Part shown: piece after piece, positions 1 to 64,000 of the stretch
Position numbering within the stretch: position 1 is the stretch's first letter
Layout: every line of letters starts with the position of its first letter
DNA from: Candidatus Pacearchaeota archaeon
Lineage (GTDB): Archaea > Nanobdellota > Nanobdellia > Pacearchaeales > GW2011-AR1
Length of the DNA stretch: 64,000 bases
Assembly: GCA_018221285.1 (NCBI GenBank)
Contig: JAAOYJ010000003.1
Coordinates: 1-64,000, forward strand
Reading direction: 5' to 3'
Made by a program: the position numbers and the translations under genes
The notes under the pieces: model-generated
Seen by the model: the letters and a program-made list of their open reading frames with translations, nothing else
Database searches by the model: none
What the model was told of the DNA's origin: nothing

Positions 1-1604
1 ATTTCAGTCTCTCCTTCGCCATAATCTCCAGTTCCCAAATTTCTTTCTTTTTCCGCTCCTTCTACCCTTGTTGTCGTCTTAGTCCCAGTAACAGAACCCA
101 ACTTCTCTAAATCAACATCAACAGGTTCAGCAAAACCAACAACTCTAACTTGTTTACTAAAAATATTTTCCTCTCCTTGAGAAGAAGAAAGCATCTTAAT
201 ATCATCTCCTTTAAACCATTTTTTCCCAATCTTAATTCCTTTACTAGTAATCTTTCCTAAGACTCCTTTCACAAAATTAAAAGAGGGAACTCCAGTAGTT
301 TTATCAACAAATGATAATCTAACTTGTCTTGCCATAGAATCAATTTCATCCTCACTCAGCTTATCTGATTTTTCTGTCTTTGCAAAAAACACCGCATACA
401 AATCTTCTTTCTGCTGCTCTTTCTTAAACTCAACATAACCCAAATAAACAGACTTCCGACTAGAATCAGTGGTTTGATACAGATAATCCCCAACAGCATA
501 AGTCTTTGTCTGGCAATTTGTAGTTTTAGCATTCTTCCCACTTAATTCAGGAGTTACTTCTGCTTCTCCTGTTTCATAACCACAAATACTCAAATTCACC
601 CGAGGACTAATCATCAACTTAAAAGTATTACTTCCGCTAAGGAAACCTGAAGTTTCATCTTCCTTACACTTTATTGTAACTTTCTCATTAACCCCTTGTT
701 TCTCTATCTTTCTTACATTACACCTATTCTCCAAAAAGTCCTCTCCCTCCCCAACCTCAACAATATCTCCATTAATATTCAACTTCGCCCTTGTATCGGG
801 ATTCTCAAAACTATCTAACTTCAACTGCAATCTTGCTAAACAATCATCAAGTGTAGGAAGTGAAATCTTTCTTGAAGTCTCTCCTTTTTTCAAATCAACA
901 CTTGCAACCTTTCGCGTGCCATCATAAACCGAAACAACAGCACCTTCATTATCAATACTCTCTGCTCTCAAATACCCTCTTCTCTCCCAAAAACTATATT
1001 GATTCTTGTTATTCTCAAATTCAGCATCAGTCATCTCTGGAAGATAAAAACTAGACCTGCCTATTCCAAAAGCATTCTTAATATCATACTTAATCTTTGC
1101 AGTCATATTTCCTTTAACAAAATCAGGCATAGAAGATTCATTTTCATTCTTCTTTAAAACTATCACTGCATAGCCAATATTATTCAAAAATGGTGAATTC
1201 AAATTTCCCTTAACTCCCAAGGCTGCTCGCGCAGGATGAAACCCAACCCCAGAAATTTCAGAAGGAGTTTGTCCTGAAAAAGAAATACTCTCAATTGCTT
1301 CAACATCTATCAAAGGATTTATCTTTGTTGCTCCAAGCTGACAAAACACTGGAACATTTTGCTCCTCTAACAAATCACTTCTAACAACAGCAGGAGTACA
1401 TCCAAAAGGCGCAATCTGAATCAAAAAATCCTCTCCAGCCGCGCACATCTCTTTATGATAATCTACCGAAGAGCTTCCAACAAACGAACTAGAGCCAGAG
1501 GAATAATAATTCGATCTCATATAAGCTGCTGAAGTGAAAGACATTACTAACAAAACTCCAAATAAGAAAATTATTCCAAGCCGCATTTGTTTTTTATTTA
1601 TCAT
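1..1604 (-). CDS. Large secreted/membrane-anchored protein, C-terminal part cut off by the window edge
   Basis: Open frame on the minus strand from ATG at 1604 (MINKKQMRLGIIFLFGVLLVMSFTSAAYMRSNYYSS...) running off position 1; N-terminal signal peptide; ATGA overlap with the stop of the upstream gene. Confidence 0.75.
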   Translation of the reverse strand, partial: MINKKQMRLGIIFLFGVLLVMSFTSAAYMRSNYYSSGSSSFVGSSSVDYHKEMCAAGEDFLIQIAPFGCTPAVVRSDLLEEQNVPVFCQLGATKINPLIDVEAIESISFSGQTPSEISGVGFHPARAALGVKGNLNSPFLNNIGYAVIVLKKNENESSMPDFVKGNMTAKIKYDIKNAFGIGRSSFYLPEMTDAEFENNKNQYSFWERRGYLRAESIDNEGAVVSVYDGTRKVASVDLKKGETSRKISLPTLDDCLARLQLKLDSFENPDTRAKLNINGDIVEVGEGEDFLENRCNVRKIEKQGVNEKVTIKCKEDETSGFLSGSNTFKLMISPRVNLSICGYETGEAEVTPELSGKNAKTTNCQTKTYAVGDYLYQTTDSSRKSVYLGYVEFKKEQQKEDLYAVFFAKTEKSDKLSEDEIDSMARQVRLSFVDKTTGVPSFNFVKGVLGKITSKGIKIGKKWFKGDDIKMLSSSQGEENIFSKQVRVVGFAEPVDVDLEKLGSVTGTKTTTRVEGAEKERNLGTGDYGEGETE

Positions 1605-3466
1605 CTAAAACTTATCTCCAATCCTTTAGTTTCGAATATAAAATAATTATCCTGTAAGTTTTCAAGCGACACAGGGGTTGGCAAACTTTCTGCATTTATC
1701 TCAATAACACTTGAACCAGCAAGCTCATTCTCTAAAACATAATAATTCTCATTGCCTCCTCCTGCCAAAGCATTTGAAATAACCTGTGCAGGAATATCAA
1801 TATTAAAACACTGTTCTTTTGTCAATCCAAACAATCCTCCCACTCCTGTCTGCGGAACTTCCATACACTGTTCCCTTGTCATAGCATCCAACTTAATCGA
1901 AGAATTTCTATAAACTTGAACTTGAACCTCATACTGCCCTTCACTTAATTCGACACTCTTTTGATCCGGATAAACAACTGTCTTTGAGGAATCATCAGAA
2001 ATAAAATTCACAATCGCATTCTTACTATAATCACTTCCTTCCAACTTCAATTCAATATCCAACTCATAAAGCCGATCTAAGATAATATCAACACTCCCAG
2101 ATTCAGTGGTCGAGTAAACATATTCTGCATTCTCAAACCCTTCTGCTTTCGCAACAATTCTTCCATTGACGCACTGAGGGAATTCTTCAACAAGTGGATT
2201 TGTCGTCGTGCTTCCAATGCTACAAACTTCATTAAAACATTCATAAGAAATATCTGCAGGAACATGGTTCAGCCGAACATCGTAAGTATTCACTTCGACC
2301 CCAATATTTTTATATTCGCATAAACCAGAATCTTCAAATCCAACAGCGCTTGTATCCAAAGCCTCACGAGGAACATTTCCTTGGAGAACAACTGCAAGAG
2401 GAAACTGAAAAATTTCACCCGTGCCCCTTAAAGTATCACTTGAAAAAATCTGAACCAAAACAAGATATTTTACATTGTAAACAAAATGATAAGGAACATA
2501 ACAAAAACCTAGTGCCCCTAAACCTGGTTGGTTTCCAATAGGACTCGCCATTAAGATATTTCCTTCAGAAGGCGCAACCTCAAAACTCGCTGGCCACTCC
2601 TTTGAATTAATAAATCCCACATCTCCTTCTACAGGAACATCGATAACAAAATATTCATTCTCCTTCTTATTCAAAGAATAATCTCCTCCCTTAACTTTCA
2701 GTGCCAGCGTATTTACCTCAATAGCTTCCTGCAACTCATCAAAAACTTTGTCCCCGCTCCAAGTCATAGGCGAACACGTCAACTCAACACCATCAACTGG
2801 CGCATAAAGTCTCAAAGTATCAACAGCATATTCTTCTAAAAACAAATTCTCTTGCTCATACTCATAAATCTCAATAGCAGAATCATAGAGCACCCCCAAA
2901 TCAGACCGAACATCAATCTTATGATTTCTCACGACAACACTATCCTCTCCCTTCTTAATACTCAAATCCATATTCAAATTAACCCTTACATCATTGTCTC
3001 TAATATCAATCTCTGTCGCCGGAGTCTCCAAAACAATCTCAAAACCTTGCTCATAAAATCCCTCAAAAATACAATCTCTCACCTCATTATCTATAAATTC
3101 TCCTAGCTGTCTTTCCATCTCTCTCTTTGACGGAACCTGCTCTCTCTGAAGATTATTTCCAGAAACATAATACCAATAAGGAATAGAATTTCCTAGAAAG
3201 TTAAGCTGCGAAGAAAAAGGCATGTACTCTGAACCAAGTTCGAAATCCGGGAGCGTGATATATCCTGCTTGGCTTTCAAGAATATCAATTCCAACTAAAG
3301 TATCTCCCTCGAGACACGACAAGAAACTTGTATAAACAGGTTCAAGGTTCGCTGGAATTCCTTCAAGACCAAGTGAATCTCTAAACGTAAAATACACAAT
3401 AATGCCTCCAACAAGAACTATTGCAATTATAATAAAAACCGTTACTTGTGCTCTTTTGTCTCTCAT
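1601..3466 (-). CDS. Membrane-anchored extracellular protein with class III/pilin-like N-terminus
   Basis: 621 aa ORF; N-terminus MRDKRAQVTVFIIIAIVLVGG (basic then hydrophobic helix); Cys-containing extracellular part. Confidence 0.75.
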   Translation of the reverse strand: MRDKRAQVTVFIIIAIVLVGGIIVYFTFRDSLGLEGIPANLEPVYTSFLSCLEGDTLVGIDILESQAGYITLPDFELGSEYMPFSSQLNFLGNSIPYWYYVSGNNLQREQVPSKREMERQLGEFIDNEVRDCIFEGFYEQGFEIVLETPATEIDIRDNDVRVNLNMDLSIKKGEDSVVVRNHKIDVRSDLGVLYDSAIEIYEYEQENLFLEEYAVDTLRLYAPVDGVELTCSPMTWSGDKVFDELQEAIEVNTLALKVKGGDYSLNKKENEYFVIDVPVEGDVGFINSKEWPASFEVAPSEGNILMASPIGNQPGLGALGFCYVPYHFVYNVKYLVLVQIFSSDTLRGTGEIFQFPLAVVLQGNVPREALDTSAVGFEDSGLCEYKNIGVEVNTYDVRLNHVPADISYECFNEVCSIGSTTTNPLVEEFPQCVNGRIVAKAEGFENAEYVYSTTESGSVDIILDRLYELDIELKLEGSDYSKNAIVNFISDDSSKTVVYPDQKSVELSEGQYEVQVQVYRNSSIKLDAMTREQCMEVPQTGVGGLFGLTKEQCFNIDIPAQVISNALAGGGNENYYVLENELAGSSVIEINAESLPTPVSLENLQDNYFIFETKGLEISFR

Positions 3467-3591
3467 TTCTTCCCTCCTGAAACTTTCTTTTTGATTAATT
3501 CGATAATCTCAGTATTAATATCTTTGTCAATGAGCGCTTTAAACTTTTCCCACAATTTCTCATCCTCTATCAGGAGTAAATATTTTTTCAT
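3463..3591 (-). CDS. Small hypothetical protein (42 aa)
   Basis: MKKYLLLIEDEKLWEKFKALIDKDINTEIIELIKKKVSGGKK; TGA overlaps the ATG of the 1601..3466 gene (ATGA), suggesting translational coupling. Confidence 0.5.
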   Translation of the reverse strand: MKKYLLLIEDEKLWEKFKALIDKDINTEIIELIKKKVSGGKK

Positions 3592-3719
3592 AATAACCTC
3601 TAATTAATCCATCCTAAGAAAATCTCATATATAAATGTTTCTTATTAACTAACTTACTGAGTAAGTTAGTAAGTAAAAGATATTAATAATAATTAAAATA
3701 ACAATTAAACAAAATATTT

Positions 3720-3938
3720 CTAATTCCTCTTAGCCCTAAAATAATTTATCGCTCCAAAAAGCATAAAGATCCCTCCTGCAAAGATTATCCATGAATCAAA
3801 CTTGGAAACAACTTCTGGGATTGGATAAAACTGAAAAGGGACATTAATAAAATAAACCCCAAGAATCAAATAAATCACAAAGACAAAAGCATTCACCTTC
3901 TTCTTTTCATCTGGTTCTTCTCTCTTTCTCCCAAACAT
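3720..3938 (-). CDS. Small two-TM membrane protein
   Basis: 72 aa, two hydrophobic stretches. Confidence 0.6.
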   Translation of the reverse strand: MFGRKREEPDEKKKVNAFVFVIYLILGVYFINVPFQFYPIPEVVSKFDSWIIFAGGIFMLFGAINYFRAKRN

Positions 3939-3992
3939 ATTTAGTTAAATAAACAAACATATTTAAATATTCCTAAAGATAATTAACATCAA

Positions 3993-4064
3993 GGTCCCAT
4001 AGTCCAGTGGCTAAGACGTGTCCTTGACTTGGACGAGATCCAGGTTCGATTCCTGGTGGGACCA
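3993..4064 (+). tRNA. tRNA-Val (GAC)
   Basis: GGTCCCA/TGGGACC acceptor, T-arm CCAGGTTCGATTCCTGG, anticodon stem TGTCC/GGACG with loop TTGACTT. Confidence 0.85.
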
Positions 4065-4103
4065 TTCCACTAACTTTAAAAACCAAAAAAATCTGTTTCT
4101 ATC

Positions 4104-4424
4104 ATGAAAATACCTAAGACAACCAACAGATTTTGTCCTTATTGTAATAAGAAAACTCCTCAGAAGATCAAAGCATTAGGAACAGGTTTTGCAAGAGGAA
4201 CAATGACTCGAGGAGGAGGAAGAACAAGGGCCAGACTGAGAGGACTAGCAAGAGGCATTGGAAACTTAGGTAAGTGGGGTTCAAAACCAGCCCAAGCAAA
4301 GCACAAAAGAAAATCCAAAACAACTAAAAAACCAAACATAATGTACACATGTGGAGAATGTAAGAAATCCAAATACAGATCTTCAAAAAGAAATAAACGG
4401 ACTAGCAAATTAATACAAGAATAA
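4104..4424 (+). CDS. rpl44e: Ribosomal protein eL42 (L44e)
   Basis: MKIPKTTNRFCPYCNKKTPQK... with C-terminal CxxC zinc motif and basic body. Confidence 0.9.
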   Translation: MKIPKTTNRFCPYCNKKTPQKIKALGTGFARGTMTRGGGRTRARLRGLARGIGNLGKWGSKPAQAKHKRKSKTTKKPNIMYTCGECKKSKYRSSKRNKRTSKLIQE

Positions 4425-4425
4425 A

Positions 4426-5022
4426 ATGGCAAAACCAACAAAAAAGAAAAAAAGGTTTTTCGACGTCGAAATGCCAATCCTTGGAAAAGAAACTCAATTA
4501 ATAGGATATGAATTAAAGGATTTAGAAGGAAGATTCATCAAGTATGACTTGACAAGAACCTTAAGAGGTAAAAGTATGATTCTAAAATTAAAGGTAAAAA
4601 TTGAAGATGATAAAGCGACTTCTACTCCAAAGGAAACAAAACTAATGCCTTCATTCTTGAGACGGATGATGAGAAAAGGGACTAACTATGTTGAGGATTC
4701 ATTTTCAACAGAATGTAAGGATGCACAAGTCAGAATCAAACCATTTATGATCACAAGGAGAAAGGTCTCAAGAGCCGTAAGAAAAGCTCTGAGAGAAAAG
4801 GCTCGAGAGGAATTAACAAATTATGTGAAAGATAAAACAGCGGATGAACTATTCGACGATATCCTCAAAAACCAAATTCAAAAACCTCTAAGTCTAAAAC
4901 TGAAAAAAGTTTACCCTCTTTCTCTTTGCGAGATAAGAGTGTTTAAGGTTGAAAAGGAATTGGAAGTGAAGAAAGAGGAAAAACCAAAAAAGGATTCTGA
5001 TAAAATTAAGGAAGAAAAATGA
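4426..5022 (+). CDS. rps3ae: Ribosomal protein eS1 (S3Ae)
   Basis: FDVEMPILGKETQLIGYELKDLEGRFIKYDLTRTLRGKS... typical of the S3Ae family; adjacent to eL42. Confidence 0.9.
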   Translation: MAKPTKKKKRFFDVEMPILGKETQLIGYELKDLEGRFIKYDLTRTLRGKSMILKLKVKIEDDKATSTPKETKLMPSFLRRMMRKGTNYVEDSFSTECKDAQVRIKPFMITRRKVSRAVRKALREKAREELTNYVKDKTADELFDDILKNQIQKPLSLKLKKVYPLSLCEIRVFKVEKELEVKKEEKPKKDSDKIKEEK

Positions 5023-5582
5023 CAACATTCATTCTACATGGAGGATATCCTAACAAACCTTCTCAAAGTAATGATGATTTTTATTCTGAAATTGTAAAAA
5101 GGGTTCCAAATAATGGTAAAATATTATTCATTTACTTTGCTAGAAGCCAAGACCAATGGAAGAACCGTCTAGAAAAAGATATTAAAAACTTTAGAAAAAC
5201 AAAAACTCAAAAGAATTTTGAATTTGAAGTCGCAAGTCCTGAAATAAATAAGTTAACAGACCAAATAACTTCTTCGGACTGTATTTATATTAGGGGAGGG
5301 AGAAACTATACTTTAAAAGACATATTAACAAAAGTAGATAATTTTGGGAAACTAATAGAAGGAAAAATAGTTATCGGTTCCTCTTTTGGAGCATATATCC
5401 TTTCAAAATATTTTTATGGTAAAAGTAAGGATAGGATTGTTGAGGGGCTTGGAATTCTTCCAATAAAAGTTCTCTGCCATTATGATTCTTCCAAGAAGAA
5501 TCAACTTGAATTGCTGAGAGCTCATGGAGAGAATATTCCAATTAAAACGATTCCCGAAACAGAGTTCATTATAATAGAATAA
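5019..5582 (+). CDS. Peptidase S51 (peptidase E)-like protein
   Basis: ILHGGY...IYIRGGRNYTL...VIGSSFGAYILSKYF arrangement resembles the S51 fold (GGG..., GSSAGA). Confidence 0.6.
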   Translation: MTTFILHGGYPNKPSQSNDDFYSEIVKRVPNNGKILFIYFARSQDQWKNRLEKDIKNFRKTKTQKNFEFEVASPEINKLTDQITSSDCIYIRGGRNYTLKDILTKVDNFGKLIEGKIVIGSSFGAYILSKYFYGKSKDRIVEGLGILPIKVLCHYDSSKKNQLELLRAHGENIPIKTIPETEFIIIE

Positions 5583-5635
5583 CAAACCTTTTAAATTAAG
5601 ATTTCTTTATATTTACACTTCAGACGCTCTAAAAA

Positions 5636-6292
5636 ATGAATCTTATTAATGAAATTTCTAGTGAATTGACTAAGAGAAATATTTTTCATAAGATAGAGAA
5701 AAACTTCATAAGGACTAGAAAAAGCAAAATAAAGGTCCCAATAATAACTAATGACATCGCTTATCTCTTAGGAGTAATTAGAGGGGACGGATCATTATGC
5801 CAATCCAAAAGGAAAAAAGGAGGTTATCATTATATATTTAGAATCTATTCTGGAGAAGAGAAGTACCTAAATTATCTTAATAAACTATTCAAAGATTTAT
5901 TTTTGATAGAAGGAAAAATAATAAAAGATAAAAGAAAACAAAATGCTTATCATTTAGTAATCAAAAACGTGATTATCTTCTTTTATTTCGTTAGTTTAGG
6001 AAGTGAAATTGGTAAAAAGAAATTTGGAAAGCTTCCTCAAATAGTTAAAGATAAACAAAGATATTTTAGACATTATCTTGCAGGACTTGTTGATACCGAC
6101 GGAAGCACCTATAATAAAAGGATTCAATTAAAACAGAAAAGCAGACCCTTATTAAAAAACATTAGAGTTCTCGCGAATAGAATGGGTTTAAATTGTTCTG
6201 AACCAAAAGTAAATTATACTAATCAAAAACCTTACTACTATATCAGATTTGACAATAGATTGCCATTAAGATTGAAACAATCAAATTTTTAA
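5636..6292 (+). CDS. Free-standing LAGLIDADG-type homing endonuclease
   Basis: Two motifs: YLLGVIRGDGSL and HYLAGLVDTDGST; no host gene split around it. Confidence 0.85.
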   Translation: MNLINEISSELTKRNIFHKIEKNFIRTRKSKIKVPIITNDIAYLLGVIRGDGSLCQSKRKKGGYHYIFRIYSGEEKYLNYLNKLFKDLFLIEGKIIKDKRKQNAYHLVIKNVIIFFYFVSLGSEIGKKKFGKLPQIVKDKQRYFRHYLAGLVDTDGSTYNKRIQLKQKSRPLLKNIRVLANRMGLNCSEPKVNYTNQKPYYYIRFDNRLPLRLKQSNF

Positions 6293-6316
6293 ACCAATAA
6301 AATTTAATCTTATTAT

Positions 6317-6388
6317 GCCTGCGTAGCTCAGTGATAGAGCATTTGCCTTGTAAGCAAAGGGTCGGGGGTTTGAATCCCTCCGCAGGCT
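6317..6388 (+). tRNA. tRNA-Thr (TGT)
   Basis: GCCTGCG/CGCAGGC acceptor, anticodon stem TTTGC/GCAAA with loop CTTGTAA, T-arm GGGGGTTTGAATCCCTC. Confidence 0.93.
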
Positions 6389-6399
6389 TTTTAAAATAA

Positions 6400-6816
6400 T
6401 TAATTTCTCATATCAAGATGATATACTACAAAACCTGTACCTAAATTAACTCTATTCAAATAATTCAAAGAAACTTCTTCTGTTCCAAGATATTTAATAA
6501 CTAAATTTTTAATATCTTTTGTACCTACTGCTCCCCCCATATCTCGAGAATGATTTTTTATTACTTTAATATCTCTTTTAAAATTTGATTTAAGAGCTTT
6601 CTCAAACATTTCTTCAAAAAAACCTTGAGAACTCCATGTAATTCCTTCGAGGCTATCTGATTTAACAATCAGCCAATCAACCGGATTATCCAAAGAAGTC
6701 AATTTCTCAGAAATACGTAAGTAAAGGGTCTCTAAAAATTTGGTAATATATTCCCCTTCTCCATCAGGACAATGAGAATGATCTATAACTGTATAAATAT
6801 TTTGATCTTTTACCAT
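6400..6816 (-). CDS. Hypothetical protein
   Basis: 138 aa ORF, no family recognised. Confidence 0.55.
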   Translation of the reverse strand: MVKDQNIYTVIDHSHCPDGEGEYITKFLETLYLRISEKLTSLDNPVDWLIVKSDSLEGITWSSQGFFEEMFEKALKSNFKRDIKVIKNHSRDMGGAVGTKDIKNLVIKYLGTEEVSLNYLNRVNLGTGFVVYHLDMRN

Positions 6817-6866
6817 CTTTTCTTAAGAATACTTCTTTTTTAAGAATTTATGTGATTAAAAAATAA

Positions 6867-7205
6867 TCACTTCTTCTTCATCCTTTTCTTCTCTAACTTC
6901 TCTCTACTTTTCAAAAAACTCTTGAAAAACCAAAACTCAGACAAAAGATTTGGTATTGCCCAAAGAACCGAAATAAACCCCATCAAAAAAATATAGATAT
7001 AATAATCAGATATATCATCTGTTAAAAGAGGGTTACCTGTAATTGAAAAATAGATTAAGGAAATCCCTGCATAAATCAACACAACTGCCAGGAACTTCTC
7101 AAGAATTTCAGCAGGCTCGCTAATAAACTTTCTCTCAAGGATTAGTACAAATAAGTAATACAGCAAAAACGTCGATATCACAACAAGATACGCTATTCCT
7201 TCCAT
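6867..7205 (-). CDS. Membrane protein
   Basis: 112 aa with several hydrophobic segments. Confidence 0.65.
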   Translation of the reverse strand: MEGIAYLVVISTFLLYYLFVLILERKFISEPAEILEKFLAVVLIYAGISLIYFSITGNPLLTDDISDYYIYIFLMGFISVLWAIPNLLSEFWFFKSFLKSREKLEKKRMKKK

Positions 7206-7238
7206 ATTTGGTTAAAGAGAAATGTGTTTTTAAGATTT

Positions 7239-7298
7239 TAGTTACCCAACGTATTAAATTCTTTTCTATTAATTATTCTTCCCAATCCTCGCGTCAGC
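7239..7298 (+). repeat. Family C intergenic repeat, copy 1 (divergent)
   Basis: AGTTACCCAACGTATTAAATTCTTTTCTATTAATTATTC...CTCGCGTCAGC, alignable to the 17.9 kb and 24.1 kb copies. Confidence 0.5.
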
Positions 7299-7318
7299 AA
7301 GAACAATATTCCCCAGAA

Positions 7319-8176
7319 CTACTCTTTCTTCTCTTCCTTCTTTTTCTTAGCCCTTAATTCCATCAATTCTTTCTCATCATCAATTAATCTTTGTTTCACT
7401 ACTTTAACTTTCTCATCCTTCTCTTCCTTCAACTTCTCGACCTTATCAGTCATTTTTTCTAATTCCTCTTCAGCTTCCTCCAAAGTCTCTTCCTCAGCAC
7501 TCTCTGCAACATCTTCCTTCAAATCCTTTAAGCCCTTCTCTAATTTATGTTTATGTTTCTTAAAAACAAAAAACAAAATCCCAAAGATTAAAATCACTCC
7601 AATCCCATAATAAATATTTTTCATAGAAAAAGACCCCTCCCTCTCAGAAAATACAAAACCTACCTTCCTCAAAAAACCTTCTGAGCTTTCATTTGAGGCA
7701 TTTTGTTCAGCAATATTCTCAGCCCCATTAACATCATCGTTAGTTAATTCACCTGTCTGATTCTCAGTCGCATTTAAGTCGGTTTGATTTTCCACTAATG
7801 GCTCAATCTCTTCAAGAACAATCTCTTGGTAATCTTTATCAATTTCAACAACTCCAGGAATAAAAGTTAGTACAACCTTTTTACCAGCAGTAATATTCTC
7901 GAATCTTTCACTAAGAACTACATCACTCCCCTTCATCAAAAAAACAGATAAAATAAAAGTCTCTACATCATCTGAAAACACATAAGAAAACTCACCTGTC
8001 TCTCCAGAATTATTAGTCATAGCTAGAAAAGAAATTGGAGGAGGAGTTGGATTCAAAAATTGGAGGTTTAAAGTATGATTGGATAAAGTATTGATTTTTA
8101 TTTCAGTATCAATTGCACTTACGAAACTAACCAATAACAAACAAACAACTAAACTCAACACAATGCCTCTTTTCAT
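7319..8176 (-). CDS. Secreted protein with C-terminal TM helix and cytoplasmic charged coiled coil
   Basis: Signal peptide MKRGIVLSLVVCLLLVSFVSA, TM YYGIGVILIFGILFFVF, charged tail. Confidence 0.75.
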   Translation of the reverse strand: MKRGIVLSLVVCLLLVSFVSAIDTEIKINTLSNHTLNLQFLNPTPPPISFLAMTNNSGETGEFSYVFSDDVETFILSVFLMKGSDVVLSERFENITAGKKVVLTFIPGVVEIDKDYQEIVLEEIEPLVENQTDLNATENQTGELTNDDVNGAENIAEQNASNESSEGFLRKVGFVFSEREGSFSMKNIYYGIGVILIFGILFFVFKKHKHKLEKGLKDLKEDVAESAEEETLEEAEEELEKMTDKVEKLKEEKDEKVKVVKQRLIDDEKELMELRAKKKKEEKKE

Positions 8177-8276
8177 GGAGTAATTAAAATTTTATAATTT
8201 ATAAATATTACTCTTCTACAAAATATCTTTTATAATCTCTTCAAAACATTTATAAGAAATAATTCTATAGATAATC

Positions 8277-8426
8277 ATGGCAAAATTTAGCAAAGATCAA
8301 TGGATTGGTTTGATTCTGATTATTGCTGCGATTCTTATCTGGGTTCCTTTAGGCCCTCTTAGATTTCTTGGACAACTAGGTCCAATCGCAGTAGTTTTGA
8401 TTGGAATCTATCAACTATTTAGATAA
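8277..8426 (+). CDS. Small membrane protein (49 aa)
   Basis: MAKFSKDQWIGLILIIAAILIWVPLGPLRFLGQLGPIAVVLIGIYQLFR. Confidence 0.6.
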   Translation: MAKFSKDQWIGLILIIAAILIWVPLGPLRFLGQLGPIAVVLIGIYQLFR

Positions 8427-8436
8427 ACAAAAAGGG

Positions 8437-8500
8437 TTACTTCAATTTAACAGCAGTACCGTAAGCCAGCATTTCTGAAGCTCCTTGCATTATGCGAAGC
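8437..8500 (-). pseudogene. C-terminal remnant of a YbjQ/UPF0145-family gene
   Basis: Minus strand encodes RIMQGASEMLAYGTAVKLK*, identical at protein level to the C-terminus of the intact gene at 8592..8915 but with mostly different synonymous codons. Confidence 0.8.
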
Positions 8501-8587
8501 GACTGTGTCGGCGAGCGTCCAACGAAGTTGGGAATATAATAAACTATGCAAATGACTGTGTCGATTTGCGTCCGACAACGTCGGTGC
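8493..8587. repeat. Tandem pair of structured GC-rich repeat units
   Basis: TATGCGAAGCGACTGTGTCGGCGAGCGTCCAACGAAGTTGG and TATGCAAATGACTGTGTCGATTTGCGTCCGACAACGTCGG; each has a GAC-TGT-GTC hairpin and a second hairpin (CCAAC-GAA-GTTGG; CCGAC-AAC-GTCGG). Confidence 0.75.
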
Positions 8588-8591
8588 AAGG

Positions 8592-8915
8592 TTATTTGAG
8601 TTTCACGGCTGTCCCATACGCCAACATCTCGCTAGCACCTTGCATTACCATTGAAGTCATAAATCTCACATTGATAATAGCATCCGCCTTTAAATCAATC
8701 GCCTCATTAGCCATTCGATTAAACGCCTCATCTCTTGCATTCTTTGTCATCTCTGTATAAGTTTTTATCTCACCACCGACGATGTTTTTGAACCCAGCAC
8801 CAATGTCTCTTCCAATATTTCTCGCCCGAACAGTACTTCCTTTAACAACTCCCAAAATCTCAGCAACCTTTTTTCCTGGAATTTCTTCACTTGTTGTAAT
8901 AATTATTTCACTCAT
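8592..8915 (-). CDS. YbjQ/UPF0145 (DUF74) family protein
   Basis: MSEIIITTSEEIPGKKVAEILGVVKGSTVRARNIGRDIGAGFKNIVGGEIKTYTEM...ADAIINVRF...MLAYGTAVKL. Confidence 0.9.
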   Translation of the reverse strand: MSEIIITTSEEIPGKKVAEILGVVKGSTVRARNIGRDIGAGFKNIVGGEIKTYTEMTKNARDEAFNRMANEAIDLKADAIINVRFMTSMVMQGASEMLAYGTAVKLK

Positions 8916-9117
8916 TTTTACCCCCTTTTGACTTTTTTATTTTTTCAATATCATCCTCTTTCTTATTAAAGAAAACAAATATCCCAAGAATCAAAATCGG
9001 TAACCCATAAATCAAAATAAATAAACCTACAAAAAAAGAAAGTATTGTCAAAAACACTCCTAAAATAATCATCGCCATCCCAGTTATGGTTCTGCTAGTT
9101 ATATTACCATTACTCAT
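8908..9117 (-). CDS. Small membrane protein
   Basis: 69 aa with two hydrophobic helices; overlaps the YbjQ gene start. Confidence 0.6.
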   Translation of the reverse strand: MSNGNITSRTITGMAMIILGVFLTILSFFVGLFILIYGLPILILGIFVFFNKKEDDIEKIKKSKGGKNE

Positions 9118-9147
9118 AAAAAATTAAACCCATTTTAATTAATAAAG

Positions 9148-9702
9148 TTATCCCTCAACAACCTCTGCCTTCCCCCCATCAATCAAAATCTTTGCAATCT
9201 CCTTAGGGATATTCGCAATTTGCCCTTTATCAAAACCTCCCATCTTATTCCCATCCAAATCTACAAACTCTTCGACAGGATTATTAAAAACAACCAACTC
9301 ATTCTTTGATTCCTCCTCTTTCTTTCCATTCAAAGTCTCATTAAGACTCTTATCAGAAACATCTATCGACTTCATCAATTCCTCAAACAACGACTTCTCA
9401 AACGCAAACATATTATCAAAATCTTGTTTAGAAATCCCTGTCTCAGCAGCAATCAAAATCAGATTCAAAAGCTTCTTCCTCCTTATCCTCATTAACTCCC
9501 TAAACAAAATCCCTGCATTCTCAAGCTGTTTCTTTGTCTTCACAACAACATCTGAAAAATCATCGTCCTCCTTCGACGCTATCTCCTTCTTCTCCTTAAG
9601 ATACTTCGCAACCTTAACAACAAAATTCTTAGCAATCGGCTGCAACTGCTCAGAATACCTCTCCTTCCTAGCAGCTTCGTATATGTCTTTGTAAGTTATC
9701 AT
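9148..9702 (-). CDS. GINS complex subunit (archaeal Gins51-like)
   Basis: MITYKDIYEAARKERYSEQLQPIAKNFVVKVAKYL...; C-terminal FVDLDGNKMGGFDKGQIANIPKEIAKILIDGGKAEVV. The 9759 start in the ORF track reads into an inserted element. Confidence 0.7.
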   Translation of the reverse strand: MITYKDIYEAARKERYSEQLQPIAKNFVVKVAKYLKEKKEIASKEDDDFSDVVVKTKKQLENAGILFRELMRIRRKKLLNLILIAAETGISKQDFDNMFAFEKSLFEELMKSIDVSDKSLNETLNGKKEEESKNELVVFNNPVEEFVDLDGNKMGGFDKGQIANIPKEIAKILIDGGKAEVVEG

Positions 9703-9839
9703 CTTATCCCTCCCGAAGCTGCGCCGTGGTATCCATCGGAGGCAATGAAAAGATGCCACCGTTCAGTGTTTAGAGGAAGTTCAAAAGAAACCAACGGGTT
9801 TCTTTTAGCAGCTTCGTATATGTCTTTGTAAGTTATCAT
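9669..9839. repeat. 34-bp perfect direct repeat (9669..9702 and 9806..9839) flanking a 103-bp GC-rich insert
   Basis: tagcagcttcgtatatgtctttgtaagttatcat is present exactly twice; it contains the first 11 codons of the GINS gene. Confidence 0.97.
9699..9839 (-). CDS. 46-codon upstream ORF created by the insertion/duplication
   Basis: MITYKDIYEAAKRNPLVSFELPLNTERWHLFIASDGYHGAASGGIR*; start overlaps the exonuclease stop (ATGA) and stop overlaps the GINS start (ATGA). Confidence 0.5.
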   Translation of the reverse strand: MITYKDIYEAAKRNPLVSFELPLNTERWHLFIASDGYHGAASGGIR

Positions 9840-10444
9840 TTTTTCAAATAATTAGGAATTTCAAATTTACTAAATTCTGGAAAAAGATTTTTTCCATGAA
9901 CCAATCTTGAAAAACATTCTGCAGTTAACTTTGCATCCTCAAGAGCATTGTGATGTCCTCTTTCATCTTTTAACCCACAGAATTGAAGCGTATTTCTAAG
10001 CCCCATATCATTATTCCCCCCTTTTAGAAGAAATTTTTTATTTAACCCAAAAAATTTTATTTGTGCAATTGTATGCAAATCAAATGCCCTATGATGATTT
10101 GGTGGGGAAAAAGGGTCTTTCTTAAAATACTTCATAGTCTTAACCTTAATAAATGCCTGATCAAATTGGGGATTATGACAAAGCAAATCTCTATTCTGTA
10201 TTGAATCACACCAATTTAAAAAATTCCCGATTAGTTCTTTTTGGGATTGCTTATTTTTATCTCTCAATTCTTCTTCAGTCTTACCAATAATCAGTAATGC
10301 ACGCTCGTTCACAGTATCTCCCTCATCAATTCTTACCTCTTCTAAAAAATAATTTTCCGGGTTTTCAATATCAATCGCTCCTATCTGCCAAATTCCATTC
10401 TCAACATAATCTCCTCCACTCGTTTCAATATCTAATACTATCAT
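9836..10444 (-). CDS. DnaQ-like 3'-5' exonuclease
   Basis: MIVLDIETSGGDYVENGIWQIGAI (Exo I DxE), CHNPQFDQAF, HHNALEDAKLTAE. Confidence 0.85.
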   Translation of the reverse strand: MIVLDIETSGGDYVENGIWQIGAIDIENPENYFLEEVRIDEGDTVNERALLIIGKTEEELRDKNKQSQKELIGNFLNWCDSIQNRDLLCHNPQFDQAFIKVKTMKYFKKDPFSPPNHHRAFDLHTIAQIKFFGLNKKFLLKGGNNDMGLRNTLQFCGLKDERGHHNALEDAKLTAECFSRLVHGKNLFPEFSKFEIPNYLKK

Positions 10445-10502
10445 ACAAATAACAAACATCATCGATTTTTAATGATTGCTATGCTACAAAATGTATAAAG
10501 AA

Positions 10503-11744
10503 CTACCTCGCAAACCCAACCTTTTTCAATAATTCATTTCCATTCATTCCTCCCAAAGTCCCCTTTCTAGCTTCCTTCTCATTGAATTCCTTCTCCTTAG
10601 GAATTGAATCATTATAAAATAAAACTGGAACAGGGTCTGCCGAATGAAATTTCAAATTACATGGGGTTGAATGATCTGCTGTCACAACTACTTTAATCTT
10701 CTTCGACGGCGCAAACTTCCTCAAGAACTTAAAAAAAGTCTTATCAATATACTCGAGCATCAGCTTCTTCTCAATCGGCTTATTATCATGTCCAGGCAAA
10801 TCTGTCTCCTTAATATGCACATAAGCATAATCAAATTTCTTACGGTTCTTCTTCAGAATCTTCGCATTAAACCTACATGACTTCTTCAATCCCTTCCACA
10901 AATTCTCATAAGCATCAAGTTTCTTCAATTTAGGATAATCAAATGAAAACACTGTCATCCCACTAACTCTAGAAAAACCAATCTCAAGAGGCATATAGCT
11001 TGGCGAAACCCATTTATTGTACCTCTTCAATTTTGGAGGTTCAATCCCAGCACCCCGAATAAGAATATAATTCGCAGGCATCAACCCTCTTCTCTTCCTT
11101 TCTTCATTGACAGGATGTTTATCAAGAACCCGATAGGCTTTCTCAAGAAATTCATTTACAATGTTAACAGTATATTGTGTATTCTCATCATCATCTAAAG
11201 GTTTGCAAAATTTAATTTTAGTGGCCGCCTTTAATTTACCCTGTGAATAAGTAAGATCATTGCCCAAAAGGTCCTCTGAAAACCCTCCTCTGAAAACCAA
11301 CACTCCTCTATGCTGAATCGTCGGCTCAAAATCAAACTTAACTGGAAGTTTTATTTTATTCAAAGCTTTTCCCAAAATCCCCGCCTCATCCTTTGTCAAT
11401 GTCCTTCCTGCCCTTCGATCAATAATATTTCCTTTCTCCAAAGAATCAACAGTTGCAAAATTAGTTCTAAATGCCAAATCCCCTCTTGTCAACTTCAAAT
11501 CAGTTCCTCTTGCCTCCAACTGGCCACGTGTACTAGAAATCAATTTATTTCCAAAGATAGAAATAATCGCCTCGTCTGATTCAGGCACAAAACCAGGTTT
11601 AACAGGATACATATAACCCATTTCTCCTCGGGTAGCAAGAAAATCCAAGTTCGGCATCTCTGCAGCTTCAAGCGGAGTCTTTCCATCAAGAAGCTTATGA
11701 GGGCGGTCTCCCATCCCATCAATTATCACCAATATTCCTTTCAT
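10503..11744 (-). CDS. apgM: 2,3-bisphosphoglycerate-independent phosphoglycerate mutase, archaeal type
   Basis: MKGILVIIDGMGDRPHKLLDGKTPLEAAEMPNLDFLATRGEMGYMYPVKPGFVPESDEAIISIFG; VTADHSTPCNLKFHSADPVPV. Confidence 0.93.
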   Translation of the reverse strand: MKGILVIIDGMGDRPHKLLDGKTPLEAAEMPNLDFLATRGEMGYMYPVKPGFVPESDEAIISIFGNKLISSTRGQLEARGTDLKLTRGDLAFRTNFATVDSLEKGNIIDRRAGRTLTKDEAGILGKALNKIKLPVKFDFEPTIQHRGVLVFRGGFSEDLLGNDLTYSQGKLKAATKIKFCKPLDDDENTQYTVNIVNEFLEKAYRVLDKHPVNEERKRRGLMPANYILIRGAGIEPPKLKRYNKWVSPSYMPLEIGFSRVSGMTVFSFDYPKLKKLDAYENLWKGLKKSCRFNAKILKKNRKKFDYAYVHIKETDLPGHDNKPIEKKLMLEYIDKTFFKFLRKFAPSKKIKVVVTADHSTPCNLKFHSADPVPVLFYNDSIPKEKEFNEKEARKGTLGGMNGNELLKKVGFAR

Positions 11745-11883
11745 TCAAAATAACCTCCATGCCTTTTTTGGATGAATGAAAATCTCTGATTTACTTTCAT
11801 GAAAAAACAAAACACCTGTTCTTTAAATAAATTTGGATGATAGAATAAGAAACTATTATAAATCTCTCCCAATTAACTTAATC

Positions 11884-13023
11884 ATGTTTGGAAGATTAAA
11901 GGATAAACTAAAGAGTTGGACAAAAAAGGTTTCTGAGAAGATTGTAGAGAAAGCTCCGGCAGAGCCAGTTGAAACCGGAATTAAAGAAAAACCTATAATA
12001 GTGGCAAAACCCAAGCGAGATCGTGAGGCTAAATTAACAACCGCACCGAAAGGGCGGGAGGGAGGGGATATCCGAACGACCTCGCGAGAAAAAGACGAGC
12101 CAATCCCAAAAGAAGAATCCCTCGAACCTGGAAAAGAAGGATTCTTCAAGAAAATTACCTCAAAAATACAAAAAGTCAAAATCTCAGATAAAGAATTTGA
12201 AGTTTACTCTGAAGAACTTGAAATGCTTCTCCTCGAGAACAATGTTGCACTTGAAGTTGCTGAAAAGATGATTAAGGAATTAAAAGAGAAAATCGTCGGT
12301 AAAGAATTACTAAAGAAAGAGGTTGAAGATGAAATCAAGGATTCGTTCAAGGACATTATTAGGAATATCTTGATTGACCCTTTTGACATTGTGGAGAAGA
12401 TTCAAGATAAATCATTAGACCAGTCAAAAGAACCTTATGTAATATTATTCTGTGGAATAAATGGAACAGGCAAAACAACAACGGTTGCAAAAATCGCTCA
12501 GCAGCTTAAAGACAAAAACATCTCCTGCGTAATAGCAGCAGCAGATACTTTCAGGGCAGCTTCAATAGAACAGATAAAAAAACACGGTGACAAGTTAGGC
12601 ATCAAGGTAATCGCTAATGAATATGGTTCTGACCCTGCATCCGTGGGATTCGATGCAGTAAAATACGCAAAGAAGAACCTAATCAACTGCGTCCTAATCG
12701 ACACTGCAGGAAGAATGCACACTTCAAAGAATCTTCTAAAAGAAATCGAAAAGATTGCAAGAATCAATAAACCAGATACAAAAATCTTTGTCGGCGAATC
12801 AATCACAGGAAACGACGCAATCGAACAAGTCAAAAACTTCAACTGGGAAATCGGAATCGACGGAATCGTCCTAACAAAAGCAGATATCGATGATAAAGGC
12901 GGCACAGCTTTATCAGTGGGTTATGTCACAAAGAAACCAATACTATATCTTGGGACAGGCCAAGAATACGACGCCATAGAAGTCTTCGACAAGAATAAGT
13001 TTATTGAGAAGTTGGGACTATAA
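11884..13023 (+). CDS. ftsY: Signal recognition particle receptor FtsY
   Basis: GINGTGKTTTVAKIA, DTFRAASIEQI, DTAGRMHTSKNLLKEI, TKADIDDKGGTALSV. MFGRLKDKLKSW start preferred because a TATA-like box (ttataaatc) lies about 25 nt upstream. Confidence 0.92.
   Translation: MFGRLKDKLKSWTKKVSEKIVEKAPAEPVETGIKEKPIIVAKPKRDREAKLTTAPKGREGGDIRTTSREKDEPIPKEESLEPGKEGFFKKITSKIQKVKISDKEFEVYSEELEMLLLENNVALEVAEKMIKELKEKIVGKELLKKEVEDEIKDSFKDIIRNILIDPFDIVEKIQDKSLDQSKEPYVILFCGINGTGKTTTVAKIAQQLKDKNISCVIAAADTFRAASIEQIKKHGDKLGIKVIANEYGSDPASVGFDAVKYAKKNLINCVLIDTAGRMHTSKNLLKEIEKIARINKPDTKIFVGESITGNDAIEQVKNFNWEIGIDGIVLTKADIDDKGGTALSVGYVTKKPILYLGTGQEYDAIEVFDKNKFIEKLGL
12052..12067 (+). other. G-quadruplex motif inside ftsY
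   Basis: GGGCGGGAGGGAGGGG. Confidence 0.7.
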
Positions 13024-13067
13024 GCCCCCACCCAAAACTTAATAATCTCACCTTCTTTCCCTAATTT

Positions 13068-13169
13068 ATGTTAAATAAATTTATGCGATTTCCGCGGAGG
13101 CAATTAGAAATCGCCCTTCAGTGCTTAGAAAAAAGAGCGCGAGAAAACAGGGGTTGTCTCGCATGCTAG
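13068..13169 (+). CDS. 33-codon upstream ORF overlapping the ffh start
   Basis: MLNKFMRFPRRQLEIALQCLEKRARENRGCLAC*; begins where a leaderless archaeal start is expected downstream of aaacttaataat; first codons resemble ffh MLEKL. Confidence 0.4.
   Translation: MLNKFMRFPRRQLEIALQCLEKRARENRGCLAC
13085..13162. repeat. Two-hairpin structured element upstream of ffh
   Basis: GCGATTTC-CGCGGAGGCAATTA-GAAATCGC, linker CCTTCAGTGCTTAGA, then GCGAGAAAACAGGGGTTGTCTCGC. Confidence 0.8.
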
Positions 13170-14539
13170 AAAAACTAGGAGAAGTCCTTAGAAAAGCTAC
13201 AGATAAAGTAGCAAATGCTATCTTTCTTGACAAGAACCTTGTTGACAGCATTATAAGGGATCTACAAAGGGCGCTGATTGAAGCAGATGTTAATGTGACT
13301 TTGGTGAAACAGCTTTCTGACAAGATCAAGAAAGCGGCGCTTGATGAAAGAATCAAAGAGATTGACAAAAAAGAGCACATAATCAAATTGCTACATGACG
13401 AACTTGTTAAGATTCTTGGAGAACATAAACAACTAAAGCCCCAAACAAAGCAGAACAGAATTATGCTCTTGGGGTTATATGGTGCGGGTAAAACCACTAC
13501 TATTGCAAAACTAGGAAACTATTATGCAAAGCGAGGAAAGAAGGTTGCTTTGGTTGGATTAGATGTTCACAGGCCTGCAGCAAAAGAGCAACTTAAACAA
13601 CTTGCAGAGAAAAACAAATTAAACTATTTTATCGACGAGGAAGAAAACGACCCAATTAAAACTTGGAAAAAGTTCAAGCCAAAATTAAAAGAATACAATT
13701 TGATTCTGGTTGACACTGCAGGACGGCACAATTTAGATAAAGAATTAGTCGCAGAAATCTCTGCATTAAATAAGCAGATAAAACCGACCGAATCAATTCT
13801 TGTTATGCCTTCAGATATTGGCCAGGCTGCAAAATCACAAGCAGATGATTTCAAAAAGATGCTCCAGATCACAGGAGTTATAATCACAAGAATGGACTCG
13901 TCTGCAAAAGGTGGCGGAGCATTAACAGCCTGCGCAGAAACAAAAGCACCTGTCTACTTCATTACTAACGGTGAAAAGATAAATGATATTGAAGAATTCA
14001 ACCCTGAAGCTTTCTTAGCACGTCTTCTTGGAATGGGTGACTTGAAATCATTGATAGAAAAAATAAAATCAGTTACAGACGAAAAGAAGCAAGCAAAGAT
14101 TCAGAAGAGCCTTGAAGAAGGCAAGCTAACTCTAACAGATGTTGTTGAACAAGTTAAGTCAATGGGCTCTCTCGGAGGTTTTGATAAAATTAAAGGTATG
14201 ATTCCAGGTTTAGGAAAAGCAAAGATTCCAGAAGGCTTGATGGAAACTCAACAAGGAAAGATTGCAAAATGGGAACACATAATCAAATCAATGACTTCTG
14301 AAGAAAGAGACAATCCAGAAATCCTAAAGGACAAAAAAACAGGAACATCAAGAATCAATAGAATCGCGCAAGGAGCAGGAGTCAACAATTCTGAAATCCG
14401 CTCTCTACTTAAGCAATACGACATGCTCAACGACATGATTAAATCTTCAAGCAGCTTCGACCCTTCCAAAGGAATCAACCAAAAACAAATGATGAAACTC
14501 GCAAAGAAGTTTGGTAAAGGAAAGAAGTTGAGGTTTTAA
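13163..14539 (+). CDS. ffh: Signal recognition particle 54 kDa protein
   Basis: MLEKLGEVLRKATDKVANAIFLDKNLVDSIIRDLQRALIEADVN..., GLYGAGKTTTIAKLG, VDTAGRHNLDKEL, C-terminal M domain. Confidence 0.95.
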   Translation: MLEKLGEVLRKATDKVANAIFLDKNLVDSIIRDLQRALIEADVNVTLVKQLSDKIKKAALDERIKEIDKKEHIIKLLHDELVKILGEHKQLKPQTKQNRIMLLGLYGAGKTTTIAKLGNYYAKRGKKVALVGLDVHRPAAKEQLKQLAEKNKLNYFIDEEENDPIKTWKKFKPKLKEYNLILVDTAGRHNLDKELVAEISALNKQIKPTESILVMPSDIGQAAKSQADDFKKMLQITGVIITRMDSSAKGGGALTACAETKAPVYFITNGEKINDIEEFNPEAFLARLLGMGDLKSLIEKIKSVTDEKKQAKIQKSLEEGKLTLTDVVEQVKSMGSLGGFDKIKGMIPGLGKAKIPEGLMETQQGKIAKWEHIIKSMTSEERDNPEILKDKKTGTSRINRIAQGAGVNNSEIRSLLKQYDMLNDMIKSSSSFDPSKGINQKQMMKLAKKFGKGKKLRF

Positions 14540-14540
14540 G

Positions 14541-15209
14541 ATGGGAAGATTATTTTTATCTGGAGGGGGAAACGAAAAACAAACCCAAGTTCTAGACGAG
14601 ATATTCATAAAAGACATCAATAAGATTCTTTACATCCCAATTGCATGGAATGATACAGTATATGATGACTGTGTTAAATGGTTTAAAAAAATGCTTGCTC
14701 TTCACAAAAAAGAAACCAAAGTTGATGTATTAACAGAGCTAAATAAAAACATAAATTTAAACGATTATGATGCAGTATATATTGGGGGAGGAAACACCTT
14801 CAAATTACTAAATGCAATAAAAATAAATAACTTTGATAAAAAACTGGTAGATTATTATAATTCTCATGGAACAATTTATGGAGGTTCAGCAGGAGCAATT
14901 ATCTTTGGATATGATATTTATCTTGCCTTACTATGCAAAGATAAAGATGTAAACAAAATTGGGTTAAAAAATTTATCTGGGATCAATCTGGTAAACGGCT
15001 ATGATATTCAATGTCATTTTGAAGAAAACCAGGTACAAGAACATCAAAAATATATTAAAAAATCAGGGAGAAACATTGTAGCAATCCCAGAAGAATCAGC
15101 ACTTATGATTGATAATGGTAAACTAACTGTAATTGGAACTAAACCAATAACTGTAATTTCTAAAAACAAATCAAAAAATTATTCTCCAAACCAAAAAGTA
15201 ATAATCTAA
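14541..15209 (+). CDS. Peptidase S51 / peptidase E-like protein
   Basis: MGRLFLSGGGNEKQ, YIGGGNTFKLL, IYGGSAGAIIFG. Confidence 0.8.
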   Translation: MGRLFLSGGGNEKQTQVLDEIFIKDINKILYIPIAWNDTVYDDCVKWFKKMLALHKKETKVDVLTELNKNINLNDYDAVYIGGGNTFKLLNAIKINNFDKKLVDYYNSHGTIYGGSAGAIIFGYDIYLALLCKDKDVNKIGLKNLSGINLVNGYDIQCHFEENQVQEHQKYIKKSGRNIVAIPEESALMIDNGKLTVIGTKPITVISKNKSKNYSPNQKVII

Positions 15210-15210
15210 A

Positions 15211-15963
15211 ATGAAAACAATAGCTCAAGGAGCAGAAGCAATCATCTTCAAAGAAGGGAATAAAGTAACCAAAGACAGAATCAAAAAATCCTACAGAATC
15301 CCTGAGATTGATAATAAAATCCGTACTCGAAGAACAAAATCAGAAACCAAACTTCTAATCAAAGCCTCTCAAATTATTAACTGCCCAAAACCAATAATAG
15401 AAACTCAAGCCCACCAAATAAAAATGCCCTTCATCGACGGCAAAAAACTCTCAGAACACCTAGATAAATTCCCCCTCACCAAACAAAAACAAATATGCAA
15501 ACAAATCGGAGAATCAATCGCTAAACTCCACGACAACAATATAATCCACGGAGACCTCACAACAAGCAATATGATTTACGTCCCAACCAAGAGTTCCCTA
15601 TTTAAAAAAGGGGGTGATGAAAACCTATCAATTAAAACTAAAACCCCAAGTACAAAAAAATCCTTTCCTCTTAACAAATCTCAAGCGAAGAAATCTGGCA
15701 AAGCCGATTTCGAAGCAATCAATCCGCGAGACAACGGCGAGCGCATTTTCTTCATAGACTTTGGATTAGGTTTCATAAGCCAAAGATACGAGGATAAAGC
15801 AGTTGATCTACATCTCCTTAAACAAGCTCTTGAAGCAAAACATTTCAAACATTGGGAAGTTCTCTTCAAAGTAATAATCAAGAGATACAAAAATTCAAAA
15901 GATGCTGATAAAATTCTAAAACAGTTGGAGAAGGTTGAGAAGAGAGGGAGATATAAAAAATAA
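15211..15963 (+). CDS. bud32: Kae1-associated kinase Bud32 with an internal low-complexity insertion
   Basis: AQGAEAIIF, SETKLLIKA, HGDLTTSNMIYV ... FFIDFGLGFISQRYEDKAVDLHLLKQAL. Confidence 0.92.
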   Translation: MKTIAQGAEAIIFKEGNKVTKDRIKKSYRIPEIDNKIRTRRTKSETKLLIKASQIINCPKPIIETQAHQIKMPFIDGKKLSEHLDKFPLTKQKQICKQIGESIAKLHDNNIIHGDLTTSNMIYVPTKSSLFKKGGDENLSIKTKTPSTKKSFPLNKSQAKKSGKADFEAINPRDNGERIFFIDFGLGFISQRYEDKAVDLHLLKQALEAKHFKHWEVLFKVIIKRYKNSKDADKILKQLEKVEKRGRYKK

Positions 15964-15964
15964 A

Positions 15965-16774
15965 TTATTTTAGATTAATTGTGGCCTTGATTCCATAGGT
16001 TGAAATATCTTCAATTGCAGGACTATCATTTAAAGATTTTTGAGCTTCAATAAAAGGTGCTATACAAATTCCTTTATAATTAATTGGAAATTCGGCTTTA
16101 ACTACTGCATGACTTAATCCACTATTTTCATCCCCTATCCAGTATCCTCTATTATACGCAACTCTTCCAGATAATTCTGCTCCTAATTCTAATTTTCCTA
16201 ATCTAACTGGATCAGAAGAATAACTTCCTGAAAGTTGAAAATAAGTTCCTTCTCCTTTATCAAAATCATGTGCTATTGTTAGTGTGGGATTTAATGGCAG
16301 AGAATTTGCACTAATTCCTCCAAAAAATTCTTGAGATTTCTCAAACCAGTCTGTAGGAGAGTAATAAAGTCCGTAACCTCCAAAAGCAGAAAAAGATTTT
16401 CCAAGAGGCATAGTTCCAACAATAAGACCATCTGTTTCATTTATCTCTTCCTGATCAGTACTATAATTAACAAAATTCTGTAAACTTAAGCTATCAAGAG
16501 GCCTTATCTTATCGCCAAGATAAGTGAGGGTTGTAGTATTTTGGGCTACAGGTTTTTTATCATATGTTAATCCATAAAAAACATAATTATTCAACCAACT
16601 AAAATCTGTGCTTAATGCAAAATCACCTAAAATCTGGCTTTGTTCTTGAACAGAGGATAAAGACTCGTCTTTATGTCCAAATTCTTCTGCTCTAACATTA
16701 CCAGACACAGCATTCGCGAAGATTATTGTTGCTGCAACTAGATTTGCCAACTTTGAAATTTTTTTGAATCTCAT
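15965..16774 (-). CDS. Secreted beta-barrel-like protein (resembles bacterial outer-membrane proteins)
   Basis: Signal peptide with AxA-like end (SGNVRAEE), then alternating amphipathic strands rich in Tyr/Gly, ending YGIKATINLK. Confidence 0.55.
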   Translation of the reverse strand: MRFKKISKLANLVAATIIFANAVSGNVRAEEFGHKDESLSSVQEQSQILGDFALSTDFSWLNNYVFYGLTYDKKPVAQNTTTLTYLGDKIRPLDSLSLQNFVNYSTDQEEINETDGLIVGTMPLGKSFSAFGGYGLYYSPTDWFEKSQEFFGGISANSLPLNPTLTIAHDFDKGEGTYFQLSGSYSSDPVRLGKLELGAELSGRVAYNRGYWIGDENSGLSHAVVKAEFPINYKGICIAPFIEAQKSLNDSPAIEDISTYGIKATINLK

Positions 16775-16830
16775 TTTTATTTTTCCTTATTGTTATCACT
16801 AAAGAAACGTATCACTATTTAAATACTAGT

Positions 16831-16846
16831 TGTCGGATTTACGACA
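16831..16846. promoter_or_regulatory. Inverted repeat between divergent genes (possible operator)
   Basis: TGTCG-GATTTA-CGACA between TATA-like boxes of the divergent 16774 (-) and 16881 (+) genes. Confidence 0.4.
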
Positions 16847-16880
16847 GCAACCTTTATAAAATCTTTTTCGTTGTAAAGAT

Positions 16881-17615
16881 ATGAAAATCTACGAGACACT
16901 AGAAGAAACAGGGCTCAAAAAAGGGGAAATAAAAGTTTATCTTGCTTTATTAAAATTAGGCTCCTCTCCGATTAGTAAATTAAAAGAGAGCACTGGTTTA
17001 CATAGGACCACAATATATGATTTTGTTGAAAAGCTATTAAACAGAGCCTTAGTGAGTTATAACACCCAGAAAGGAGTTCGTTATTACAAAGCTACAGAAC
17101 CAAGAAGACTTTTAGAAGAATTGAAGGAAAAAGAAGAAAAAATAAAGGCAATTCTTCCAGAAATTGAAAAAATAACAAAAGATTCTCCTAAAGACATAAG
17201 TGTAGAAACATATAGGGGAAGAGAGGGAAATATAATTCTAATGAATGATATTCTAGAAACAGGAGGAGAATATCTTGTATTAAGTGCTGAAGAGCAGAGA
17301 TTTGAAGAGATATTTTCAATTCATATTGCCCAACATTTTAAAAAAGAAAAGATGTTAGGGATTACTTCACGTGCCCTAACAAGAGAGGATACTGATTTTT
17401 ATTTTAAAGCGCCAACCACAACATATAGATTCCTTCCTAAGAATTTCTTTGGACCTACAGCAATTGCAATATATGGGGACAAAGTGGGCTTTTTTATCTG
17501 GGAACCCCTTTCAACAATCATTATAAAAAATAAAGAATTAGCAGAAGGCTATAAGAAGCATTTTGAATTATTATGGAAAACAGCAAAGAAAAAACCTCTC
17601 TCTAAGAAAAAATAA
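16881..17615 (+). CDS. TrmB family transcriptional regulator
   Basis: N-terminal HTH (LEETGLKKGEIKVYLALLKLGSSPISKLKESTGLHRTTIYDFVEKLLNRALVSY) plus effector-like C-terminal domain. Confidence 0.85.
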   Translation: MKIYETLEETGLKKGEIKVYLALLKLGSSPISKLKESTGLHRTTIYDFVEKLLNRALVSYNTQKGVRYYKATEPRRLLEELKEKEEKIKAILPEIEKITKDSPKDISVETYRGREGNIILMNDILETGGEYLVLSAEEQRFEEIFSIHIAQHFKKEKMLGITSRALTREDTDFYFKAPTTTYRFLPKNFFGPTAIAIYGDKVGFFIWEPLSTIIIKNKELAEGYKKHFELLWKTAKKKPLSKKK

Positions 17616-17682
17616 TTCTATTCAAATCCAAATTAAAAAAATATGTTCTTATCCCACGTATGAATAACAAACATATCTCGAA

Positions 17683-17810
17683 TAGCCCCACCAGGATTCG
17701 AACCTGGGTCCCAGGCTTTCTTCTTTCTCTCCTGAAAAAGGAGGAAATGAAAAGTGCAAAGCACTTTACTTTTCAAAGGCCTGTATACTTGACCACTGTA
17801 CTATGGGGCT
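17683..17810 (-). tRNA. tRNA-Gln (TTG) with about 55-nt intron after position 37
   Basis: AGCCCCA/TGGGGCT acceptor, T-arm CCAGGTTCGAATCCTGG, anticodon stem CAGGC/GCCTG; exons about 17773..17810 and 17683..17717 (minus strand). Confidence 0.85.
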
Positions 17811-17900
17811 GATACAAAGAAAACCATAACTTCATTTATAAAATTTGCTCACTCGTAAAACTCGCTCGATTGATATAAGTAATTAACAAAAATAACTAAA

Positions 17901-17950
17901 TAGTTACCCAACATATTATGCGAAGCTATCCTATTAACAACTTCTTTCTA
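17901..17950 (+). repeat. Family C intergenic repeat, copy 2
   Basis: tagttacccaacatattatgcgaagctatcctattaacaacttc. Confidence 0.65.
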
Positions 17951-17951
17951 A

Positions 17952-18021
17952 CCAAAAACACTCTCTCGTTTGACTGACTGCGTTCGAGGCAAGCGAATGG
18001 AAGTTTTCATCCAAAAACACT
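17952..18021. repeat. GC-rich hairpin island flanked by 11-bp direct repeat
   Basis: CCAAAAACACT at 17952..17962 and 18011..18021; hairpin CGTTCG-AGGCAAG-CGAATG at 17981..17999. Confidence 0.6.
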
Positions 18022-18801
18022 TTTGTAAAAAATCATTCGATTAATATCCTGCTTCTTAGGGTTAATCCACCTAAAAAATCTCTTCAAACTCGGATATTGA
18101 TATTTCCTTCCAACCAATGTTGCTGCTAATCTTCTATATTCCTTACTTGCTTCTGAATTTGGTTTATGAGTTGTCGAAGGAGTAAACTCAGACAATGCCT
18201 TTAGAATATTAATGTCATGAGGGATAACCGCCATCACAGGAATCCCTGTTGTATTTTCAATATCATCAACAGACAATTCAAAATTCTTATTATGAACTTT
18301 ATTCAAAATCAATCCATCAATAGGAGTCCCTCTTTGCTTTGCTAATTTCATAGCCTTAATTGTTGTGCTAAGTGTCGGATGGTCTGGAGTCGAAACAACA
18401 AAAATACTGTCAGAGGCCAACATTGTAGCAAGAGTCTCCTCATTCAAGGCAGGTGAAGAATCAATAAGCGTGAAATCATATTTCTTCTTAAGGAACTTAA
18501 TCTTATCTCTCAACTTCAAGGGATTAATTTGATTATTATTAAAAATAGATGCTGGAATCACGTCGACGTTTCCAATATTATATACTGCTTCTCGAGCATG
18601 AGATTTGCCCATCAAAACATGGTGGAGTGTTTTCTCAGGATCTATGATATTTAGATGCAACCCTAAATTCGGTGCTGAAAGATTACCGTCGACCAATAGG
18701 ACACTTTTACCTAAATCAGCTATCGCAGCCCCCAAAGCAACAACAGTTGAAGTCTTACCAACACCCCCTTTAAGGGATACAACTCCGATTGTCTTTCCCA
18801 T
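18007..18801 (-). CDS. MinD/ParA-family ATPase
   Basis: MGKTIGVVSLKGGVGKTSTVVALGAAIADLGKSVLLVDGNLSAPNLGLHL. Confidence 0.92.
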   Translation of the reverse strand: MGKTIGVVSLKGGVGKTSTVVALGAAIADLGKSVLLVDGNLSAPNLGLHLNIIDPEKTLHHVLMGKSHAREAVYNIGNVDVIPASIFNNNQINPLKLRDKIKFLKKKYDFTLIDSSPALNEETLATMLASDSIFVVSTPDHPTLSTTIKAMKLAKQRGTPIDGLILNKVHNKNFELSVDDIENTTGIPVMAVIPHDINILKALSEFTPSTTHKPNSEASKEYRRLAATLVGRKYQYPSLKRFFRWINPKKQDINRMIFYKSVFG

Positions 18802-18874
18802 AATTTAACCAAGAGAAATTAGTTTAAATAGATTTCAGTTAACTAAATAATAGATACTCAGCAGACTTTAAAAA

Positions 18875-19708
18875 TCATTTCTTATTAAAAATCTCAACAA
18901 TATAAGCCAAATAATTATACAAAATTTCAGTTATAGAATAAAGTATTCCTTCCAAAAAAGTTTTCTGCCCATGCTTTGACTCATCCAAAAGTAATTTATT
19001 CAAACCCTTAAAATCATTCTTCTGCAAGAGTTTAACATAATTAATAATATAATATTCAACAGATTTTGCCAACTTAACATCTTTCTTAATCTTTTTGGCA
19101 ATCTCTCCCATCAAATCACTAACAATATCAAAAGAAGAACAAATCAAGAACAAAGCATGCCCTTCAGCATCCTGCTTATACTTATTTAAAAAACGAACAG
19201 CATAAAGATTATTATAATCCATCAAAGATTCCTCTGCTAAAGATGTCTCCAACTTAATTTTTCCCTCTGCTAACTGAACCAATGTCTTTGCCTGCTCTTC
19301 TAAAATAAAAACAGTCTTCATAATAATATTTCTAATATTATCGTCCGCAGAATTAACAATAGATTTCAAAACACAATAATCCTTCTTATAATCTTCAATA
19401 ACCATTCCCATAAGACCTTGGGAAATCTCACGAATCAATGGAAGATTATCATGATTAATTCTAATTTCATCGTAACCCTGAATATACTTAGACTCAATTT
19501 TAAGCATTGCTTCAAGACGAGTATTTCCTGAAACATTCACTTCAATAGATTCTGATTTAGCTTTTAACTTAGACGAAACCACTAACTTATCTCCTTCTTC
19601 CACTATCTGAACTGCATCCTTCGGACTTAAATCATGTTTTCTAATCCAAGAAATCGGCAAAGCCACAGTATAAGCCTGCTTTCCCTGTAAAATCAATTTT
19701 CTTTCCAT
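18875..19708 (-). CDS. AbrB-domain / PhoU-family regulator
   Basis: MERKLILQGKQAYTVALPISWIRKHDLSPKDAVQIVEEGDKLVVSSK (AbrB-like) followed by a helical PhoU-like region. Confidence 0.75.
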   Translation of the reverse strand: MERKLILQGKQAYTVALPISWIRKHDLSPKDAVQIVEEGDKLVVSSKLKAKSESIEVNVSGNTRLEAMLKIESKYIQGYDEIRINHDNLPLIREISQGLMGMVIEDYKKDYCVLKSIVNSADDNIRNIIMKTVFILEEQAKTLVQLAEGKIKLETSLAEESLMDYNNLYAVRFLNKYKQDAEGHALFLICSSFDIVSDLMGEIAKKIKKDVKLAKSVEYYIINYVKLLQKNDFKGLNKLLLDESKHGQKTFLEGILYSITEILYNYLAYIVEIFNKK

Positions 19709-19815
19709 TTTAATGATTTATATTATTTATATAAATTATATAAAGAGGATATATAAATCTTTCTAATTATATAATATCGCCTTATATTCATAGAAATGTA
19801 AGGAGGAAAAATAAA

Positions 19816-20304
19816 ATGGACACAAAATACAGAAAGGGAAGAAAGCATCGTGATTTAGATGGCATTGGATTAGAAAGCATAAAAACACATATAGAACACA
19901 TATATGATCGTGCCGTAAATCTAGATATAAAATTAACCAGCGTATACCAGAATCTCGACCATATAACTGAAATATTAAGTGAAAGAAATAGTGAAATAAT
20001 TTGGCCAATTCTCAAGTTTATGGCAAAAGGCACAACCATTCTAACTGCTTTAGCAATACTTGGCTATAGTTCCCAAGAAAATATGTCAAGAGAAAAAGAT
20101 ATCTACCATTCAGCCCTAGCAATCCATGCAGACGTCAACAAAGATAACATAGTATCAAAACTCGAAGAAAAAACTTTTAAAACTAATCTCTTAAAAGGTA
20201 AAAATGCCGTATTCGTAAAAGACTTGCCTTTCTACAAAACAGGGGAACAAGTTGATGAAAATACTGTTAAAGAATGGATTCAAAATTATGGGAACTCTAA
20301 ATAA
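19816..20304 (+). CDS. Hypothetical protein with one EF-hand/dockerin-like calcium loop
   Basis: TM-like segment, then ADVNKDNIVSKLEEKTF matching DxNxDxxVxxxE. Confidence 0.55.
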   Translation: MDTKYRKGRKHRDLDGIGLESIKTHIEHIYDRAVNLDIKLTSVYQNLDHITEILSERNSEIIWPILKFMAKGTTILTALAILGYSSQENMSREKDIYHSALAIHADVNKDNIVSKLEEKTFKTNLLKGKNAVFVKDLPFYKTGEQVDENTVKEWIQNYGNSK

Positions 20305-20368
20305 ACCTATTTTTATTTTACTTTTTTATTTCCCAAACTATTTTAAATCTAATTCCACTATTATCAAA

Positions 20369-21067
20369 ATGATAAAAGAAAGATTAAACATTCTAAACAA
20401 AATCGATGAGCTCTCAAAGGACATCTCAAAAACCGAGCTAATCTTAGATGAAACCTCCAAAATCTTAGCATTAGAAATCAACCCAAATCAAAAAGAAACA
20501 ATTCTAATGACTGCGGGATGCCATGGAAATGAGCCAGCCCCAGTTTATGCTATGGGAAAATTCCTAGAAGAGAAAAACTTTCCAAAAGATAAAAGAATCA
20601 TCTTAATTCCGTGCATAAACCCAATAGGATTTGTTTCAGATTCAGAATTTACTCCTGAAAAAATAAATGTGAATAGAGACTTCAAGGAAAATTCAAACTC
20701 TAAAGAGGCAAACTTCTTAAGAAAGATTGTCAAAAAATACAATCCTGAATTCGTAGTAAACCTACACGAAGATCCAGATGAAACGGATTTTTATATTTGG
20801 GTTGAGGACAATGCTTACAAGAGTAAAGCAGAAAAGCTAATTGCAGAATTAAATGTGTCTTATTTTAAAGATAAAGATATTCATGGGAATCAGGTAAAAG
20901 ATGGTATAATCCTAGACTCAAAAGAGCATGATTCTTTTGAAGATTATTTAATAAAGAACCATATTCCTACTTTTTGCACAGAAACTCCTGGAGAATGGAG
21001 TATAGAAAAAAGAATAAAGGTTAATTTGGATATTCTTAATAAAATTGTTAACGAAGTAAGTAAGTAA
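20369..21067 (+). CDS. M14/AstE-like zinc carboxypeptidase or deacylase
   Basis: ILMTAGCHGNEPAPVYAMGKFLEE (HxxE), INVNRDF, VNLHEDPDETDFY. Confidence 0.75.
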   Translation: MIKERLNILNKIDELSKDISKTELILDETSKILALEINPNQKETILMTAGCHGNEPAPVYAMGKFLEEKNFPKDKRIILIPCINPIGFVSDSEFTPEKINVNRDFKENSNSKEANFLRKIVKKYNPEFVVNLHEDPDETDFYIWVEDNAYKSKAEKLIAELNVSYFKDKDIHGNQVKDGIILDSKEHDSFEDYLIKNHIPTFCTETPGEWSIEKRIKVNLDILNKIVNEVSK

Positions 21068-21138
21068 TCTCTTTAACCCCCAATAACTCCTCCCAAGTAC
21101 ACAGCAAACTTTAAAAATCAATTTCTCAATCATATAAG

Positions 21139-21501
21139 ATGGTAAAGAAAAAAGTAGAGAAAACTGAAGAAAAACCCAAAAAAGTAAAAAAGCTTTCAGA
21201 GGCTGAATTCGAAAAGAAAGTTATAGACTTGGCTAAAAAGGGTCTAACAAGCGAGAAAATTGGAGAAGAACTAAGACAGCAAGGAATTCATCCTAAAAAT
21301 TATGATAAAAAAATATCAAAGATACTAAAAGAAAAAGATGTTTATATTAACCCTGATTTAAAGAACGTCGAAGGAAAATTGGAACGGGTTAAAAAACACT
21401 TTGAAAAAAACAAACAAGATAAAAGAGCGAAGAGAGAGAAGGACAGGATATTTGCGCAAGTAAGAAAATTAAAGAAGTATCACAAAATTCCAGTCAAATA
21501 G
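21139..21501 (+). CDS. rps15: Ribosomal protein uS15 (archaeal form)
   Basis: VIDLAKKGLTSEKIGEELRQQGI...VKKHFEKNKQDKRAKREKDRIFAQVRKLKKYHK. Confidence 0.8.
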   Translation: MVKKKVEKTEEKPKKVKKLSEAEFEKKVIDLAKKGLTSEKIGEELRQQGIHPKNYDKKISKILKEKDVYINPDLKNVEGKLERVKKHFEKNKQDKRAKREKDRIFAQVRKLKKYHKIPVK

Positions 21502-21526
21502 TTGCTTTTGTCTTATAGGGGATTAA

Positions 21527-22867
21527 ATGAAAAAAGAGGAAATTTCTTTAGAAGCGAAAATTAAATATGTTGCAGAAAGATTTGTAGAAGAAATCCAAGA
21601 CAAAGAAATACAAGTGATAAGCCACTTTGATACAGACGGCATAACTTCTGCTGCAATAATGATAAAAGCCTTGAAAAAACTTGATAAAAAATTCTCAGTT
21701 AAAATTATGAAAAGTTTAGAAAAAGAATTCATCGAAACTTTGGATAAAGACAAACTAACAATCTTTTTGGACTTGGCATCAAGCAGCCTGGAGATTATTG
21801 AAAAGCATTTTACAAAAGAGGTCTTCGTAATTGACCACCACGAAATTATTCAAGAAGTTCCAGAAAGAATAAACATAATAAACCCCCAACTTCATAGTAA
21901 ACAAAAGATAAGTAGCTCATGTCTTACTTACTTATTCTGCAAACAATTGGATCCTGAAAACAAAGATCTAGCAAAGCTAGCAATCCTAGGGATGATTGGG
22001 GATATGTTTGGTGATGAAATCGATAAATTAGATAACGGAATTCTAGAAGACGGAGATATAAAAAGAAAAAGAGGTTTGCTTATTTATCCGTCGACAAGAC
22101 CTCTAAATCGAACCCTTGAATTTTGTTCCAACCCATATATCCCTGGAGTCACAGGAGACATTAAAGGAGTCTTAGAATTATTACGAGAAGTTAATCTAGC
22201 CCCACCAAAAGGAGGGAAATATAAAAGCCTAATGGAATTGGACGAAGAAGAAATGGAAAGATTAGTCACAGGAATAATGTTGAGAAACCCCAGAACAACA
22301 AATAGAGAAATGCTCGGAGATATATTTCTAATAAAATTATTCAATAAGCTAGAAGATGCAAGAGAATTAAGTGCAATGGTAAACGCTTGTTCAAGATTAG
22401 GGGAGAGCGGAACTGCTATCCAACTTTGTATGGAGATTCCAAAAGCAAAGAAAAAAGCACAGACGATCCACGCACGATACAGACAATTTATTATTTCAGG
22501 CTTAAAATTTGTTGAAGAAACAGAAAAAATTCAAGGCAAGGATTTCATAATAATCAATGCCAAAGATAACATAAAAGATACCATGGCTGGCACAATCGCA
22601 AGCATACTTTCAAAATCATCTCTTTATGAAGAAGGAACAATCATAATTAATATGGCTTATTACGACGACAAAATAAAAGTTTCGGGGAGGATGGTCGGAG
22701 AAAACGGAAGAAGCGTCAGAGAAATCTTAGCAAAAGTAGTAGACGAAATCGGAGGAGAAGTCGGAGGACATCGTTTCGCAGCTGGCGCAATAATCTCTCG
22801 AACAAAAGAACAAGAATTTATTGATTTACTAAAAAAGAATTTGGAGTTGGAGATTGTTAAAATATAA
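21527..22867 (+). CDS. DHH-family phosphoesterase (RecJ/GAN-like)
   Basis: ISHFDTDGITSAAI, DLASSS, VIDHHEI, GMIGDMFGDE, C-terminal GGEVGGHRFAAGA (DHHA1). Confidence 0.9.
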   Translation: MKKEEISLEAKIKYVAERFVEEIQDKEIQVISHFDTDGITSAAIMIKALKKLDKKFSVKIMKSLEKEFIETLDKDKLTIFLDLASSSLEIIEKHFTKEVFVIDHHEIIQEVPERINIINPQLHSKQKISSSCLTYLFCKQLDPENKDLAKLAILGMIGDMFGDEIDKLDNGILEDGDIKRKRGLLIYPSTRPLNRTLEFCSNPYIPGVTGDIKGVLELLREVNLAPPKGGKYKSLMELDEEEMERLVTGIMLRNPRTTNREMLGDIFLIKLFNKLEDARELSAMVNACSRLGESGTAIQLCMEIPKAKKKAQTIHARYRQFIISGLKFVEETEKIQGKDFIIINAKDNIKDTMAGTIASILSKSSLYEEGTIIINMAYYDDKIKVSGRMVGENGRSVREILAKVVDEIGGEVGGHRFAAGAIISRTKEQEFIDLLKKNLELEIVKI

Positions 22868-22905
22868 CCCAAAACTCTTAAAAACCACTTACTTATTCTA
22901 ATTAT

Positions 22906-23610
22906 ATGGAACTTGAAGTAGGAGACATATTATTATGTACTGTTGAAAGGATAGCAGGGACAATGGTCTTTGTAAGAATAGATGATACAGGACAGCAAGG
23001 GAGTATTATTTTAAGTGAGATTGCTCCAGGAAGAATAAGGAATTTAAGAGACTATGTTGTACCAAAGAAAAAGATCATTTGTAAGATTCTAAGAATATCG
23101 CCGAATGGAAATATAGATTTATCTTTGAGAAGGGTTACAAAAAAAGAGCAACAAGAGATAAGAGATTCAAACAAACAAGAAAAAAGTTCTAAAAGTATTT
23201 TAAAAAGTGTCTTAGGAGATAAATCAAAAGATGTTGTTAATGAAATATTGGAACAAGACAAAGTAAGTAATTTTCTTCAAGAAGCAAAAGAAAATTCTAA
23301 AAATTTAGAAAAGATCGTAGGCAAGGATGATGCAAAAAAAATTTTAGATATCCTAAACACTCAAAAACAAAAGAAGGCGGTTGTTAAAAAAACAATTTCT
23401 TTGACAACAAGCAAACCCAATGGACTTGAATTAATTAAGAAAATTTTAGGAAAGATAAAGGAAGCAGAAATCAGATACATCTCTGCAGGAAAATACTCTG
23501 TTAAAACAGAAGCTTCAGACATAAAAACTGCAGATAACATGTTAAAAGAAGTTTTATCCAAGATTGAAAAAACTGCGAAAAAAGAACACGTCGAATTTGG
23601 AATCAAGTGA
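22906..23610 (+). CDS. Translation initiation factor aIF2 alpha
   Basis: S1 domain MELEVGDILLCTVERIAGTMVFVRIDDTGQQGSIILSEIAPGRIRNLRDYVVPKKKIICKIL; C-terminal alpha/beta domain. Confidence 0.88.
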   Translation: MELEVGDILLCTVERIAGTMVFVRIDDTGQQGSIILSEIAPGRIRNLRDYVVPKKKIICKILRISPNGNIDLSLRRVTKKEQQEIRDSNKQEKSSKSILKSVLGDKSKDVVNEILEQDKVSNFLQEAKENSKNLEKIVGKDDAKKILDILNTQKQKKAVVKKTISLTTSKPNGLELIKKILGKIKEAEIRYISAGKYSVKTEASDIKTADNMLKEVLSKIEKTAKKEHVEFGIK

Positions 23611-23668
23611 TTCTTTAGTTATAACACGTCAACAAAAAGCTTAAATACTTACAAAAAGGCAAAGAATT

Positions 23669-24067
23669 ATGGACAAAGAAAACTTTAATGTTATCATTCT
23701 AGGAATAATCTTCAATCCCAAAGAAAAGAAAATCTTGATCGGAAAAAGGGAAAATGGTTCTGAAGGAAGTTGGGAATTCCCAGGCGGAAAAGCAATCCAC
23801 AGAGAGGATGTTGACAAAACTCTAAAAAGACATTCTAAAGCCAAAACAGGTTATGTTGTAAAAAACCTTGGAACTTTCTTTTCAGAAAACTCTTCTGAAA
23901 AAGACGATTTAATATTAATTTATTTTCTGACAGAAGTATTTGAAGGTGAAGAAAAACCAGGTGATGATTTTGTCGAACTAAAATGGATTCATCCAAAAGA
24001 GTTAGGAGATTATTTGACAACTTCAGCCCACAAAAAACTAAAAGAATATTTAACAGATTTAGTTTAA
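23669..24067 (+). CDS. Nudix hydrolase-like protein
   Basis: GSWEFPGGKAIHREDVDKTLKR...; Nudix box partly degenerate. Confidence 0.75.
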   Translation: MDKENFNVIILGIIFNPKEKKILIGKRENGSEGSWEFPGGKAIHREDVDKTLKRHSKAKTGYVVKNLGTFFSENSSEKDDLILIYFLTEVFEGEEKPGDDFVELKWIHPKELGDYLTTSAHKKLKEYLTDLV

Positions 24068-24134
24068 TTCTGAATTGCTCATTCTCTTCGAGAATTCGGG
24101 ATAAAAAGTAGCTAACTAAAAAATAACAATTTAA

Positions 24135-24212
24135 GAGTTACTCAATTGTGTTATGCGAAGTTAATCTATTAACTACTCCGCGCGTCAGCGCGTACGGGAG
24201 GGTGGGAGGGAC
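24135..24212 (+). repeat. Family C intergenic repeat, copy 3, fused to GCGCG-GTCA-GCGC palindrome and G-quadruplex
   Basis: agttactcaattgtgttatgcgaagttaatctattaactactccgcgcgtcagcgcgtacGGGAGGGTGGGAGGG. Confidence 0.7.
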
Positions 24213-24258
24213 AAAGTTGAGCAGGTAAATTTTTATATTGTTCTTTTCTTTGAATTTC

Positions 24259-24495
24259 ATGAAACTAAAAAAATGGAAATTGCCTATTCAGATAATACTC
24301 CTTCTCACAATATTGATGTTATGGGCAAGTGCAAGTTGGGATATAATATACCTTACCCTAAATGGAAAAGTAAATAAAATAATTATGGGCATTATCCATA
24401 TTGTCTTAATCTTTATTATTATAGAAATTTTACTTAGAAAAACAGAACCTGGAATGTACATTGATAATAAAATTTTCAAAAGAAACGGAAACTAA
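24259..24495 (+). CDS. Small membrane protein
   Basis: MKLKKWKLPIQIILLLTILMLWASASWDIIYLTLNGKVNKIIMGIIHIVLIFIIIEIL... Confidence 0.6.
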   Translation: MKLKKWKLPIQIILLLTILMLWASASWDIIYLTLNGKVNKIIMGIIHIVLIFIIIEILLRKTEPGMYIDNKIFKRNGN

Positions 24496-24497
24496 AG

Positions 24498-24632
24498 ATG
24501 CCAAAAAAACTCAAAAAGTGTAAGGACTGCAAAACATATACTCTAAAAGACATTTGTAAAAAATGCGAATCTCAGACAACGAATGCCCATTATAAATTTG
24601 TTAGAATTCGGGATGTTCAGAAATCAAAATGA
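24498..24632 (+). CDS. nop10: H/ACA RNP component Nop10, short form
   Basis: MPKKLKKCKDCKTYTLKDICKKCESQTTNAHYKFVRIRDVQKSK; CxxC...CxxC with YTLKD motif. Confidence 0.75.
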   Translation: MPKKLKKCKDCKTYTLKDICKKCESQTTNAHYKFVRIRDVQKSK

Positions 24633-24665
24633 CTTTTCTGGAACAATAATTAATTTAAAGTATTA

Positions 24666-24983
24666 ATGTTAGATAATAAAATGGTCACAGAATACACAGG
24701 AACAATTCACTGGATTTATGGGGAGAAGAAATGGCATGAAAAAAAAGGAAACTATAAAATTCATGGACACAAAGATGAAGAAATAAAATTTTTTGCAGAA
24801 TCAGATAAAGAAGCATTAAAAACAGTACTAGGAAGGGCAAGAGAAAAAATTAATAATTCTAAACTACCAGGGAGACCAATATTCGGAACAATCGAACTTT
24901 TTTTGAAAAAATTAGAATCTGCAAAGAGAGAGGTTTCATTAGAAAACATTAAAACTGACATGTCAAAACCTGTCTTCAATTAA
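24666..24983 (+). CDS. Hypothetical protein
   Basis: 105 aa ORF. Confidence 0.45.
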   Translation: MLDNKMVTEYTGTIHWIYGEKKWHEKKGNYKIHGHKDEEIKFFAESDKEALKTVLGRAREKINNSKLPGRPIFGTIELFLKKLESAKREVSLENIKTDMSKPVFN

Positions 24984-26218
24984 AATAAAGTCTCCTGCCC
25001 ATCTCCAACCTGTGCAACACCATATTCTCCATCAAATCCTGGCTTAACAGTTACGTTCCCTTTTCTATTCTTCAGAATCAAAGCAATCAATTTACAGTCG
25101 ACATCTGCCTTAACAAAATCATCTCTTGAAACATCCAACAAAATATTAAACTCATTGCCAAACTCCCTAATCAAATTATTATAGACATCCCAAACTTTCT
25201 TACTCTGCATACCAAAACCTAAATTCAATGTAATTAATTCATGCAACGGAAGAAGTGTATAAAAAGGTTTTTTGATCTGATGATTGCTCTCTTCGTTTGT
25301 AAGTTCTTCAACCCGATATTCGACACCAATAACTAATGGCTTTCCACACTTCGGACAATTTCCATCTAACTCTCTTGTCTTCTTAGGATCACAAGAAAAA
25401 TCGCAATTCCTATGCCCATCCCAATGATACTTGCCATAAGCAGGGTCAGTCTCAATCGTTGCTATAAAATCATTTTCACGAATCTGCCTAATTACTTCTT
25501 TATACGAATCACATTTTTGAAAAATAGTTGCCTCTCTTCCCATTCTAAAAGGCCAAAAACTATGCGCATCTGAAAAACTAACAATAGACTTATTCTCCAA
25601 ATCCTTTATCTTCCAATTCATTTCAGGGTCAGACGACATCCCAGTTTCAATCGCATGCACATTATCAAACTGATCTCCAAAAGCCTCTTTCATAGAATCA
25701 AAACCAGATTTACTCCCAAACAAACTAAACCATGGGGTCCAAATATGCGCAGGAATAACTTCAATCTCTTTCGAAATCTTCATCATATCCTCAACAAATT
25801 CTCCAGCAGGAATTTTAAAAATCGGCCGACCATCATAATCCCGACGACCTTTTGTATCCAAATATCCATTAATCTTTTCAGCAACCTCAATCGACGGAAC
25901 CAAAATAACTAAATGCATTCTTCTTCCTCTTCCTTGTGTATAAATCAAACTTATCTCTCCAGAAATTATAAATGGGAAATCATCAAGATAGTAAAATCCT
26001 TTTCCCCTATCCTCCAACTTCTCTTTAATCTCCTCGATCCAAACTGGATGTGTAAAATCTCCAGTCCCCAAAAGATGCAATCCTTTGATCTTCGCCCATT
26101 TCACTAAATTCTCAAAAGTAATATTCCGACTACACGCCTGAGAAAACCGTGAGTGAATATGCAAATCGCTAATCATCCAATTTTCTTTTTGAATCATTCT
26201 ATTAATTAAAAAACACAT
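24980..26218 (-). CDS. PHP-domain nuclease, endonuclease Q (EndoQ)-like
   Basis: MISDLHIHSRFSQACSRNITFENLVKWAKIKGLHLLGTGDFTHPVW...; CxxxC...CPKCGKPL zinc motif; SFSDAHSFWPFRMGREAT. Confidence 0.8.
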   Translation of the reverse strand: MCFLINRMIQKENWMISDLHIHSRFSQACSRNITFENLVKWAKIKGLHLLGTGDFTHPVWIEEIKEKLEDRGKGFYYLDDFPFIISGEISLIYTQGRGRRMHLVILVPSIEVAEKINGYLDTKGRRDYDGRPIFKIPAGEFVEDMMKISKEIEVIPAHIWTPWFSLFGSKSGFDSMKEAFGDQFDNVHAIETGMSSDPEMNWKIKDLENKSIVSFSDAHSFWPFRMGREATIFQKCDSYKEVIRQIRENDFIATIETDPAYGKYHWDGHRNCDFSCDPKKTRELDGNCPKCGKPLVIGVEYRVEELTNEESNHQIKKPFYTLLPLHELITLNLGFGMQSKKVWDVYNNLIREFGNEFNILLDVSRDDFVKADVDCKLIALILKNRKGNVTVKPGFDGEYGVAQVGDGQETLF

Positions 26219-26247
26219 TTTATAAATCTTAACAATTAGTTATCTTT

Positions 26248-27156
26248 ATGCTTAAAAAATTCAAACACTATTTTCTCAACCTAATTTTAATTTGGCTTGC
26301 AATATTATTCTACAAAACAAATGACTACTATCTTAACTTCCTAAGAAGTGAAACTCAAACGATAATATTATTCCTTGCTTTAATATATACTATTTTTGGA
26401 TTTCTATATTATCTCTTAACACCATCGAGAAAAACAAAAAAATCAGTGGCAACTTCAATTTTATTTATGTTAGTAAAAATCTTCTTCCTTCCTTTAATGC
26501 TAAACTTCACACTCAATAACCTCGGAGCATTCAAACATCAATTCGCATCTCTCACAATTAATTCCTTTCTAACAATCAACAGTTTCAACACAATCTTATT
26601 CCCCTTTCTTCTAACAACAATTTTCTTAATCGACACTTTATGGTTCTCGTTTGGCTACGCATTTGAAGCAGGTTTCCTAAAAAACACAATCCGCTCAGTA
26701 GAACCAACAATCCTCGGATGGGCAGTCGCACTAATCTGCTACCCTCCTTTCAATTCCTTTGCTGTAAAATACATTGATTGGTACGCGAATGACACAGTCT
26801 TCTTTTTCAACAACCCCATAACTTTCGCCATAAGAATAATAATTATCTTATCACTAATAGTTTATGTCAGTGCAACACTTGCTCTTGGAACAAAATGCTC
26901 TAACCTAACAAACCGAGGAATTGTCTCCAGAGGACCTTACGCAATCATACGTCATCCAGCATACATCTCAAAAAACCTCGCATGGTGGCTTACAATCATC
27001 CCAATAGCATCTCCATTCGCAATCCTAAGCATGGGAGCATGGTCTTTCATATACCATCTAAGAACAATCACTGAAGAACGCCACCTCTCAAAAGACCCTG
27101 ATTACATAGAATACAAAAAGAAAGTAAAATATAGATATATCCCAGGAATTTATTGA
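26248..27156 (+). CDS. Isoprenylcysteine carboxyl methyltransferase-like integral membrane methyltransferase
   Basis: Multiple TM helices; C-terminal RGPYAIIRHPAYISKNLAWW...EERHLSKDPDYIEYKKKVKYRYIPGIY. Confidence 0.8.
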   Translation: MLKKFKHYFLNLILIWLAILFYKTNDYYLNFLRSETQTIILFLALIYTIFGFLYYLLTPSRKTKKSVATSILFMLVKIFFLPLMLNFTLNNLGAFKHQFASLTINSFLTINSFNTILFPFLLTTIFLIDTLWFSFGYAFEAGFLKNTIRSVEPTILGWAVALICYPPFNSFAVKYIDWYANDTVFFFNNPITFAIRIIIILSLIVYVSATLALGTKCSNLTNRGIVSRGPYAIIRHPAYISKNLAWWLTIIPIASPFAILSMGAWSFIYHLRTITEERHLSKDPDYIEYKKKVKYRYIPGIY

Positions 27157-27168
27157 GAGATAATAATT

Positions 27169-29121
27169 TTATTTTGTATAAGTTTTGCTTCTTTTCTTCA
27201 CAATAACCACACCAACAATCACTGCCAAAATAATCGCTAGCAAAATTATTCCTATTAGAACATACACTTTAGTTAAATTTTTTTCTGGTTCTGGCTCTGG
27301 TTCTGGCGCTGGTTCAGGTTCTGGAGGAGTTACATCTTCAGCAGTACTTTCAACAACTACCTCTTCTGGAATAAGTTCATTCAAATATTTGATTGTAAGA
27401 TTTGCTTTTCCACTAACTATCTCATTCAACTTAACATAAATATCATAATAACCATCTTCATCAAAATCCATTTTGACATCTTCTCCTCCTTCTAAATTAA
27501 CTTGAACAGGATCGCTTGCAATTTCTATTTTTGCAGAAGTCTCTGTTAATTCTCTTACTCCAATAAAATGTTCCTCATCATTAAATTTAATTTTAACTCT
27601 TTCTTTTACTCTCAAACCTCCTCCACTAAAACTAGATGTCTCAATTTTCTCAATCTCTTTAAACTCTTGTCCTGTTTGAGGAATTGTTTTTGAATAAGTG
27701 AATGTTGAAGTTGTTGCTCCCCCTCCTGAAGAACTACTAGAACTACTATCACTATCTTGACCTTGGAGAGTATAATAGACAGTTGTACCCGCAAAATTTC
27801 CAGCATAATCTGTAACACTACATGAATATGAAAATGTTCCTGAAAGAGCCGTCGACGGCGTTGAAGTTGCAGAGGTGAGAGCACCATTAATCCCAGAAAC
27901 TGAATCAGAACCTCCACAAGTACATGTAACAACATCTCCTGTCACAGCCGTGGAAGGAGTGCATGAAGCAGAAGGTGTTGGCGCAGTTGTATCAACCCTC
28001 AAAGTTCTGTTTACAATTGACCAATTACCATTGCTAGCGGTATCATTACAATAAACTCCCCAAATATAAATTCCGTCTACAATTCCTGAAACAGTTATAT
28101 TCCAAAAAGAATCATTTAAAATAGATGCATTGGTTTGATTTGCCTGCCATCCTGAAGACCAGTTTCCATAAAGAACTCCTTTACTAAGACTATAAACATC
28201 TACACATTTTAAATCAAAAACAACATCAGCACTTGAACTATTAGAATCATTCACAGGATTTGTGCCCATAGAAGCTGTTGGTGATGTAATGTCATATTTA
28301 ATTGTGATATATTCAGATTTATTAACATTTCCTGCACTATCGTTTGCAGAAACAGTAATATTATATATTCCCCCTTCAGCTAATACTAAATCATTTAGAG
28401 TTGCATTCCAATAATCTCCTGCGAAGTTTGTTGCTTGCAGCCAAGAGACTTGCGTTCCATTTGAAACATTAAAGAAAACCGTACTTACACCAACAGTATC
28501 ACTAATTGTAACATTTATCACTTGGGCTAAAGAGATATTAGCATTATTAGGAGGTGTATTAAATGCGGTTACGGCTGGCTCAGTTGTATCATTGACTTCA
28601 AAAGAAAGGTTAGATTCATAACTAGCAGTTACATTTGTTGTTCTAACCGTAATGTTATATGTTCCTGGAGCTGTACAAGTTGTGTTAAACCAGAAAAATT
28701 TCGACTCACTTGCATTAATAACATAACCAGTTGCATTTGTCCAACTTAGAATATTACTATTATTAAGAAAATCGTCTACAGCAGAAGAATTAACAGAACC
28801 AGCACTTGAACCATCAGTAGCTAAAACAAACGTACATGATGCCGCAGATGGTAAAGTAATATTAACTGAAGTTATATTAGCTGTTTGCAGTGTATCTGTA
28901 TTATTAACAGTTATATTAAATAAATTGCTAACATCTTCATCAACTGAAAAAGAAGTTCCTCCAGATGATGTTGTAATGGTATGCGCTGCAAAAACAAAAT
29001 ACATTGACAAAATCACAATTGAAAATATAAATGTCCCAATAACTAAGATATCTCTTTTATCAACCATCTTTTTATTACTCTTCATCAGAGAAATCTCGTT
29101 TATAAAACTTTTCAACAACAA
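27169..29121 (-). CDS. Large secreted Ig-like surface protein with Pro/Glu stalk and C-terminal TM anchor
   Basis: Signal segment, many NxS/T sequons, repeated beta-sandwich-like modules, EPEPAPEPEPEPEK stalk, then YVLIGIILLAIILAVIVGVVIVKKR. Confidence 0.8.
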   Translation of the reverse strand: MLLKSFINEISLMKSNKKMVDKRDILVIGTFIFSIVILSMYFVFAAHTITTSSGGTSFSVDEDVSNLFNITVNNTDTLQTANITSVNITLPSAASCTFVLATDGSSAGSVNSSAVDDFLNNSNILSWTNATGYVINASESKFFWFNTTCTAPGTYNITVRTTNVTASYESNLSFEVNDTTEPAVTAFNTPPNNANISLAQVINVTISDTVGVSTVFFNVSNGTQVSWLQATNFAGDYWNATLNDLVLAEGGIYNITVSANDSAGNVNKSEYITIKYDITSPTASMGTNPVNDSNSSSADVVFDLKCVDVYSLSKGVLYGNWSSGWQANQTNASILNDSFWNITVSGIVDGIYIWGVYCNDTASNGNWSIVNRTLRVDTTAPTPSASCTPSTAVTGDVVTCTCGGSDSVSGINGALTSATSTPSTALSGTFSYSCSVTDYAGNFAGTTVYYTLQGQDSDSSSSSSSGGGATTSTFTYSKTIPQTGQEFKEIEKIETSSFSGGGLRVKERVKIKFNDEEHFIGVRELTETSAKIEIASDPVQVNLEGGEDVKMDFDEDGYYDIYVKLNEIVSGKANLTIKYLNELIPEEVVVESTAEDVTPPEPEPAPEPEPEPEKNLTKVYVLIGIILLAIILAVIVGVVIVKKRSKTYTK

Positions 29122-29151
29122 ATTTTATAAACTCCTCAACAAAATAATACT

Positions 29152-29664
29152 ATGGAAAAACAAAGGACATTGGTTTTGATCAAACCTGATGGAGTAGTTA
29201 GAAGTCTTATTGGAAAAATTATCATGCGTTTTGAAGATGCTGGTTTGAAAATTGTAGGGATGAAAATGGTCTGGATAAATGAAAAATTCGCAAGAAAACA
29301 TTATCGAGCAGACTTGGATGAAAGATACAAAGAGGTTGAAGAAAAATATGGCAGAAATGTAAGAAATGAATTAGTAAGATATATTAAAGAAGGCCCAGTA
29401 ATAGCATTTGTATTAGAAGGTATTGATGTAATAAAAGTCGTGAGAAAAATCACAGGATCAACTTACCCTAATGAATCTCCTTCAGGAACAATACGAGGAG
29501 ATTTTGCACATATATCAAAAGATTTTGCAAACGCAAATAATGTAATGGTCAAAAACCTAATCCACGCATCAGAAGATCCTGAAGGCGCAAAGATAGAAAT
29601 TGAATTATGGTTCTCTCCTGAAGAACTCCATTCTTACAAAACAGTTCATGATATTTTAATGTAA
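29152..29664 (+). CDS. ndk: Nucleoside diphosphate kinase
   Basis: EKQRTLVLIKPDGVVRSLIGKIIMRFEDAGLKIVGMKM; NLIHASEDPEGAKIEIELWF. Confidence 0.95.
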   Translation: MEKQRTLVLIKPDGVVRSLIGKIIMRFEDAGLKIVGMKMVWINEKFARKHYRADLDERYKEVEEKYGRNVRNELVRYIKEGPVIAFVLEGIDVIKVVRKITGSTYPNESPSGTIRGDFAHISKDFANANNVMVKNLIHASEDPEGAKIEIELWFSPEELHSYKTVHDILM

Positions 29665-29919
29665 TTACTTCAAACCTACTTGTTTCGCTAAATTATCTAA
29701 TTGGGAACTAACATCAACTACTTCATCAGAATATTGTGAATTATCACTATAAAATAAATGGTCTGGAACTCTTTCATTATCTCCTGGGAAACGCTGCCCA
29801 TAATCAGCCCTAAATTTTTCTGTTTTTAAAATATCTCTTAAAATTAACACCATCTTATTATTACTAACCCTCTTATTTATATAAACTTTTATGTGATTTA
29901 ATAAGAACGAACATTCCAC
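29665..29919 (-). CDS. Hypothetical protein
   Basis: 84 aa ORF. Confidence 0.4.
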   Translation of the reverse strand: MECSFLLNHIKVYINKRVSNNKMVLILRDILKTEKFRADYGQRFPGDNERVPDHLFYSDNSQYSDEVVDVSSQLDNLAKQVGLK

Positions 29920-30425
29920 AACATATCAAAAAAAGCTTTTTCTGCTTTATCTCTTAAACCTTCAACAACACATTGCTTTCCAGCAATCCTCTCAAAATGT
30001 TTTCTAACTACTTTGGCAGGCACTCTATCAGGAGTTATATCTATATGTTCCATATCAACATTTTCTAATAAACGTTTTTTCTTTTCATCCCAAGCTTCCA
30101 CAACAACAGGACCATTATATAAATAAGCTTGATAAGTAGTCATTAATTGTTTTTCTTCAGCAAAAGAGTAACATATAAATTTCTTAAATGGGGGAGAGCC
30201 ATCAGTTGTACCTCTTCCATCAACAGCCCAAATTAAAGCAATCTCTGGAATTGCTGGAACGATATCTAATGAAACTTTATCATCAGGATAACCCCATTCA
30301 GAATTAATAGCTCTTAATAGCCTTTTATCAGAATCTTTATCATACTTTGTAAGAGCAAATCCCTGCACTTCTGTATCTCCATTAATTTTCCAATATGTCA
30401 TCTTATTCATCAACAACCCCTGCAT
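29898..30425 (-). CDS. Hypothetical protein
   Basis: 175 aa ORF overlapping the end of radA. Confidence 0.55.
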   Translation of the reverse strand: MQGLLMNKMTYWKINGDTEVQGFALTKYDKDSDKRLLRAINSEWGYPDDKVSLDIVPAIPEIALIWAVDGRGTTDGSPPFKKFICYSFAEEKQLMTTYQAYLYNGPVVVEAWDEKKKRLLENVDMEHIDITPDRVPAKVVRKHFERIAGKQCVVEGLRDKAEKAFFDMLWNVRSY

Positions 30426-31410
30426 TGGTTATAAAAAATATTGTTTCATTATCTGGCAAATTTGGACTATCTATTAATTTAGCTACCCTTGAACCTTTCT
30501 TTCCTCGTCTAAGATAAATCCTATATGTTGAAGCATGTCCTACTATATGCCCTCCAATTGCTGTTGTCGGATCCCCAAACATCTGAGCAGGATTTGCCAT
30601 CACCTGATTAGTAACATAAACAGCTATATTATGCGTCTCTGCCAACTTCATCATATCATGCATATATCTATTCAATTTCTGCTGCCTATCTGCTAACATT
30701 CCTCTTCCCGCATATTCTGCCCTGAAGTGCGCTGTCAGCGAATCAATAATTAACAACTTAATCGGCTCTCCTTCCTTGATCATCTCTCCAACTCTTTCCA
30801 AAAGCAAAACCTGATGGTCTGAATTAAACGCACGCGCAACAAAAATGTTCTTCAAAACTTTTTCAGGATTTGCCCCAATACCTTCGGCAATCTGCTTAAT
30901 CCTTCCTGGTCTAAAGGTTCCCTCTGTATCTATGAAAACACACTTTCCATTTGCCCCGCCTTTATCCACAGGCAATTGTACATTAACAGCCAATGTCGAA
31001 CCAACCTGTGTCTTTCCAGAACCATAGGCACCAAACGCCTCTGTAATCGACCGGCTCTCAACCCCTTTTCCCCCAAGAAGCTCATCGAAGTTTTTACTTC
31101 CAGTTGTAATATAAGAAACATTTGCTCTTTTTTTAGCATACTCAACACCATCTGTAAATCCCAAATCCAACATATTCCTCGCAGCCTGAATTGCTTTCCG
31201 CGCAACAGCAGCTCCAACACCTGCAGCATCACCAAGAACAGCAGGACTCATCACAGCCAAACTCATCATATCATAAATACCTGCAGCCTCTAACTTCGCT
31301 GCAACAGCAGGCCCAATACCAGGCAAATCAGTCAACTGCGGCTCTTTCTCTACTTCATCGTCCTTAGAAATTGCCTTCTTAATCTTCTCAACTTCTTTTT
31401 TCGAGGCCAT
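30403..31410 (-). CDS. radA: DNA repair and recombination protein RadA
   Basis: LTDLPGIGPAVAAKLEAAGI (HhH), EAFGAYGSGKTQVG, VFIDTEGTFRPGRI, LLIIDSLTAHFRAEYAGRGMLADRQQKLNRYMHDM. Confidence 0.97.
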   Translation of the reverse strand: MASKKEVEKIKKAISKDDEVEKEPQLTDLPGIGPAVAAKLEAAGIYDMMSLAVMSPAVLGDAAGVGAAVARKAIQAARNMLDLGFTDGVEYAKKRANVSYITTGSKNFDELLGGKGVESRSITEAFGAYGSGKTQVGSTLAVNVQLPVDKGGANGKCVFIDTEGTFRPGRIKQIAEGIGANPEKVLKNIFVARAFNSDHQVLLLERVGEMIKEGEPIKLLIIDSLTAHFRAEYAGRGMLADRQQKLNRYMHDMMKLAETHNIAVYVTNQVMANPAQMFGDPTTAIGGHIVGHASTYRIYLRRGKKGSRVAKLIDSPNLPDNETIFFITNAGVVDE

Positions 31411-31470
31411 CTTCTATTTACCTCTCCATAAAAGATGGTCACTTAAAATTTTTAATTTTGTTGTCATTTT

Positions 31471-31734
31471 TTAATCTTTAGTTTTAATTACTAAATTTAA
31501 TAATTCTTCGCCAATTTTTCTATCTATTCCAAAAAAATGTTTTCCAGCTTCATGATACTTTGCCCTAGCCTTATTAAGAGATTGAATATCATCTCTAAGA
31601 TTTTTTATTTCAAAAATATCAAGATGTTCATTTAAAAAATCCTTTACCTCAGAATAAGGAACCTTCCCATTTCGATAACTAATTACAATCTCTCTAGACT
31701 TTCTTATAATTTCCTTTTGTGCATCAAAATACAT
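31471..31734 (-). CDS. Hypothetical protein
   Basis: 87 aa ORF. Confidence 0.45.
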   Translation of the reverse strand: MYFDAQKEIIRKSREIVISYRNGKVPYSEVKDFLNEHLDIFEIKNLRDDIQSLNKARAKYHEAGKHFFGIDRKIGEELLNLVIKTKD

Positions 31735-31833
31735 AACCTACCAAACCCCTTCCTATTTATAAGGATTTATAGAATCAAATATATATTAAAAAAGGGCACA
31801 ATAGATTTTTAAACACGATAGAGATTGAAGTTT

Positions 31834-32385
31834 ATGCAAAAAACATCAAATCTCTTGGATATTGGTCCCAGACCTCAACCAGCCTATTGGATTTCAAAAG
31901 ATGTAAAGAAAAGGCTTCAAAATGGTTGGAATTATTTTGGGATGGATATTGGAATAGAAGATTTAGAAAGAGCGGCAAATGAAAACCCTGGTTATGCTCT
32001 TCAAGGAAATTTAATAAAACTCCCTATTAAAAATAATTGTGTTGATGAGATATGGTTAATGAATGTATTCGGAGGTTTTGTTAATCCTCCTAAAAAAAGA
32101 AATGGAAGCACAACCTATACAATAGGGTTTAATTTTGGGGAAATCCTTAAAGATTTAGGAAAAATTCTAAAAACAGGTGGAAAGATACTCATGGGAGAGT
32201 ATTATCGCGGCCCTGACTTATCAAAATATGATTTCAGTGATACAGGCTTTGAAGCAGAAATATTTAATAATGGGGATGCTGAAAAATTTTTGGAAAGATA
32301 TAGATTTAGTATGGCTCACAGTGAAACTATTAAAAAGTGGTCAGAAAACCCTGTATTCGTGGAATTAAGAAAAAAAGATAATTAA
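31834..32385 (+). CDS. Methyltransferase-like protein
   Basis: LLDIGPRPQPAYW..., GMDIGIEDLERAANENPGYALQGNLIKLPIKNNCVDEIWLMNVFGG...LGKILKTGGKILMGEYY. Confidence 0.6.
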   Translation: MQKTSNLLDIGPRPQPAYWISKDVKKRLQNGWNYFGMDIGIEDLERAANENPGYALQGNLIKLPIKNNCVDEIWLMNVFGGFVNPPKKRNGSTTYTIGFNFGEILKDLGKILKTGGKILMGEYYRGPDLSKYDFSDTGFEAEIFNNGDAEKFLERYRFSMAHSETIKKWSENPVFVELRKKDN

Positions 32386-32834
32386 TTCTTTTCAATTTCT
32401 TCTTCCTTTTTTCCTGTCACATCCTCAGGAATCCGATACTCTTCCCATCTTACTCTTTTCCCCTCAATCGCTTCCTTCAACTTCTTCTCACTAGAACTCA
32501 ACTTCGACTTCCCACTCTTAACCTCAACAAAAACAACTTCATTAATATCTTTCTCATCCATTCCCTTAAAACAAATCAAATCAATCGGCTTTCCAAGAAA
32601 CCTACACTCTGTTGGCAAATAAGGAAAGTCAGGAAGATAAGGAGCCAACTGCTCTGAGAACTGCCCTCCTAAAACCGCCCTCGATCTCATAATCGCATCC
32701 TTTCTCTGGCTTGGTATTTCAGCTTCCCATTCTTTATGTTTTCTGAAACTTCCAACACTAATCCCAACCCAAAAAGCAATAGCTAAACCAATCAAAAAAA
32801 CTAACATTAAAATAACTGTTGCTGTTAAATCCAT
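32382..32834 (-). CDS. Membrane-anchored Holliday-junction-resolvase-like endonuclease
   Basis: N-terminal TM, then RKDAIMRSRAVLGGQFSEQLAPYLPDFPYLPTECRFLGKPIDLICFKG...EVVFVEVKSGKSKLSSSEKKLKEAI. Confidence 0.7.
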   Translation of the reverse strand: MDLTATVILMLVFLIGLAIAFWVGISVGSFRKHKEWEAEIPSQRKDAIMRSRAVLGGQFSEQLAPYLPDFPYLPTECRFLGKPIDLICFKGMDEKDINEVVFVEVKSGKSKLSSSEKKLKEAIEGKRVRWEEYRIPEDVTGKKEEEIEKN

Positions 32835-32875
32835 TTTAAGATAAAAAGAAATCAGTTAATAAAATTACTCTTCAT

Positions 32876-33037
32876 CTAAAAAATTGCTAAAATCAGTAAT
32901 CCTATACACATTAAAATAACAAATAAAACCATTACCCAGTACCACCATCTTTCTTCCAAAGGTTTTCTTTGTTCTCGAATTGGTTGTTTGAGAGGTTGAA
33001 TTCCATTCATTTGTGAGGGTTGTTGAGTTTCATTCAT
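32876..33037 (-). CDS. Small single-TM protein with Pro/Gln-rich N-terminus
   Basis: MNETQQPSQMNGIQPLKQPIREQRKPLEERWWYWVMVLFVILMCIGLLILAIF. Confidence 0.55.
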   Translation of the reverse strand: MNETQQPSQMNGIQPLKQPIREQRKPLEERWWYWVMVLFVILMCIGLLILAIF

Positions 33038-33038
33038 C

Positions 33039-34805
33039 TTAAATCCCTACCGCGAAAAACCTCCACCAAGGCAATTCAGTTGACATTAATCTCCCATCTT
33101 CAACACTAATCTTTTGTACTATTTCGGCCTTTTTTGGAATAATAAAAAATAATCTTGTCTTTTTTGTTCCATAAACAGAGTAAACTGCAATTGTCTTATA
33201 CTCTTCTATTTCAACTTTTTCAAGTTCATCTATTTTACTCGCTTTCATAATCGCATCTTTTGCAGTAATCTCTATCTTTTGCCTACCCATGCTTGTCATT
33301 AGATAAGCCCCCAATTCATCTTTAATTAAATCCAACGAGCTCTCAATATCAATAATGTCTCCATCTCCAAAATCAACTGAAAGCTTTCCATCTTCACTTC
33401 TTTTTACAGTTACCTCCTTTCCATTTAAGGTAAATGTTCCTTGGTCTGGAATCTCTTCTAACAAACCCCCTTCTTCCTGATTTTCAGTACAATCTTTAGA
33501 TATTGAAGGTTTATTGATTATAGTCTCACAACTATTTTTATCCGTGCAGGTTCTTATTTGTGTCTCCCCCATACAAGGCCCCCAATTGATGCAATCCCAA
33601 TCTTCTGAGCATTCTCCCACAACACAACTCTGAGAAGTGGAAGGTTTATCTTCAGTAGTTCCACAATCATTTTTATCTGTGCATGTTTTTGTTTTCAAAT
33701 CATTTACGCAATCACTCCAAGAAGTGCAATCCCAATCTTCTTCACATTCTTCATCAGAATCTAAAGTGCACAAACCATCATCGCAGGTATAACCTCCAGG
33801 ACATTCTGAATCTTGAACGCAAATGCAATGACACTTACTTGCTCCAGAAGAGGAATCATACCGAGCATTATTTGGACAAGTATAATCTTCATAACCTGCA
33901 AGATATCCATTTTCACAATACCAGTCTCTAACTGTATAATAAGCAGTCCCATCCCCATCTGTACAATAATCTACGGCAAATGTCGTGGGGCTCCCTGCAT
34001 AAGTTATCCATCCACCAGTGGTATTACCCGGAACATAAAAATTTACGCCGCCATCAGAATCTTCACATTCGTAAATATTAGTCGTCTCATCATTCCCCGA
34101 AGGCTTTCTACATGCTCCTGTAGAACATCCATAAGCACAAGGAATTAAAACAGACTCACTTTGTCCTTCTTCTGAACAATATTTCTCCAAAAGATTATCT
34201 GCAATTGTCTCCCCTCCTTCACAAACATCGTTTGAAGCTAAAGCATACTCCCCTTGAACAACTCCCCCTTGAACAAATTCCTCAATTCCTCCATCAGAAT
34301 CATTACATGCTACAGATGCTTCACAACCTTCAAAAACCATTTTATCATCCCCAGAAGTTTGGAGAAAATCAACAACCACATAATCGCACCCTTCACAAGG
34401 TTTATCAGAATATTCAACAGAATAAACTTGTCCAAAAACAATCAAATCCCCTTTCCCCTCTTCAATAACATACACTTGATACAAATCATCTTTATTCAAA
34501 GCGTCTCTAAAAACAATATCATCATCATGGGTATCAGTATCATTACTAAACTCATAAAATTCTAATATAATCCCTTCTTCAGGATCAGGCGTAGGTAAAA
34601 CGACATAATCTCCATTGTATACATTATCCCCTTCTTTCAATCTCACCGGATTCTTCCATTCATACTCCTGTGCTATTTCTTGCAATTCATCTATCTTCTC
34701 AATTACTTCATTACTCAAATAACTACAACCATCTATTTCTACAGCATTTACAAAACTAACCAACAAAACAAACATCAACCCAAAAATCAAAAAACTCTTT
34801 CCCAT
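33039..34805 (-). CDS. Cys-rich secreted surface protein with thrombospondin-like repeats
   Basis: Signal peptide; CEEDWDCTSWSDCVNDLKTKTCTDKNDCGTTEDKPSTSQSC and CSEDWDCINWGPCMGETQIRTCTDKNSCETIINKPSISKDC. Confidence 0.8.
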   Translation of the reverse strand: MGKSFLIFGLMFVLLVSFVNAVEIDGCSYLSNEVIEKIDELQEIAQEYEWKNPVRLKEGDNVYNGDYVVLPTPDPEEGIILEFYEFSNDTDTHDDDIVFRDALNKDDLYQVYVIEEGKGDLIVFGQVYSVEYSDKPCEGCDYVVVDFLQTSGDDKMVFEGCEASVACNDSDGGIEEFVQGGVVQGEYALASNDVCEGGETIADNLLEKYCSEEGQSESVLIPCAYGCSTGACRKPSGNDETTNIYECEDSDGGVNFYVPGNTTGGWITYAGSPTTFAVDYCTDGDGTAYYTVRDWYCENGYLAGYEDYTCPNNARYDSSSGASKCHCICVQDSECPGGYTCDDGLCTLDSDEECEEDWDCTSWSDCVNDLKTKTCTDKNDCGTTEDKPSTSQSCVVGECSEDWDCINWGPCMGETQIRTCTDKNSCETIINKPSISKDCTENQEEGGLLEEIPDQGTFTLNGKEVTVKRSEDGKLSVDFGDGDIIDIESSLDLIKDELGAYLMTSMGRQKIEITAKDAIMKASKIDELEKVEIEEYKTIAVYSVYGTKKTRLFFIIPKKAEIVQKISVEDGRLMSTELPWWRFFAVGI

Positions 34806-34839
34806 ATTATCTCCAACAAATCTTCATTTATTAATTTTC

Positions 34840-35787
34840 CTACTTAGCTTCCAATCCTGCAATCAATTCATCCAAATTAACTTCATTCGCATCATTAACT
34901 ATAAACTCTGGATTGTTAAAGAATTTATTATTCCGAACATCGCCTGAAAAAACCATCTCTTTACCCAGAAGATCCTCTCTCTGACTAATCAGCATCTCTG
35001 CATTTTCCAATTCTGTTATCCCTAGTGACGGAAGTGCCTCGTGAAACAAAACAGAACGAATTGATTCTGTTCCATCGTCAATTACAATATTTATCAGTGC
35101 TCTTTTTTCAGCAGCTACTTTACCATGTTCAGCACATGAAAATCCCTCCCCTTCCTGAACAGCCTTCTTACTACATTCAGGACAAACATAAAAAAACCTC
35201 GGCTCAAAAGTCTGAACAATAAACGCCCGCACACTTGAACCATCTCCAATTCTAAAATCAACTATGCTCTTTTCCTTGACAATCTTCTCTGTCCTAACAT
35301 TTTCCAAAACCTCGCTACTCAATTTCAACTCTGAAAAACTCCCCAAATGAATCTCATTGTCTCTCATACTTCCATTAGAAATCTCAACAACACTATCTGC
35401 CTTTATCTGTCCATCCTCAATTAATCCTATATGATTAGTATCCCACAGAACAACCTTCGTATTCGACGTATCATCTGCAATAAAAAAATTCGCAACCTTT
35501 CCTTCATCCCCCTTCTTTGTTGTAAAAGTTCTAACAGGAAACAAATTAATAACCTTCCCGACCACATTCACCTTCCTCATCCCAGAAAGCAACTCATTTA
35601 TTTTCAACTTTTCATTATCAAAGGAAATCCCCAACTCAGCAGCAATCACCTGCGCAGCACCCTCCTTACTTATCAGCCCAGACAACTTCGCTCTCTTAGC
35701 CTCAACTCGCCTTTCCAACTCATCCTCTTCCAAACCTGCAGACTTAGCAATCTTCCCAAGTATCCTCTTATAATTTTGATCAGACAT
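34840..35787 (-). CDS. rpa: Replication factor A (single-stranded DNA-binding protein)
   Basis: VNVVGKVINLFPVRTFTTKKGDEGKVANFFIADDTSNTKVVLWD; CPECSKKAVQEGEGFSCAEHG zinc motif. Confidence 0.9.
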   Translation of the reverse strand: MSDQNYKRILGKIAKSAGLEEDELERRVEAKRAKLSGLISKEGAAQVIAAELGISFDNEKLKINELLSGMRKVNVVGKVINLFPVRTFTTKKGDEGKVANFFIADDTSNTKVVLWDTNHIGLIEDGQIKADSVVEISNGSMRDNEIHLGSFSELKLSSEVLENVRTEKIVKEKSIVDFRIGDGSSVRAFIVQTFEPRFFYVCPECSKKAVQEGEGFSCAEHGKVAAEKRALINIVIDDGTESIRSVLFHEALPSLGITELENAEMLISQREDLLGKEMVFSGDVRNNKFFNNPEFIVNDANEVNLDELIAGLEAK

Positions 35788-35862
35788 CTATTGAAAAAAT
35801 CTTGATAGTTTAAAAGTATTGTTGTTCAAAAAACTTAAAAACCATCATCCTTACAATAATAT

Positions 35863-36135
35863 ATGGGAATCGCATTAATCAAAATAAAACTCATGCCAAC
35901 AGCAGTAGATACAAATCTCGATGAGATAAAAGAAAAGGCAAAAGTCGCAATTGAAAGCAATAAAGGAAAACACCCCATGTTCGAAGAAGAACCAATTGCC
36001 TTCGGCCTAAAAGCAGTAATTGCAGGTTTTGAACTCGACGAAGAAGACGAACTAGATCCAATCGAAGAAGCCCTAAGAAAAATCGAAACAGTCAACTCTG
36101 CAGAAGTCGTGGATATGCGTAGGGCTTTTGGATGA
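35863..36135 (+). CDS. ef1b: Translation elongation factor aEF-1 beta
   Basis: IKIKLMPTAVDTNLDEIKEKAK...IAFGLKAVIAGFELDE...DPIEEALRKIETVNSAEVVDMRRAFG. Confidence 0.92.
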   Translation: MGIALIKIKLMPTAVDTNLDEIKEKAKVAIESNKGKHPMFEEEPIAFGLKAVIAGFELDEEDELDPIEEALRKIETVNSAEVVDMRRAFG

Positions 36136-36136
36136 T

Positions 36137-36376
36137 TTATCTAAAATCAAATTCTTCTAAACTTTTATTAGATTTTCCTTCAGCAAGCTCCCTCATTACC
36201 TGATAACCTACCTCATGAGATTTAAGAAGCTCTTCCGAACTAAGAATTTTAGGGGGTTTTACAAATTGGCGCTTAATATCAACTCCTTCACCTTGTAACG
36301 CCATCATCTTCACGTCATCTGTCCCATCAACCAACCCATTATCAATATAAAATTCTTTTACATAATCCCTACCCAT
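36137..36376 (-). CDS. Hypothetical protein
   Basis: 79 aa ORF. Confidence 0.45.
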   Translation of the reverse strand: MGRDYVKEFYIDNGLVDGTDDVKMMALQGEGVDIKRQFVKPPKILSSEELLKSHEVGYQVMRELAEGKSNKSLEEFDFR

Positions 36377-36450
36377 ATCTAAAACACCAAAAATTACTTT
36401 ATAAAAATTTAGATAGTTAAATATATTAATCCAATTTATCTAATTCTATT

Positions 36451-37101
36451 ATGCTACCAGAAGAACAAGTTCCCCAAATTAAAAAACAACTTCTTGAACA
36501 ATTAGATGCCACAAATCTTCCGAATAAAGAGGAAGTTAAAAAATCTGTTGAAGGAATGAATGCTGTTCAGTTAGAAGAGTTCTTAGTACAAAACAAACTA
36601 ATAAAATCTCCAGAAGGAGAACCTCAATCCGCTCCACAAGGTTCTGCCCAACCTCAACAATGCATCTTCTGTTCAATTGTCTTCGGAGATGTTCCTTCAC
36701 ACAAAATCGACGAGAACAAAGACTCAATTGCCGTACTTGAATTAAATCCAATCTCAAAAGGCCATGTTATAATAATCCCAAAAGAACATCTTCCAGATAG
36801 CGGAAAACTTCCTTCAACAGCCTTCACACTTGCAAAGAAAATAGCCAAAAAACTAAAATCAAAACTAAAATCAAAGGACGTCGAGATTCATACTTCAAAT
36901 ATCTTCGGCCATGAGATAATAAATGTCATTCCAATGTATGAAGGGGAAACCCCAAATTCAGAAAGGCAACAAGCAAAACCAGAAGAACTTTCAAAACTTC
37001 AAAAACTTCTAGAAGTGAAAAAGAAAGCCCCAATATTAAAGAAACCTAAAAGGAAAAAGCTCAAAGATAAAAAGTTGTGGCTTCCTAAAAGAATCCCATA
37101 A
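36451..37101 (+). CDS. HIT-domain protein with N-terminal helical extension
   Basis: CIFCSIVFGDVPSHKIDENKDSIAVLELNPISKGHVIIIPKEHL (C-terminal part atypical). Confidence 0.8.
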   Translation: MLPEEQVPQIKKQLLEQLDATNLPNKEEVKKSVEGMNAVQLEEFLVQNKLIKSPEGEPQSAPQGSAQPQQCIFCSIVFGDVPSHKIDENKDSIAVLELNPISKGHVIIIPKEHLPDSGKLPSTAFTLAKKIAKKLKSKLKSKDVEIHTSNIFGHEIINVIPMYEGETPNSERQQAKPEELSKLQKLLEVKKKAPILKKPKRKKLKDKKLWLPKRIP

Positions 37102-37161
37102 AATTAGAAGTTCTCGCCTGCTTACAGGTTCTCGTGACCATTGGTTACACTCTTTTAGGTG

Positions 37162-38001
37162 CTACCAAAGAGGATACTTTAAATCCAAAAACCAAACTCC
37201 TAACAAAAGAACATAACTAATCAAGAAAACAGGCACAAACGGAATTCCCTGTCGTATAACAACTTGTTTTTTACTCTTCTGAATCAACCTAATATCGCCT
37301 TTGCTCAATCCTCCCCAACTTTTCTTAATCAATTTCTTTCCAACTTTAACATCCTCATAAAGCCAATCTCCTTCTGTTAACTTACTTGCATTAATCTTCT
37401 TTACCATACAAACCTCGTCAACTGATTTCGCAAAAAGATAAAAATAAGGTAATACAAAAAACAAAACTCCAAAATAAAAAGCAAAAGCCTCAACAAATCC
37501 AAGAGCCATCAAAACCAACCCAAAAGCCATTGGAAAATAAATTCGATTCTTATTCTTATTAAATTGTTTACCAAACTCTTTCTTAAATTTCTCAAAATTC
37601 CTCGCTGCCAACCAAATACTCCAAATCAACCCATAAAGCGCTCCTACAAAAAAGAATAACAGCAAGAACCAAAGAAAAATATTTAGATTCTCCAAAAAAC
37701 TATAAGAGAATGGAAGCACTGCCCCCATTGCAATCATCAACTTAGCATCTCCTCCAGCAAACATCCGTCCATAATACAACAAATTCCCAATAACAAAAAA
37801 TATTCCAAGCCCAATTAAACCTTGGTAAAAAAACACAAAGTCACCTCGAGAAAACAAACTATAAAAAAACCTAAACCCCAATGCAAAAATTATTAAAGAA
37901 AAATTAAGCCAGTTCGCAACTTCCCTACTTTTCAAATCTTGCATACTTGCAAACACAATCCAAACCAATGCAAGCACAATTAAAAATATCACCTCATACA
38001 T
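37162..38001 (-). CDS. A24-family prepilin/preflagellin peptidase
   Basis: VFASMQDLKSREVANWLN (first Asp) and GRMFAGGDAKLMIAMGAVLP (GGD motif). Confidence 0.85.
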   Translation of the reverse strand: MYEVIFLIVLALVWIVFASMQDLKSREVANWLNFSLIIFALGFRFFYSLFSRGDFVFFYQGLIGLGIFFVIGNLLYYGRMFAGGDAKLMIAMGAVLPFSYSFLENLNIFLWFLLLFFFVGALYGLIWSIWLAARNFEKFKKEFGKQFNKNKNRIYFPMAFGLVLMALGFVEAFAFYFGVLFFVLPYFYLFAKSVDEVCMVKKINASKLTEGDWLYEDVKVGKKLIKKSWGGLSKGDIRLIQKSKKQVVIRQGIPFVPVFLISYVLLLGVWFLDLKYPLW

Positions 38002-38027
38002 AGTTTGGAAAAAAGACTATCATTTAA

Positions 38028-38162
38028 TTACTTTTTCTTCTTCGGAGGAACCTTAGAAACATTCATGCTTCTTCCCCTCCCCCCTTTCTTATAAGGATAT
38101 TTCTTTTTATCCCTTTTCTTATCTTTCCGTTTATTCCGCCTTTCAGTGTTTCCTTGTGCCAT
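38028..38162 (-). CDS. Small highly basic protein
   Basis: MAQGNTERRNKRKDKKRDKKKYPYKKGGRGRSMNVSKVPPKKKK. Confidence 0.5.
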   Translation of the reverse strand: MAQGNTERRNKRKDKKRDKKKYPYKKGGRGRSMNVSKVPPKKKK

Positions 38163-38282
38163 CTTATAAATCTCCTCCGAGCAACGTACGCGAGCATTAA
38201 TAGCAAAGCCAAACTTGACGCGAGCGTGCTTGGGAGTTAGCCATAATTAAATTAAAGAATTATGTTTTAAATAATTTTGGAG

Positions 38283-38870
38283 TTATTGAGGGATTATACA
38301 GAAGTTTGTAACTCTACTAAGAACTGTGATATCTGTAACATCATAAAAAGCTCCTTCTTCTAAACCAGAACCCATATATTTTCTAAGGCATTTGCTATCG
38401 TATTCTTGCCAGATACATCCATCTCCTTTATCATTTTTTGCATCACAAGCAGATTTATCTCCATCAAAATCAGAACAATCTTTTTCTACAATACTTGGTG
38501 TGGGGCTTCCTCCAACCCCATTAATTTTTACTTCAGTACAATCTAATCTACATCCTAAGGAACAACTATCAACTCCATATTTATTAAACTCTTGAACAGA
38601 TGATAACACAGCACAACTTGTTTTGATTTCGTTTCCTTTATCATCTTTTAAATCTCTCTCCATGGAACAAAAATCATAAATGCTATTTGTTGTGCAAGCA
38701 GTTGAACATGCTTTTGCAATTGTATCGACATTGTTTGATTTAAGAAATGGAAAAATCGTTCCCCAGCCCATTGAGAATCCTGCAATAAGAAGAACCAAAA
38801 CAGCCACACCTAATACAATCATGATAATAGCATTAACACTCAACCCTTGACCTTTTTTATCACCTAACAT
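38283..38870 (-). CDS. Pilin-like secreted Cys-rich protein
   Basis: MLGDKKGQGLSVNAIIMIVLGVAVLVLLIAGF N-terminus typical of archaeal pilins. Confidence 0.7.
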   Translation of the reverse strand: MLGDKKGQGLSVNAIIMIVLGVAVLVLLIAGFSMGWGTIFPFLKSNNVDTIAKACSTACTTNSIYDFCSMERDLKDDKGNEIKTSCAVLSSVQEFNKYGVDSCSLGCRLDCTEVKINGVGGSPTPSIVEKDCSDFDGDKSACDAKNDKGDGCIWQEYDSKCLRKYMGSGLEEGAFYDVTDITVLSRVTNFCIIPQ

Positions 38871-38904
38871 AACAACTCTAAGATTATTTTGTTTATAAAA
38901 GTTT

Positions 38905-39216
38905 TTATTTCAAGGGAACTACATACTTAATAGAAACCAACTTCCCTTTCTTCTCAATAATCACATCATTATTCATTTTATCGAATGTTAAATCAAATAT
39001 CTTATCTGCTGCCACACTATTGCCATCAAACTGTTGATAAAACTGAAACTTCTCTAAATCAGCATGTGCATCTTCAAACACCCCAACTTCAAAATCACTA
39101 TCTGATTCAAATGGTTTCACAAAACTTAAAATCGCAAGTCCGCAAATCACCACAACCCCTATTACCAAAATAACTATTGGAATATCTCCTCGTTTATTCA
39201 TTCGCTTCCCAAACAT
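38905..39216 (-). CDS. Pilin-like protein
   Basis: MFGKRMNKRGDIPIVILVIGVVVICGLAIL... Confidence 0.65.
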   Translation of the reverse strand: MFGKRMNKRGDIPIVILVIGVVVICGLAILSFVKPFESDSDFEVGVFEDAHADLEKFQFYQQFDGNSVAADKIFDLTFDKMNNDVIIEKKGKLVSIKYVVPLK

Positions 39217-39617
39217 AATAAAACCTCCTTTCCATCATCTAAATCAATTTTAACATCAACATCACATCCAACCCCAAGCACCTCATTTTCTCCAGAAGGA
39301 CCAAACTTCTCTTCAACCTCAATTTGAGAACTTCCTACATAATCTTTTTCATAATACTCAACTATTTTTTCACCAGATTCATTTAACTTTCCGCTTTCTT
39401 TCAATTTCTCATATACCTCACTTTCCATCAAATAATTAACCAAAGACTTTGTCGCAAGCAAATCAGCATCCCGATTCCACTTAAACTTCTTTGAATTTTT
39501 AATGCCAGTAATATCCAATGTTACAGCAAAAATAGAAATTGACAAAATCACAACGATAACTAACGTGGCAACTACCCATGTCATAGTCTCTCCGATTTGC
39601 CCTCGACGATTTTTCAT
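39198..39617 (-). CDS. Pilin-like protein
   Basis: MKNRRGQIGETMTWVVATLVIVVILSISIFAV... Confidence 0.65.
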   Translation of the reverse strand: MKNRRGQIGETMTWVVATLVIVVILSISIFAVTLDITGIKNSKKFKWNRDADLLATKSLVNYLMESEVYEKLKESGKLNESGEKIVEYYEKDYVGSSQIEVEEKFGPSGENEVLGVGCDVDVKIDLDDGKEVLLCLGSE

Positions 39618-40027
39618 TTTACCTTATTCACAACAACTTTAATTTCTACAACCTCTCCTCCTAAAATATACAACTTCCTATCAACACACTTTGGAAGCTT
39701 ATCCCCTTTCTTATCACAAAACTCTTTCAGATTAACATTCCCTTTTTCAACATCAGGGTTACTAACTTTCACATAATATTCATCATTCTCTTCTCCAAAA
39801 TTCAAATGGCATGCATCCATGAATGTCTCCTGTGATACATTCTTCAATGAATTCCCCTCTGTTATACAATCTGCAATTTGATTTATCATCGCACTTGCCT
39901 CTGCTCCCCGAATATCATAGGGCGTCCCATAAAAAACCGCTGCCATGTAAACTACTGCTGCAGCCACTATAAACAAAATCGCAAACCAATACACAGAAAT
40001 TATCTTATCTGTTCCACGTTTATTCAT
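39614..40027 (-). CDS. Pilin-like protein
   Basis: MNKRGTDKIISVYWFAILFIVAAAVVYMAAVFYG...; ATGA overlap with neighbour. Confidence 0.65.
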   Translation of the reverse strand: MNKRGTDKIISVYWFAILFIVAAAVVYMAAVFYGTPYDIRGAEASAMINQIADCITEGNSLKNVSQETFMDACHLNFGEENDEYYVKVSNPDVEKGNVNLKEFCDKKGDKLPKCVDRKLYILGGEVVEIKVVVNKVK

Positions 40028-40422
40028 TTGTAACCTACCACTTTAAATTTAAATTCATCTTTATCAGGATAAAAATAAAGCACATCCAAATCAACATCAT
40101 TAAAAAATGCATAGGAATTCCCTCCTTCTTCATGAAGTTTGACTGTCACCACATTATCCCTAATATCAACAATCTTCTTACCAACCCAACCTTTCTTCTT
40201 AGCCTGCTCAATAGCCCCAGACATCTCAAGAGAAATTTCCATCTCTGGCTTAGCAGAATCAATCATCAATGCAATCTGTTTGGCATATTTCTCCTCTATA
40301 AACGAAACATCACTCATCCTAGAAAACAAAAACAAAATAAGAATCACAAGAAAAACCAAATTAAGAACAATGAAGATAATATTCTCTGTCAAGATGTTTG
40401 CCTTCTTACCTCTTTTAATCAT
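40024..40422 (-). CDS. Pilin-like protein
   Basis: MIKRGKKANILTENIIFIVLNLVFLVILILFLFSRM... Confidence 0.65.
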   Translation of the reverse strand: MIKRGKKANILTENIIFIVLNLVFLVILILFLFSRMSDVSFIEEKYAKQIALMIDSAKPEMEISLEMSGAIEQAKKKGWVGKKIVDIRDNVVTVKLHEEGGNSYAFFNDVDLDVLYFYPDKDEFKFKVVGYK

Positions 40423-40456
40423 AAATGTTAAAAAGAAAACGTGTTAATAAAATTAT

Positions 40457-41197
40457 CTAAGCCTTAGTAATATCAAATACCTTACACTCTGTTTGGTTAG
40501 TTATCTCATTTGATTTAACAAAATAAGGATTAATATAATAGCCTTGCTTCATTCCAGTTACAATTGCATATTTCTCCTTTGTTGAAATAACTCCCCCAAC
40601 AAGATCTAACTCTGTACGAGCTATTTTGGCTTCAACATAAGTCATATTAGGAGCATCATAAAGATAATCTAAATAAGTTTGCGTTTTATCTTTTTTAGTC
40701 TCAAGAAGATATTCATAAAATTCCTTATAAGTTATTTTATCTATTTCCATATCGTCGCCAAACTTAACTATTGAACAAACAGCACAATGATAATTATTCC
40801 ACAGAGTACGTTCCTTATATTTATCTAAAACTCCTCCATAATTAACTTTCCCCTCCCCAAACATCCACCAACATTCTACCATCTCATCTGCGATCGCCTT
40901 CATTGTCCTATTCTTTATTTCTTCTTTTGTTCCTCCCAAATCAATTTCTACTTCTGCTGTGGGATTAATCCCTTGACAATCTCCTCCTCCAGAAATACAC
41001 ACATAATTTGTTCTGCAATCTATCTCTCCCCCAACAGAACTCCTACTCTTCAAAATAACAGAGTTGTGACAAATTTCTTTATTAGTTGTCTCTCCCAAAT
41101 CCAATCTAAAAATTAAAAGAAGTATGACAGAAAAACTTACAATTAAAACAATCAATCCTACAATTTGCTGCGTTGTTAATTCTCCTTTATTATCCAT
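40457..41197 (-). CDS. Pilin-like protein
   Basis: MDNKGELTTQQIVGLIVLIVSFSVILLLIFRLD; start at 41197 overlaps the stop of a small ORF. Confidence 0.65.
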   Translation of the reverse strand: MDNKGELTTQQIVGLIVLIVSFSVILLLIFRLDLGETTNKEICHNSVILKSRSSVGGEIDCRTNYVCISGGGDCQGINPTAEVEIDLGGTKEEIKNRTMKAIADEMVECWWMFGEGKVNYGGVLDKYKERTLWNNYHCAVCSIVKFGDDMEIDKITYKEFYEYLLETKKDKTQTYLDYLYDAPNMTYVEAKIARTELDLVGGVISTKEKYAIVTGMKQGYYINPYFVKSNEITNQTECKVFDITKA

Positions 41198-41298
41198 CAC
41201 ATTACTCCCAGTTTTTTGAGTAAAACATAAATTCCTGCCAAGGCCACTCCAAAAAAGATAATCCATACTAAATACTTTATCAAAACATCAAGCCTCAT
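41197..41298 (-). CDS. Very small single-TM protein (33 aa)
   Basis: MRLDVLIKYLVWIIFFGVALAGIYVLLKKLGVM; TGATG overlap with the next gene. Confidence 0.45.
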   Translation of the reverse strand: MRLDVLIKYLVWIIFFGVALAGIYVLLKKLGVM

Positions 41299-41737
41299 TT
41301 TTTGATAGCACCTTCCCTTCAATTTTTAATTTTAATGGGTTTCCTTTTATTTCAATCCCATCTGTAATAACCTCTAAATTACTCTTTAAACAATAACCAT
41401 GTTTGTCGCATTCTTCAATTTCGCCTTTTCTCCATTTTTCAGGACAAATACATAGACAATTCTCCCACCCAAGATTAGTGCAGGAATTTGGAAGATTTCC
41501 AAAAGACCATGAAGATATCTTCCACCCATAAGGATTATAAATGTCAACTTCTGTTACGCCTTCTTCATGTTTGGCAATCATATGAACCAAAGACGCTTTT
41601 GCGAATTCTAAATTTTTATTTGTACTATAGGAAAGATAAAGTGAAATTAAAAAATAAATAAGAACCCCTATTGCAATAAGCGCGATAACTAATTTCAAAG
41701 CTTCTTCAGCCAGCAAAAACCCTTTTCTCGATTTCAT
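41288..41737 (-). CDS. Pilin-like protein
   Basis: MKSRKGFLLAEEALKLVIALIAIGVLIYFLISLY..., Cys-rich. Confidence 0.65.
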   Translation of the reverse strand: MKSRKGFLLAEEALKLVIALIAIGVLIYFLISLYLSYSTNKNLEFAKASLVHMIAKHEEGVTEVDIYNPYGWKISSWSFGNLPNSCTNLGWENCLCICPEKWRKGEIEECDKHGYCLKSNLEVITDGIEIKGNPLKLKIEGKVLSKNEA

Positions 41738-41889
41738 ATTAACCCCAAAACCAATTTACCTGTTCCAATATTCTTAAAAAAATCTATAACATAATCTTTA
41801 AAGAAAAACCCAAGCCCTCCAACCACAACCACAACTACAAGAACTCCGAGGATAATTTTTATTAATTGAGATATTTGTAGTTCTGGCAT
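41734..41889 (-). CDS. Small single-TM protein (51 aa)
   Basis: MPELQISQLIKIILGVLVVVVVVGGLGFFFKDYVIDFFKNIGTGKLVLGLI. Confidence 0.55.
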   Translation of the reverse strand: MPELQISQLIKIILGVLVVVVVVGGLGFFFKDYVIDFFKNIGTGKLVLGLI

Positions 41890-41959
41890 GTTCAAACTCC
41901 TTTCCAAACTTCATATCGCAAGAGTTTGGATGCTTTAAATTTATTTATGAATTTCATTG

Positions 41960-42118
41960 CTATGATTTAAACAAACCTTTAATTTGATCAACTAGTGAAA
42001 ATCCTTTATCCTTCAGCACAAAAATCGCAATCATTAAAATCACAAGAACTGCAACTGCAATCAAAATCCACGGAAGATATTCTGAAATAATACCTCTTTT
42101 ATCCAACCTCTTTTTCAT
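41960..42118 (-). CDS. Small pilin-like protein (52 aa)
   Basis: MKKRLDKRGIISEYLPWILIAVAVLVILMIAIFVLKDKGFSLVDQIKGLFKS. Confidence 0.6.
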   Translation of the reverse strand: MKKRLDKRGIISEYLPWILIAVAVLVILMIAIFVLKDKGFSLVDQIKGLFKS

Positions 42119-42155
42119 AATGTAAAATAAGAATCGGAATTAATAAATGTTGAGG

Positions 42156-42443
42156 TTATGCTCCCATCAAAGCCATAAACTCATCCGCTAACACTTCAAT
42201 TTTATCCCATTCGTTTCCTGTAAAAGAATATAAACCATATCCTGGTTTAAATCGGGTATTTGGATAAATCCTTTTCACCCTTTGTTGCCTAATGTATTCA
42301 ACAGTTACCTCTTCAGGCTTAACACCATCAATCTTAGCAATTTCATTTATAAAAAAAGTTTCTAAATCTTTTATGTTCGATCCTTTAGAACGTTTCATAC
42401 AACTTTTAAAGAAACAGTATTTATTAACTTTATTCTTCTTCAT
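42156..42443 (-). CDS. Hypothetical protein
   Basis: 95 aa ORF. Confidence 0.45.
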   Translation of the reverse strand: MKKNKVNKYCFFKSCMKRSKGSNIKDLETFFINEIAKIDGVKPEEVTVEYIRQQRVKRIYPNTRFKPGYGLYSFTGNEWDKIEVLADEFMALMGA

Positions 42444-42479
42444 TAACTACTACTTCCTCTCGAGCGAAGCGAGCCAATC

Positions 42480-44642
42480 CTAACCCCCCAATCCACCCAA
42501 CACAATCGTACTCAAGATAAACAAAGATATTGTAGACAATAAGGCGGTTCCAATGTATAATAAAATCCCTCTCTTCAGATTCTTTCCTGTCTTGTTTGTC
42601 TTCTCAAGTTTGTCTTCTCCTGAATCTATTGCAACCAATGTTCCTGTCAATATAAAAATTATCTGAACCAAATAAATTCCAATTATTATTTGCAAGTAAT
42701 ATGGAGGAATCATTTTTACTAAATCAAATATCTTCATAATATCTCCCATTCCTCCCATCCCTGCAGCCCCTGCCTCTCCTAAACCAGAAATATTCAACTT
42801 CTTTAAAATAGCTGTAATCATTGCTGCCAAACCAACAACAATTCCTGAAAGTAGAGGAGCCAAGAAAGTCATATTGCTCTTCATATCAGACACAATCTCT
42901 GCAAGCATATCTCTCAACCTATTAGTTATCTTCTGTATATTCTTAACATACTCTGAAATACTCATCAAACTAATCGCTGCAATCTTCAACCCCTTCTTCG
43001 AAGACTCAATAAGAACCCTCATACTTGTAGCAATTAAATCAGAAGGATAATAAATAATCGCCCCACGATTCGGATCAAAAATCGCCTTCTCAACACCCAT
43101 GCCCATCTGTCGAATATTATAATTAACTCTCTTAAAAAAATCCTGCGTCATCAAACCCTTCGACGATTCAGCAACCTTTGCAAAAATCAACTCAGGCGGA
43201 ACACCGTTTCCCATACGATTCCCTAATTGAAACAATGAATTATTAAACTCATTCTCGAGCTTCCGCGTCTTCTCCCTTTCAAGAATCAATTCTTTAGTTT
43301 TATTCTTATATGCCATCGAGAAAAACAAAGCAATCCCAAAAGGAATACACATCCCAAAAATCAGTGCACCAATTCCAAAAGGTCCTGCCAAACCATTTCC
43401 TGCTTCCACAAACCCAAAAAACTGTTCATCCCCAAACATTCCCAAACCAAGTTCTGTAAAAGTATAATCTTGCTGCAAGCCAATCATTCCAGGAATAGGA
43501 GTATATTGAAACACCAAAGGCAGCAAACCAATTATAAAAAATGGGAGGCAAATCAAAAACGCACGAAAATAAGGTTTATTACTTACATACTTAGGGTAAA
43601 GAGGATTCCTTTCCAACAGAGTCGACTCCCCATAACCTCCTGGCCTCAAAATCATAATCTTATCTGTAAGATAAAAAACAAAAAACGGAACAACCAGGTT
43701 AAACAAAATCATAACATGAATCCATCTAATATAATCTCCAATCATCGCAGAAGCTAAAGGCAATAAAGCCAGCCCAAGAGTGGGAAGCACAACTCCAAGC
43801 ATATAAACATTTGTCAGCGGGCTTCGAACATTATGCGTAAACTTCAACATCTTATCATAAACACCATCAAGAACAACCTGCAAACTCTTTTCTAAAATCA
43901 AAATTCTACGACTATTGTCCGGCTCAAACAAGCTACTCTCAATCAAATGAAAAGACTCTATAAACTCTGTAGAATAATCTCTCCAAACTTCAAGATAATT
44001 ATCAAGGCTTTCCTTTATCGTCGAGAACTTACCAACTGAAACATCATAAAAAACTTTTCTAAAATCAAGCGAGAGAGGATATTGAAGATGCTCTGAAGCA
44101 AAAGCGATCGCTTTCTCAAGATTAGGAGTATGCCTCATATAGACTACAATATACAAAATAGCAGGAACCATCTGACTCGACGCTTTGAGTCTCCATTTAT
44201 TCGCCAGCCGAGCAGGATATCCATTAACAAAATAAAATAAAAACAAAGCAAGAACAACCACTAAAAAGAAAAACAAAATTGGAAAAGCCCCAAAACTTCC
44301 TTTAATCAACGCAACTGCAACAGAAATCAACAATCCAATAACAAATACTCCAAGAAAAGTCATAACACTCAAGGTCAACGCCTGCCATGGTTCAATATCA
44401 AGATGCGCAACTTCAAGATGCCTCTGAATCTTATCCGCATCTTTTTTAGAAACCTTCAGCTTCACCAAACTTCCCAAACTCTTACACCATCTCTCAAACC
44501 TCGACAACTCTGGCGCCATCTCATCTCGAAACGTCCGATATTCCCTACTATAATTAACACTCTCAACAGGACTCGTCTTAATCTGGCTCTCAATCCGAGC
44601 CCCATGCTTATCAAGAATCTCTCTTACATTCTTTGGTGGCAT
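42480..44642 (-). CDS. Type IV pilus/archaellum assembly membrane protein (TadC/ArlJ-like)
   Basis: 720 aa, multi-TM with two repeated cytoplasmic helical blocks; in the same cluster as a secretion ATPase, pilins and prepilin peptidase. Confidence 0.8.
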   Translation of the reverse strand: MPPKNVREILDKHGARIESQIKTSPVESVNYSREYRTFRDEMAPELSRFERWCKSLGSLVKLKVSKKDADKIQRHLEVAHLDIEPWQALTLSVMTFLGVFVIGLLISVAVALIKGSFGAFPILFFFLVVVLALFLFYFVNGYPARLANKWRLKASSQMVPAILYIVVYMRHTPNLEKAIAFASEHLQYPLSLDFRKVFYDVSVGKFSTIKESLDNYLEVWRDYSTEFIESFHLIESSLFEPDNSRRILILEKSLQVVLDGVYDKMLKFTHNVRSPLTNVYMLGVVLPTLGLALLPLASAMIGDYIRWIHVMILFNLVVPFFVFYLTDKIMILRPGGYGESTLLERNPLYPKYVSNKPYFRAFLICLPFFIIGLLPLVFQYTPIPGMIGLQQDYTFTELGLGMFGDEQFFGFVEAGNGLAGPFGIGALIFGMCIPFGIALFFSMAYKNKTKELILEREKTRKLENEFNNSLFQLGNRMGNGVPPELIFAKVAESSKGLMTQDFFKRVNYNIRQMGMGVEKAIFDPNRGAIIYYPSDLIATSMRVLIESSKKGLKIAAISLMSISEYVKNIQKITNRLRDMLAEIVSDMKSNMTFLAPLLSGIVVGLAAMITAILKKLNISGLGEAGAAGMGGMGDIMKIFDLVKMIPPYYLQIIIGIYLVQIIFILTGTLVAIDSGEDKLEKTNKTGKNLKRGILLYIGTALLSTISLFILSTIVLGGLGG

Positions 44643-44757
44643 TTTATCAACTCTTTTAGTTATTAATTAGAAGTAATGAAATATTGTTAATAAATGTTTG
44701 CGGGGAGAAAGCTAATTTGATGGCGAAGTTTTTTATATTCCTTAATATTAGTATTGT

Positions 44758-45087
44758 ATGTTTAATGGAACAAAAATTGAAAAGAAAGTGGATATTGCAA
44801 ACTTTTTGGAATTTCTCAAAGATTATAAAAAAGAACAAATTGAATGTACTCACCATACATTCTTCAGGTTAAGTGAAAAACAGAGGAAAATATTTACTTG
44901 TAAACAATTAAGAGAAATTATTACTACAAAAAGACCATTTTTAGTAGGTATTCAATATAATCAAAATTATGCAATATTTTACAAACATCAGAATAAAAAC
45001 TTAAAGATAATAGTAAATTTTAATAATCGAAAGGTTAAAATAGTTACGTTCTATTTTATAGAAGAATGGCAAATACCAAAAATATAA
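44758..45087 (+). CDS. DUF4258-like small protein
   Basis: HHTFFRLSEKQRKIFTCKQLREIITTKRPFLVGIQYNQNYAIFYKHQNKNLKIIVNFNNRKVKIVTFYF pattern. Confidence 0.45.
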   Translation: MFNGTKIEKKVDIANFLEFLKDYKKEQIECTHHTFFRLSEKQRKIFTCKQLREIITTKRPFLVGIQYNQNYAIFYKHQNKNLKIIVNFNNRKVKIVTFYFIEEWQIPKI

Positions 45088-45455
45088 AACCAAGAAATTT
45101 AGAAGCCAAAGGAGAAATGGGCTATGATTATGTAAATGATATTCTATTTTTTAAGGTGAAAAACAGAGAGTATGATTATTCTATAGAATTTCAAAACATG
45201 GTGATAGATATTGACGCTGAGAAATTTGTAGTTGGAATACAGATCTTTGAAGCATCCAAATTTCTGAGAATGTCCAAGATAAATTTAAGGGAAATTCCTA
45301 AATGGCAATTTAAGGCAAAAATTGAAGGAAATGTTATAGAACTTCGCCTTAATTATGAATTACAAATAAGAAATAAGATTTATGAAAAAAGCCCAATAAT
45401 AATTCAGGAAAACAAATCAGGTCTTCCAAGCTCTCAAATGGTCACAACGATTTAG
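45066..45455 (+). CDS. DUF2283-like protein
   Basis: YDYVNDILFFKVKNREYDYSIEFQNMVIDIDAEKFVVGIQIFEASKFL. Confidence 0.65.
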   Translation: MANTKNIKPRNLEAKGEMGYDYVNDILFFKVKNREYDYSIEFQNMVIDIDAEKFVVGIQIFEASKFLRMSKINLREIPKWQFKAKIEGNVIELRLNYELQIRNKIYEKSPIIIQENKSGLPSSQMVTTI

Positions 45456-45596
45456 AATTTTTTGGAAGAATCATTTAAATCTCTTAAATTCTTATCCTAA
45501 TACTCTATAGAACAAAAGTATTCTAAAGAAGTAACAAGTGGTTTGGGATTAAAGATTGTCAGTTAAAATTTTAAAGATGCAAATATTTGAAAATAG

Positions 45597-47324
45597 ATGA
45601 AAATCTTATTAAAAAAATATTTTGGATATGATAATTTCAGACCAATGCAAGAAGAGATTATAAATAAGGTTCTCCAAAAGAAAGATACATTTGTTCTTAT
45701 GCCAACGGGGGGAGGAAAATCTCTTTGTTATCAACTTCCTGCACTAAAATTTGAGGGAATTACCATTGTAATCTCTCCCCTTATTTCTCTTATGAAAGAC
45801 CAAGTAGATAATCTAAAAGCAAATGGAATTAGCGCCGAATATATTAATTCATCACTCTCATTTGAAGAGATTATTGAAATTCAGAGAAAAATCAGAGAAA
45901 AAGAAACACAAATCCTCTACATCGCTCCTGAAAGATTAGCATCAGAAGAATTTAAATCATTTTTAACAGCATTACAAATAAGTTTAATTGCTATTGATGA
46001 AGCCCATTGCATTTCTGAATGGGGGCATGATTTCCGACAAGAATACAGAAATTTAAAATTCCTAAAAATAGCTTTTCCAAGAGTCCCAATAATTGCTCTG
46101 ACAGCAACAGCTACAGAAAAAGTAAAAGAAGATATCTTAAAACAATTATCTCTAAAAGAGCCACAAGTATTTGTCTCAAGTTTTGACAGAAAAAACCTTA
46201 ACTTAATTGTTATTGAAAAAAAGAGGGCTCTTAATAAAATTCTAGCAATATTAAAAAAATATAAAAAAGAGTCAGTAATTATTTACTGCTTTTCCCGTAA
46301 AGATTCTGAAAACATTGCCCAAAGATTAAGAGAAAATGGATTTAATGCTCTTCCTTATCATGCAGGACTTAACAATGAAATAAGAAAACATAATCAAGAA
46401 TTATTTATTAAAGATGAAGTAAACATAATCGTGGCGACAATTGCATTCGGCATGGGGATTGACAAACCAGATGTTAGGTTAATAATACACCACACATTTC
46501 CAAAAACACTTGAAGGTTATTATCAAGAAATTGGGAGGGCCGGACGTGATGGGATTCCAAGCGATTGTATTCTATTCTATTCCTGGGGGGACAAAAGAAA
46601 ACACGAATTTTTTATTAATCAACTTACAGATGAATTTACTCAAGAGAAAGAAAGAGTTAAATTAAGAAAAGTAATGAATTATTGTGAATGTGTTTCTTGT
46701 AGAAGAAAGCATGTACTAAGATACTTTGGTGAAAATTTTCCAAGAGATAATTGTAATGGTTGCGATATTTGTTTGGAATTTCCTGAAATAAAAGAAAGTG
46801 TTCTAAAAGATAAAGTAAGACTCAAAAAAGAAAGGAAAATATTAGATTACAACAAAAATCTATTTGAAAAATTACGAACCTTAAGGAAGCAAATTGCTAA
46901 TGAAAGGAATGTTCCTCCTTTTGTTATATTTGGTGATTTTTCTTTACAGGAAATGGCATATTATCTCCCCAACAATAAAGAAGGATTATTAGAGATTAAC
47001 GGTGTTGGAGAACATAAATTAAAAGATTTTGGATATTTATTCTTAGAGGCCATCAATGAATACCTCAAAGAAAACAATCTTGATTCTGTGACAATTCCTC
47101 AAAAGGATGAAACAAAGGTTGATTCAAAAACAGATTATCATAAACGATTAGAAGAAATCAAAGAAAAGTTCCCAAATGCGTATGAGCCATGGGAAGAAGA
47201 GGAAGATAATAAACTAAAAGATTTATATTCTAAAAATATTCTTATTGATGAAATTGCACAAATTCTAAAAAGACAACCAAGTGCGATTCGATCTCGGTTG
47301 AAGAAAGTTGGGCTTTTGGAGTAG
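45597..47324 (+). CDS. recQ: RecQ-family DNA helicase with C-terminal HRDC-like and HTH-like domains
   Basis: FRPMQEEIINKVL...LMPTGGGKSLCYQLPAL, DEAHCISEWGHDFRQEY, IGRAGRDGIPSDCILFYSWGD, zinc Cys motif. Confidence 0.95.
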   Translation: MKILLKKYFGYDNFRPMQEEIINKVLQKKDTFVLMPTGGGKSLCYQLPALKFEGITIVISPLISLMKDQVDNLKANGISAEYINSSLSFEEIIEIQRKIREKETQILYIAPERLASEEFKSFLTALQISLIAIDEAHCISEWGHDFRQEYRNLKFLKIAFPRVPIIALTATATEKVKEDILKQLSLKEPQVFVSSFDRKNLNLIVIEKKRALNKILAILKKYKKESVIIYCFSRKDSENIAQRLRENGFNALPYHAGLNNEIRKHNQELFIKDEVNIIVATIAFGMGIDKPDVRLIIHHTFPKTLEGYYQEIGRAGRDGIPSDCILFYSWGDKRKHEFFINQLTDEFTQEKERVKLRKVMNYCECVSCRRKHVLRYFGENFPRDNCNGCDICLEFPEIKESVLKDKVRLKKERKILDYNKNLFEKLRTLRKQIANERNVPPFVIFGDFSLQEMAYYLPNNKEGLLEINGVGEHKLKDFGYLFLEAINEYLKENNLDSVTIPQKDETKVDSKTDYHKRLEEIKEKFPNAYEPWEEEEDNKLKDLYSKNILIDEIAQILKRQPSAIRSRLKKVGLLE

Positions 47325-47379
47325 ATTGGTTTGGCCCATTATTCTTCATTTCAAACCCCCTCTCCATTCAACCATACGA

Positions 47380-47398
47380 CAAATGACTATGTCATTTG
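47380..47398. repeat. Hairpin copy CAAATGAC-TAT-GTCATTTG
   Basis: Perfect 8-bp stem with TAT triloop between convergent genes. Confidence 0.65.
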
Positions 47399-47406
47399 AA
47401 GATGGA

Positions 47407-49692
47407 TTAAATTCTTAATTTCTTAATCTCCTGATTCAACCATTTCTGCCATTCTGGGAAAACTCTTTCCCCTAAAGGAAGTCCAATCTCTTGATGAATC
47501 TCGTCAGAAATCTTATGGAACATATGATTCGATAGAGTGTTGAACTTTGATTCAAGAATATCTGCGTTTCCTGTTTTCTCCGCAACTTCTACAATCTCTT
47601 TCTTCATCTTTGCCCTCAATAAAATATTATCATAAACAGCATCCCAGTTTCCAGCCCAGCCCTTTACATTCGACGCAATACTCTTAATTATCTCACTATC
47701 ACCATTAATCAAATCCTCTGTAGGCTCAAGCTCATCCTTCTCAACATTATACTTCATCAAATCAACAAACCCCTTCTCCTCCATAGGATCTTTAGTCCAA
47801 TGCTTCCTAACCTCTGTAATCTGTAGAACTCTTCTCCATGAATGCATTCCATCAGGGGACTTTATCGGATTACAAACAGTAATTATATCTGTTGCCTTGA
47901 AACTCGTAGCAGGAACTCCCAAGTCATTCACAACCCTATCAAAAACCCCGTAAGGAGACGCGCCATGGATAGTACCCGCAACAACATTCGCCAGCGCACC
48001 AACCCTCATCGCCTCATAAAGCGCCTTCGCCTCAACACTTCTAACCTCTCCCATAATCAGACAACTATCTCCCAACCTCAAACTTGTCCTAATCCCATCA
48101 TCTGCAGAAACTTCTGTCGTTGTCTTCAATAAAGCAGACCGAACCTTCATCCTCAAAATATCATACTTCAACTTTCTCAAAGATTCAACAGGCAACTCCA
48201 AAGAATCCTCTATCACAATCACCCTATGTTTAGGAATAATTTCTAACATCAAACTCCCAAGCAGAGAAGTCTTACCAGAACTCCTTGTCCCAGCAACCAA
48301 AAGCGTCCTTGAACCATCAATCATAAAACTGAGCAAACCAGCACCAAAAGGATTAAGCATTTTATTTTTTATAAACAACGGCAATGTCCATGGAGCTTCT
48401 CTATGTCTTCTGATAGCATAAGCCAACCCGTCAGGAGACAACGGCTTTTGAATGATCGCGATCCTCGCCCGAATCTTTCCAATCTCCAACTGAGTATCCA
48501 AAATCGGATTCGCCTCATCCAAGGGCCTCCCAGAAATCATTCTAAACTTCGCAGCCCATGAATCAACATCCTCCTGACTCGGCAAAATATTCGTCGAACA
48601 TTCATCATACTCCTGATGCCTCAAAAAAATATTCGTCTGCGGAATCGGCGCATTCAAAACAATGTCCTGCAAATTCCTATCTTGAAGTAAAACTTCAATA
48701 AGCCCAAAACCAATCGTGTGCCTAACAAGAATCGTCGACAATTTATTCAAATCAGTATAACTCAACTTAATCCCTTTATTCTGCGCAAGGTCCTGCAACA
48801 AATCCTTTGCAATATTAAAGAAAACCTGTCGCGTCCTCTCTGTATCTGTAAACTCTTCTGCCTTGGGCTGGTGCTCAATCAAAACCCCTCGCGCCAGATT
48901 CAAAAGCAAATTCTGCTCTTCACTTAAAGTATTCTCAGGAGGGATCAGATGGTATATCAACTTCGCCTCATCCTTTTTCCTAAGAATATTCACAAGTGAA
49001 ACATCAAAGTCCTCCCCAATTTCATACTGATCAACAATCTCTGCATCACTCGGCAAATCCGAAACAAGCCGAGTAAAAGTAAAATTAGGAATCACGTCTG
49101 GTTTGAAGATCTTATGATAAATCTCTCTATCCCCTCTTTTATAATTATCAAGCGAGGGAATCGCAGACCGTATCATCCGCGTCTTCTCCAACAACAAAAA
49201 AATCCTCTCCAACAAATTAAGATAATTCTGCTGGTCTGTCTTATATTGAATTGGCGCCTTCTCCAAAAAAATCCTCGCATTAATAATCAACTTCTTCAAC
49301 TCTGCATAAGCTGCAATAGGATCCTGCTTTAACCAGAAAAGAAAAGAAAAAACCTCATTATATCTTGGTGTAAAAAACTGCGCCTGATTCGTAATAAGAT
49401 TCTTCTGAGACAAAATACTCTCATGCTTAACAAGATAAACATAAAGCTGCGCAATCTCCAAAAGAGCAGATGTCTCCTCAAAATCATAATTATAATTTTT
49501 CTGTTGAACAAGAATCACTCTCGAAACATTCTGGTTCTCCACTAAAAAATCAACCACCTTTTCCATAACTTTCGGATAATCAGAAATACTCGGAACATAA
49601 GGCGCCCCAATATAATTAATATAAAGTATGTCCTCTCCTCCTTCTCTCTGAACTTCAGACGAATATAACTTAGCCCCTTTTTGAAATTGCAT
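47407..49692 (-). CDS. Type II/IV secretion system ATPase (GspE/TadA family)
   Basis: GTRSSGKTSLLGSLMLEIIPKHRVIVIEDSLELP, LIMGEVRSVEAKALYEAMRVGALANVVAGTIHG. Confidence 0.93.
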   Translation of the reverse strand: MQFQKGAKLYSSEVQREGGEDILYINYIGAPYVPSISDYPKVMEKVVDFLVENQNVSRVILVQQKNYNYDFEETSALLEIAQLYVYLVKHESILSQKNLITNQAQFFTPRYNEVFSFLFWLKQDPIAAYAELKKLIINARIFLEKAPIQYKTDQQNYLNLLERIFLLLEKTRMIRSAIPSLDNYKRGDREIYHKIFKPDVIPNFTFTRLVSDLPSDAEIVDQYEIGEDFDVSLVNILRKKDEAKLIYHLIPPENTLSEEQNLLLNLARGVLIEHQPKAEEFTDTERTRQVFFNIAKDLLQDLAQNKGIKLSYTDLNKLSTILVRHTIGFGLIEVLLQDRNLQDIVLNAPIPQTNIFLRHQEYDECSTNILPSQEDVDSWAAKFRMISGRPLDEANPILDTQLEIGKIRARIAIIQKPLSPDGLAYAIRRHREAPWTLPLFIKNKMLNPFGAGLLSFMIDGSRTLLVAGTRSSGKTSLLGSLMLEIIPKHRVIVIEDSLELPVESLRKLKYDILRMKVRSALLKTTTEVSADDGIRTSLRLGDSCLIMGEVRSVEAKALYEAMRVGALANVVAGTIHGASPYGVFDRVVNDLGVPATSFKATDIITVCNPIKSPDGMHSWRRVLQITEVRKHWTKDPMEEKGFVDLMKYNVEKDELEPTEDLINGDSEIIKSIASNVKGWAGNWDAVYDNILLRAKMKKEIVEVAEKTGNADILESKFNTLSNHMFHKISDEIHQEIGLPLGERVFPEWQKWLNQEIKKLRI

Positions 49693-49770
49693 GGATAAGG
49701 AAAGAAGTTTAAGTTTTTAATTTTTTGTATAAACAAAAACAAATTTAAACCCTCTTAACTTAAATCTTGT

Positions 49771-50088
49771 ATGGAGAGTGAAGAGGCTGAATATGGTGGA
49801 CCCATGATGGGTGATGCCAGTATGAAAATAAGAGATCTTGAAGAAAAGCAGAGGATTCTCAAAGACCGACTTCTTTTAATAGGCCAAAATCTTATAGAAA
49901 CTAAAGAAAAAACAAATAGTGATATTTTAGAAATTAAAAAAAATATAGAAATAATCAATCAAAATATGGAGAGGTTAATCGCATTTTTGGAAACTGCTTC
50001 AAGCGAATTTCCAAAGTTTGCAAAAAAAGAAGATTTGGAAATCCTGTCAAAACAGGCAAAAATGTTTCAACCTCTAAAATTAAAATAA
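49771..50088 (+). CDS. Coiled-coil hypothetical protein
   Basis: 105 aa, heptad-rich. Confidence 0.55.
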   Translation: MESEEAEYGGPMMGDASMKIRDLEEKQRILKDRLLLIGQNLIETKEKTNSDILEIKKNIEIINQNMERLIAFLETASSEFPKFAKKEDLEILSKQAKMFQPLKLK

Positions 50089-50089
50089 A

Positions 50090-50800
50090 ATGGGAACATT
50101 GGAACAAGTAACACAATTGAAAGCACAAGGAAGTTCTGACGAGGACATAATCAATAAATTGCAACAACAAGGAGTTTCTCCAAAAGAGATAAATGATGCT
50201 CTTGGCCAATCTCAAATTAAAAGTGCAGTTTCTGATTCAGCAACCCCAGAAGGAATGGAACCTTCTGTAATGCAACAAGGAAGCGGAGCCCCACAAATAC
50301 AAGAAATGTCAGGCCAAGACCTATATACTCCCCAACCCATGCAAGCAGCGCCTCCACAACAAGGGTATGCCGCCCCTCAACAAGAATATTATCAGGAAGG
50401 CGGAGGCTATGGTGCAGAATATGCTCCAGAAGGAATTGACACAGGAACCATGATTGAAATTGCTGAACAAGTTTTTTCAGAAAAAATCAAGAAACTCCAT
50501 AAACAAGTCGGAGAGATTAACGAATTCAAAACTTTGGCCCAAACAAAATTAGATAATTTATCTGAAAGAGTAAAAAAGATAGAGACAACAATGGACAAGC
50601 TTCAAATTGCAATTCTTGATAAAGTTGGATCTTATGGGAAAAACTTAGAAGGAATAAAAAAAGAAATGTCAATGATGCAAGATTCTTTTGGGAAGATGGT
50701 TAAACATTCAACACGACATGTTGCCCATCCTGTAAAACACATAACTACATCTACTCCAGAAAAAACTATTTCTAAAAAGAAAGTTGCTAAGAAAAAATAA
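50090..50800 (+). CDS. Coiled-coil/Gln-rich protein associated with pilus locus
   Basis: LKAQGSSDEDIINKLQQQGVSPKEINDALGQSQ, central Gln/Pro-rich, C-terminal coiled coil. Confidence 0.6.
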   Translation: MGTLEQVTQLKAQGSSDEDIINKLQQQGVSPKEINDALGQSQIKSAVSDSATPEGMEPSVMQQGSGAPQIQEMSGQDLYTPQPMQAAPPQQGYAAPQQEYYQEGGGYGAEYAPEGIDTGTMIEIAEQVFSEKIKKLHKQVGEINEFKTLAQTKLDNLSERVKKIETTMDKLQIAILDKVGSYGKNLEGIKKEMSMMQDSFGKMVKHSTRHVAHPVKHITTSTPEKTISKKKVAKKK

Positions 50801-50808
50801 TTAAATGT

Positions 50809-51378
50809 TTAAGATTCTCCCCTAAGTGCTCTTGCTAAAGGAGATTTATCTGGTGAAGTTGATATGCTTCCAGAACCAACAATAATCGCAAGTGCAAGAA
50901 GAATTACAACAACACCTGCAATCATTGGCCAATTATTACTCCACCACCCTGCAGAAGACCACCCAACTACTCCCGCAGTTTGAACCAATATTACTACTAC
51001 CACTATTGCCGAGATTCCCATCAAAGTATAAGTTATACCTTTAGAATCAGGGTCTGCGAATAAACCTACCACAATCAAAATAATTAAAATAATCGCCAAA
51101 CCAACTCCCAACCTAGGAAAAACTTCTGAAAAAAATTGCGGAACAATATCAAATTGTAATGCCATCAGACCAACCACAAAAGCAATTATTCCACTTATAG
51201 ATTTATTATCATCAAAGATTTTTGTTCTTTGTAAAATCCCAAAAATTATTGAAAAAATTAACAAGAACGGGAGAAGGTAACTAAAGAACCCATATTGTTC
51301 CCAATAATTTAGCATAGTTCCAATTGCTCCATCTCCAGCATAAGAACCATAAGAAGCTAACATTAACTTGCCAATCAT
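50809..51378 (-). CDS. Multi-TM membrane protein
   Basis: 189 aa, about 4-5 TM; FFSYLLPFLLIFSIIFGILQRTKIFDDNKSISGIIAFVVG. Confidence 0.65.
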   Translation of the reverse strand: MIGKLMLASYGSYAGDGAIGTMLNYWEQYGFFSYLLPFLLIFSIIFGILQRTKIFDDNKSISGIIAFVVGLMALQFDIVPQFFSEVFPRLGVGLAIILIILIVVGLFADPDSKGITYTLMGISAIVVVVILVQTAGVVGWSSAGWWSNNWPMIAGVVVILLALAIIVGSGSISTSPDKSPLARALRGES

Positions 51379-51420
51379 ATAAGAATTTATGAAATAAGAT
51401 TTAAATATGTTTCTAAAAAA

Positions 51421-51918
51421 CTAATCTCCCCCACCACGAAGAACCAAGGCCAATGCTGCAGCAACCACTACAATAAATGCCGCATTCGTCCAAAAAGTTC
51501 CACTCCAACTTTGTTGAAATAATAATGATATTAAGGCGTTATCTATTCCCGCAGAATAAACTAATGCGATGATAACTGCCACAACAATAACAATCCCTGC
51601 AACCCATTTGGCCCAATTCGCACTTAAAATGTCACTCCCCATACTTTTCCCTGAAACAAATCCCCAAAGCAATAATCCTACGAACATTACAATAAGAGCA
51701 ACTGTCAGAAACAAAACCATATTACTAACAATTTCTTTAGGTTGTAAAACACTAATGAAAATAAAACCAATAACAAACGCAACAAGGGAATCAACCTGTT
51801 GGTTCTCTCCAAGAATTTTTGTTTTTCGAAGGATAGCAAAAACAATCGTCCAAATTAATATAAATGGTAAAACAAATTGTGTTACAATCCAATGTTGAAA
51901 TATTGTTTCTCCTGCCAT
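51421..51918 (-). CDS. Multi-TM membrane protein, paralogue of 50809..51378
   Basis: FVLPFILIWTIVFAILRKTKILGENQQVDSLVAFVIG matches the neighbour's motif. Confidence 0.65.
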   Translation of the reverse strand: MAGETIFQHWIVTQFVLPFILIWTIVFAILRKTKILGENQQVDSLVAFVIGFIFISVLQPKEIVSNMVLFLTVALIVMFVGLLLWGFVSGKSMGSDILSANWAKWVAGIVIVVAVIIALVYSAGIDNALISLLFQQSWSGTFWTNAAFIVVVAAALALVLRGGGD

Positions 51919-51952
51919 GTATATATTACCTCTTTTTAATTTTTAAATCTTA

Positions 51953-52243
51953 CTAAATCAAATCTTCAGGAAGATCTTCCATCTCAGATTCCTGACTTGG
52001 TAAAGCAGATTTGTTTATTATAAAAACATCACTAATAGCCTTAACAAACTGGTGTGGGATTATGACTCCTCTTGCTCCTCCAATCAAAGAAATAACACTT
52101 CCTCCAACTTTAATCCTCCAACCTTCAATTTTATTTTCTTGGAGGTTCGCCTCTTCGACTTCTCCGAAAAAATCTCCTGAATCAGTATAAACCTTGGTTC
52201 CAATAACCTCTGATACCTTTTTTATTCTCATGATAAAATTCAA
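51953..52243 (-). CDS. PRC-barrel domain protein
   Basis: KKVSEVIGTKVYTDSGDFFGEVEEANLQENKIEGWRIKVG...VIIPHQFVKAISDVFII. Confidence 0.8.
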   Translation of the reverse strand: MNFIMRIKKVSEVIGTKVYTDSGDFFGEVEEANLQENKIEGWRIKVGGSVISLIGGARGVIIPHQFVKAISDVFIINKSALPSQESEMEDLPEDLI

Positions 52244-52375
52244 TCAATCTTCTTTAAATAGTTTTCCTTTGTCGAATGGATATTTTGGAGTATATAGCTA
52301 ATCTGATTAAAGGATTAGTGTATAAATGAAATCAATAACAAATAACTTTATAAAAAATCATTCACTTCCCAATAC

Positions 52376-53059
52376 ATGCTAAATAAAACAGAAATCATTG
52401 CCATACTCCTTTCTACACTTGTCCTCGGATTTGTTATAAGTCTCATATCATCCCTAAACGCATTTTTTACAATCTCTCTAACAGTTTTTATTATTATCAT
52501 GATAAATATAATCTCAAAAAAAGTTATGAGTTATTATTTTGATTCTGAAACAGAAGTAAGCTTATGGAGCATCAAAAGATCTGGGCTTTCCTATTTCTTC
52601 GGCGCAATTATCCCTTTTGCAAGCCCACATCCTTCAAAAAAATTCAAGAAGCCATTTCCTTCAGGATTATTTTTCCCAATAATTACAACTGCGTTTTCAT
52701 TTGGATACATAAACTGGATGTCTACACTTGTATTCGATGTGAAAGCAAAAACCTACAAAGCAGCAAAAAGACACGGACTATACACATTCTCAGAAATGGC
52801 TGAAAATCAAATCGGATTAATCGCAGCAGCAGGGATCGTTGCTAATTTAGCATTTGCAATAGTAGGTTACTTAATAGGGTACAACGACTTCTCACGCCTA
52901 AGCATCTACTACGCCCTCTATAACATGATTCCAATCTCTGATCTCGACGGAAACAAGATATACTTCGGTAGCTCGACTTTTGTTGGATTTCCTTTAATGT
53001 GGGGTACGCTCGCACTAATCACCCTCATCGGAGTTGGCTATGCATTATTTTTAATATAA
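52376..53059 (+). CDS. Membrane protein, M50/site-2-protease-like but HExxH not seen
   Basis: Multi-TM; MIPISDLDGNKIYFGS resembles the S2P second motif (xPxxxLDGxK). Confidence 0.55.
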   Translation: MLNKTEIIAILLSTLVLGFVISLISSLNAFFTISLTVFIIIMINIISKKVMSYYFDSETEVSLWSIKRSGLSYFFGAIIPFASPHPSKKFKKPFPSGLFFPIITTAFSFGYINWMSTLVFDVKAKTYKAAKRHGLYTFSEMAENQIGLIAAAGIVANLAFAIVGYLIGYNDFSRLSIYYALYNMIPISDLDGNKIYFGSSTFVGFPLMWGTLALITLIGVGYALFLI

Positions 53060-53104
53060 CTACATTATAATAAAACATTTAAACATACTTCTCCAATAAC
53101 TATC

Positions 53105-53314
53105 ATGAATAAATTAGATTGGTTTGAAACAAAAAAAGCAACAACATCATTTGCTTTAGTTGCATTGGCTGGAGGATTTATATTCTTAAATCGCGGAATC
53201 ACTGGAAACGTAATCCTCGACAGCAAATACTCATTTAATATGCTCTCAATAATAGGCCTTCTACTAATTGTATGTGCAGTTGTATTAGGAGCCCATACTA
53301 TTTGGAAGAAATAA
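53105..53314 (+). CDS. Small membrane protein
   Basis: 69 aa, two TM. Confidence 0.55.
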   Translation: MNKLDWFETKKATTSFALVALAGGFIFLNRGITGNVILDSKYSFNMLSIIGLLLIVCAVVLGAHTIWKK

Positions 53315-53365
53315 ATTAGAATCGTTCTCAAAAAAAAAACCACCTTAATTATATTTAAAAATTAA

Positions 53366-56300
53366 TTAAAGTGCGAGGCAGCCAATCTCTGTGGTAATTT
53401 CACTTCTAAAATTTTCCTCAAGACCATAAACCAAAGATAATCTTTCGCATCTTTTTTCTGTTACGAATTGCGCCCCGTCCCCTAAGACACAACAACCTTT
53501 TTTACAATAAGAAACACTGCAGCCAACATCTTCTGTCCAAACCCCATTATCATCTTCACAAATATTCTTTGGAGCACTTTTAATACAATCCCCTTCATTA
53601 TTATCATAACAACAACCAAGTTCTAGATAAGAACCAATATTAGTTCTCGTCGATAAATATACTTCAGCATAAACCTGCTCACCAGGATAACTAATTTCAG
53701 CACCATATTGGTCTGAATCACTTTTATCTGTTGTTACAATTGTGCCCCAGTAATCAACATCTTTGTAAAGATCATCATTACTTTCAACCTGAATATTATC
53801 GAATACATTATCCTCTCTCCATGTTGTTTCAACATCCTTAACTCCAACCCCGTCAATAGAATTCCCTTCTCCTTCCATTTTAACAATTAATGCCTCATAA
53901 TTTCCCCTATCATCCTGCTCTTCAAATATAACCATTGCTGGAAGTTCAATCGCCAAGCCAGAAACATCAAGAAGATATATTCTTGTCGGATTGTTCTCTC
54001 CACCATTCATGATACTATATCTTAAGGGCCCAACATTTGCAGTTACAGAAACACCACTTGCAGGCGAAGGAATCGGTACATCCATATACCCACCCCCATC
54101 AGGGAATTTCAATGTGGCCAAATCATTTCCATTGTCATCCCAATTAACTAAATCTATTGTTAGGGGTTCATAAAAAGCTACTCTTGCTCCTTTAGATGTC
54201 TGTATTGAGGGATAGATTATTGCTTCCCCCACACCACTATCCGGATAATCTAAAGTAACATAATCACACCCTTCACAAGATTCATCATGGTATCTAACAT
54301 TATACACTTTTCCTCCAACAACCATCTCACCAAAACCTTCTTTATTAACCCCTCCAGTAATAACTTCGTATGTATCTTCTTTATTGAAAACATCTCTAAA
54401 CACTATGTCATCGTCGGTACTATCAGAATCATTACTAAACTGATAAAATTCAAGTAAGAAACCTTCGTCCTCATTACCTACTACAACATATTGAGATACG
54501 TTAATCTTTTCTCCTTCAATTACATGAATTATGTCGTCTATTCTTCCATCCGCAAGTCTTGCAGGCGTTGCATCAGCATTATACCATGTTATGCTTTCTA
54601 AATCGCCAGTATGAGTAGTCATTTCAAGCGTGGCCGTATTATCTCCTGAAGAATCAATCTTAATCAATTCCCGATTATTATTATAATAAACTGATGAAAA
54701 ATCTATTCCAAAAGTCCCAAAAACAGGGTCCACAAATGCTTCTCCGACAAGAATAACATCAACATCAGAATCTTCTGCAACAACATCAATATAAAACCCT
54801 GTTAAACTATCTACTCCTCCATTAAACCGAACTAATGTCCCATCAATACTATCTTCATCAGAACCAATTTTTACCTTATTTCCATTTTGAAGAAGTATTT
54901 TGTTTGCCCCAACAGTAATCTCTGCAGTTAATCTGTTTGTAGCAGTATCTTCATCTGCCCAATTAACAGCAATTTCAATTCCTTGGACATTTTCATAAGA
55001 ACCTTCACTAATCTCTTTGCTTTGGGATGCTCCAATACTATTAGTAACCTTAATAATTGCAGAGGTATCTGAAGATCCTAGGATTTCAATAGTATATGAA
55101 ATACTATTAATAATGACCGTTTTTGAAGCAGGGTCTGTACCTCCAACAGATAACTTTACTGTTTCAAAAGATTCATACAAGTAAAGTTTTGAACTTGTAG
55201 TTCCGGCCCCAACAGCATATTCTTTACCGAAGAGGGTTATTGGATTCCCAATCAAATCAAAACTTGTAAAATCTGTTGCCCTATCAAATGTAATCTGGGA
55301 CGTATAAACAGGTTCACTTACAAAGGTACTCATTGCGATTGTAAATGCAGGATCATCATCCGAAGTAGGTGCTTGAGCATAAACAAACTCTGCCCCAGAA
55401 CCAATATTTATTGTCTGAATATAATCAACATACTGGCCATCCAATTCAATATTCTCTCCATCTTTCAACAAACTAGGCAAGTCATTATCTGTTAAAGTTT
55501 GTCTAACATTATTAATAGAATCTCCTAAATAAATCTTAGATGAAGAAGTAAACAATCCAAAAGACTCTCCTTCGGAAGAAACAAGAACTTCTATTGCCAA
55601 ACTTAATTCCTCTTGAGCTCCACTCCCATAAATCATCGTACAAATAGCATCATCTCTTGCACAATAAAGAGCTACTTGAAAATCATAGATTCCTGCTTCT
55701 TCTGGATAATTTCCTTCTATACGCCATCTCCCCTCTCCAATATATTCAGCATTACCTCCAAATACTGTAGGCTCACCAGGAATTCTTGAAGAAATATAAA
55801 CTTGAACATTAAATCCTTCAGAAGGTTCAGGATAAGTTCCATCTGATTCAGAAGTCTCTATCTCAACCATAAATTCTTCGCCAGCATTTATAATTCCACC
55901 AAAATTATCTAAATCAACAATTTCAAAAGATCTCTCATCATCATCTCCTAAAAATTTGAACAAACATTCATTATAACCCTCATCACTAAAGGGATTAAAA
56001 ACTTTACACAAAAACTGGAAAAGATTCCTCCTAAACGCACTTGTCTCATCTAAAACATTCTTAATCTCAATACATTCCCCACTTGAACAAACATTGCTCT
56101 CACACTCATAATTGTTCTGGCATGTTGCCGAATTCCCTCGAGAGTCTGCTTTTTTTTGCTCTTCTAACTCTCCATTAATCTCACAATACATATCCAACAA
56201 AGCATTACCTCCAGTTTCATCTTCTCTAAGCTGCACTCTAAATCCATAGGGAATGCACGCCCCATCAAACTCGCACCCACTACACTCTCCAGGATTACAG

Positions 56301-57793
56301 CTCACTTCTTCATCATAATCCCCAGAATTACAATCAACATCTTGGCATTCTTTTATTTGTATCCCGCTACTCGGACAAATATCAGGTTCTACCTGACACA
56401 AATATCTTGGAGTGCAAATACTATTATCTACACATCTTCCATATTCACAAACCTTTCCTTCTAAGGAACAATCATAATTCTCTACTTGAGTAATATCTCC
56501 TTCACAATAATATTCTCCAACAACATTTACCTTAGCACCGTCTCCACAAAAATCTTTTTTTATCCCTCCTCCGCCCGAACTACTACTCCCTGAACTTGAA
56601 GAATAAGTAGAACTAGAATAAAAAGAACAAGAACCAGCCTCATAATAATTCAATCCATCAGGAAAAGCACTAGTTACATCACTATCATTACAAGATCTTA
56701 TTGTTGTTTGGTTACAATCAATAGTGCATCTATCTGCCTCATGTGCTTCACAAATCCCATTTCCACATGAATTTTCTGTACAACATTGAGCACTAGTAGG
56801 ATCTACACTACAACTTAAATCAACTTCATTTCCAGGAGCACAAACGTCAGGATGAACACAAACATTTCCTGAACTTTGACAAAGATTAGTTGCATTTGAA
56901 ATTACACACTTCCCCCCATCACAAACCTTTCCTTCAGTTGAACAATCATAAGGATAACTTCCTGAAACCCTCGCATCATCTTCACATTTGAACTCAAATA
57001 ATTGATTAGTATTTACACAAATATCTGTAGTACTAGTCCCCTCAAAATTAATAACGTCTCCTTTAACGTCATAATTCAATCCACCATCACTATCATTACA
57101 CCATTCTTCTGCAGAAGGACCATACAACTCCTGAACTTCTTGTGCACTTAATGCCTTATTATAAACTCTTAAATCATCTATTCTTCCATTAAAAAAGTAT
57201 TTTGACTGAAAAGGCTCTCTTCCAATAGCAGAGGATCCAGTAGTAGGAGCCAAGGATTTACTTGTACCCATGGCCCTATCTAATTCTCCATTAACATAAG
57301 TTTTGATAGAATTTGATGACTTATCATAAACTCCAACAACATGGTACCAGTTATTAGTCTGCAAGGATGTTCCTCCAGACACCCACCTAATTAAACCAAT
57401 ATTATTGTTTTCGTCTCTTATCTCAAACTCTAATTTATTATTTGTGAACATACCCAACTTAAATCCTCCGGCTCTTCCATCCTGTGTTCCAAATATTTTT
57501 TGATCTTTTCCACCAGAAGTTAAGTAAATCCATGCTGCAACAGTAACTCCATCAACCAATTCATTTAACGAAGGATCCACTGCAATCCCAACAAATCCAT
57601 TACCATTAAAATTCATTCCATTACCAAATTTACCATCGACAAATGTTGCACCATAAATATCTCCATCATTACTCCCGGCAGAATCTTTCACATTCCCTTC
57701 AAATTCATAATGGGCAACCAAATTATCCTCTGCAACAACCCCACTAACCAATAAAATAAACATCAACCCGAATATCAAAAAACTTCTTCTCAT
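53366..57793 (-). CDS. Giant Cys-rich secreted surface protein with LamG-like N-terminal domain
   Basis: Signal peptide MRRSFLIFGLMFILLVSGVVAED, then LVAHYEFEGNVKDSAGSNDGDIYGATFVDGKFGNGMNFNG...WYHVVGVYDKSSNSIKTYVNGELD...IDDLRVYNKALSAQEV. Confidence 0.85.
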   Translation of the reverse strand: MRRSFLIFGLMFILLVSGVVAEDNLVAHYEFEGNVKDSAGSNDGDIYGATFVDGKFGNGMNFNGNGFVGIAVDPSLNELVDGVTVAAWIYLTSGGKDQKIFGTQDGRAGGFKLGMFTNNKLEFEIRDENNNIGLIRWVSGGTSLQTNNWYHVVGVYDKSSNSIKTYVNGELDRAMGTSKSLAPTTGSSAIGREPFQSKYFFNGRIDDLRVYNKALSAQEVQELYGPSAEEWCNDSDGGLNYDVKGDVINFEGTSTTDICVNTNQLFEFKCEDDARVSGSYPYDCSTEGKVCDGGKCVISNATNLCQSSGNVCVHPDVCAPGNEVDLSCSVDPTSAQCCTENSCGNGICEAHEADRCTIDCNQTTIRSCNDSDVTSAFPDGLNYYEAGSCSFYSSSTYSSSSGSSSSGGGGIKKDFCGDGAKVNVVGEYYCEGDITQVENYDCSLEGKVCEYGRCVDNSICTPRYLCQVEPDICPSSGIQIKECQDVDCNSGDYDEEVSCNPGECSGCEFDGACIPYGFRVQLREDETGGNALLDMYCEINGELEEQKKADSRGNSATCQNNYECESNVCSSGECIEIKNVLDETSAFRRNLFQFLCKVFNPFSDEGYNECLFKFLGDDDERSFEIVDLDNFGGIINAGEEFMVEIETSESDGTYPEPSEGFNVQVYISSRIPGEPTVFGGNAEYIGEGRWRIEGNYPEEAGIYDFQVALYCARDDAICTMIYGSGAQEELSLAIEVLVSSEGESFGLFTSSSKIYLGDSINNVRQTLTDNDLPSLLKDGENIELDGQYVDYIQTINIGSGAEFVYAQAPTSDDDPAFTIAMSTFVSEPVYTSQITFDRATDFTSFDLIGNPITLFGKEYAVGAGTTSSKLYLYESFETVKLSVGGTDPASKTVIINSISYTIEILGSSDTSAIIKVTNSIGASQSKEISEGSYENVQGIEIAVNWADEDTATNRLTAEITVGANKILLQNGNKVKIGSDEDSIDGTLVRFNGGVDSLTGFYIDVVAEDSDVDVILVGEAFVDPVFGTFGIDFSSVYYNNNRELIKIDSSGDNTATLEMTTHTGDLESITWYNADATPARLADGRIDDIIHVIEGEKINVSQYVVVGNEDEGFLLEFYQFSNDSDSTDDDIVFRDVFNKEDTYEVITGGVNKEGFGEMVVGGKVYNVRYHDESCEGCDYVTLDYPDSGVGEAIIYPSIQTSKGARVAFYEPLTIDLVNWDDNGNDLATLKFPDGGGYMDVPIPSPASGVSVTANVGPLRYSIMNGGENNPTRIYLLDVSGLAIELPAMVIFEEQDDRGNYEALIVKMEGEGNSIDGVGVKDVETTWREDNVFDNIQVESNDDLYKDVDYWGTIVTTDKSDSDQYGAEISYPGEQVYAEVYLSTRTNIGSYLELGCCYDNNEGDCIKSAPKNICEDDNGVWTEDVGCSVSYCKKGCCVLGDGAQFVTEKRCERLSLVYGLEENFRSEITTEIGCLAL

Positions 57794-57867
57794 ATTATTA
57801 GGAACAAAAGTCCATTTAAATAAATTTCTACACAAACCTATTTATAGCCATTCTCTTTTTCCAAATC

Positions 57868-59421
57868 ATGCCTGATAAATTTCTACAAAATATAAAACCA
57901 AGAGAATATCAACAAAAGATTTTCGAAAGTTGTATTAAAAATAACTGCTTGGTTGTGCTTCCAACAGGATTAGGTAAAACATTAATCGCATTAATGCTAA
58001 CCATCGAAAGAATGAAACAACATCTTGGAGAAAAAGTCGTTATGTTAGCTCCTACAAAACCCTTGGCAGAACAACACCTAAACTATTTTAAAAAATATCT
58101 TCCTGAACTCTTCGCTGACATGCAGTTATTCACTGGTATGGTCAAGGCAGAAAAGCGGCAAGAGATCTGGAAAACCGCTGACATAATTTTCTCAACTCCG
58201 CAGTGCGTTGCAAATGACCTCAAAAAGAATCTCTACTCTCTAGAAAATGTCTGCCTATTAATAGAAGATGAAGCGCACAGATGCGTTAAAAATTATGATT
58301 ATAATTTCATAGCAAAAAAATACCAATCACAGGCCGCCAATCCAAGAATATTAGGGCTTACAGCCTCTCCAGGAAGTGATGAAAAAAGAATCAAACAAAT
58401 TTGTAGAAACCTTTTCATAAAAGATGTTGAATTGAGGACAAGGGAAAGCGACGACGTGAAAGACTATCTCCAAGAGTTAGAATTCGAAAAAATCGTTGTA
58501 GACTTTCCTCCAGAATTTGAAGAGATACGACAAGTACTCAAAAAATTATTCGATGGCTATGTTGAAGAATTAAAACGTAGAAGAGTTCTCTACACTTACC
58601 CTTCTAAAACCGGATTAATACTTCTTCAAAAAAAGATGGGCGCAACTCTTGCAAGAGGTGGAAAGAATTTCAATTATATGTTAGGTTTAAGTGCCTGCGC
58701 ACAAGCTATTAAACTTCAACACGCGCTTGAACTTTTGGAAACCCAAACCCTAACAAGTTTTAACAAGTATCTAAAAAACTTATTTAACCAAGCAGCAAAA
58801 AAGCAAAGCAAAGGAGTTGTCAAACTTGTTGCAAAACCAGAATTCAATTTTATCTACACCTCTACAAACGAACTCCTTGCTAAAGAAGTTGAACATCCAA
58901 AACTTGAGAGGTTGATTGAAATAATAAAAGATGAAAAAAGGAAAAATGATAATGTTAAAATGATTGTTTTTACACAATTCAGAGATACAGCGACGACAAT
59001 TCATAAAAAACTTAAAGAACTAAAAAATATAAAATCAAAGGTTTTTGTGGGGCAAGCAAAAAAAGCAGACACCGGGCTAAGCCAAAAAGAACAAAAGAAA
59101 ATTCTACAGGAATTCTCAGACGGAGAAATCGACATAATCCTTTCAACTTCAATAGGAGAAGAAGGACTAGATATCCCAGAAGTAAATTCTGTAATCTTCT
59201 ACGAGCCAATTCCATCAGCAATAAGATCTATTCAAAGAGCTGGAAGAACTGCAAGATTAATGAAAGGTAAACTCATAATTCTTATAACTAAAAAAACACG
59301 TGACGAAACATTTTTCTATGTCTCAAAAGCAAGAGAAAAAAGCATGCACAAAGCAATAGGTTCAATCAAGGATGAACTCACAAGAAATAATCTGTTGGAA
59401 TTCCAGGATGAATTAAAATGA
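57868..59421 (+). CDS. hef: Hef-type DEAH helicase
   Basis: KPREYQQKIFESCIKNNCLVVLPTGLGKTLIALML, DEAHRCVKNYDY, LGLTASPGSDEKRI, VKMIVFTQFRDTA, QRAGRTARLMKGKLIILITKKTRDE. Confidence 0.92.
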   Translation: MPDKFLQNIKPREYQQKIFESCIKNNCLVVLPTGLGKTLIALMLTIERMKQHLGEKVVMLAPTKPLAEQHLNYFKKYLPELFADMQLFTGMVKAEKRQEIWKTADIIFSTPQCVANDLKKNLYSLENVCLLIEDEAHRCVKNYDYNFIAKKYQSQAANPRILGLTASPGSDEKRIKQICRNLFIKDVELRTRESDDVKDYLQELEFEKIVVDFPPEFEEIRQVLKKLFDGYVEELKRRRVLYTYPSKTGLILLQKKMGATLARGGKNFNYMLGLSACAQAIKLQHALELLETQTLTSFNKYLKNLFNQAAKKQSKGVVKLVAKPEFNFIYTSTNELLAKEVEHPKLERLIEIIKDEKRKNDNVKMIVFTQFRDTATTIHKKLKELKNIKSKVFVGQAKKADTGLSQKEQKKILQEFSDGEIDIILSTSIGEEGLDIPEVNSVIFYEPIPSAIRSIQRAGRTARLMKGKLIILITKKTRDETFFYVSKAREKSMHKAIGSIKDELTRNNLLEFQDELK

Positions 59422-59828
59422 ATGTATGGGGGATGAAAGACGTAGCATTATTTGATCCTTGGACATTCATCCACATTCTCGGAGGAATCGTATTGGGAAC
59501 TATTTTATTTTCAATATTAAAAAATCATGAAAAAACAGATAGAATAAAGATAAGTATATTAGTTATTTTAATTATGGCATATTCCTGGGAAGCCACTGAA
59601 ATGCTTATAGAAATTGGTTTTCTTGGAGAAACATTAAAACATTGGTTTTGGGGAGTTGAATATCTTCCTAATAGAATCATAATTGATCCTTTAGCAACTA
59701 TGGGAGGATTTTTCTTATTCTTAAAAAAACCAAATTTAGGAAAGATTTCTTTATTTCTTTATCTAATATGGTGGATAGTACATATTTTTATATTCCCAAA
59801 TGCAGTTTATCTACAACAAATAATTTAA
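59418..59828 (+). CDS. Membrane protein
   Basis: Multi-TM; FIHILGGIVLGTILF...MAYSWEATEMLIEIGFLGETLKHWFWGVEYLPNRIIIDPLATMGGFFLF; ATGA-type overlap with hef. Confidence 0.7.
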   Translation: MNVWGMKDVALFDPWTFIHILGGIVLGTILFSILKNHEKTDRIKISILVILIMAYSWEATEMLIEIGFLGETLKHWFWGVEYLPNRIIIDPLATMGGFFLFLKKPNLGKISLFLYLIWWIVHIFIFPNAVYLQQII

Positions 59829-59829
59829 A

Positions 59830-60594
59830 ATGACTCTCCTACATGACATCTTCCAAAAGAAACAATCAAAACCCAAAAAAGATATTCCAAAACAAAAAAT
59901 CATCGTCGACTATCGAGAGAAAAGCTGTTTAGTTCCATCAGAACTAGTCAGCCTCGGATTTGAAGTTGAATTTAAAGAACTAAAAGTTGGAGATTATATT
60001 GTCAAAGAAACTGCAATTGAAAGAAAAACTGTCTCCGATTTTATCTCATCCATGATAAACAAACGTCTTCTAAACCAACTTGAAGAACTTCAACAATATG
60101 AAAATCGATTATTAATCATCGAGGGAATTGCTGAACAAGATTTATACAATGATAACCAAAAAATGATTTCGCGAGACTATCTAATGTCTGTGCCGAAGGC
60201 GCTGACGGGTGGGAGGGCACGGGCCCCGAGCGAAAATGGCAATGGTGTAAACGCAAATGCAATAAGAGGTTTTCTATTATCAATACTTCTCAAACACAAA
60301 GTCCCAATCATATTCACAAAAGATTACAAAGATACTGCAAAGTTTATCTCAATACTTTCAAAAAAACAAGATAAAGAAGTTTCACTAAATGCGAAAAAGA
60401 AATCTCTAAATAAAAAAGAGCAACTCCAATTCATCATCGAAGGTTTTCCAGGAATCGGCCCAACAACTGCAAAAAAACTTTTAGAAGAATTCAAATCAAT
60501 CAAAAACATAACCAACGCCTCCGAAGAAGATTTAACAAAAGTTCTTGGAAAAAAAGCAGAGATAATCAAAAGGTTAGTTGAAGAGAAATACTAA
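59830..60594 (+). CDS. ERCC4/XPF-type nuclease with HhH (Hef C-terminal half as a separate gene), carrying an in-frame GC-rich insertion
   Basis: IIVDYREKS...VGDYIVKETAIERKTVSDFISSMINKRLLNQL (ERKxxxD), FPGIGPTTAKKLLEEFKSI. Confidence 0.92.
   Translation: MTLLHDIFQKKQSKPKKDIPKQKIIVDYREKSCLVPSELVSLGFEVEFKELKVGDYIVKETAIERKTVSDFISSMINKRLLNQLEELQQYENRLLIIEGIAEQDLYNDNQKMISRDYLMSVPKALTGGRARAPSENGNGVNANAIRGFLLSILLKHKVPIIFTKDYKDTAKFISILSKKQDKEVSLNAKKKSLNKKEQLQFIIEGFPGIGPTTAKKLLEEFKSIKNITNASEEDLTKVLGKKAEIIKRLVEEKY
60207..60223 (+). other. G-quadruplex motif inside the Hef-type nuclease gene
   Basis: GGGTGGGAGGGCACGGG. Confidence 0.7.
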
Positions 60595-60630
60595 CCTATA
60601 TACTACAATATATACTTTACAACATATATA

Positions 60631-61431
60631 TTAAATCAACTCAGACAAAATCTTAGCGCCCAAATTCACAGTTTTCCCACCTTCATCTTTATCAGGATTT
60701 ATTTCAACAATATCTACCGCCTTCAAAGTTTTAATTTTATTTATCCTTTGAATCAAATAAATTAATTGCCTGCTAGATAATCCTCCTGAAACAGGATACC
60801 CTGTGGCCGGAGCAAAGGCCGGATCAACCACATCTATATCTATGGAAACATAGAGCTCTTTACCCAACGCAAACTCCATAATTGTATCACAAGTGTCCTG
60901 ATAATTATTTTCAAACCTATTCAACGAAATCGTTCTAATTCCTTTTTCTTTTATAAAATTCAACTCTTCTTTCCATGAATTTCTTAAACCGACAATCAAA
61001 ACATTTTTGGGAGGAAAACCATCTTCTATTAACTTGCTTAACCATTCCTCATGCGTCGGCTCTTTCATCGGTTTCATACAATCTGGATGAGCATCAAATA
61101 CAATCAAACAAGGTTCTTTCCCTTTATTCTGAACACTATCAAAAAAAGCACGTGTCAAAGAATAACTAATAGAATGGTCTCCCCCCAAGAAAACCACGCG
61201 AGGCTTCTCCTCAAAAGCCTCAAACGCATTTTTATAAATTAATTTATTTGCTTCTTCAAGATTACTATTATCAACATGAATCTCTTCTAAATCCAATTTA
61301 TCAACATCAATAATTTTTCCCCCCTCATTTGTATGGATTGTTCTAAGAACTTTCAAGAGCTCATTTCCTGCATTCTCACACCCAAGTGTTTTGCCTAAGC
61401 CATTGATGCATGGCACTTTTACTATAAACAT
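60631..61431 (-). CDS. speB: Agmatinase/arginase-family ureohydrolase
   Basis: VFLGGDHSISYSLTRAF, LIVFDAHPD, YVSIDIDVVDPAFAPATGYPVSGGLSSRQLIYLI. Confidence 0.93.
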   Translation of the reverse strand: MFIVKVPCINGLGKTLGCENAGNELLKVLRTIHTNEGGKIIDVDKLDLEEIHVDNSNLEEANKLIYKNAFEAFEEKPRVVFLGGDHSISYSLTRAFFDSVQNKGKEPCLIVFDAHPDCMKPMKEPTHEEWLSKLIEDGFPPKNVLIVGLRNSWKEELNFIKEKGIRTISLNRFENNYQDTCDTIMEFALGKELYVSIDIDVVDPAFAPATGYPVSGGLSSRQLIYLIQRINKIKTLKAVDIVEINPDKDEGGKTVNLGAKILSELI

Positions 61432-61559
61432 TTTATCTTTCCCAGACCATTGTGTTGTTTTTCGTAAGAAAAACAATGCAGTGGAAATCTTTGATTTGCT
61501 CTAATCCCTGGAACCTTTATTACTTGCATAGAAAAAAGATAGGACATGGGTTTTTAAGA

Positions 61560-62768
61560 TTAATCCTCTGGAACAAGAGCAAAAAAACTATACTTCTCTC
61601 CAACCTTCTTCGCCAACTCCTTAACATCTTCTAATTTAACAGCCTTAATATTTTTTTCAAACTCATAATACTCTTTAGCATCCCCATCAATTTCATGAAA
61701 GAGAAGCCTGACCATTTGATTCTGAGAATCTTCCATTCCGATCTTATATTGTCCAACCATCTGTTTCTTAATTTGATCCAATTCTTCTTCATCCAATCCA
61801 TCTGCTACCTTTTCAAATTCCTTAAGGATTAGTTCTTTAACCTTTTCAACATTCTCCTTCATTGTCCCCACATAAACAAAATTATATCCAAAATCCTTAG
61901 TTATATCCGAACCTCCACTGACAGCATAGGCTAAATTCCTTTTTTCTCTTATTTCGGCGAACAACCTCGAAGACAATCCTTCTGCCATTAAAGGGCTAAG
62001 AATGCTCGCAGGATAAGATTTTTTATCTCCTGCCAAAGGAACATGATATGCAAAAACTAAATTCGCTTGGTCCAATCCTTTTCTCTTTTCTATTTTAGTT
62101 TCATTCTTTAAATCAAATTTTTGTGTAGGAACCAATCCTTTTTTATCTCCAAAATTCTTCTCCACAAATTTAACAACTTCTTCAAAATCCACATCACCAA
62201 TAACACATAAAATCATATTATTCGGATGATAAATTTCTTCAAACTTTGCAACCATTTTTTTCCTATCAATAGCTTTCATTGTCTCATGAGTTCCTATTAA
62301 ATCTACGCTTAAGGCTCCATCATAAAGTGCTTTTTGGATTTCATCAAAAACATGTATATTCGGCCTATCCCTCCTCATCTTAATCTCTTCAAAAATAACT
62401 TTTCTCTCTTTCTCTAATTCTTTCTCATCAAACAAGGGGTTTTTAATCATATCTCCCAAAACATCTAAAGCAACTCCTAATTGTTCTGAAGGCATTTTAC
62501 ACCAATAAGCAGTAATTAAATCACTTGTGAATCCATTTAAAACTCCTCCATTTTTCTCAATCTCTCCTGTAAGTTGTTTTGAATTTCTCGTCGGAGTTCC
62601 TTTGTAAAGCATATGCTCTATAAAATGAGAAATACCCTTCTCTTCCATGCTCTCATTAATCCCTCCTGCACGCACAGCAAACGCCACACTCACCACAGGA
62701 ACATCTCTTTTCTCAAAAATAATTGTCATTCCATTACTAAGAACTTTTCTCTTAAAATCAAATTTCAT
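61560..62768 (-). CDS. M16 family zinc peptidase
   Basis: LSNGMTIIFEKRDVPVVSVAFAVRAGGINESMEEKGISHFIEHMLYKGT (HxxEH). Confidence 0.95.
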   Translation of the reverse strand: MKFDFKRKVLSNGMTIIFEKRDVPVVSVAFAVRAGGINESMEEKGISHFIEHMLYKGTPTRNSKQLTGEIEKNGGVLNGFTSDLITAYWCKMPSEQLGVALDVLGDMIKNPLFDEKELEKERKVIFEEIKMRRDRPNIHVFDEIQKALYDGALSVDLIGTHETMKAIDRKKMVAKFEEIYHPNNMILCVIGDVDFEEVVKFVEKNFGDKKGLVPTQKFDLKNETKIEKRKGLDQANLVFAYHVPLAGDKKSYPASILSPLMAEGLSSRLFAEIREKRNLAYAVSGGSDITKDFGYNFVYVGTMKENVEKVKELILKEFEKVADGLDEEELDQIKKQMVGQYKIGMEDSQNQMVRLLFHEIDGDAKEYYEFEKNIKAVKLEDVKELAKKVGEKYSFFALVPED

Positions 62769-62802
62769 AAACTAAAAGAATTATCTGAGTATATAAAATT
62801 AA

Positions 62803-63006
62803 TTATCCAGAAAACAAAGAATACATTCCATATCCCACTGCAATAATTACCACTGCTACAATTAACCAAAACCACCATCTCTTATAGAATGGTTTCCCTT
62901 CAAGCGGAGATGTTGGCGGGCTTGCCGCAGGAGTAGCTACAGGTTGCACTGGTGTAGCAGCCGCAGGCGCTACAAGTGGTGCTGTGGGTTGAACTTGTTG
63001 TGCCAT
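62803..63006 (-). CDS. Small single-TM protein with Pro/Ala-rich N-terminus
   Basis: MAQQVQPTAPLVAPAAATPVQPVATPAASPPTSPLEGKPFYKRWWFWLIVAVVIIAVGYGMYSLFSG. Confidence 0.6.
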   Translation of the reverse strand: MAQQVQPTAPLVAPAAATPVQPVATPAASPPTSPLEGKPFYKRWWFWLIVAVVIIAVGYGMYSLFSG

Positions 63007-63090
63007 ATCATTAACCTCCTTTAGTTACCTAACAAACAAACTCTCTTTTATAAATATTTATCTTTTACAGAAACAGATATATCGTTAGGT

Positions 63091-63110
63091 AAAATGACTG
63101 TGTCGATTTT
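63091..63110. repeat. Hairpin copy AAAATGAC-TGT-GTC(G)ATTTT
   Basis: 8-bp stem with one bulged G; AATGACTGTGTCGATTT is identical to 8551..8567. Confidence 0.65.
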
Positions 63111-63112
63111 GA

Positions 63113-63952
63113 CTAGGTGGATGCTTGTCTGAAAGATAAGTATCTCTCACTACCCAATTCAAAATCATCCAACATATCAAAATTCTCCTCGATGAAATTA
63201 ACAATCCAATTTCTCTTTACCTTGAACTTAGTTCTCTTAACCAAACTCCTCGTCGCAAAACTCACAACAACCAGATCAACAAGTGGAACAAGTTCTCTAA
63301 GCAACTCTTTAGAATAATTTCTCCTTAACATTTCCAATGAATCCAACGTCTTAAACAAAAATATGACTTTAGCTCCTTTTACTTGTTTAACATATTTCTT
63401 AATTTTAACAATTTCAAATAAACTCTCATGAATAGCTTTACCATTAATCTTTTCTTGTTTGAAATGATAATTCATCAGATCAACTAACTGCTTCATAGCT
63501 TCAATACCAATATAAGAAAAATTCTTTACAACATTTCCAAGATACTTATAACTAAATCCATTAACACCCGCACCTAAATCAAAAATAGTAACACTTTTCT
63601 TAAAATCCTTAAGCAACTTACTATAAAGTTCTTCATAATAAGGAAGTCTCTCCTTCGTCGACAAATGCTTCTTCAAAATCCATTCGTTCGAATTAAATTT
63701 TGGATTTAACTTCGGACGACGTAAAATCCTTTTAGATTTTGCATCTTCATCCCTATCTTTGATATTCAAAATCTTCTGACTTGTAAAAACACTAAAAACC
63801 TTTCTCAACAAATCACGAGTTAACTTAACTTTCTCTTCATCGCCATATTGATCTTTATCAAACTTTTCAAAAGCCAATTCAACATCTTTCTTAGGCAACT
63901 GAGAGAATTCTTTCTTTTGAGTTATCTTTTGGAAGAGTTCGGCATGATTCAT
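63113..63952 (-). CDS. rRNA methyltransferase-like protein resembling the 16S rRNA (aminoglycoside-resistance, FmrO/Arm-type) family
   Basis: ILKKHLSTKERLPYYEELYSKLLKDFKKSVTIFDLGAGVNGFSYKYL...FLFKTLDSLEMLRRNYSKELLREL. Confidence 0.6.
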   Translation of the reverse strand: MNHAELFQKITQKKEFSQLPKKDVELAFEKFDKDQYGDEEKVKLTRDLLRKVFSVFTSQKILNIKDRDEDAKSKRILRRPKLNPKFNSNEWILKKHLSTKERLPYYEELYSKLLKDFKKSVTIFDLGAGVNGFSYKYLGNVVKNFSYIGIEAMKQLVDLMNYHFKQEKINGKAIHESLFEIVKIKKYVKQVKGAKVIFLFKTLDSLEMLRRNYSKELLRELVPLVDLVVVSFATRSLVKRTKFKVKRNWIVNFIEENFDMLDDFELGSERYLSFRQAST

Positions 63953-64000
63953 GATTTAGAAAAATGGAAAGGGCTTTTAAGATATTCTATTAAACAAAAG

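Follow-up and report, generated by a model that had tools for sequence, protein, structure and literature searches.

A dispersed family of short, pseudoknotted elements in Pacearchaeota, found at gene starts, within coding sequences and beside RNA genes

Two structured inserts in a 64,000-nt stretch of a Candidatus Pacearchaeota genome (hereafter, the window) belong to a previously uncatalogued family of dispersed, multicopy, short repeats, 77–85 nt in length, whose hosts, as far as sampled, lie in one DPANN Pacearchaeota family, with a single further copy in a genome of the same order. The family, its two-hairpin fold and the covariation that includes a pseudoknot are shown by the comparisons below, as are the presence or absence of copies and the contexts of their insertion. 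In the absence of expression data, we consider it likely that these are non-autonomous mobile elements that act like the Rickettsia palindromic elements (RPEs) and are tolerated in genes by staying readable by the ribosome. Mobilization via the folded strand, translation of inserts and small ORFs, and reinitiation are inferred only; the mobilizing enzyme is unidentified and an RNA or a single-stranded DNA (ssDNA) intermediate remains unresolved. The family matters because a structured element of ultra-small archaea enters essential genes of replication, repair and secretion, with no obvious enzyme to mobilize it.

Fold and covariation of the element

A covariance model (R1) was built from five copies, with seeds obtained by pattern search in the same genus and family. 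On the plus strand, the element folds into hairpin 1 (hp1), a linker and hairpin 2 (hp2), and the four-base hp2 loop pairs back to the four linker bases that follow hp1, forming a pseudoknot. An initial annotation, made from the sequence alone, had described inserts at GINS and ffh as one structured element family under selection on an RNA or ssDNA fold, sharing an hp1 loop and a linker and paired in both hairpins. These claims held: both inserts were found (Table 1), loop CGGAGGCAAT and linker TTCAGTGYTTAGA occur in both copies, hp1 and hp2 are predicted to pair in both, and further copies and covariation support the family. Its description of the stems as completely different failed; compensatory changes are real, but about half of the pairs are identical. 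Between copy 1 and copy 2, 4 of the 8 hp1 pairs are identical, 3 differ in both bases and 1 differs in a single base; the corresponding numbers for the 10 pairs of hp2 are 5, 4 and 1. As single-sequence folding energies are ordinary for base composition (z of -1.9 and -0.8 for the two window copies), the evidence for the fold is covariation, not stability.

The joint loop and linker pattern has just two occurrences in all 863 kb of the genome (0 in a reversed control), and a full-model scan of the window returned only the two complete matches listed in Table 1, the next complete match having E = 0.5. A weaker third hairpin (loop AGGCAAG, 17981-17999), which the initial annotation had grouped with the inserts, does exist, but it was rejected as a member of the family, with no match even at E = 10 with filters off.

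Table 1 Features of the two element copies and their host loci in the window
Feature	Position	Strand	Description	Evidence or remark
GINS gene	9148-9702	-		Pfam Gins51_C
First 11 codons of GINS, functional copy	9670-9702	-	identical to 9807-9839
Upstream ORF through element (GINS)	9699-9839	-	MITYKDIYEAAKRNPLVSFELPLNTERWHLFIASDGYHGAASGGIR, then stop	stop TGA overlaps GINS start as ATGA
Inverted repeat flanking copy 1	9714-9722 and 9808-9816	.	CGAAGCTGC and GCAGCTTCG	sequence
Element copy 1	9726-9806	+	81 nt, antisense to GINS	R1 match, 76 bits, E = 5.3e-17
Copy 1 hairpin 1	9726-9759	+	GTGGTATC / GATGCCAC, loop CATCGGAGGCAATGAAAA	sequence, predicted fold
Copy 1 pseudoknot strand CGTT	9760-9763	+	complements hp2 loop AACG, 9793-9796	sequence, family-wide covariation
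Copy 1 hairpin 2	9783-9806	+	AAAAGAAACC (AACG) GGTTTCTTTT	sequence, predicted fold
Displaced duplicate GINS start	9807-9839	-	MITYKDIYEAA	opens small upstream ORF
TATA-like box, ffh promoter	13038-13045	+	CTTAATAA	22 nt before native ATG; spacing equal at empty ffh sites
Upstream ORF, native ATG through copy 2 (ffh)	13068-13169	+	MLNKFMRFPRRQLEIALQCLEKRARENRGCLAC, then stop	stop 4 nt past A of ffh ATG
Element copy 2	13085-13162	+	78 nt, sense	R1 match, 89 bits, E = 3.5e-20
Copy 2 hairpin 1	13085-13114	+	GCGATTTC / GAAATCGC, loop CGCGGAGGCAATTA	sequence, predicted fold
Copy 2 pseudoknot strand CCTT	13115-13118	+	pairs with hp2 loop AGGG, 13149-13152, one G-U	sequence, covariation
Copy 2 hairpin 2	13139-13162	+	GCGAGAAAAC (AGGG) GTTGTCTCGC, one A-G mismatch	sequence, predicted fold
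ffh (SRP54) gene	13163-14539	+		Pfam SRP54, SRP_SPB

Among 84 distinct copies cut to their paired segments, 92.5% of cells are paired, 18 of 22 pairs change on both sides, and double changes occupy 274 cells compared to 85 in shuffles. For hp1 and hp2, the observed covariation was reached in 0 of 500 column shuffles and was lost when the register was slid by 1–3 nt (even by one column). Hairpin arms in this 84-copy test were chosen by best pairing, a choice avoided by a fixed-register repeat on copies of equal length, in which double changes exceeded the shuffle maximum for hp1, hp2 and the pseudoknot both across all 77-nt copies (115 against 90, 549 against 212 and 104 against 102, respectively) and across all 79-nt copies (338 against 198, 384 against 202 and 397 against 189). 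The percentage paired was just marginal for hp1 and the pseudoknot in the 77-nt class, because those stems vary little. These shuffle controls take no account of relatedness among copies.

The pseudoknot covaries significantly on its own (score 0.465 against 0.209), and a permutation test gave a mean of 5.86, compared to 3.90 for the permutations, none of 2000 exceeding 4.45, with an excess at the expected register only. Covariants of the linker and hp2 loop include CGTT/AACG, CCTT/AAGG, TGTT/AGCA and CTAT/ATAG, among others. Since G-U pairs are commoner than A-C mismatches when the plus strand is read, by 67 to 26 in the pseudoknot and by 35 to 25 in the stems, we take the plus strand to be the folded one; this bias leaves RNA and ssDNA undistinguished.

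Host range, probable mobility and related systems

The initial annotation had proposed running a covariance model over this genome and its relatives, its reading to be refuted by a lack of further copies and of covariation in homologues. With covariation judged against shuffles, the test was passed, with many further copies, and both kinds of support are present: R1 recovered 8 copies in this genome and over 100 in relatives, and matched, at E ≤ 1, 103 of 189 genomes of the host Pacearchaeota family (best E near 1e-22), with 1–25 copies per genome. What that annotation had missed were the pseudoknot, the probable mobility, in-frame insertions in genes and the putatively translated leader at GINS and ffh. 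In a 335-genome sample of the phylum, R1 matches were confined to one Pacearchaeota family, and the one extra copy outside the host family, in a genome of the same order, was found by pattern search. We analyzed 117 distinct copies, 111 of them 74–86 nt long; all genomes are MAGs, the named records being those of Candidatus Pacearchaeota and related MAGs. Rfam 15 gave no match to the element at gathering or relaxed thresholds (tRNAs alone scored above threshold), and the element is uncatalogued in Rfam and in the literature searched. A viral origin was also considered and rejected, as three scans of IMG/VR returned no exact-pattern match.

Between two species of one genus, occupancy is reciprocal: G001 carries the element at SMC and has an empty RFC site, and G000 carries it at RFC and has an empty SMC site. 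Direct repeats of 15–50 nt flank ~13 of 109 copies, more than swapped flanks give, and some of these apparent target duplications are accompanied by outer inverted repeats of 8–10 bp; the latter were rejected as a general feature, being limited to ~13 copies at seven or so sites. The copies listed have no terminal inverted repeats (their ends, GCGATTTC and TTTCTTTT, do not form an inverted pair), and no partner autonomous transposon was found. The starts of GINS, ffh, SMC, RFC and SPP are occupied in several genera, and vertical inheritance of a useful leader is one possible reading of this shared occupancy.

Neither a Y1 transposase nor an RVT_1 reverse transcriptase was matched in G000, G008, G013, G090, G095 or G129, copy-bearing genomes that include the element-richest (assemblies incomplete), and both were on this ground rejected as obligatory partners. 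These negative results weigh on two rival explanations. According to the first, the family would be a REP/IS200-IS605-type single-strand element moved by a Y1 (HUH) transposase. In its favor, the element is hairpin-based, strand-asymmetric and non-autonomous, and Y1 genes pass the cut-off in 13 of the 28 genomes examined; against it stand the six genomes without a Y1 match and the apparent 15–50 nt target duplications in a subset of copies, a product not known from Y1 enzymes. We regard this explanation as unlikely. According to the second, a folded RNA would be copied by reverse transcription and then inserted, in the manner of a SINE or an intron-like parasite. The G-U bias of the plus strand in the pseudoknot, sense insertion at gene 5′ ends and the variable length of target duplications favor it, but the lack of RVT_1 matches in the same six genomes, together with the recognition of neither a tail nor an internal promoter, makes it improbable as well.

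By analogy, the closest known kind are the RPEs: small, dispersed, non-autonomous elements with a structured transcript, which lie between genes and in frame in conserved protein and RNA genes and whose mobilizing enzyme is not known (PMC2229807). The archaeal element is similarly dispersed, non-autonomous and structured, occurs in frame in protein genes and in RNA genes, and has no identified enzyme. RPEs, however, measure 105–146 nt and form one long terminal stem, compared to 77–85 nt with two hairpins and a pseudoknot here; they carry terminal inverted repeats of ~12 bp, which the archaeal element lacks; and, unlike them, the archaeal element strongly prefers the start codons of putatively leaderless genes, with an upstream ORF. 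Because the defining single long stem and terminal repeats are absent, we have not filed it as an RPE/MITE member. The Caulobacter/Brucella CIR, about 110 bp long, is reported to be intergenic only and to have stops in all six frames (PMC2229807); it shares with our element two arms and a linker, whereas the archaeal element is open in several frames and enters genes. Bacterial MITEs (ERIC, RUP, Correia) are non-autonomous, structured, about 100 bp long and sometimes fused in frame (PMC2229807, PMC10969869), but their terminal inverted repeats and usual TA junctions are both missing here. REP/RAYT and IS200-IS605 systems resemble the mechanism proposed here in that a hairpin on one strand is recognized, and differ in that no Y1 transposase was found in several element-rich genomes. 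The palindromic coding repeats of Methanocaldococcus jannaschii are cited in PMC2229807. Those archaeal palindromic repeats have coding potential, a further likeness; they are not known to have a pseudoknot or a leader design.

Insertion contexts and the proposed explanation

Copies lie in frame inside the PolB exonuclease domain in G013, G014 and G008; the PolB match of G031 is interrupted likewise, and other genomes show a single unbroken match. In four genomes, in-frame copies adjoin the active-site PCHRV motif of MGMT, and the reading frame is kept even in L057, where the element is truncated and has lost hp2. Further in-frame hosts are PCMT, the LigD 3′-phosphoesterase (LigD-PE) and an RsmB/F-type methyltransferase, and several coding inserts lie within the span of Pfam domains. 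With respect to RNA genes, one copy lies within a tRNA intron, others end 0–2 nt before tRNA 5′ ends, and further copies directly abut the 3′ ends of tRNA or 16S genes that lie on the opposite strand. Head-to-tail copies and 121-bp tandem arrays also occur. The base at the left junction is T or C in 107 of 111 copies and that at the right junction is A in 94 of 111. A general scarcity of stop codons was rejected, numbers being near expectation in all frames save minus frame 0 (59, with 42 expected) and minus frame 2 (22, with 46 expected).

The coding copies raise the possibility of a self-excising RNA, a tiny intron or ribosome-bypass element that would be removed from or skipped in the mRNA, leaving host proteins unaffected. 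Inserts do adjoin catalytic or core segments (the MGMT PCHRV motif and the PolB exonuclease), and one copy lies in a tRNA intron; however, coding copies keep the reading frame and contain no stops, even after truncation (MGMT, L057), as expected if they are translated, and we consider self-excision very unlikely.

At gene starts, 33 of 111 copies lie in sense with their right end 0–3 nt before the ATG of an ORF that has 50 codons or more; the left end is so placed in 0 of 111. Genes with such copies include ffh, RFC, SMC, EF-1B, S3Ae, L16/L10e, signal-peptide peptidase and nucleases. A rival explanation holds that the element is a cis-regulatory leader RNA (riboswitch-like or acting in translation control) that has spread to many operons and is kept for regulation, other sites being by-products. 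Besides the count above, it is supported by the presence of the element at ffh, SMC, RFC, SPP, S3Ae and EF-1B in several genera and by an hp2 subtype, GGTTGTTTTC, that is concentrated at gene starts (15/26 against 14/69). Against it, a sense 5′-UTR location is inconsistent, copies beyond these 33 lying within coding sequence, in a tRNA intron (one copy), antisense or at tRNA/rRNA flanks; the GINS copy is antisense with the gene-start design unchanged; and presence or absence varies within one genus. Furthermore, better-kept structure at gene starts was sought and rejected, structure preservation being no different there from elsewhere. As a general account we find the regulatory leader unlikely, although such a role remains possible for some copies, notably those of the gene-start-concentrated hp2 subtype. 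Because structure is equally kept at gene starts and elsewhere, we attribute it to mobility and view local effects as consequences.

In the mobile-element explanation that we prefer, the folded plus strand (RNA or ssDNA) would be recognized by an enzyme supplied in trans, which would copy the element and insert it in one favored orientation and at favored junction bases (T/C on the left, A on the right). Frequent targets would be gene edges, either before start codons or flush with tRNA or 16S ends, with other insertions falling at tolerated positions inside proteins and the target being duplicated over 15–50 nt in some cases. Copies would persist where host gene expression survives, which may be achieved by three routes: the insert may be read as an in-frame peptide of ~26 residues (PolB, MGMT), it may belong to a tRNA intron, or it may form a new 5′ leader on a leaderless gene, where the old start codon would open a small ORF through the element. 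Such an ORF would end on the start codon of the gene, and the ribosome would be handed over by termination-reinitiation.

Probable leaderless starts at ffh and GINS

Empty ffh and GINS sites have a uniform promoter in which the ATG follows the TATA-like box by 22 nt, and from this spacing alone, without transcript data, we infer that both genes are natively leaderless. At filled sites, the promoter retains its own ATG. The right end of copy 2 abuts the ffh start codon directly, and the 33-codon upstream ORF from the native ATG at 13068 runs through the copy; RFC has the same layout in G000 and in G077. Of the 33 gene-start copies, 14 have an open upstream-ATG ORF in the frame whose stop falls at the gene start, compared to 5 and 1 in the remaining frames. 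A constant distance from the TATA-like box to the left end of the element was rejected as a general feature, the promoter model scoring well in only ~8 of these 33, with the native start 2–38 nt upstream of the element.

At GINS, the promoter's own ATG with about eleven codons is followed first by the antisense element, then by a Shine-Dalgarno-like sequence and finally by another, complete start of GINS, a design found in seven genomes from six genera. Conservation of the frame is shown: 7 of 7 genomes keep an upstream ORF that runs uninterrupted through the element and stops at the TGA of the ATGA on the real start, and the ATG-to-ATG distance (134–170 nt) is 2 mod 3 in every case. Codon differences between the displaced and real starts comprise 24 synonymous versus 3 non-synonymous changes. 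Open frame, constant phase, ATGA stop and synonymous excess together indicate selection on a translated upstream ORF, which we consider likely, translation itself being inferred without expression data. GINS offers a natural seven-genome series of a putatively leaderless essential gene absorbing an insertion, with the upstream ORF open and coupled, and makes ideas on leaderless initiation and reinitiation in archaea testable.

A bolder reading, which we raise only as a possibility, is that the element, as a pseudoknotted RNA or ssDNA, targets leaderless genes at their transcription start or start codon and gives their mRNAs a leader, with a translated upstream ORF ending on the start codon; if true, a selfish element would re-engineer translation initiation of essential genes (GINS, ffh, RFC, SMC). 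On a practical level, coding inserts and false start codons accompany copies and put gene callers at risk.

Promoters at element-free sites

The promoter upstream of ffh and GINS is very uniform across 32 element-free sites (for example, in sequence stretches L211, L212 and L138) and appears leaderless, as inferred from its spacing. It comprises an A-rich stretch and a CTTTA(A/T)TAA-like box that ends ~22 nt before the ATG, with T at −10 in 32/32 upstream regions.

Host genes and flanking sequences

Across the family, many of the genes that host the element function in replication or repair (GINS, RFC, SMC, PolB, MGMT, EndoIII and LigD-PE). At the RFC start, L250 and L245 (genomes G077 and G097) both have an additional peptide start of similar sequence, MVAKF(V/I)..P, upstream of the element; this site is empty in G131, which is congeneric with G097. 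At the 3′ end of ftsY (L016 of G068 and L086 of G109), duplicated last codons flank the element on both sides, resembling the first-codon duplication at GINS.

tRNA introns and tandem arrays

One copy of the element lies within a tRNA gene intron (table). A tRNA gene in the window likely has an intron as well, because its match spans 128 nt. Tandem arrays of the element were observed in G008, where the repeat unit of 121–122 bp consists of the element and a 43-bp palindrome reading GCACGACAA...TTGTCGTGC.

Coordinates of tRNA-associated features and tandem arrays
Feature	Location	Genome	Orientation
Element copy within tRNA intron	L015:1501-1577	G013	antisense to tRNA
tRNA gene	window 17683-17810		−
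Tandem array	L044:2207-2652	G008	
Tandem array	L045:717-1257	G008
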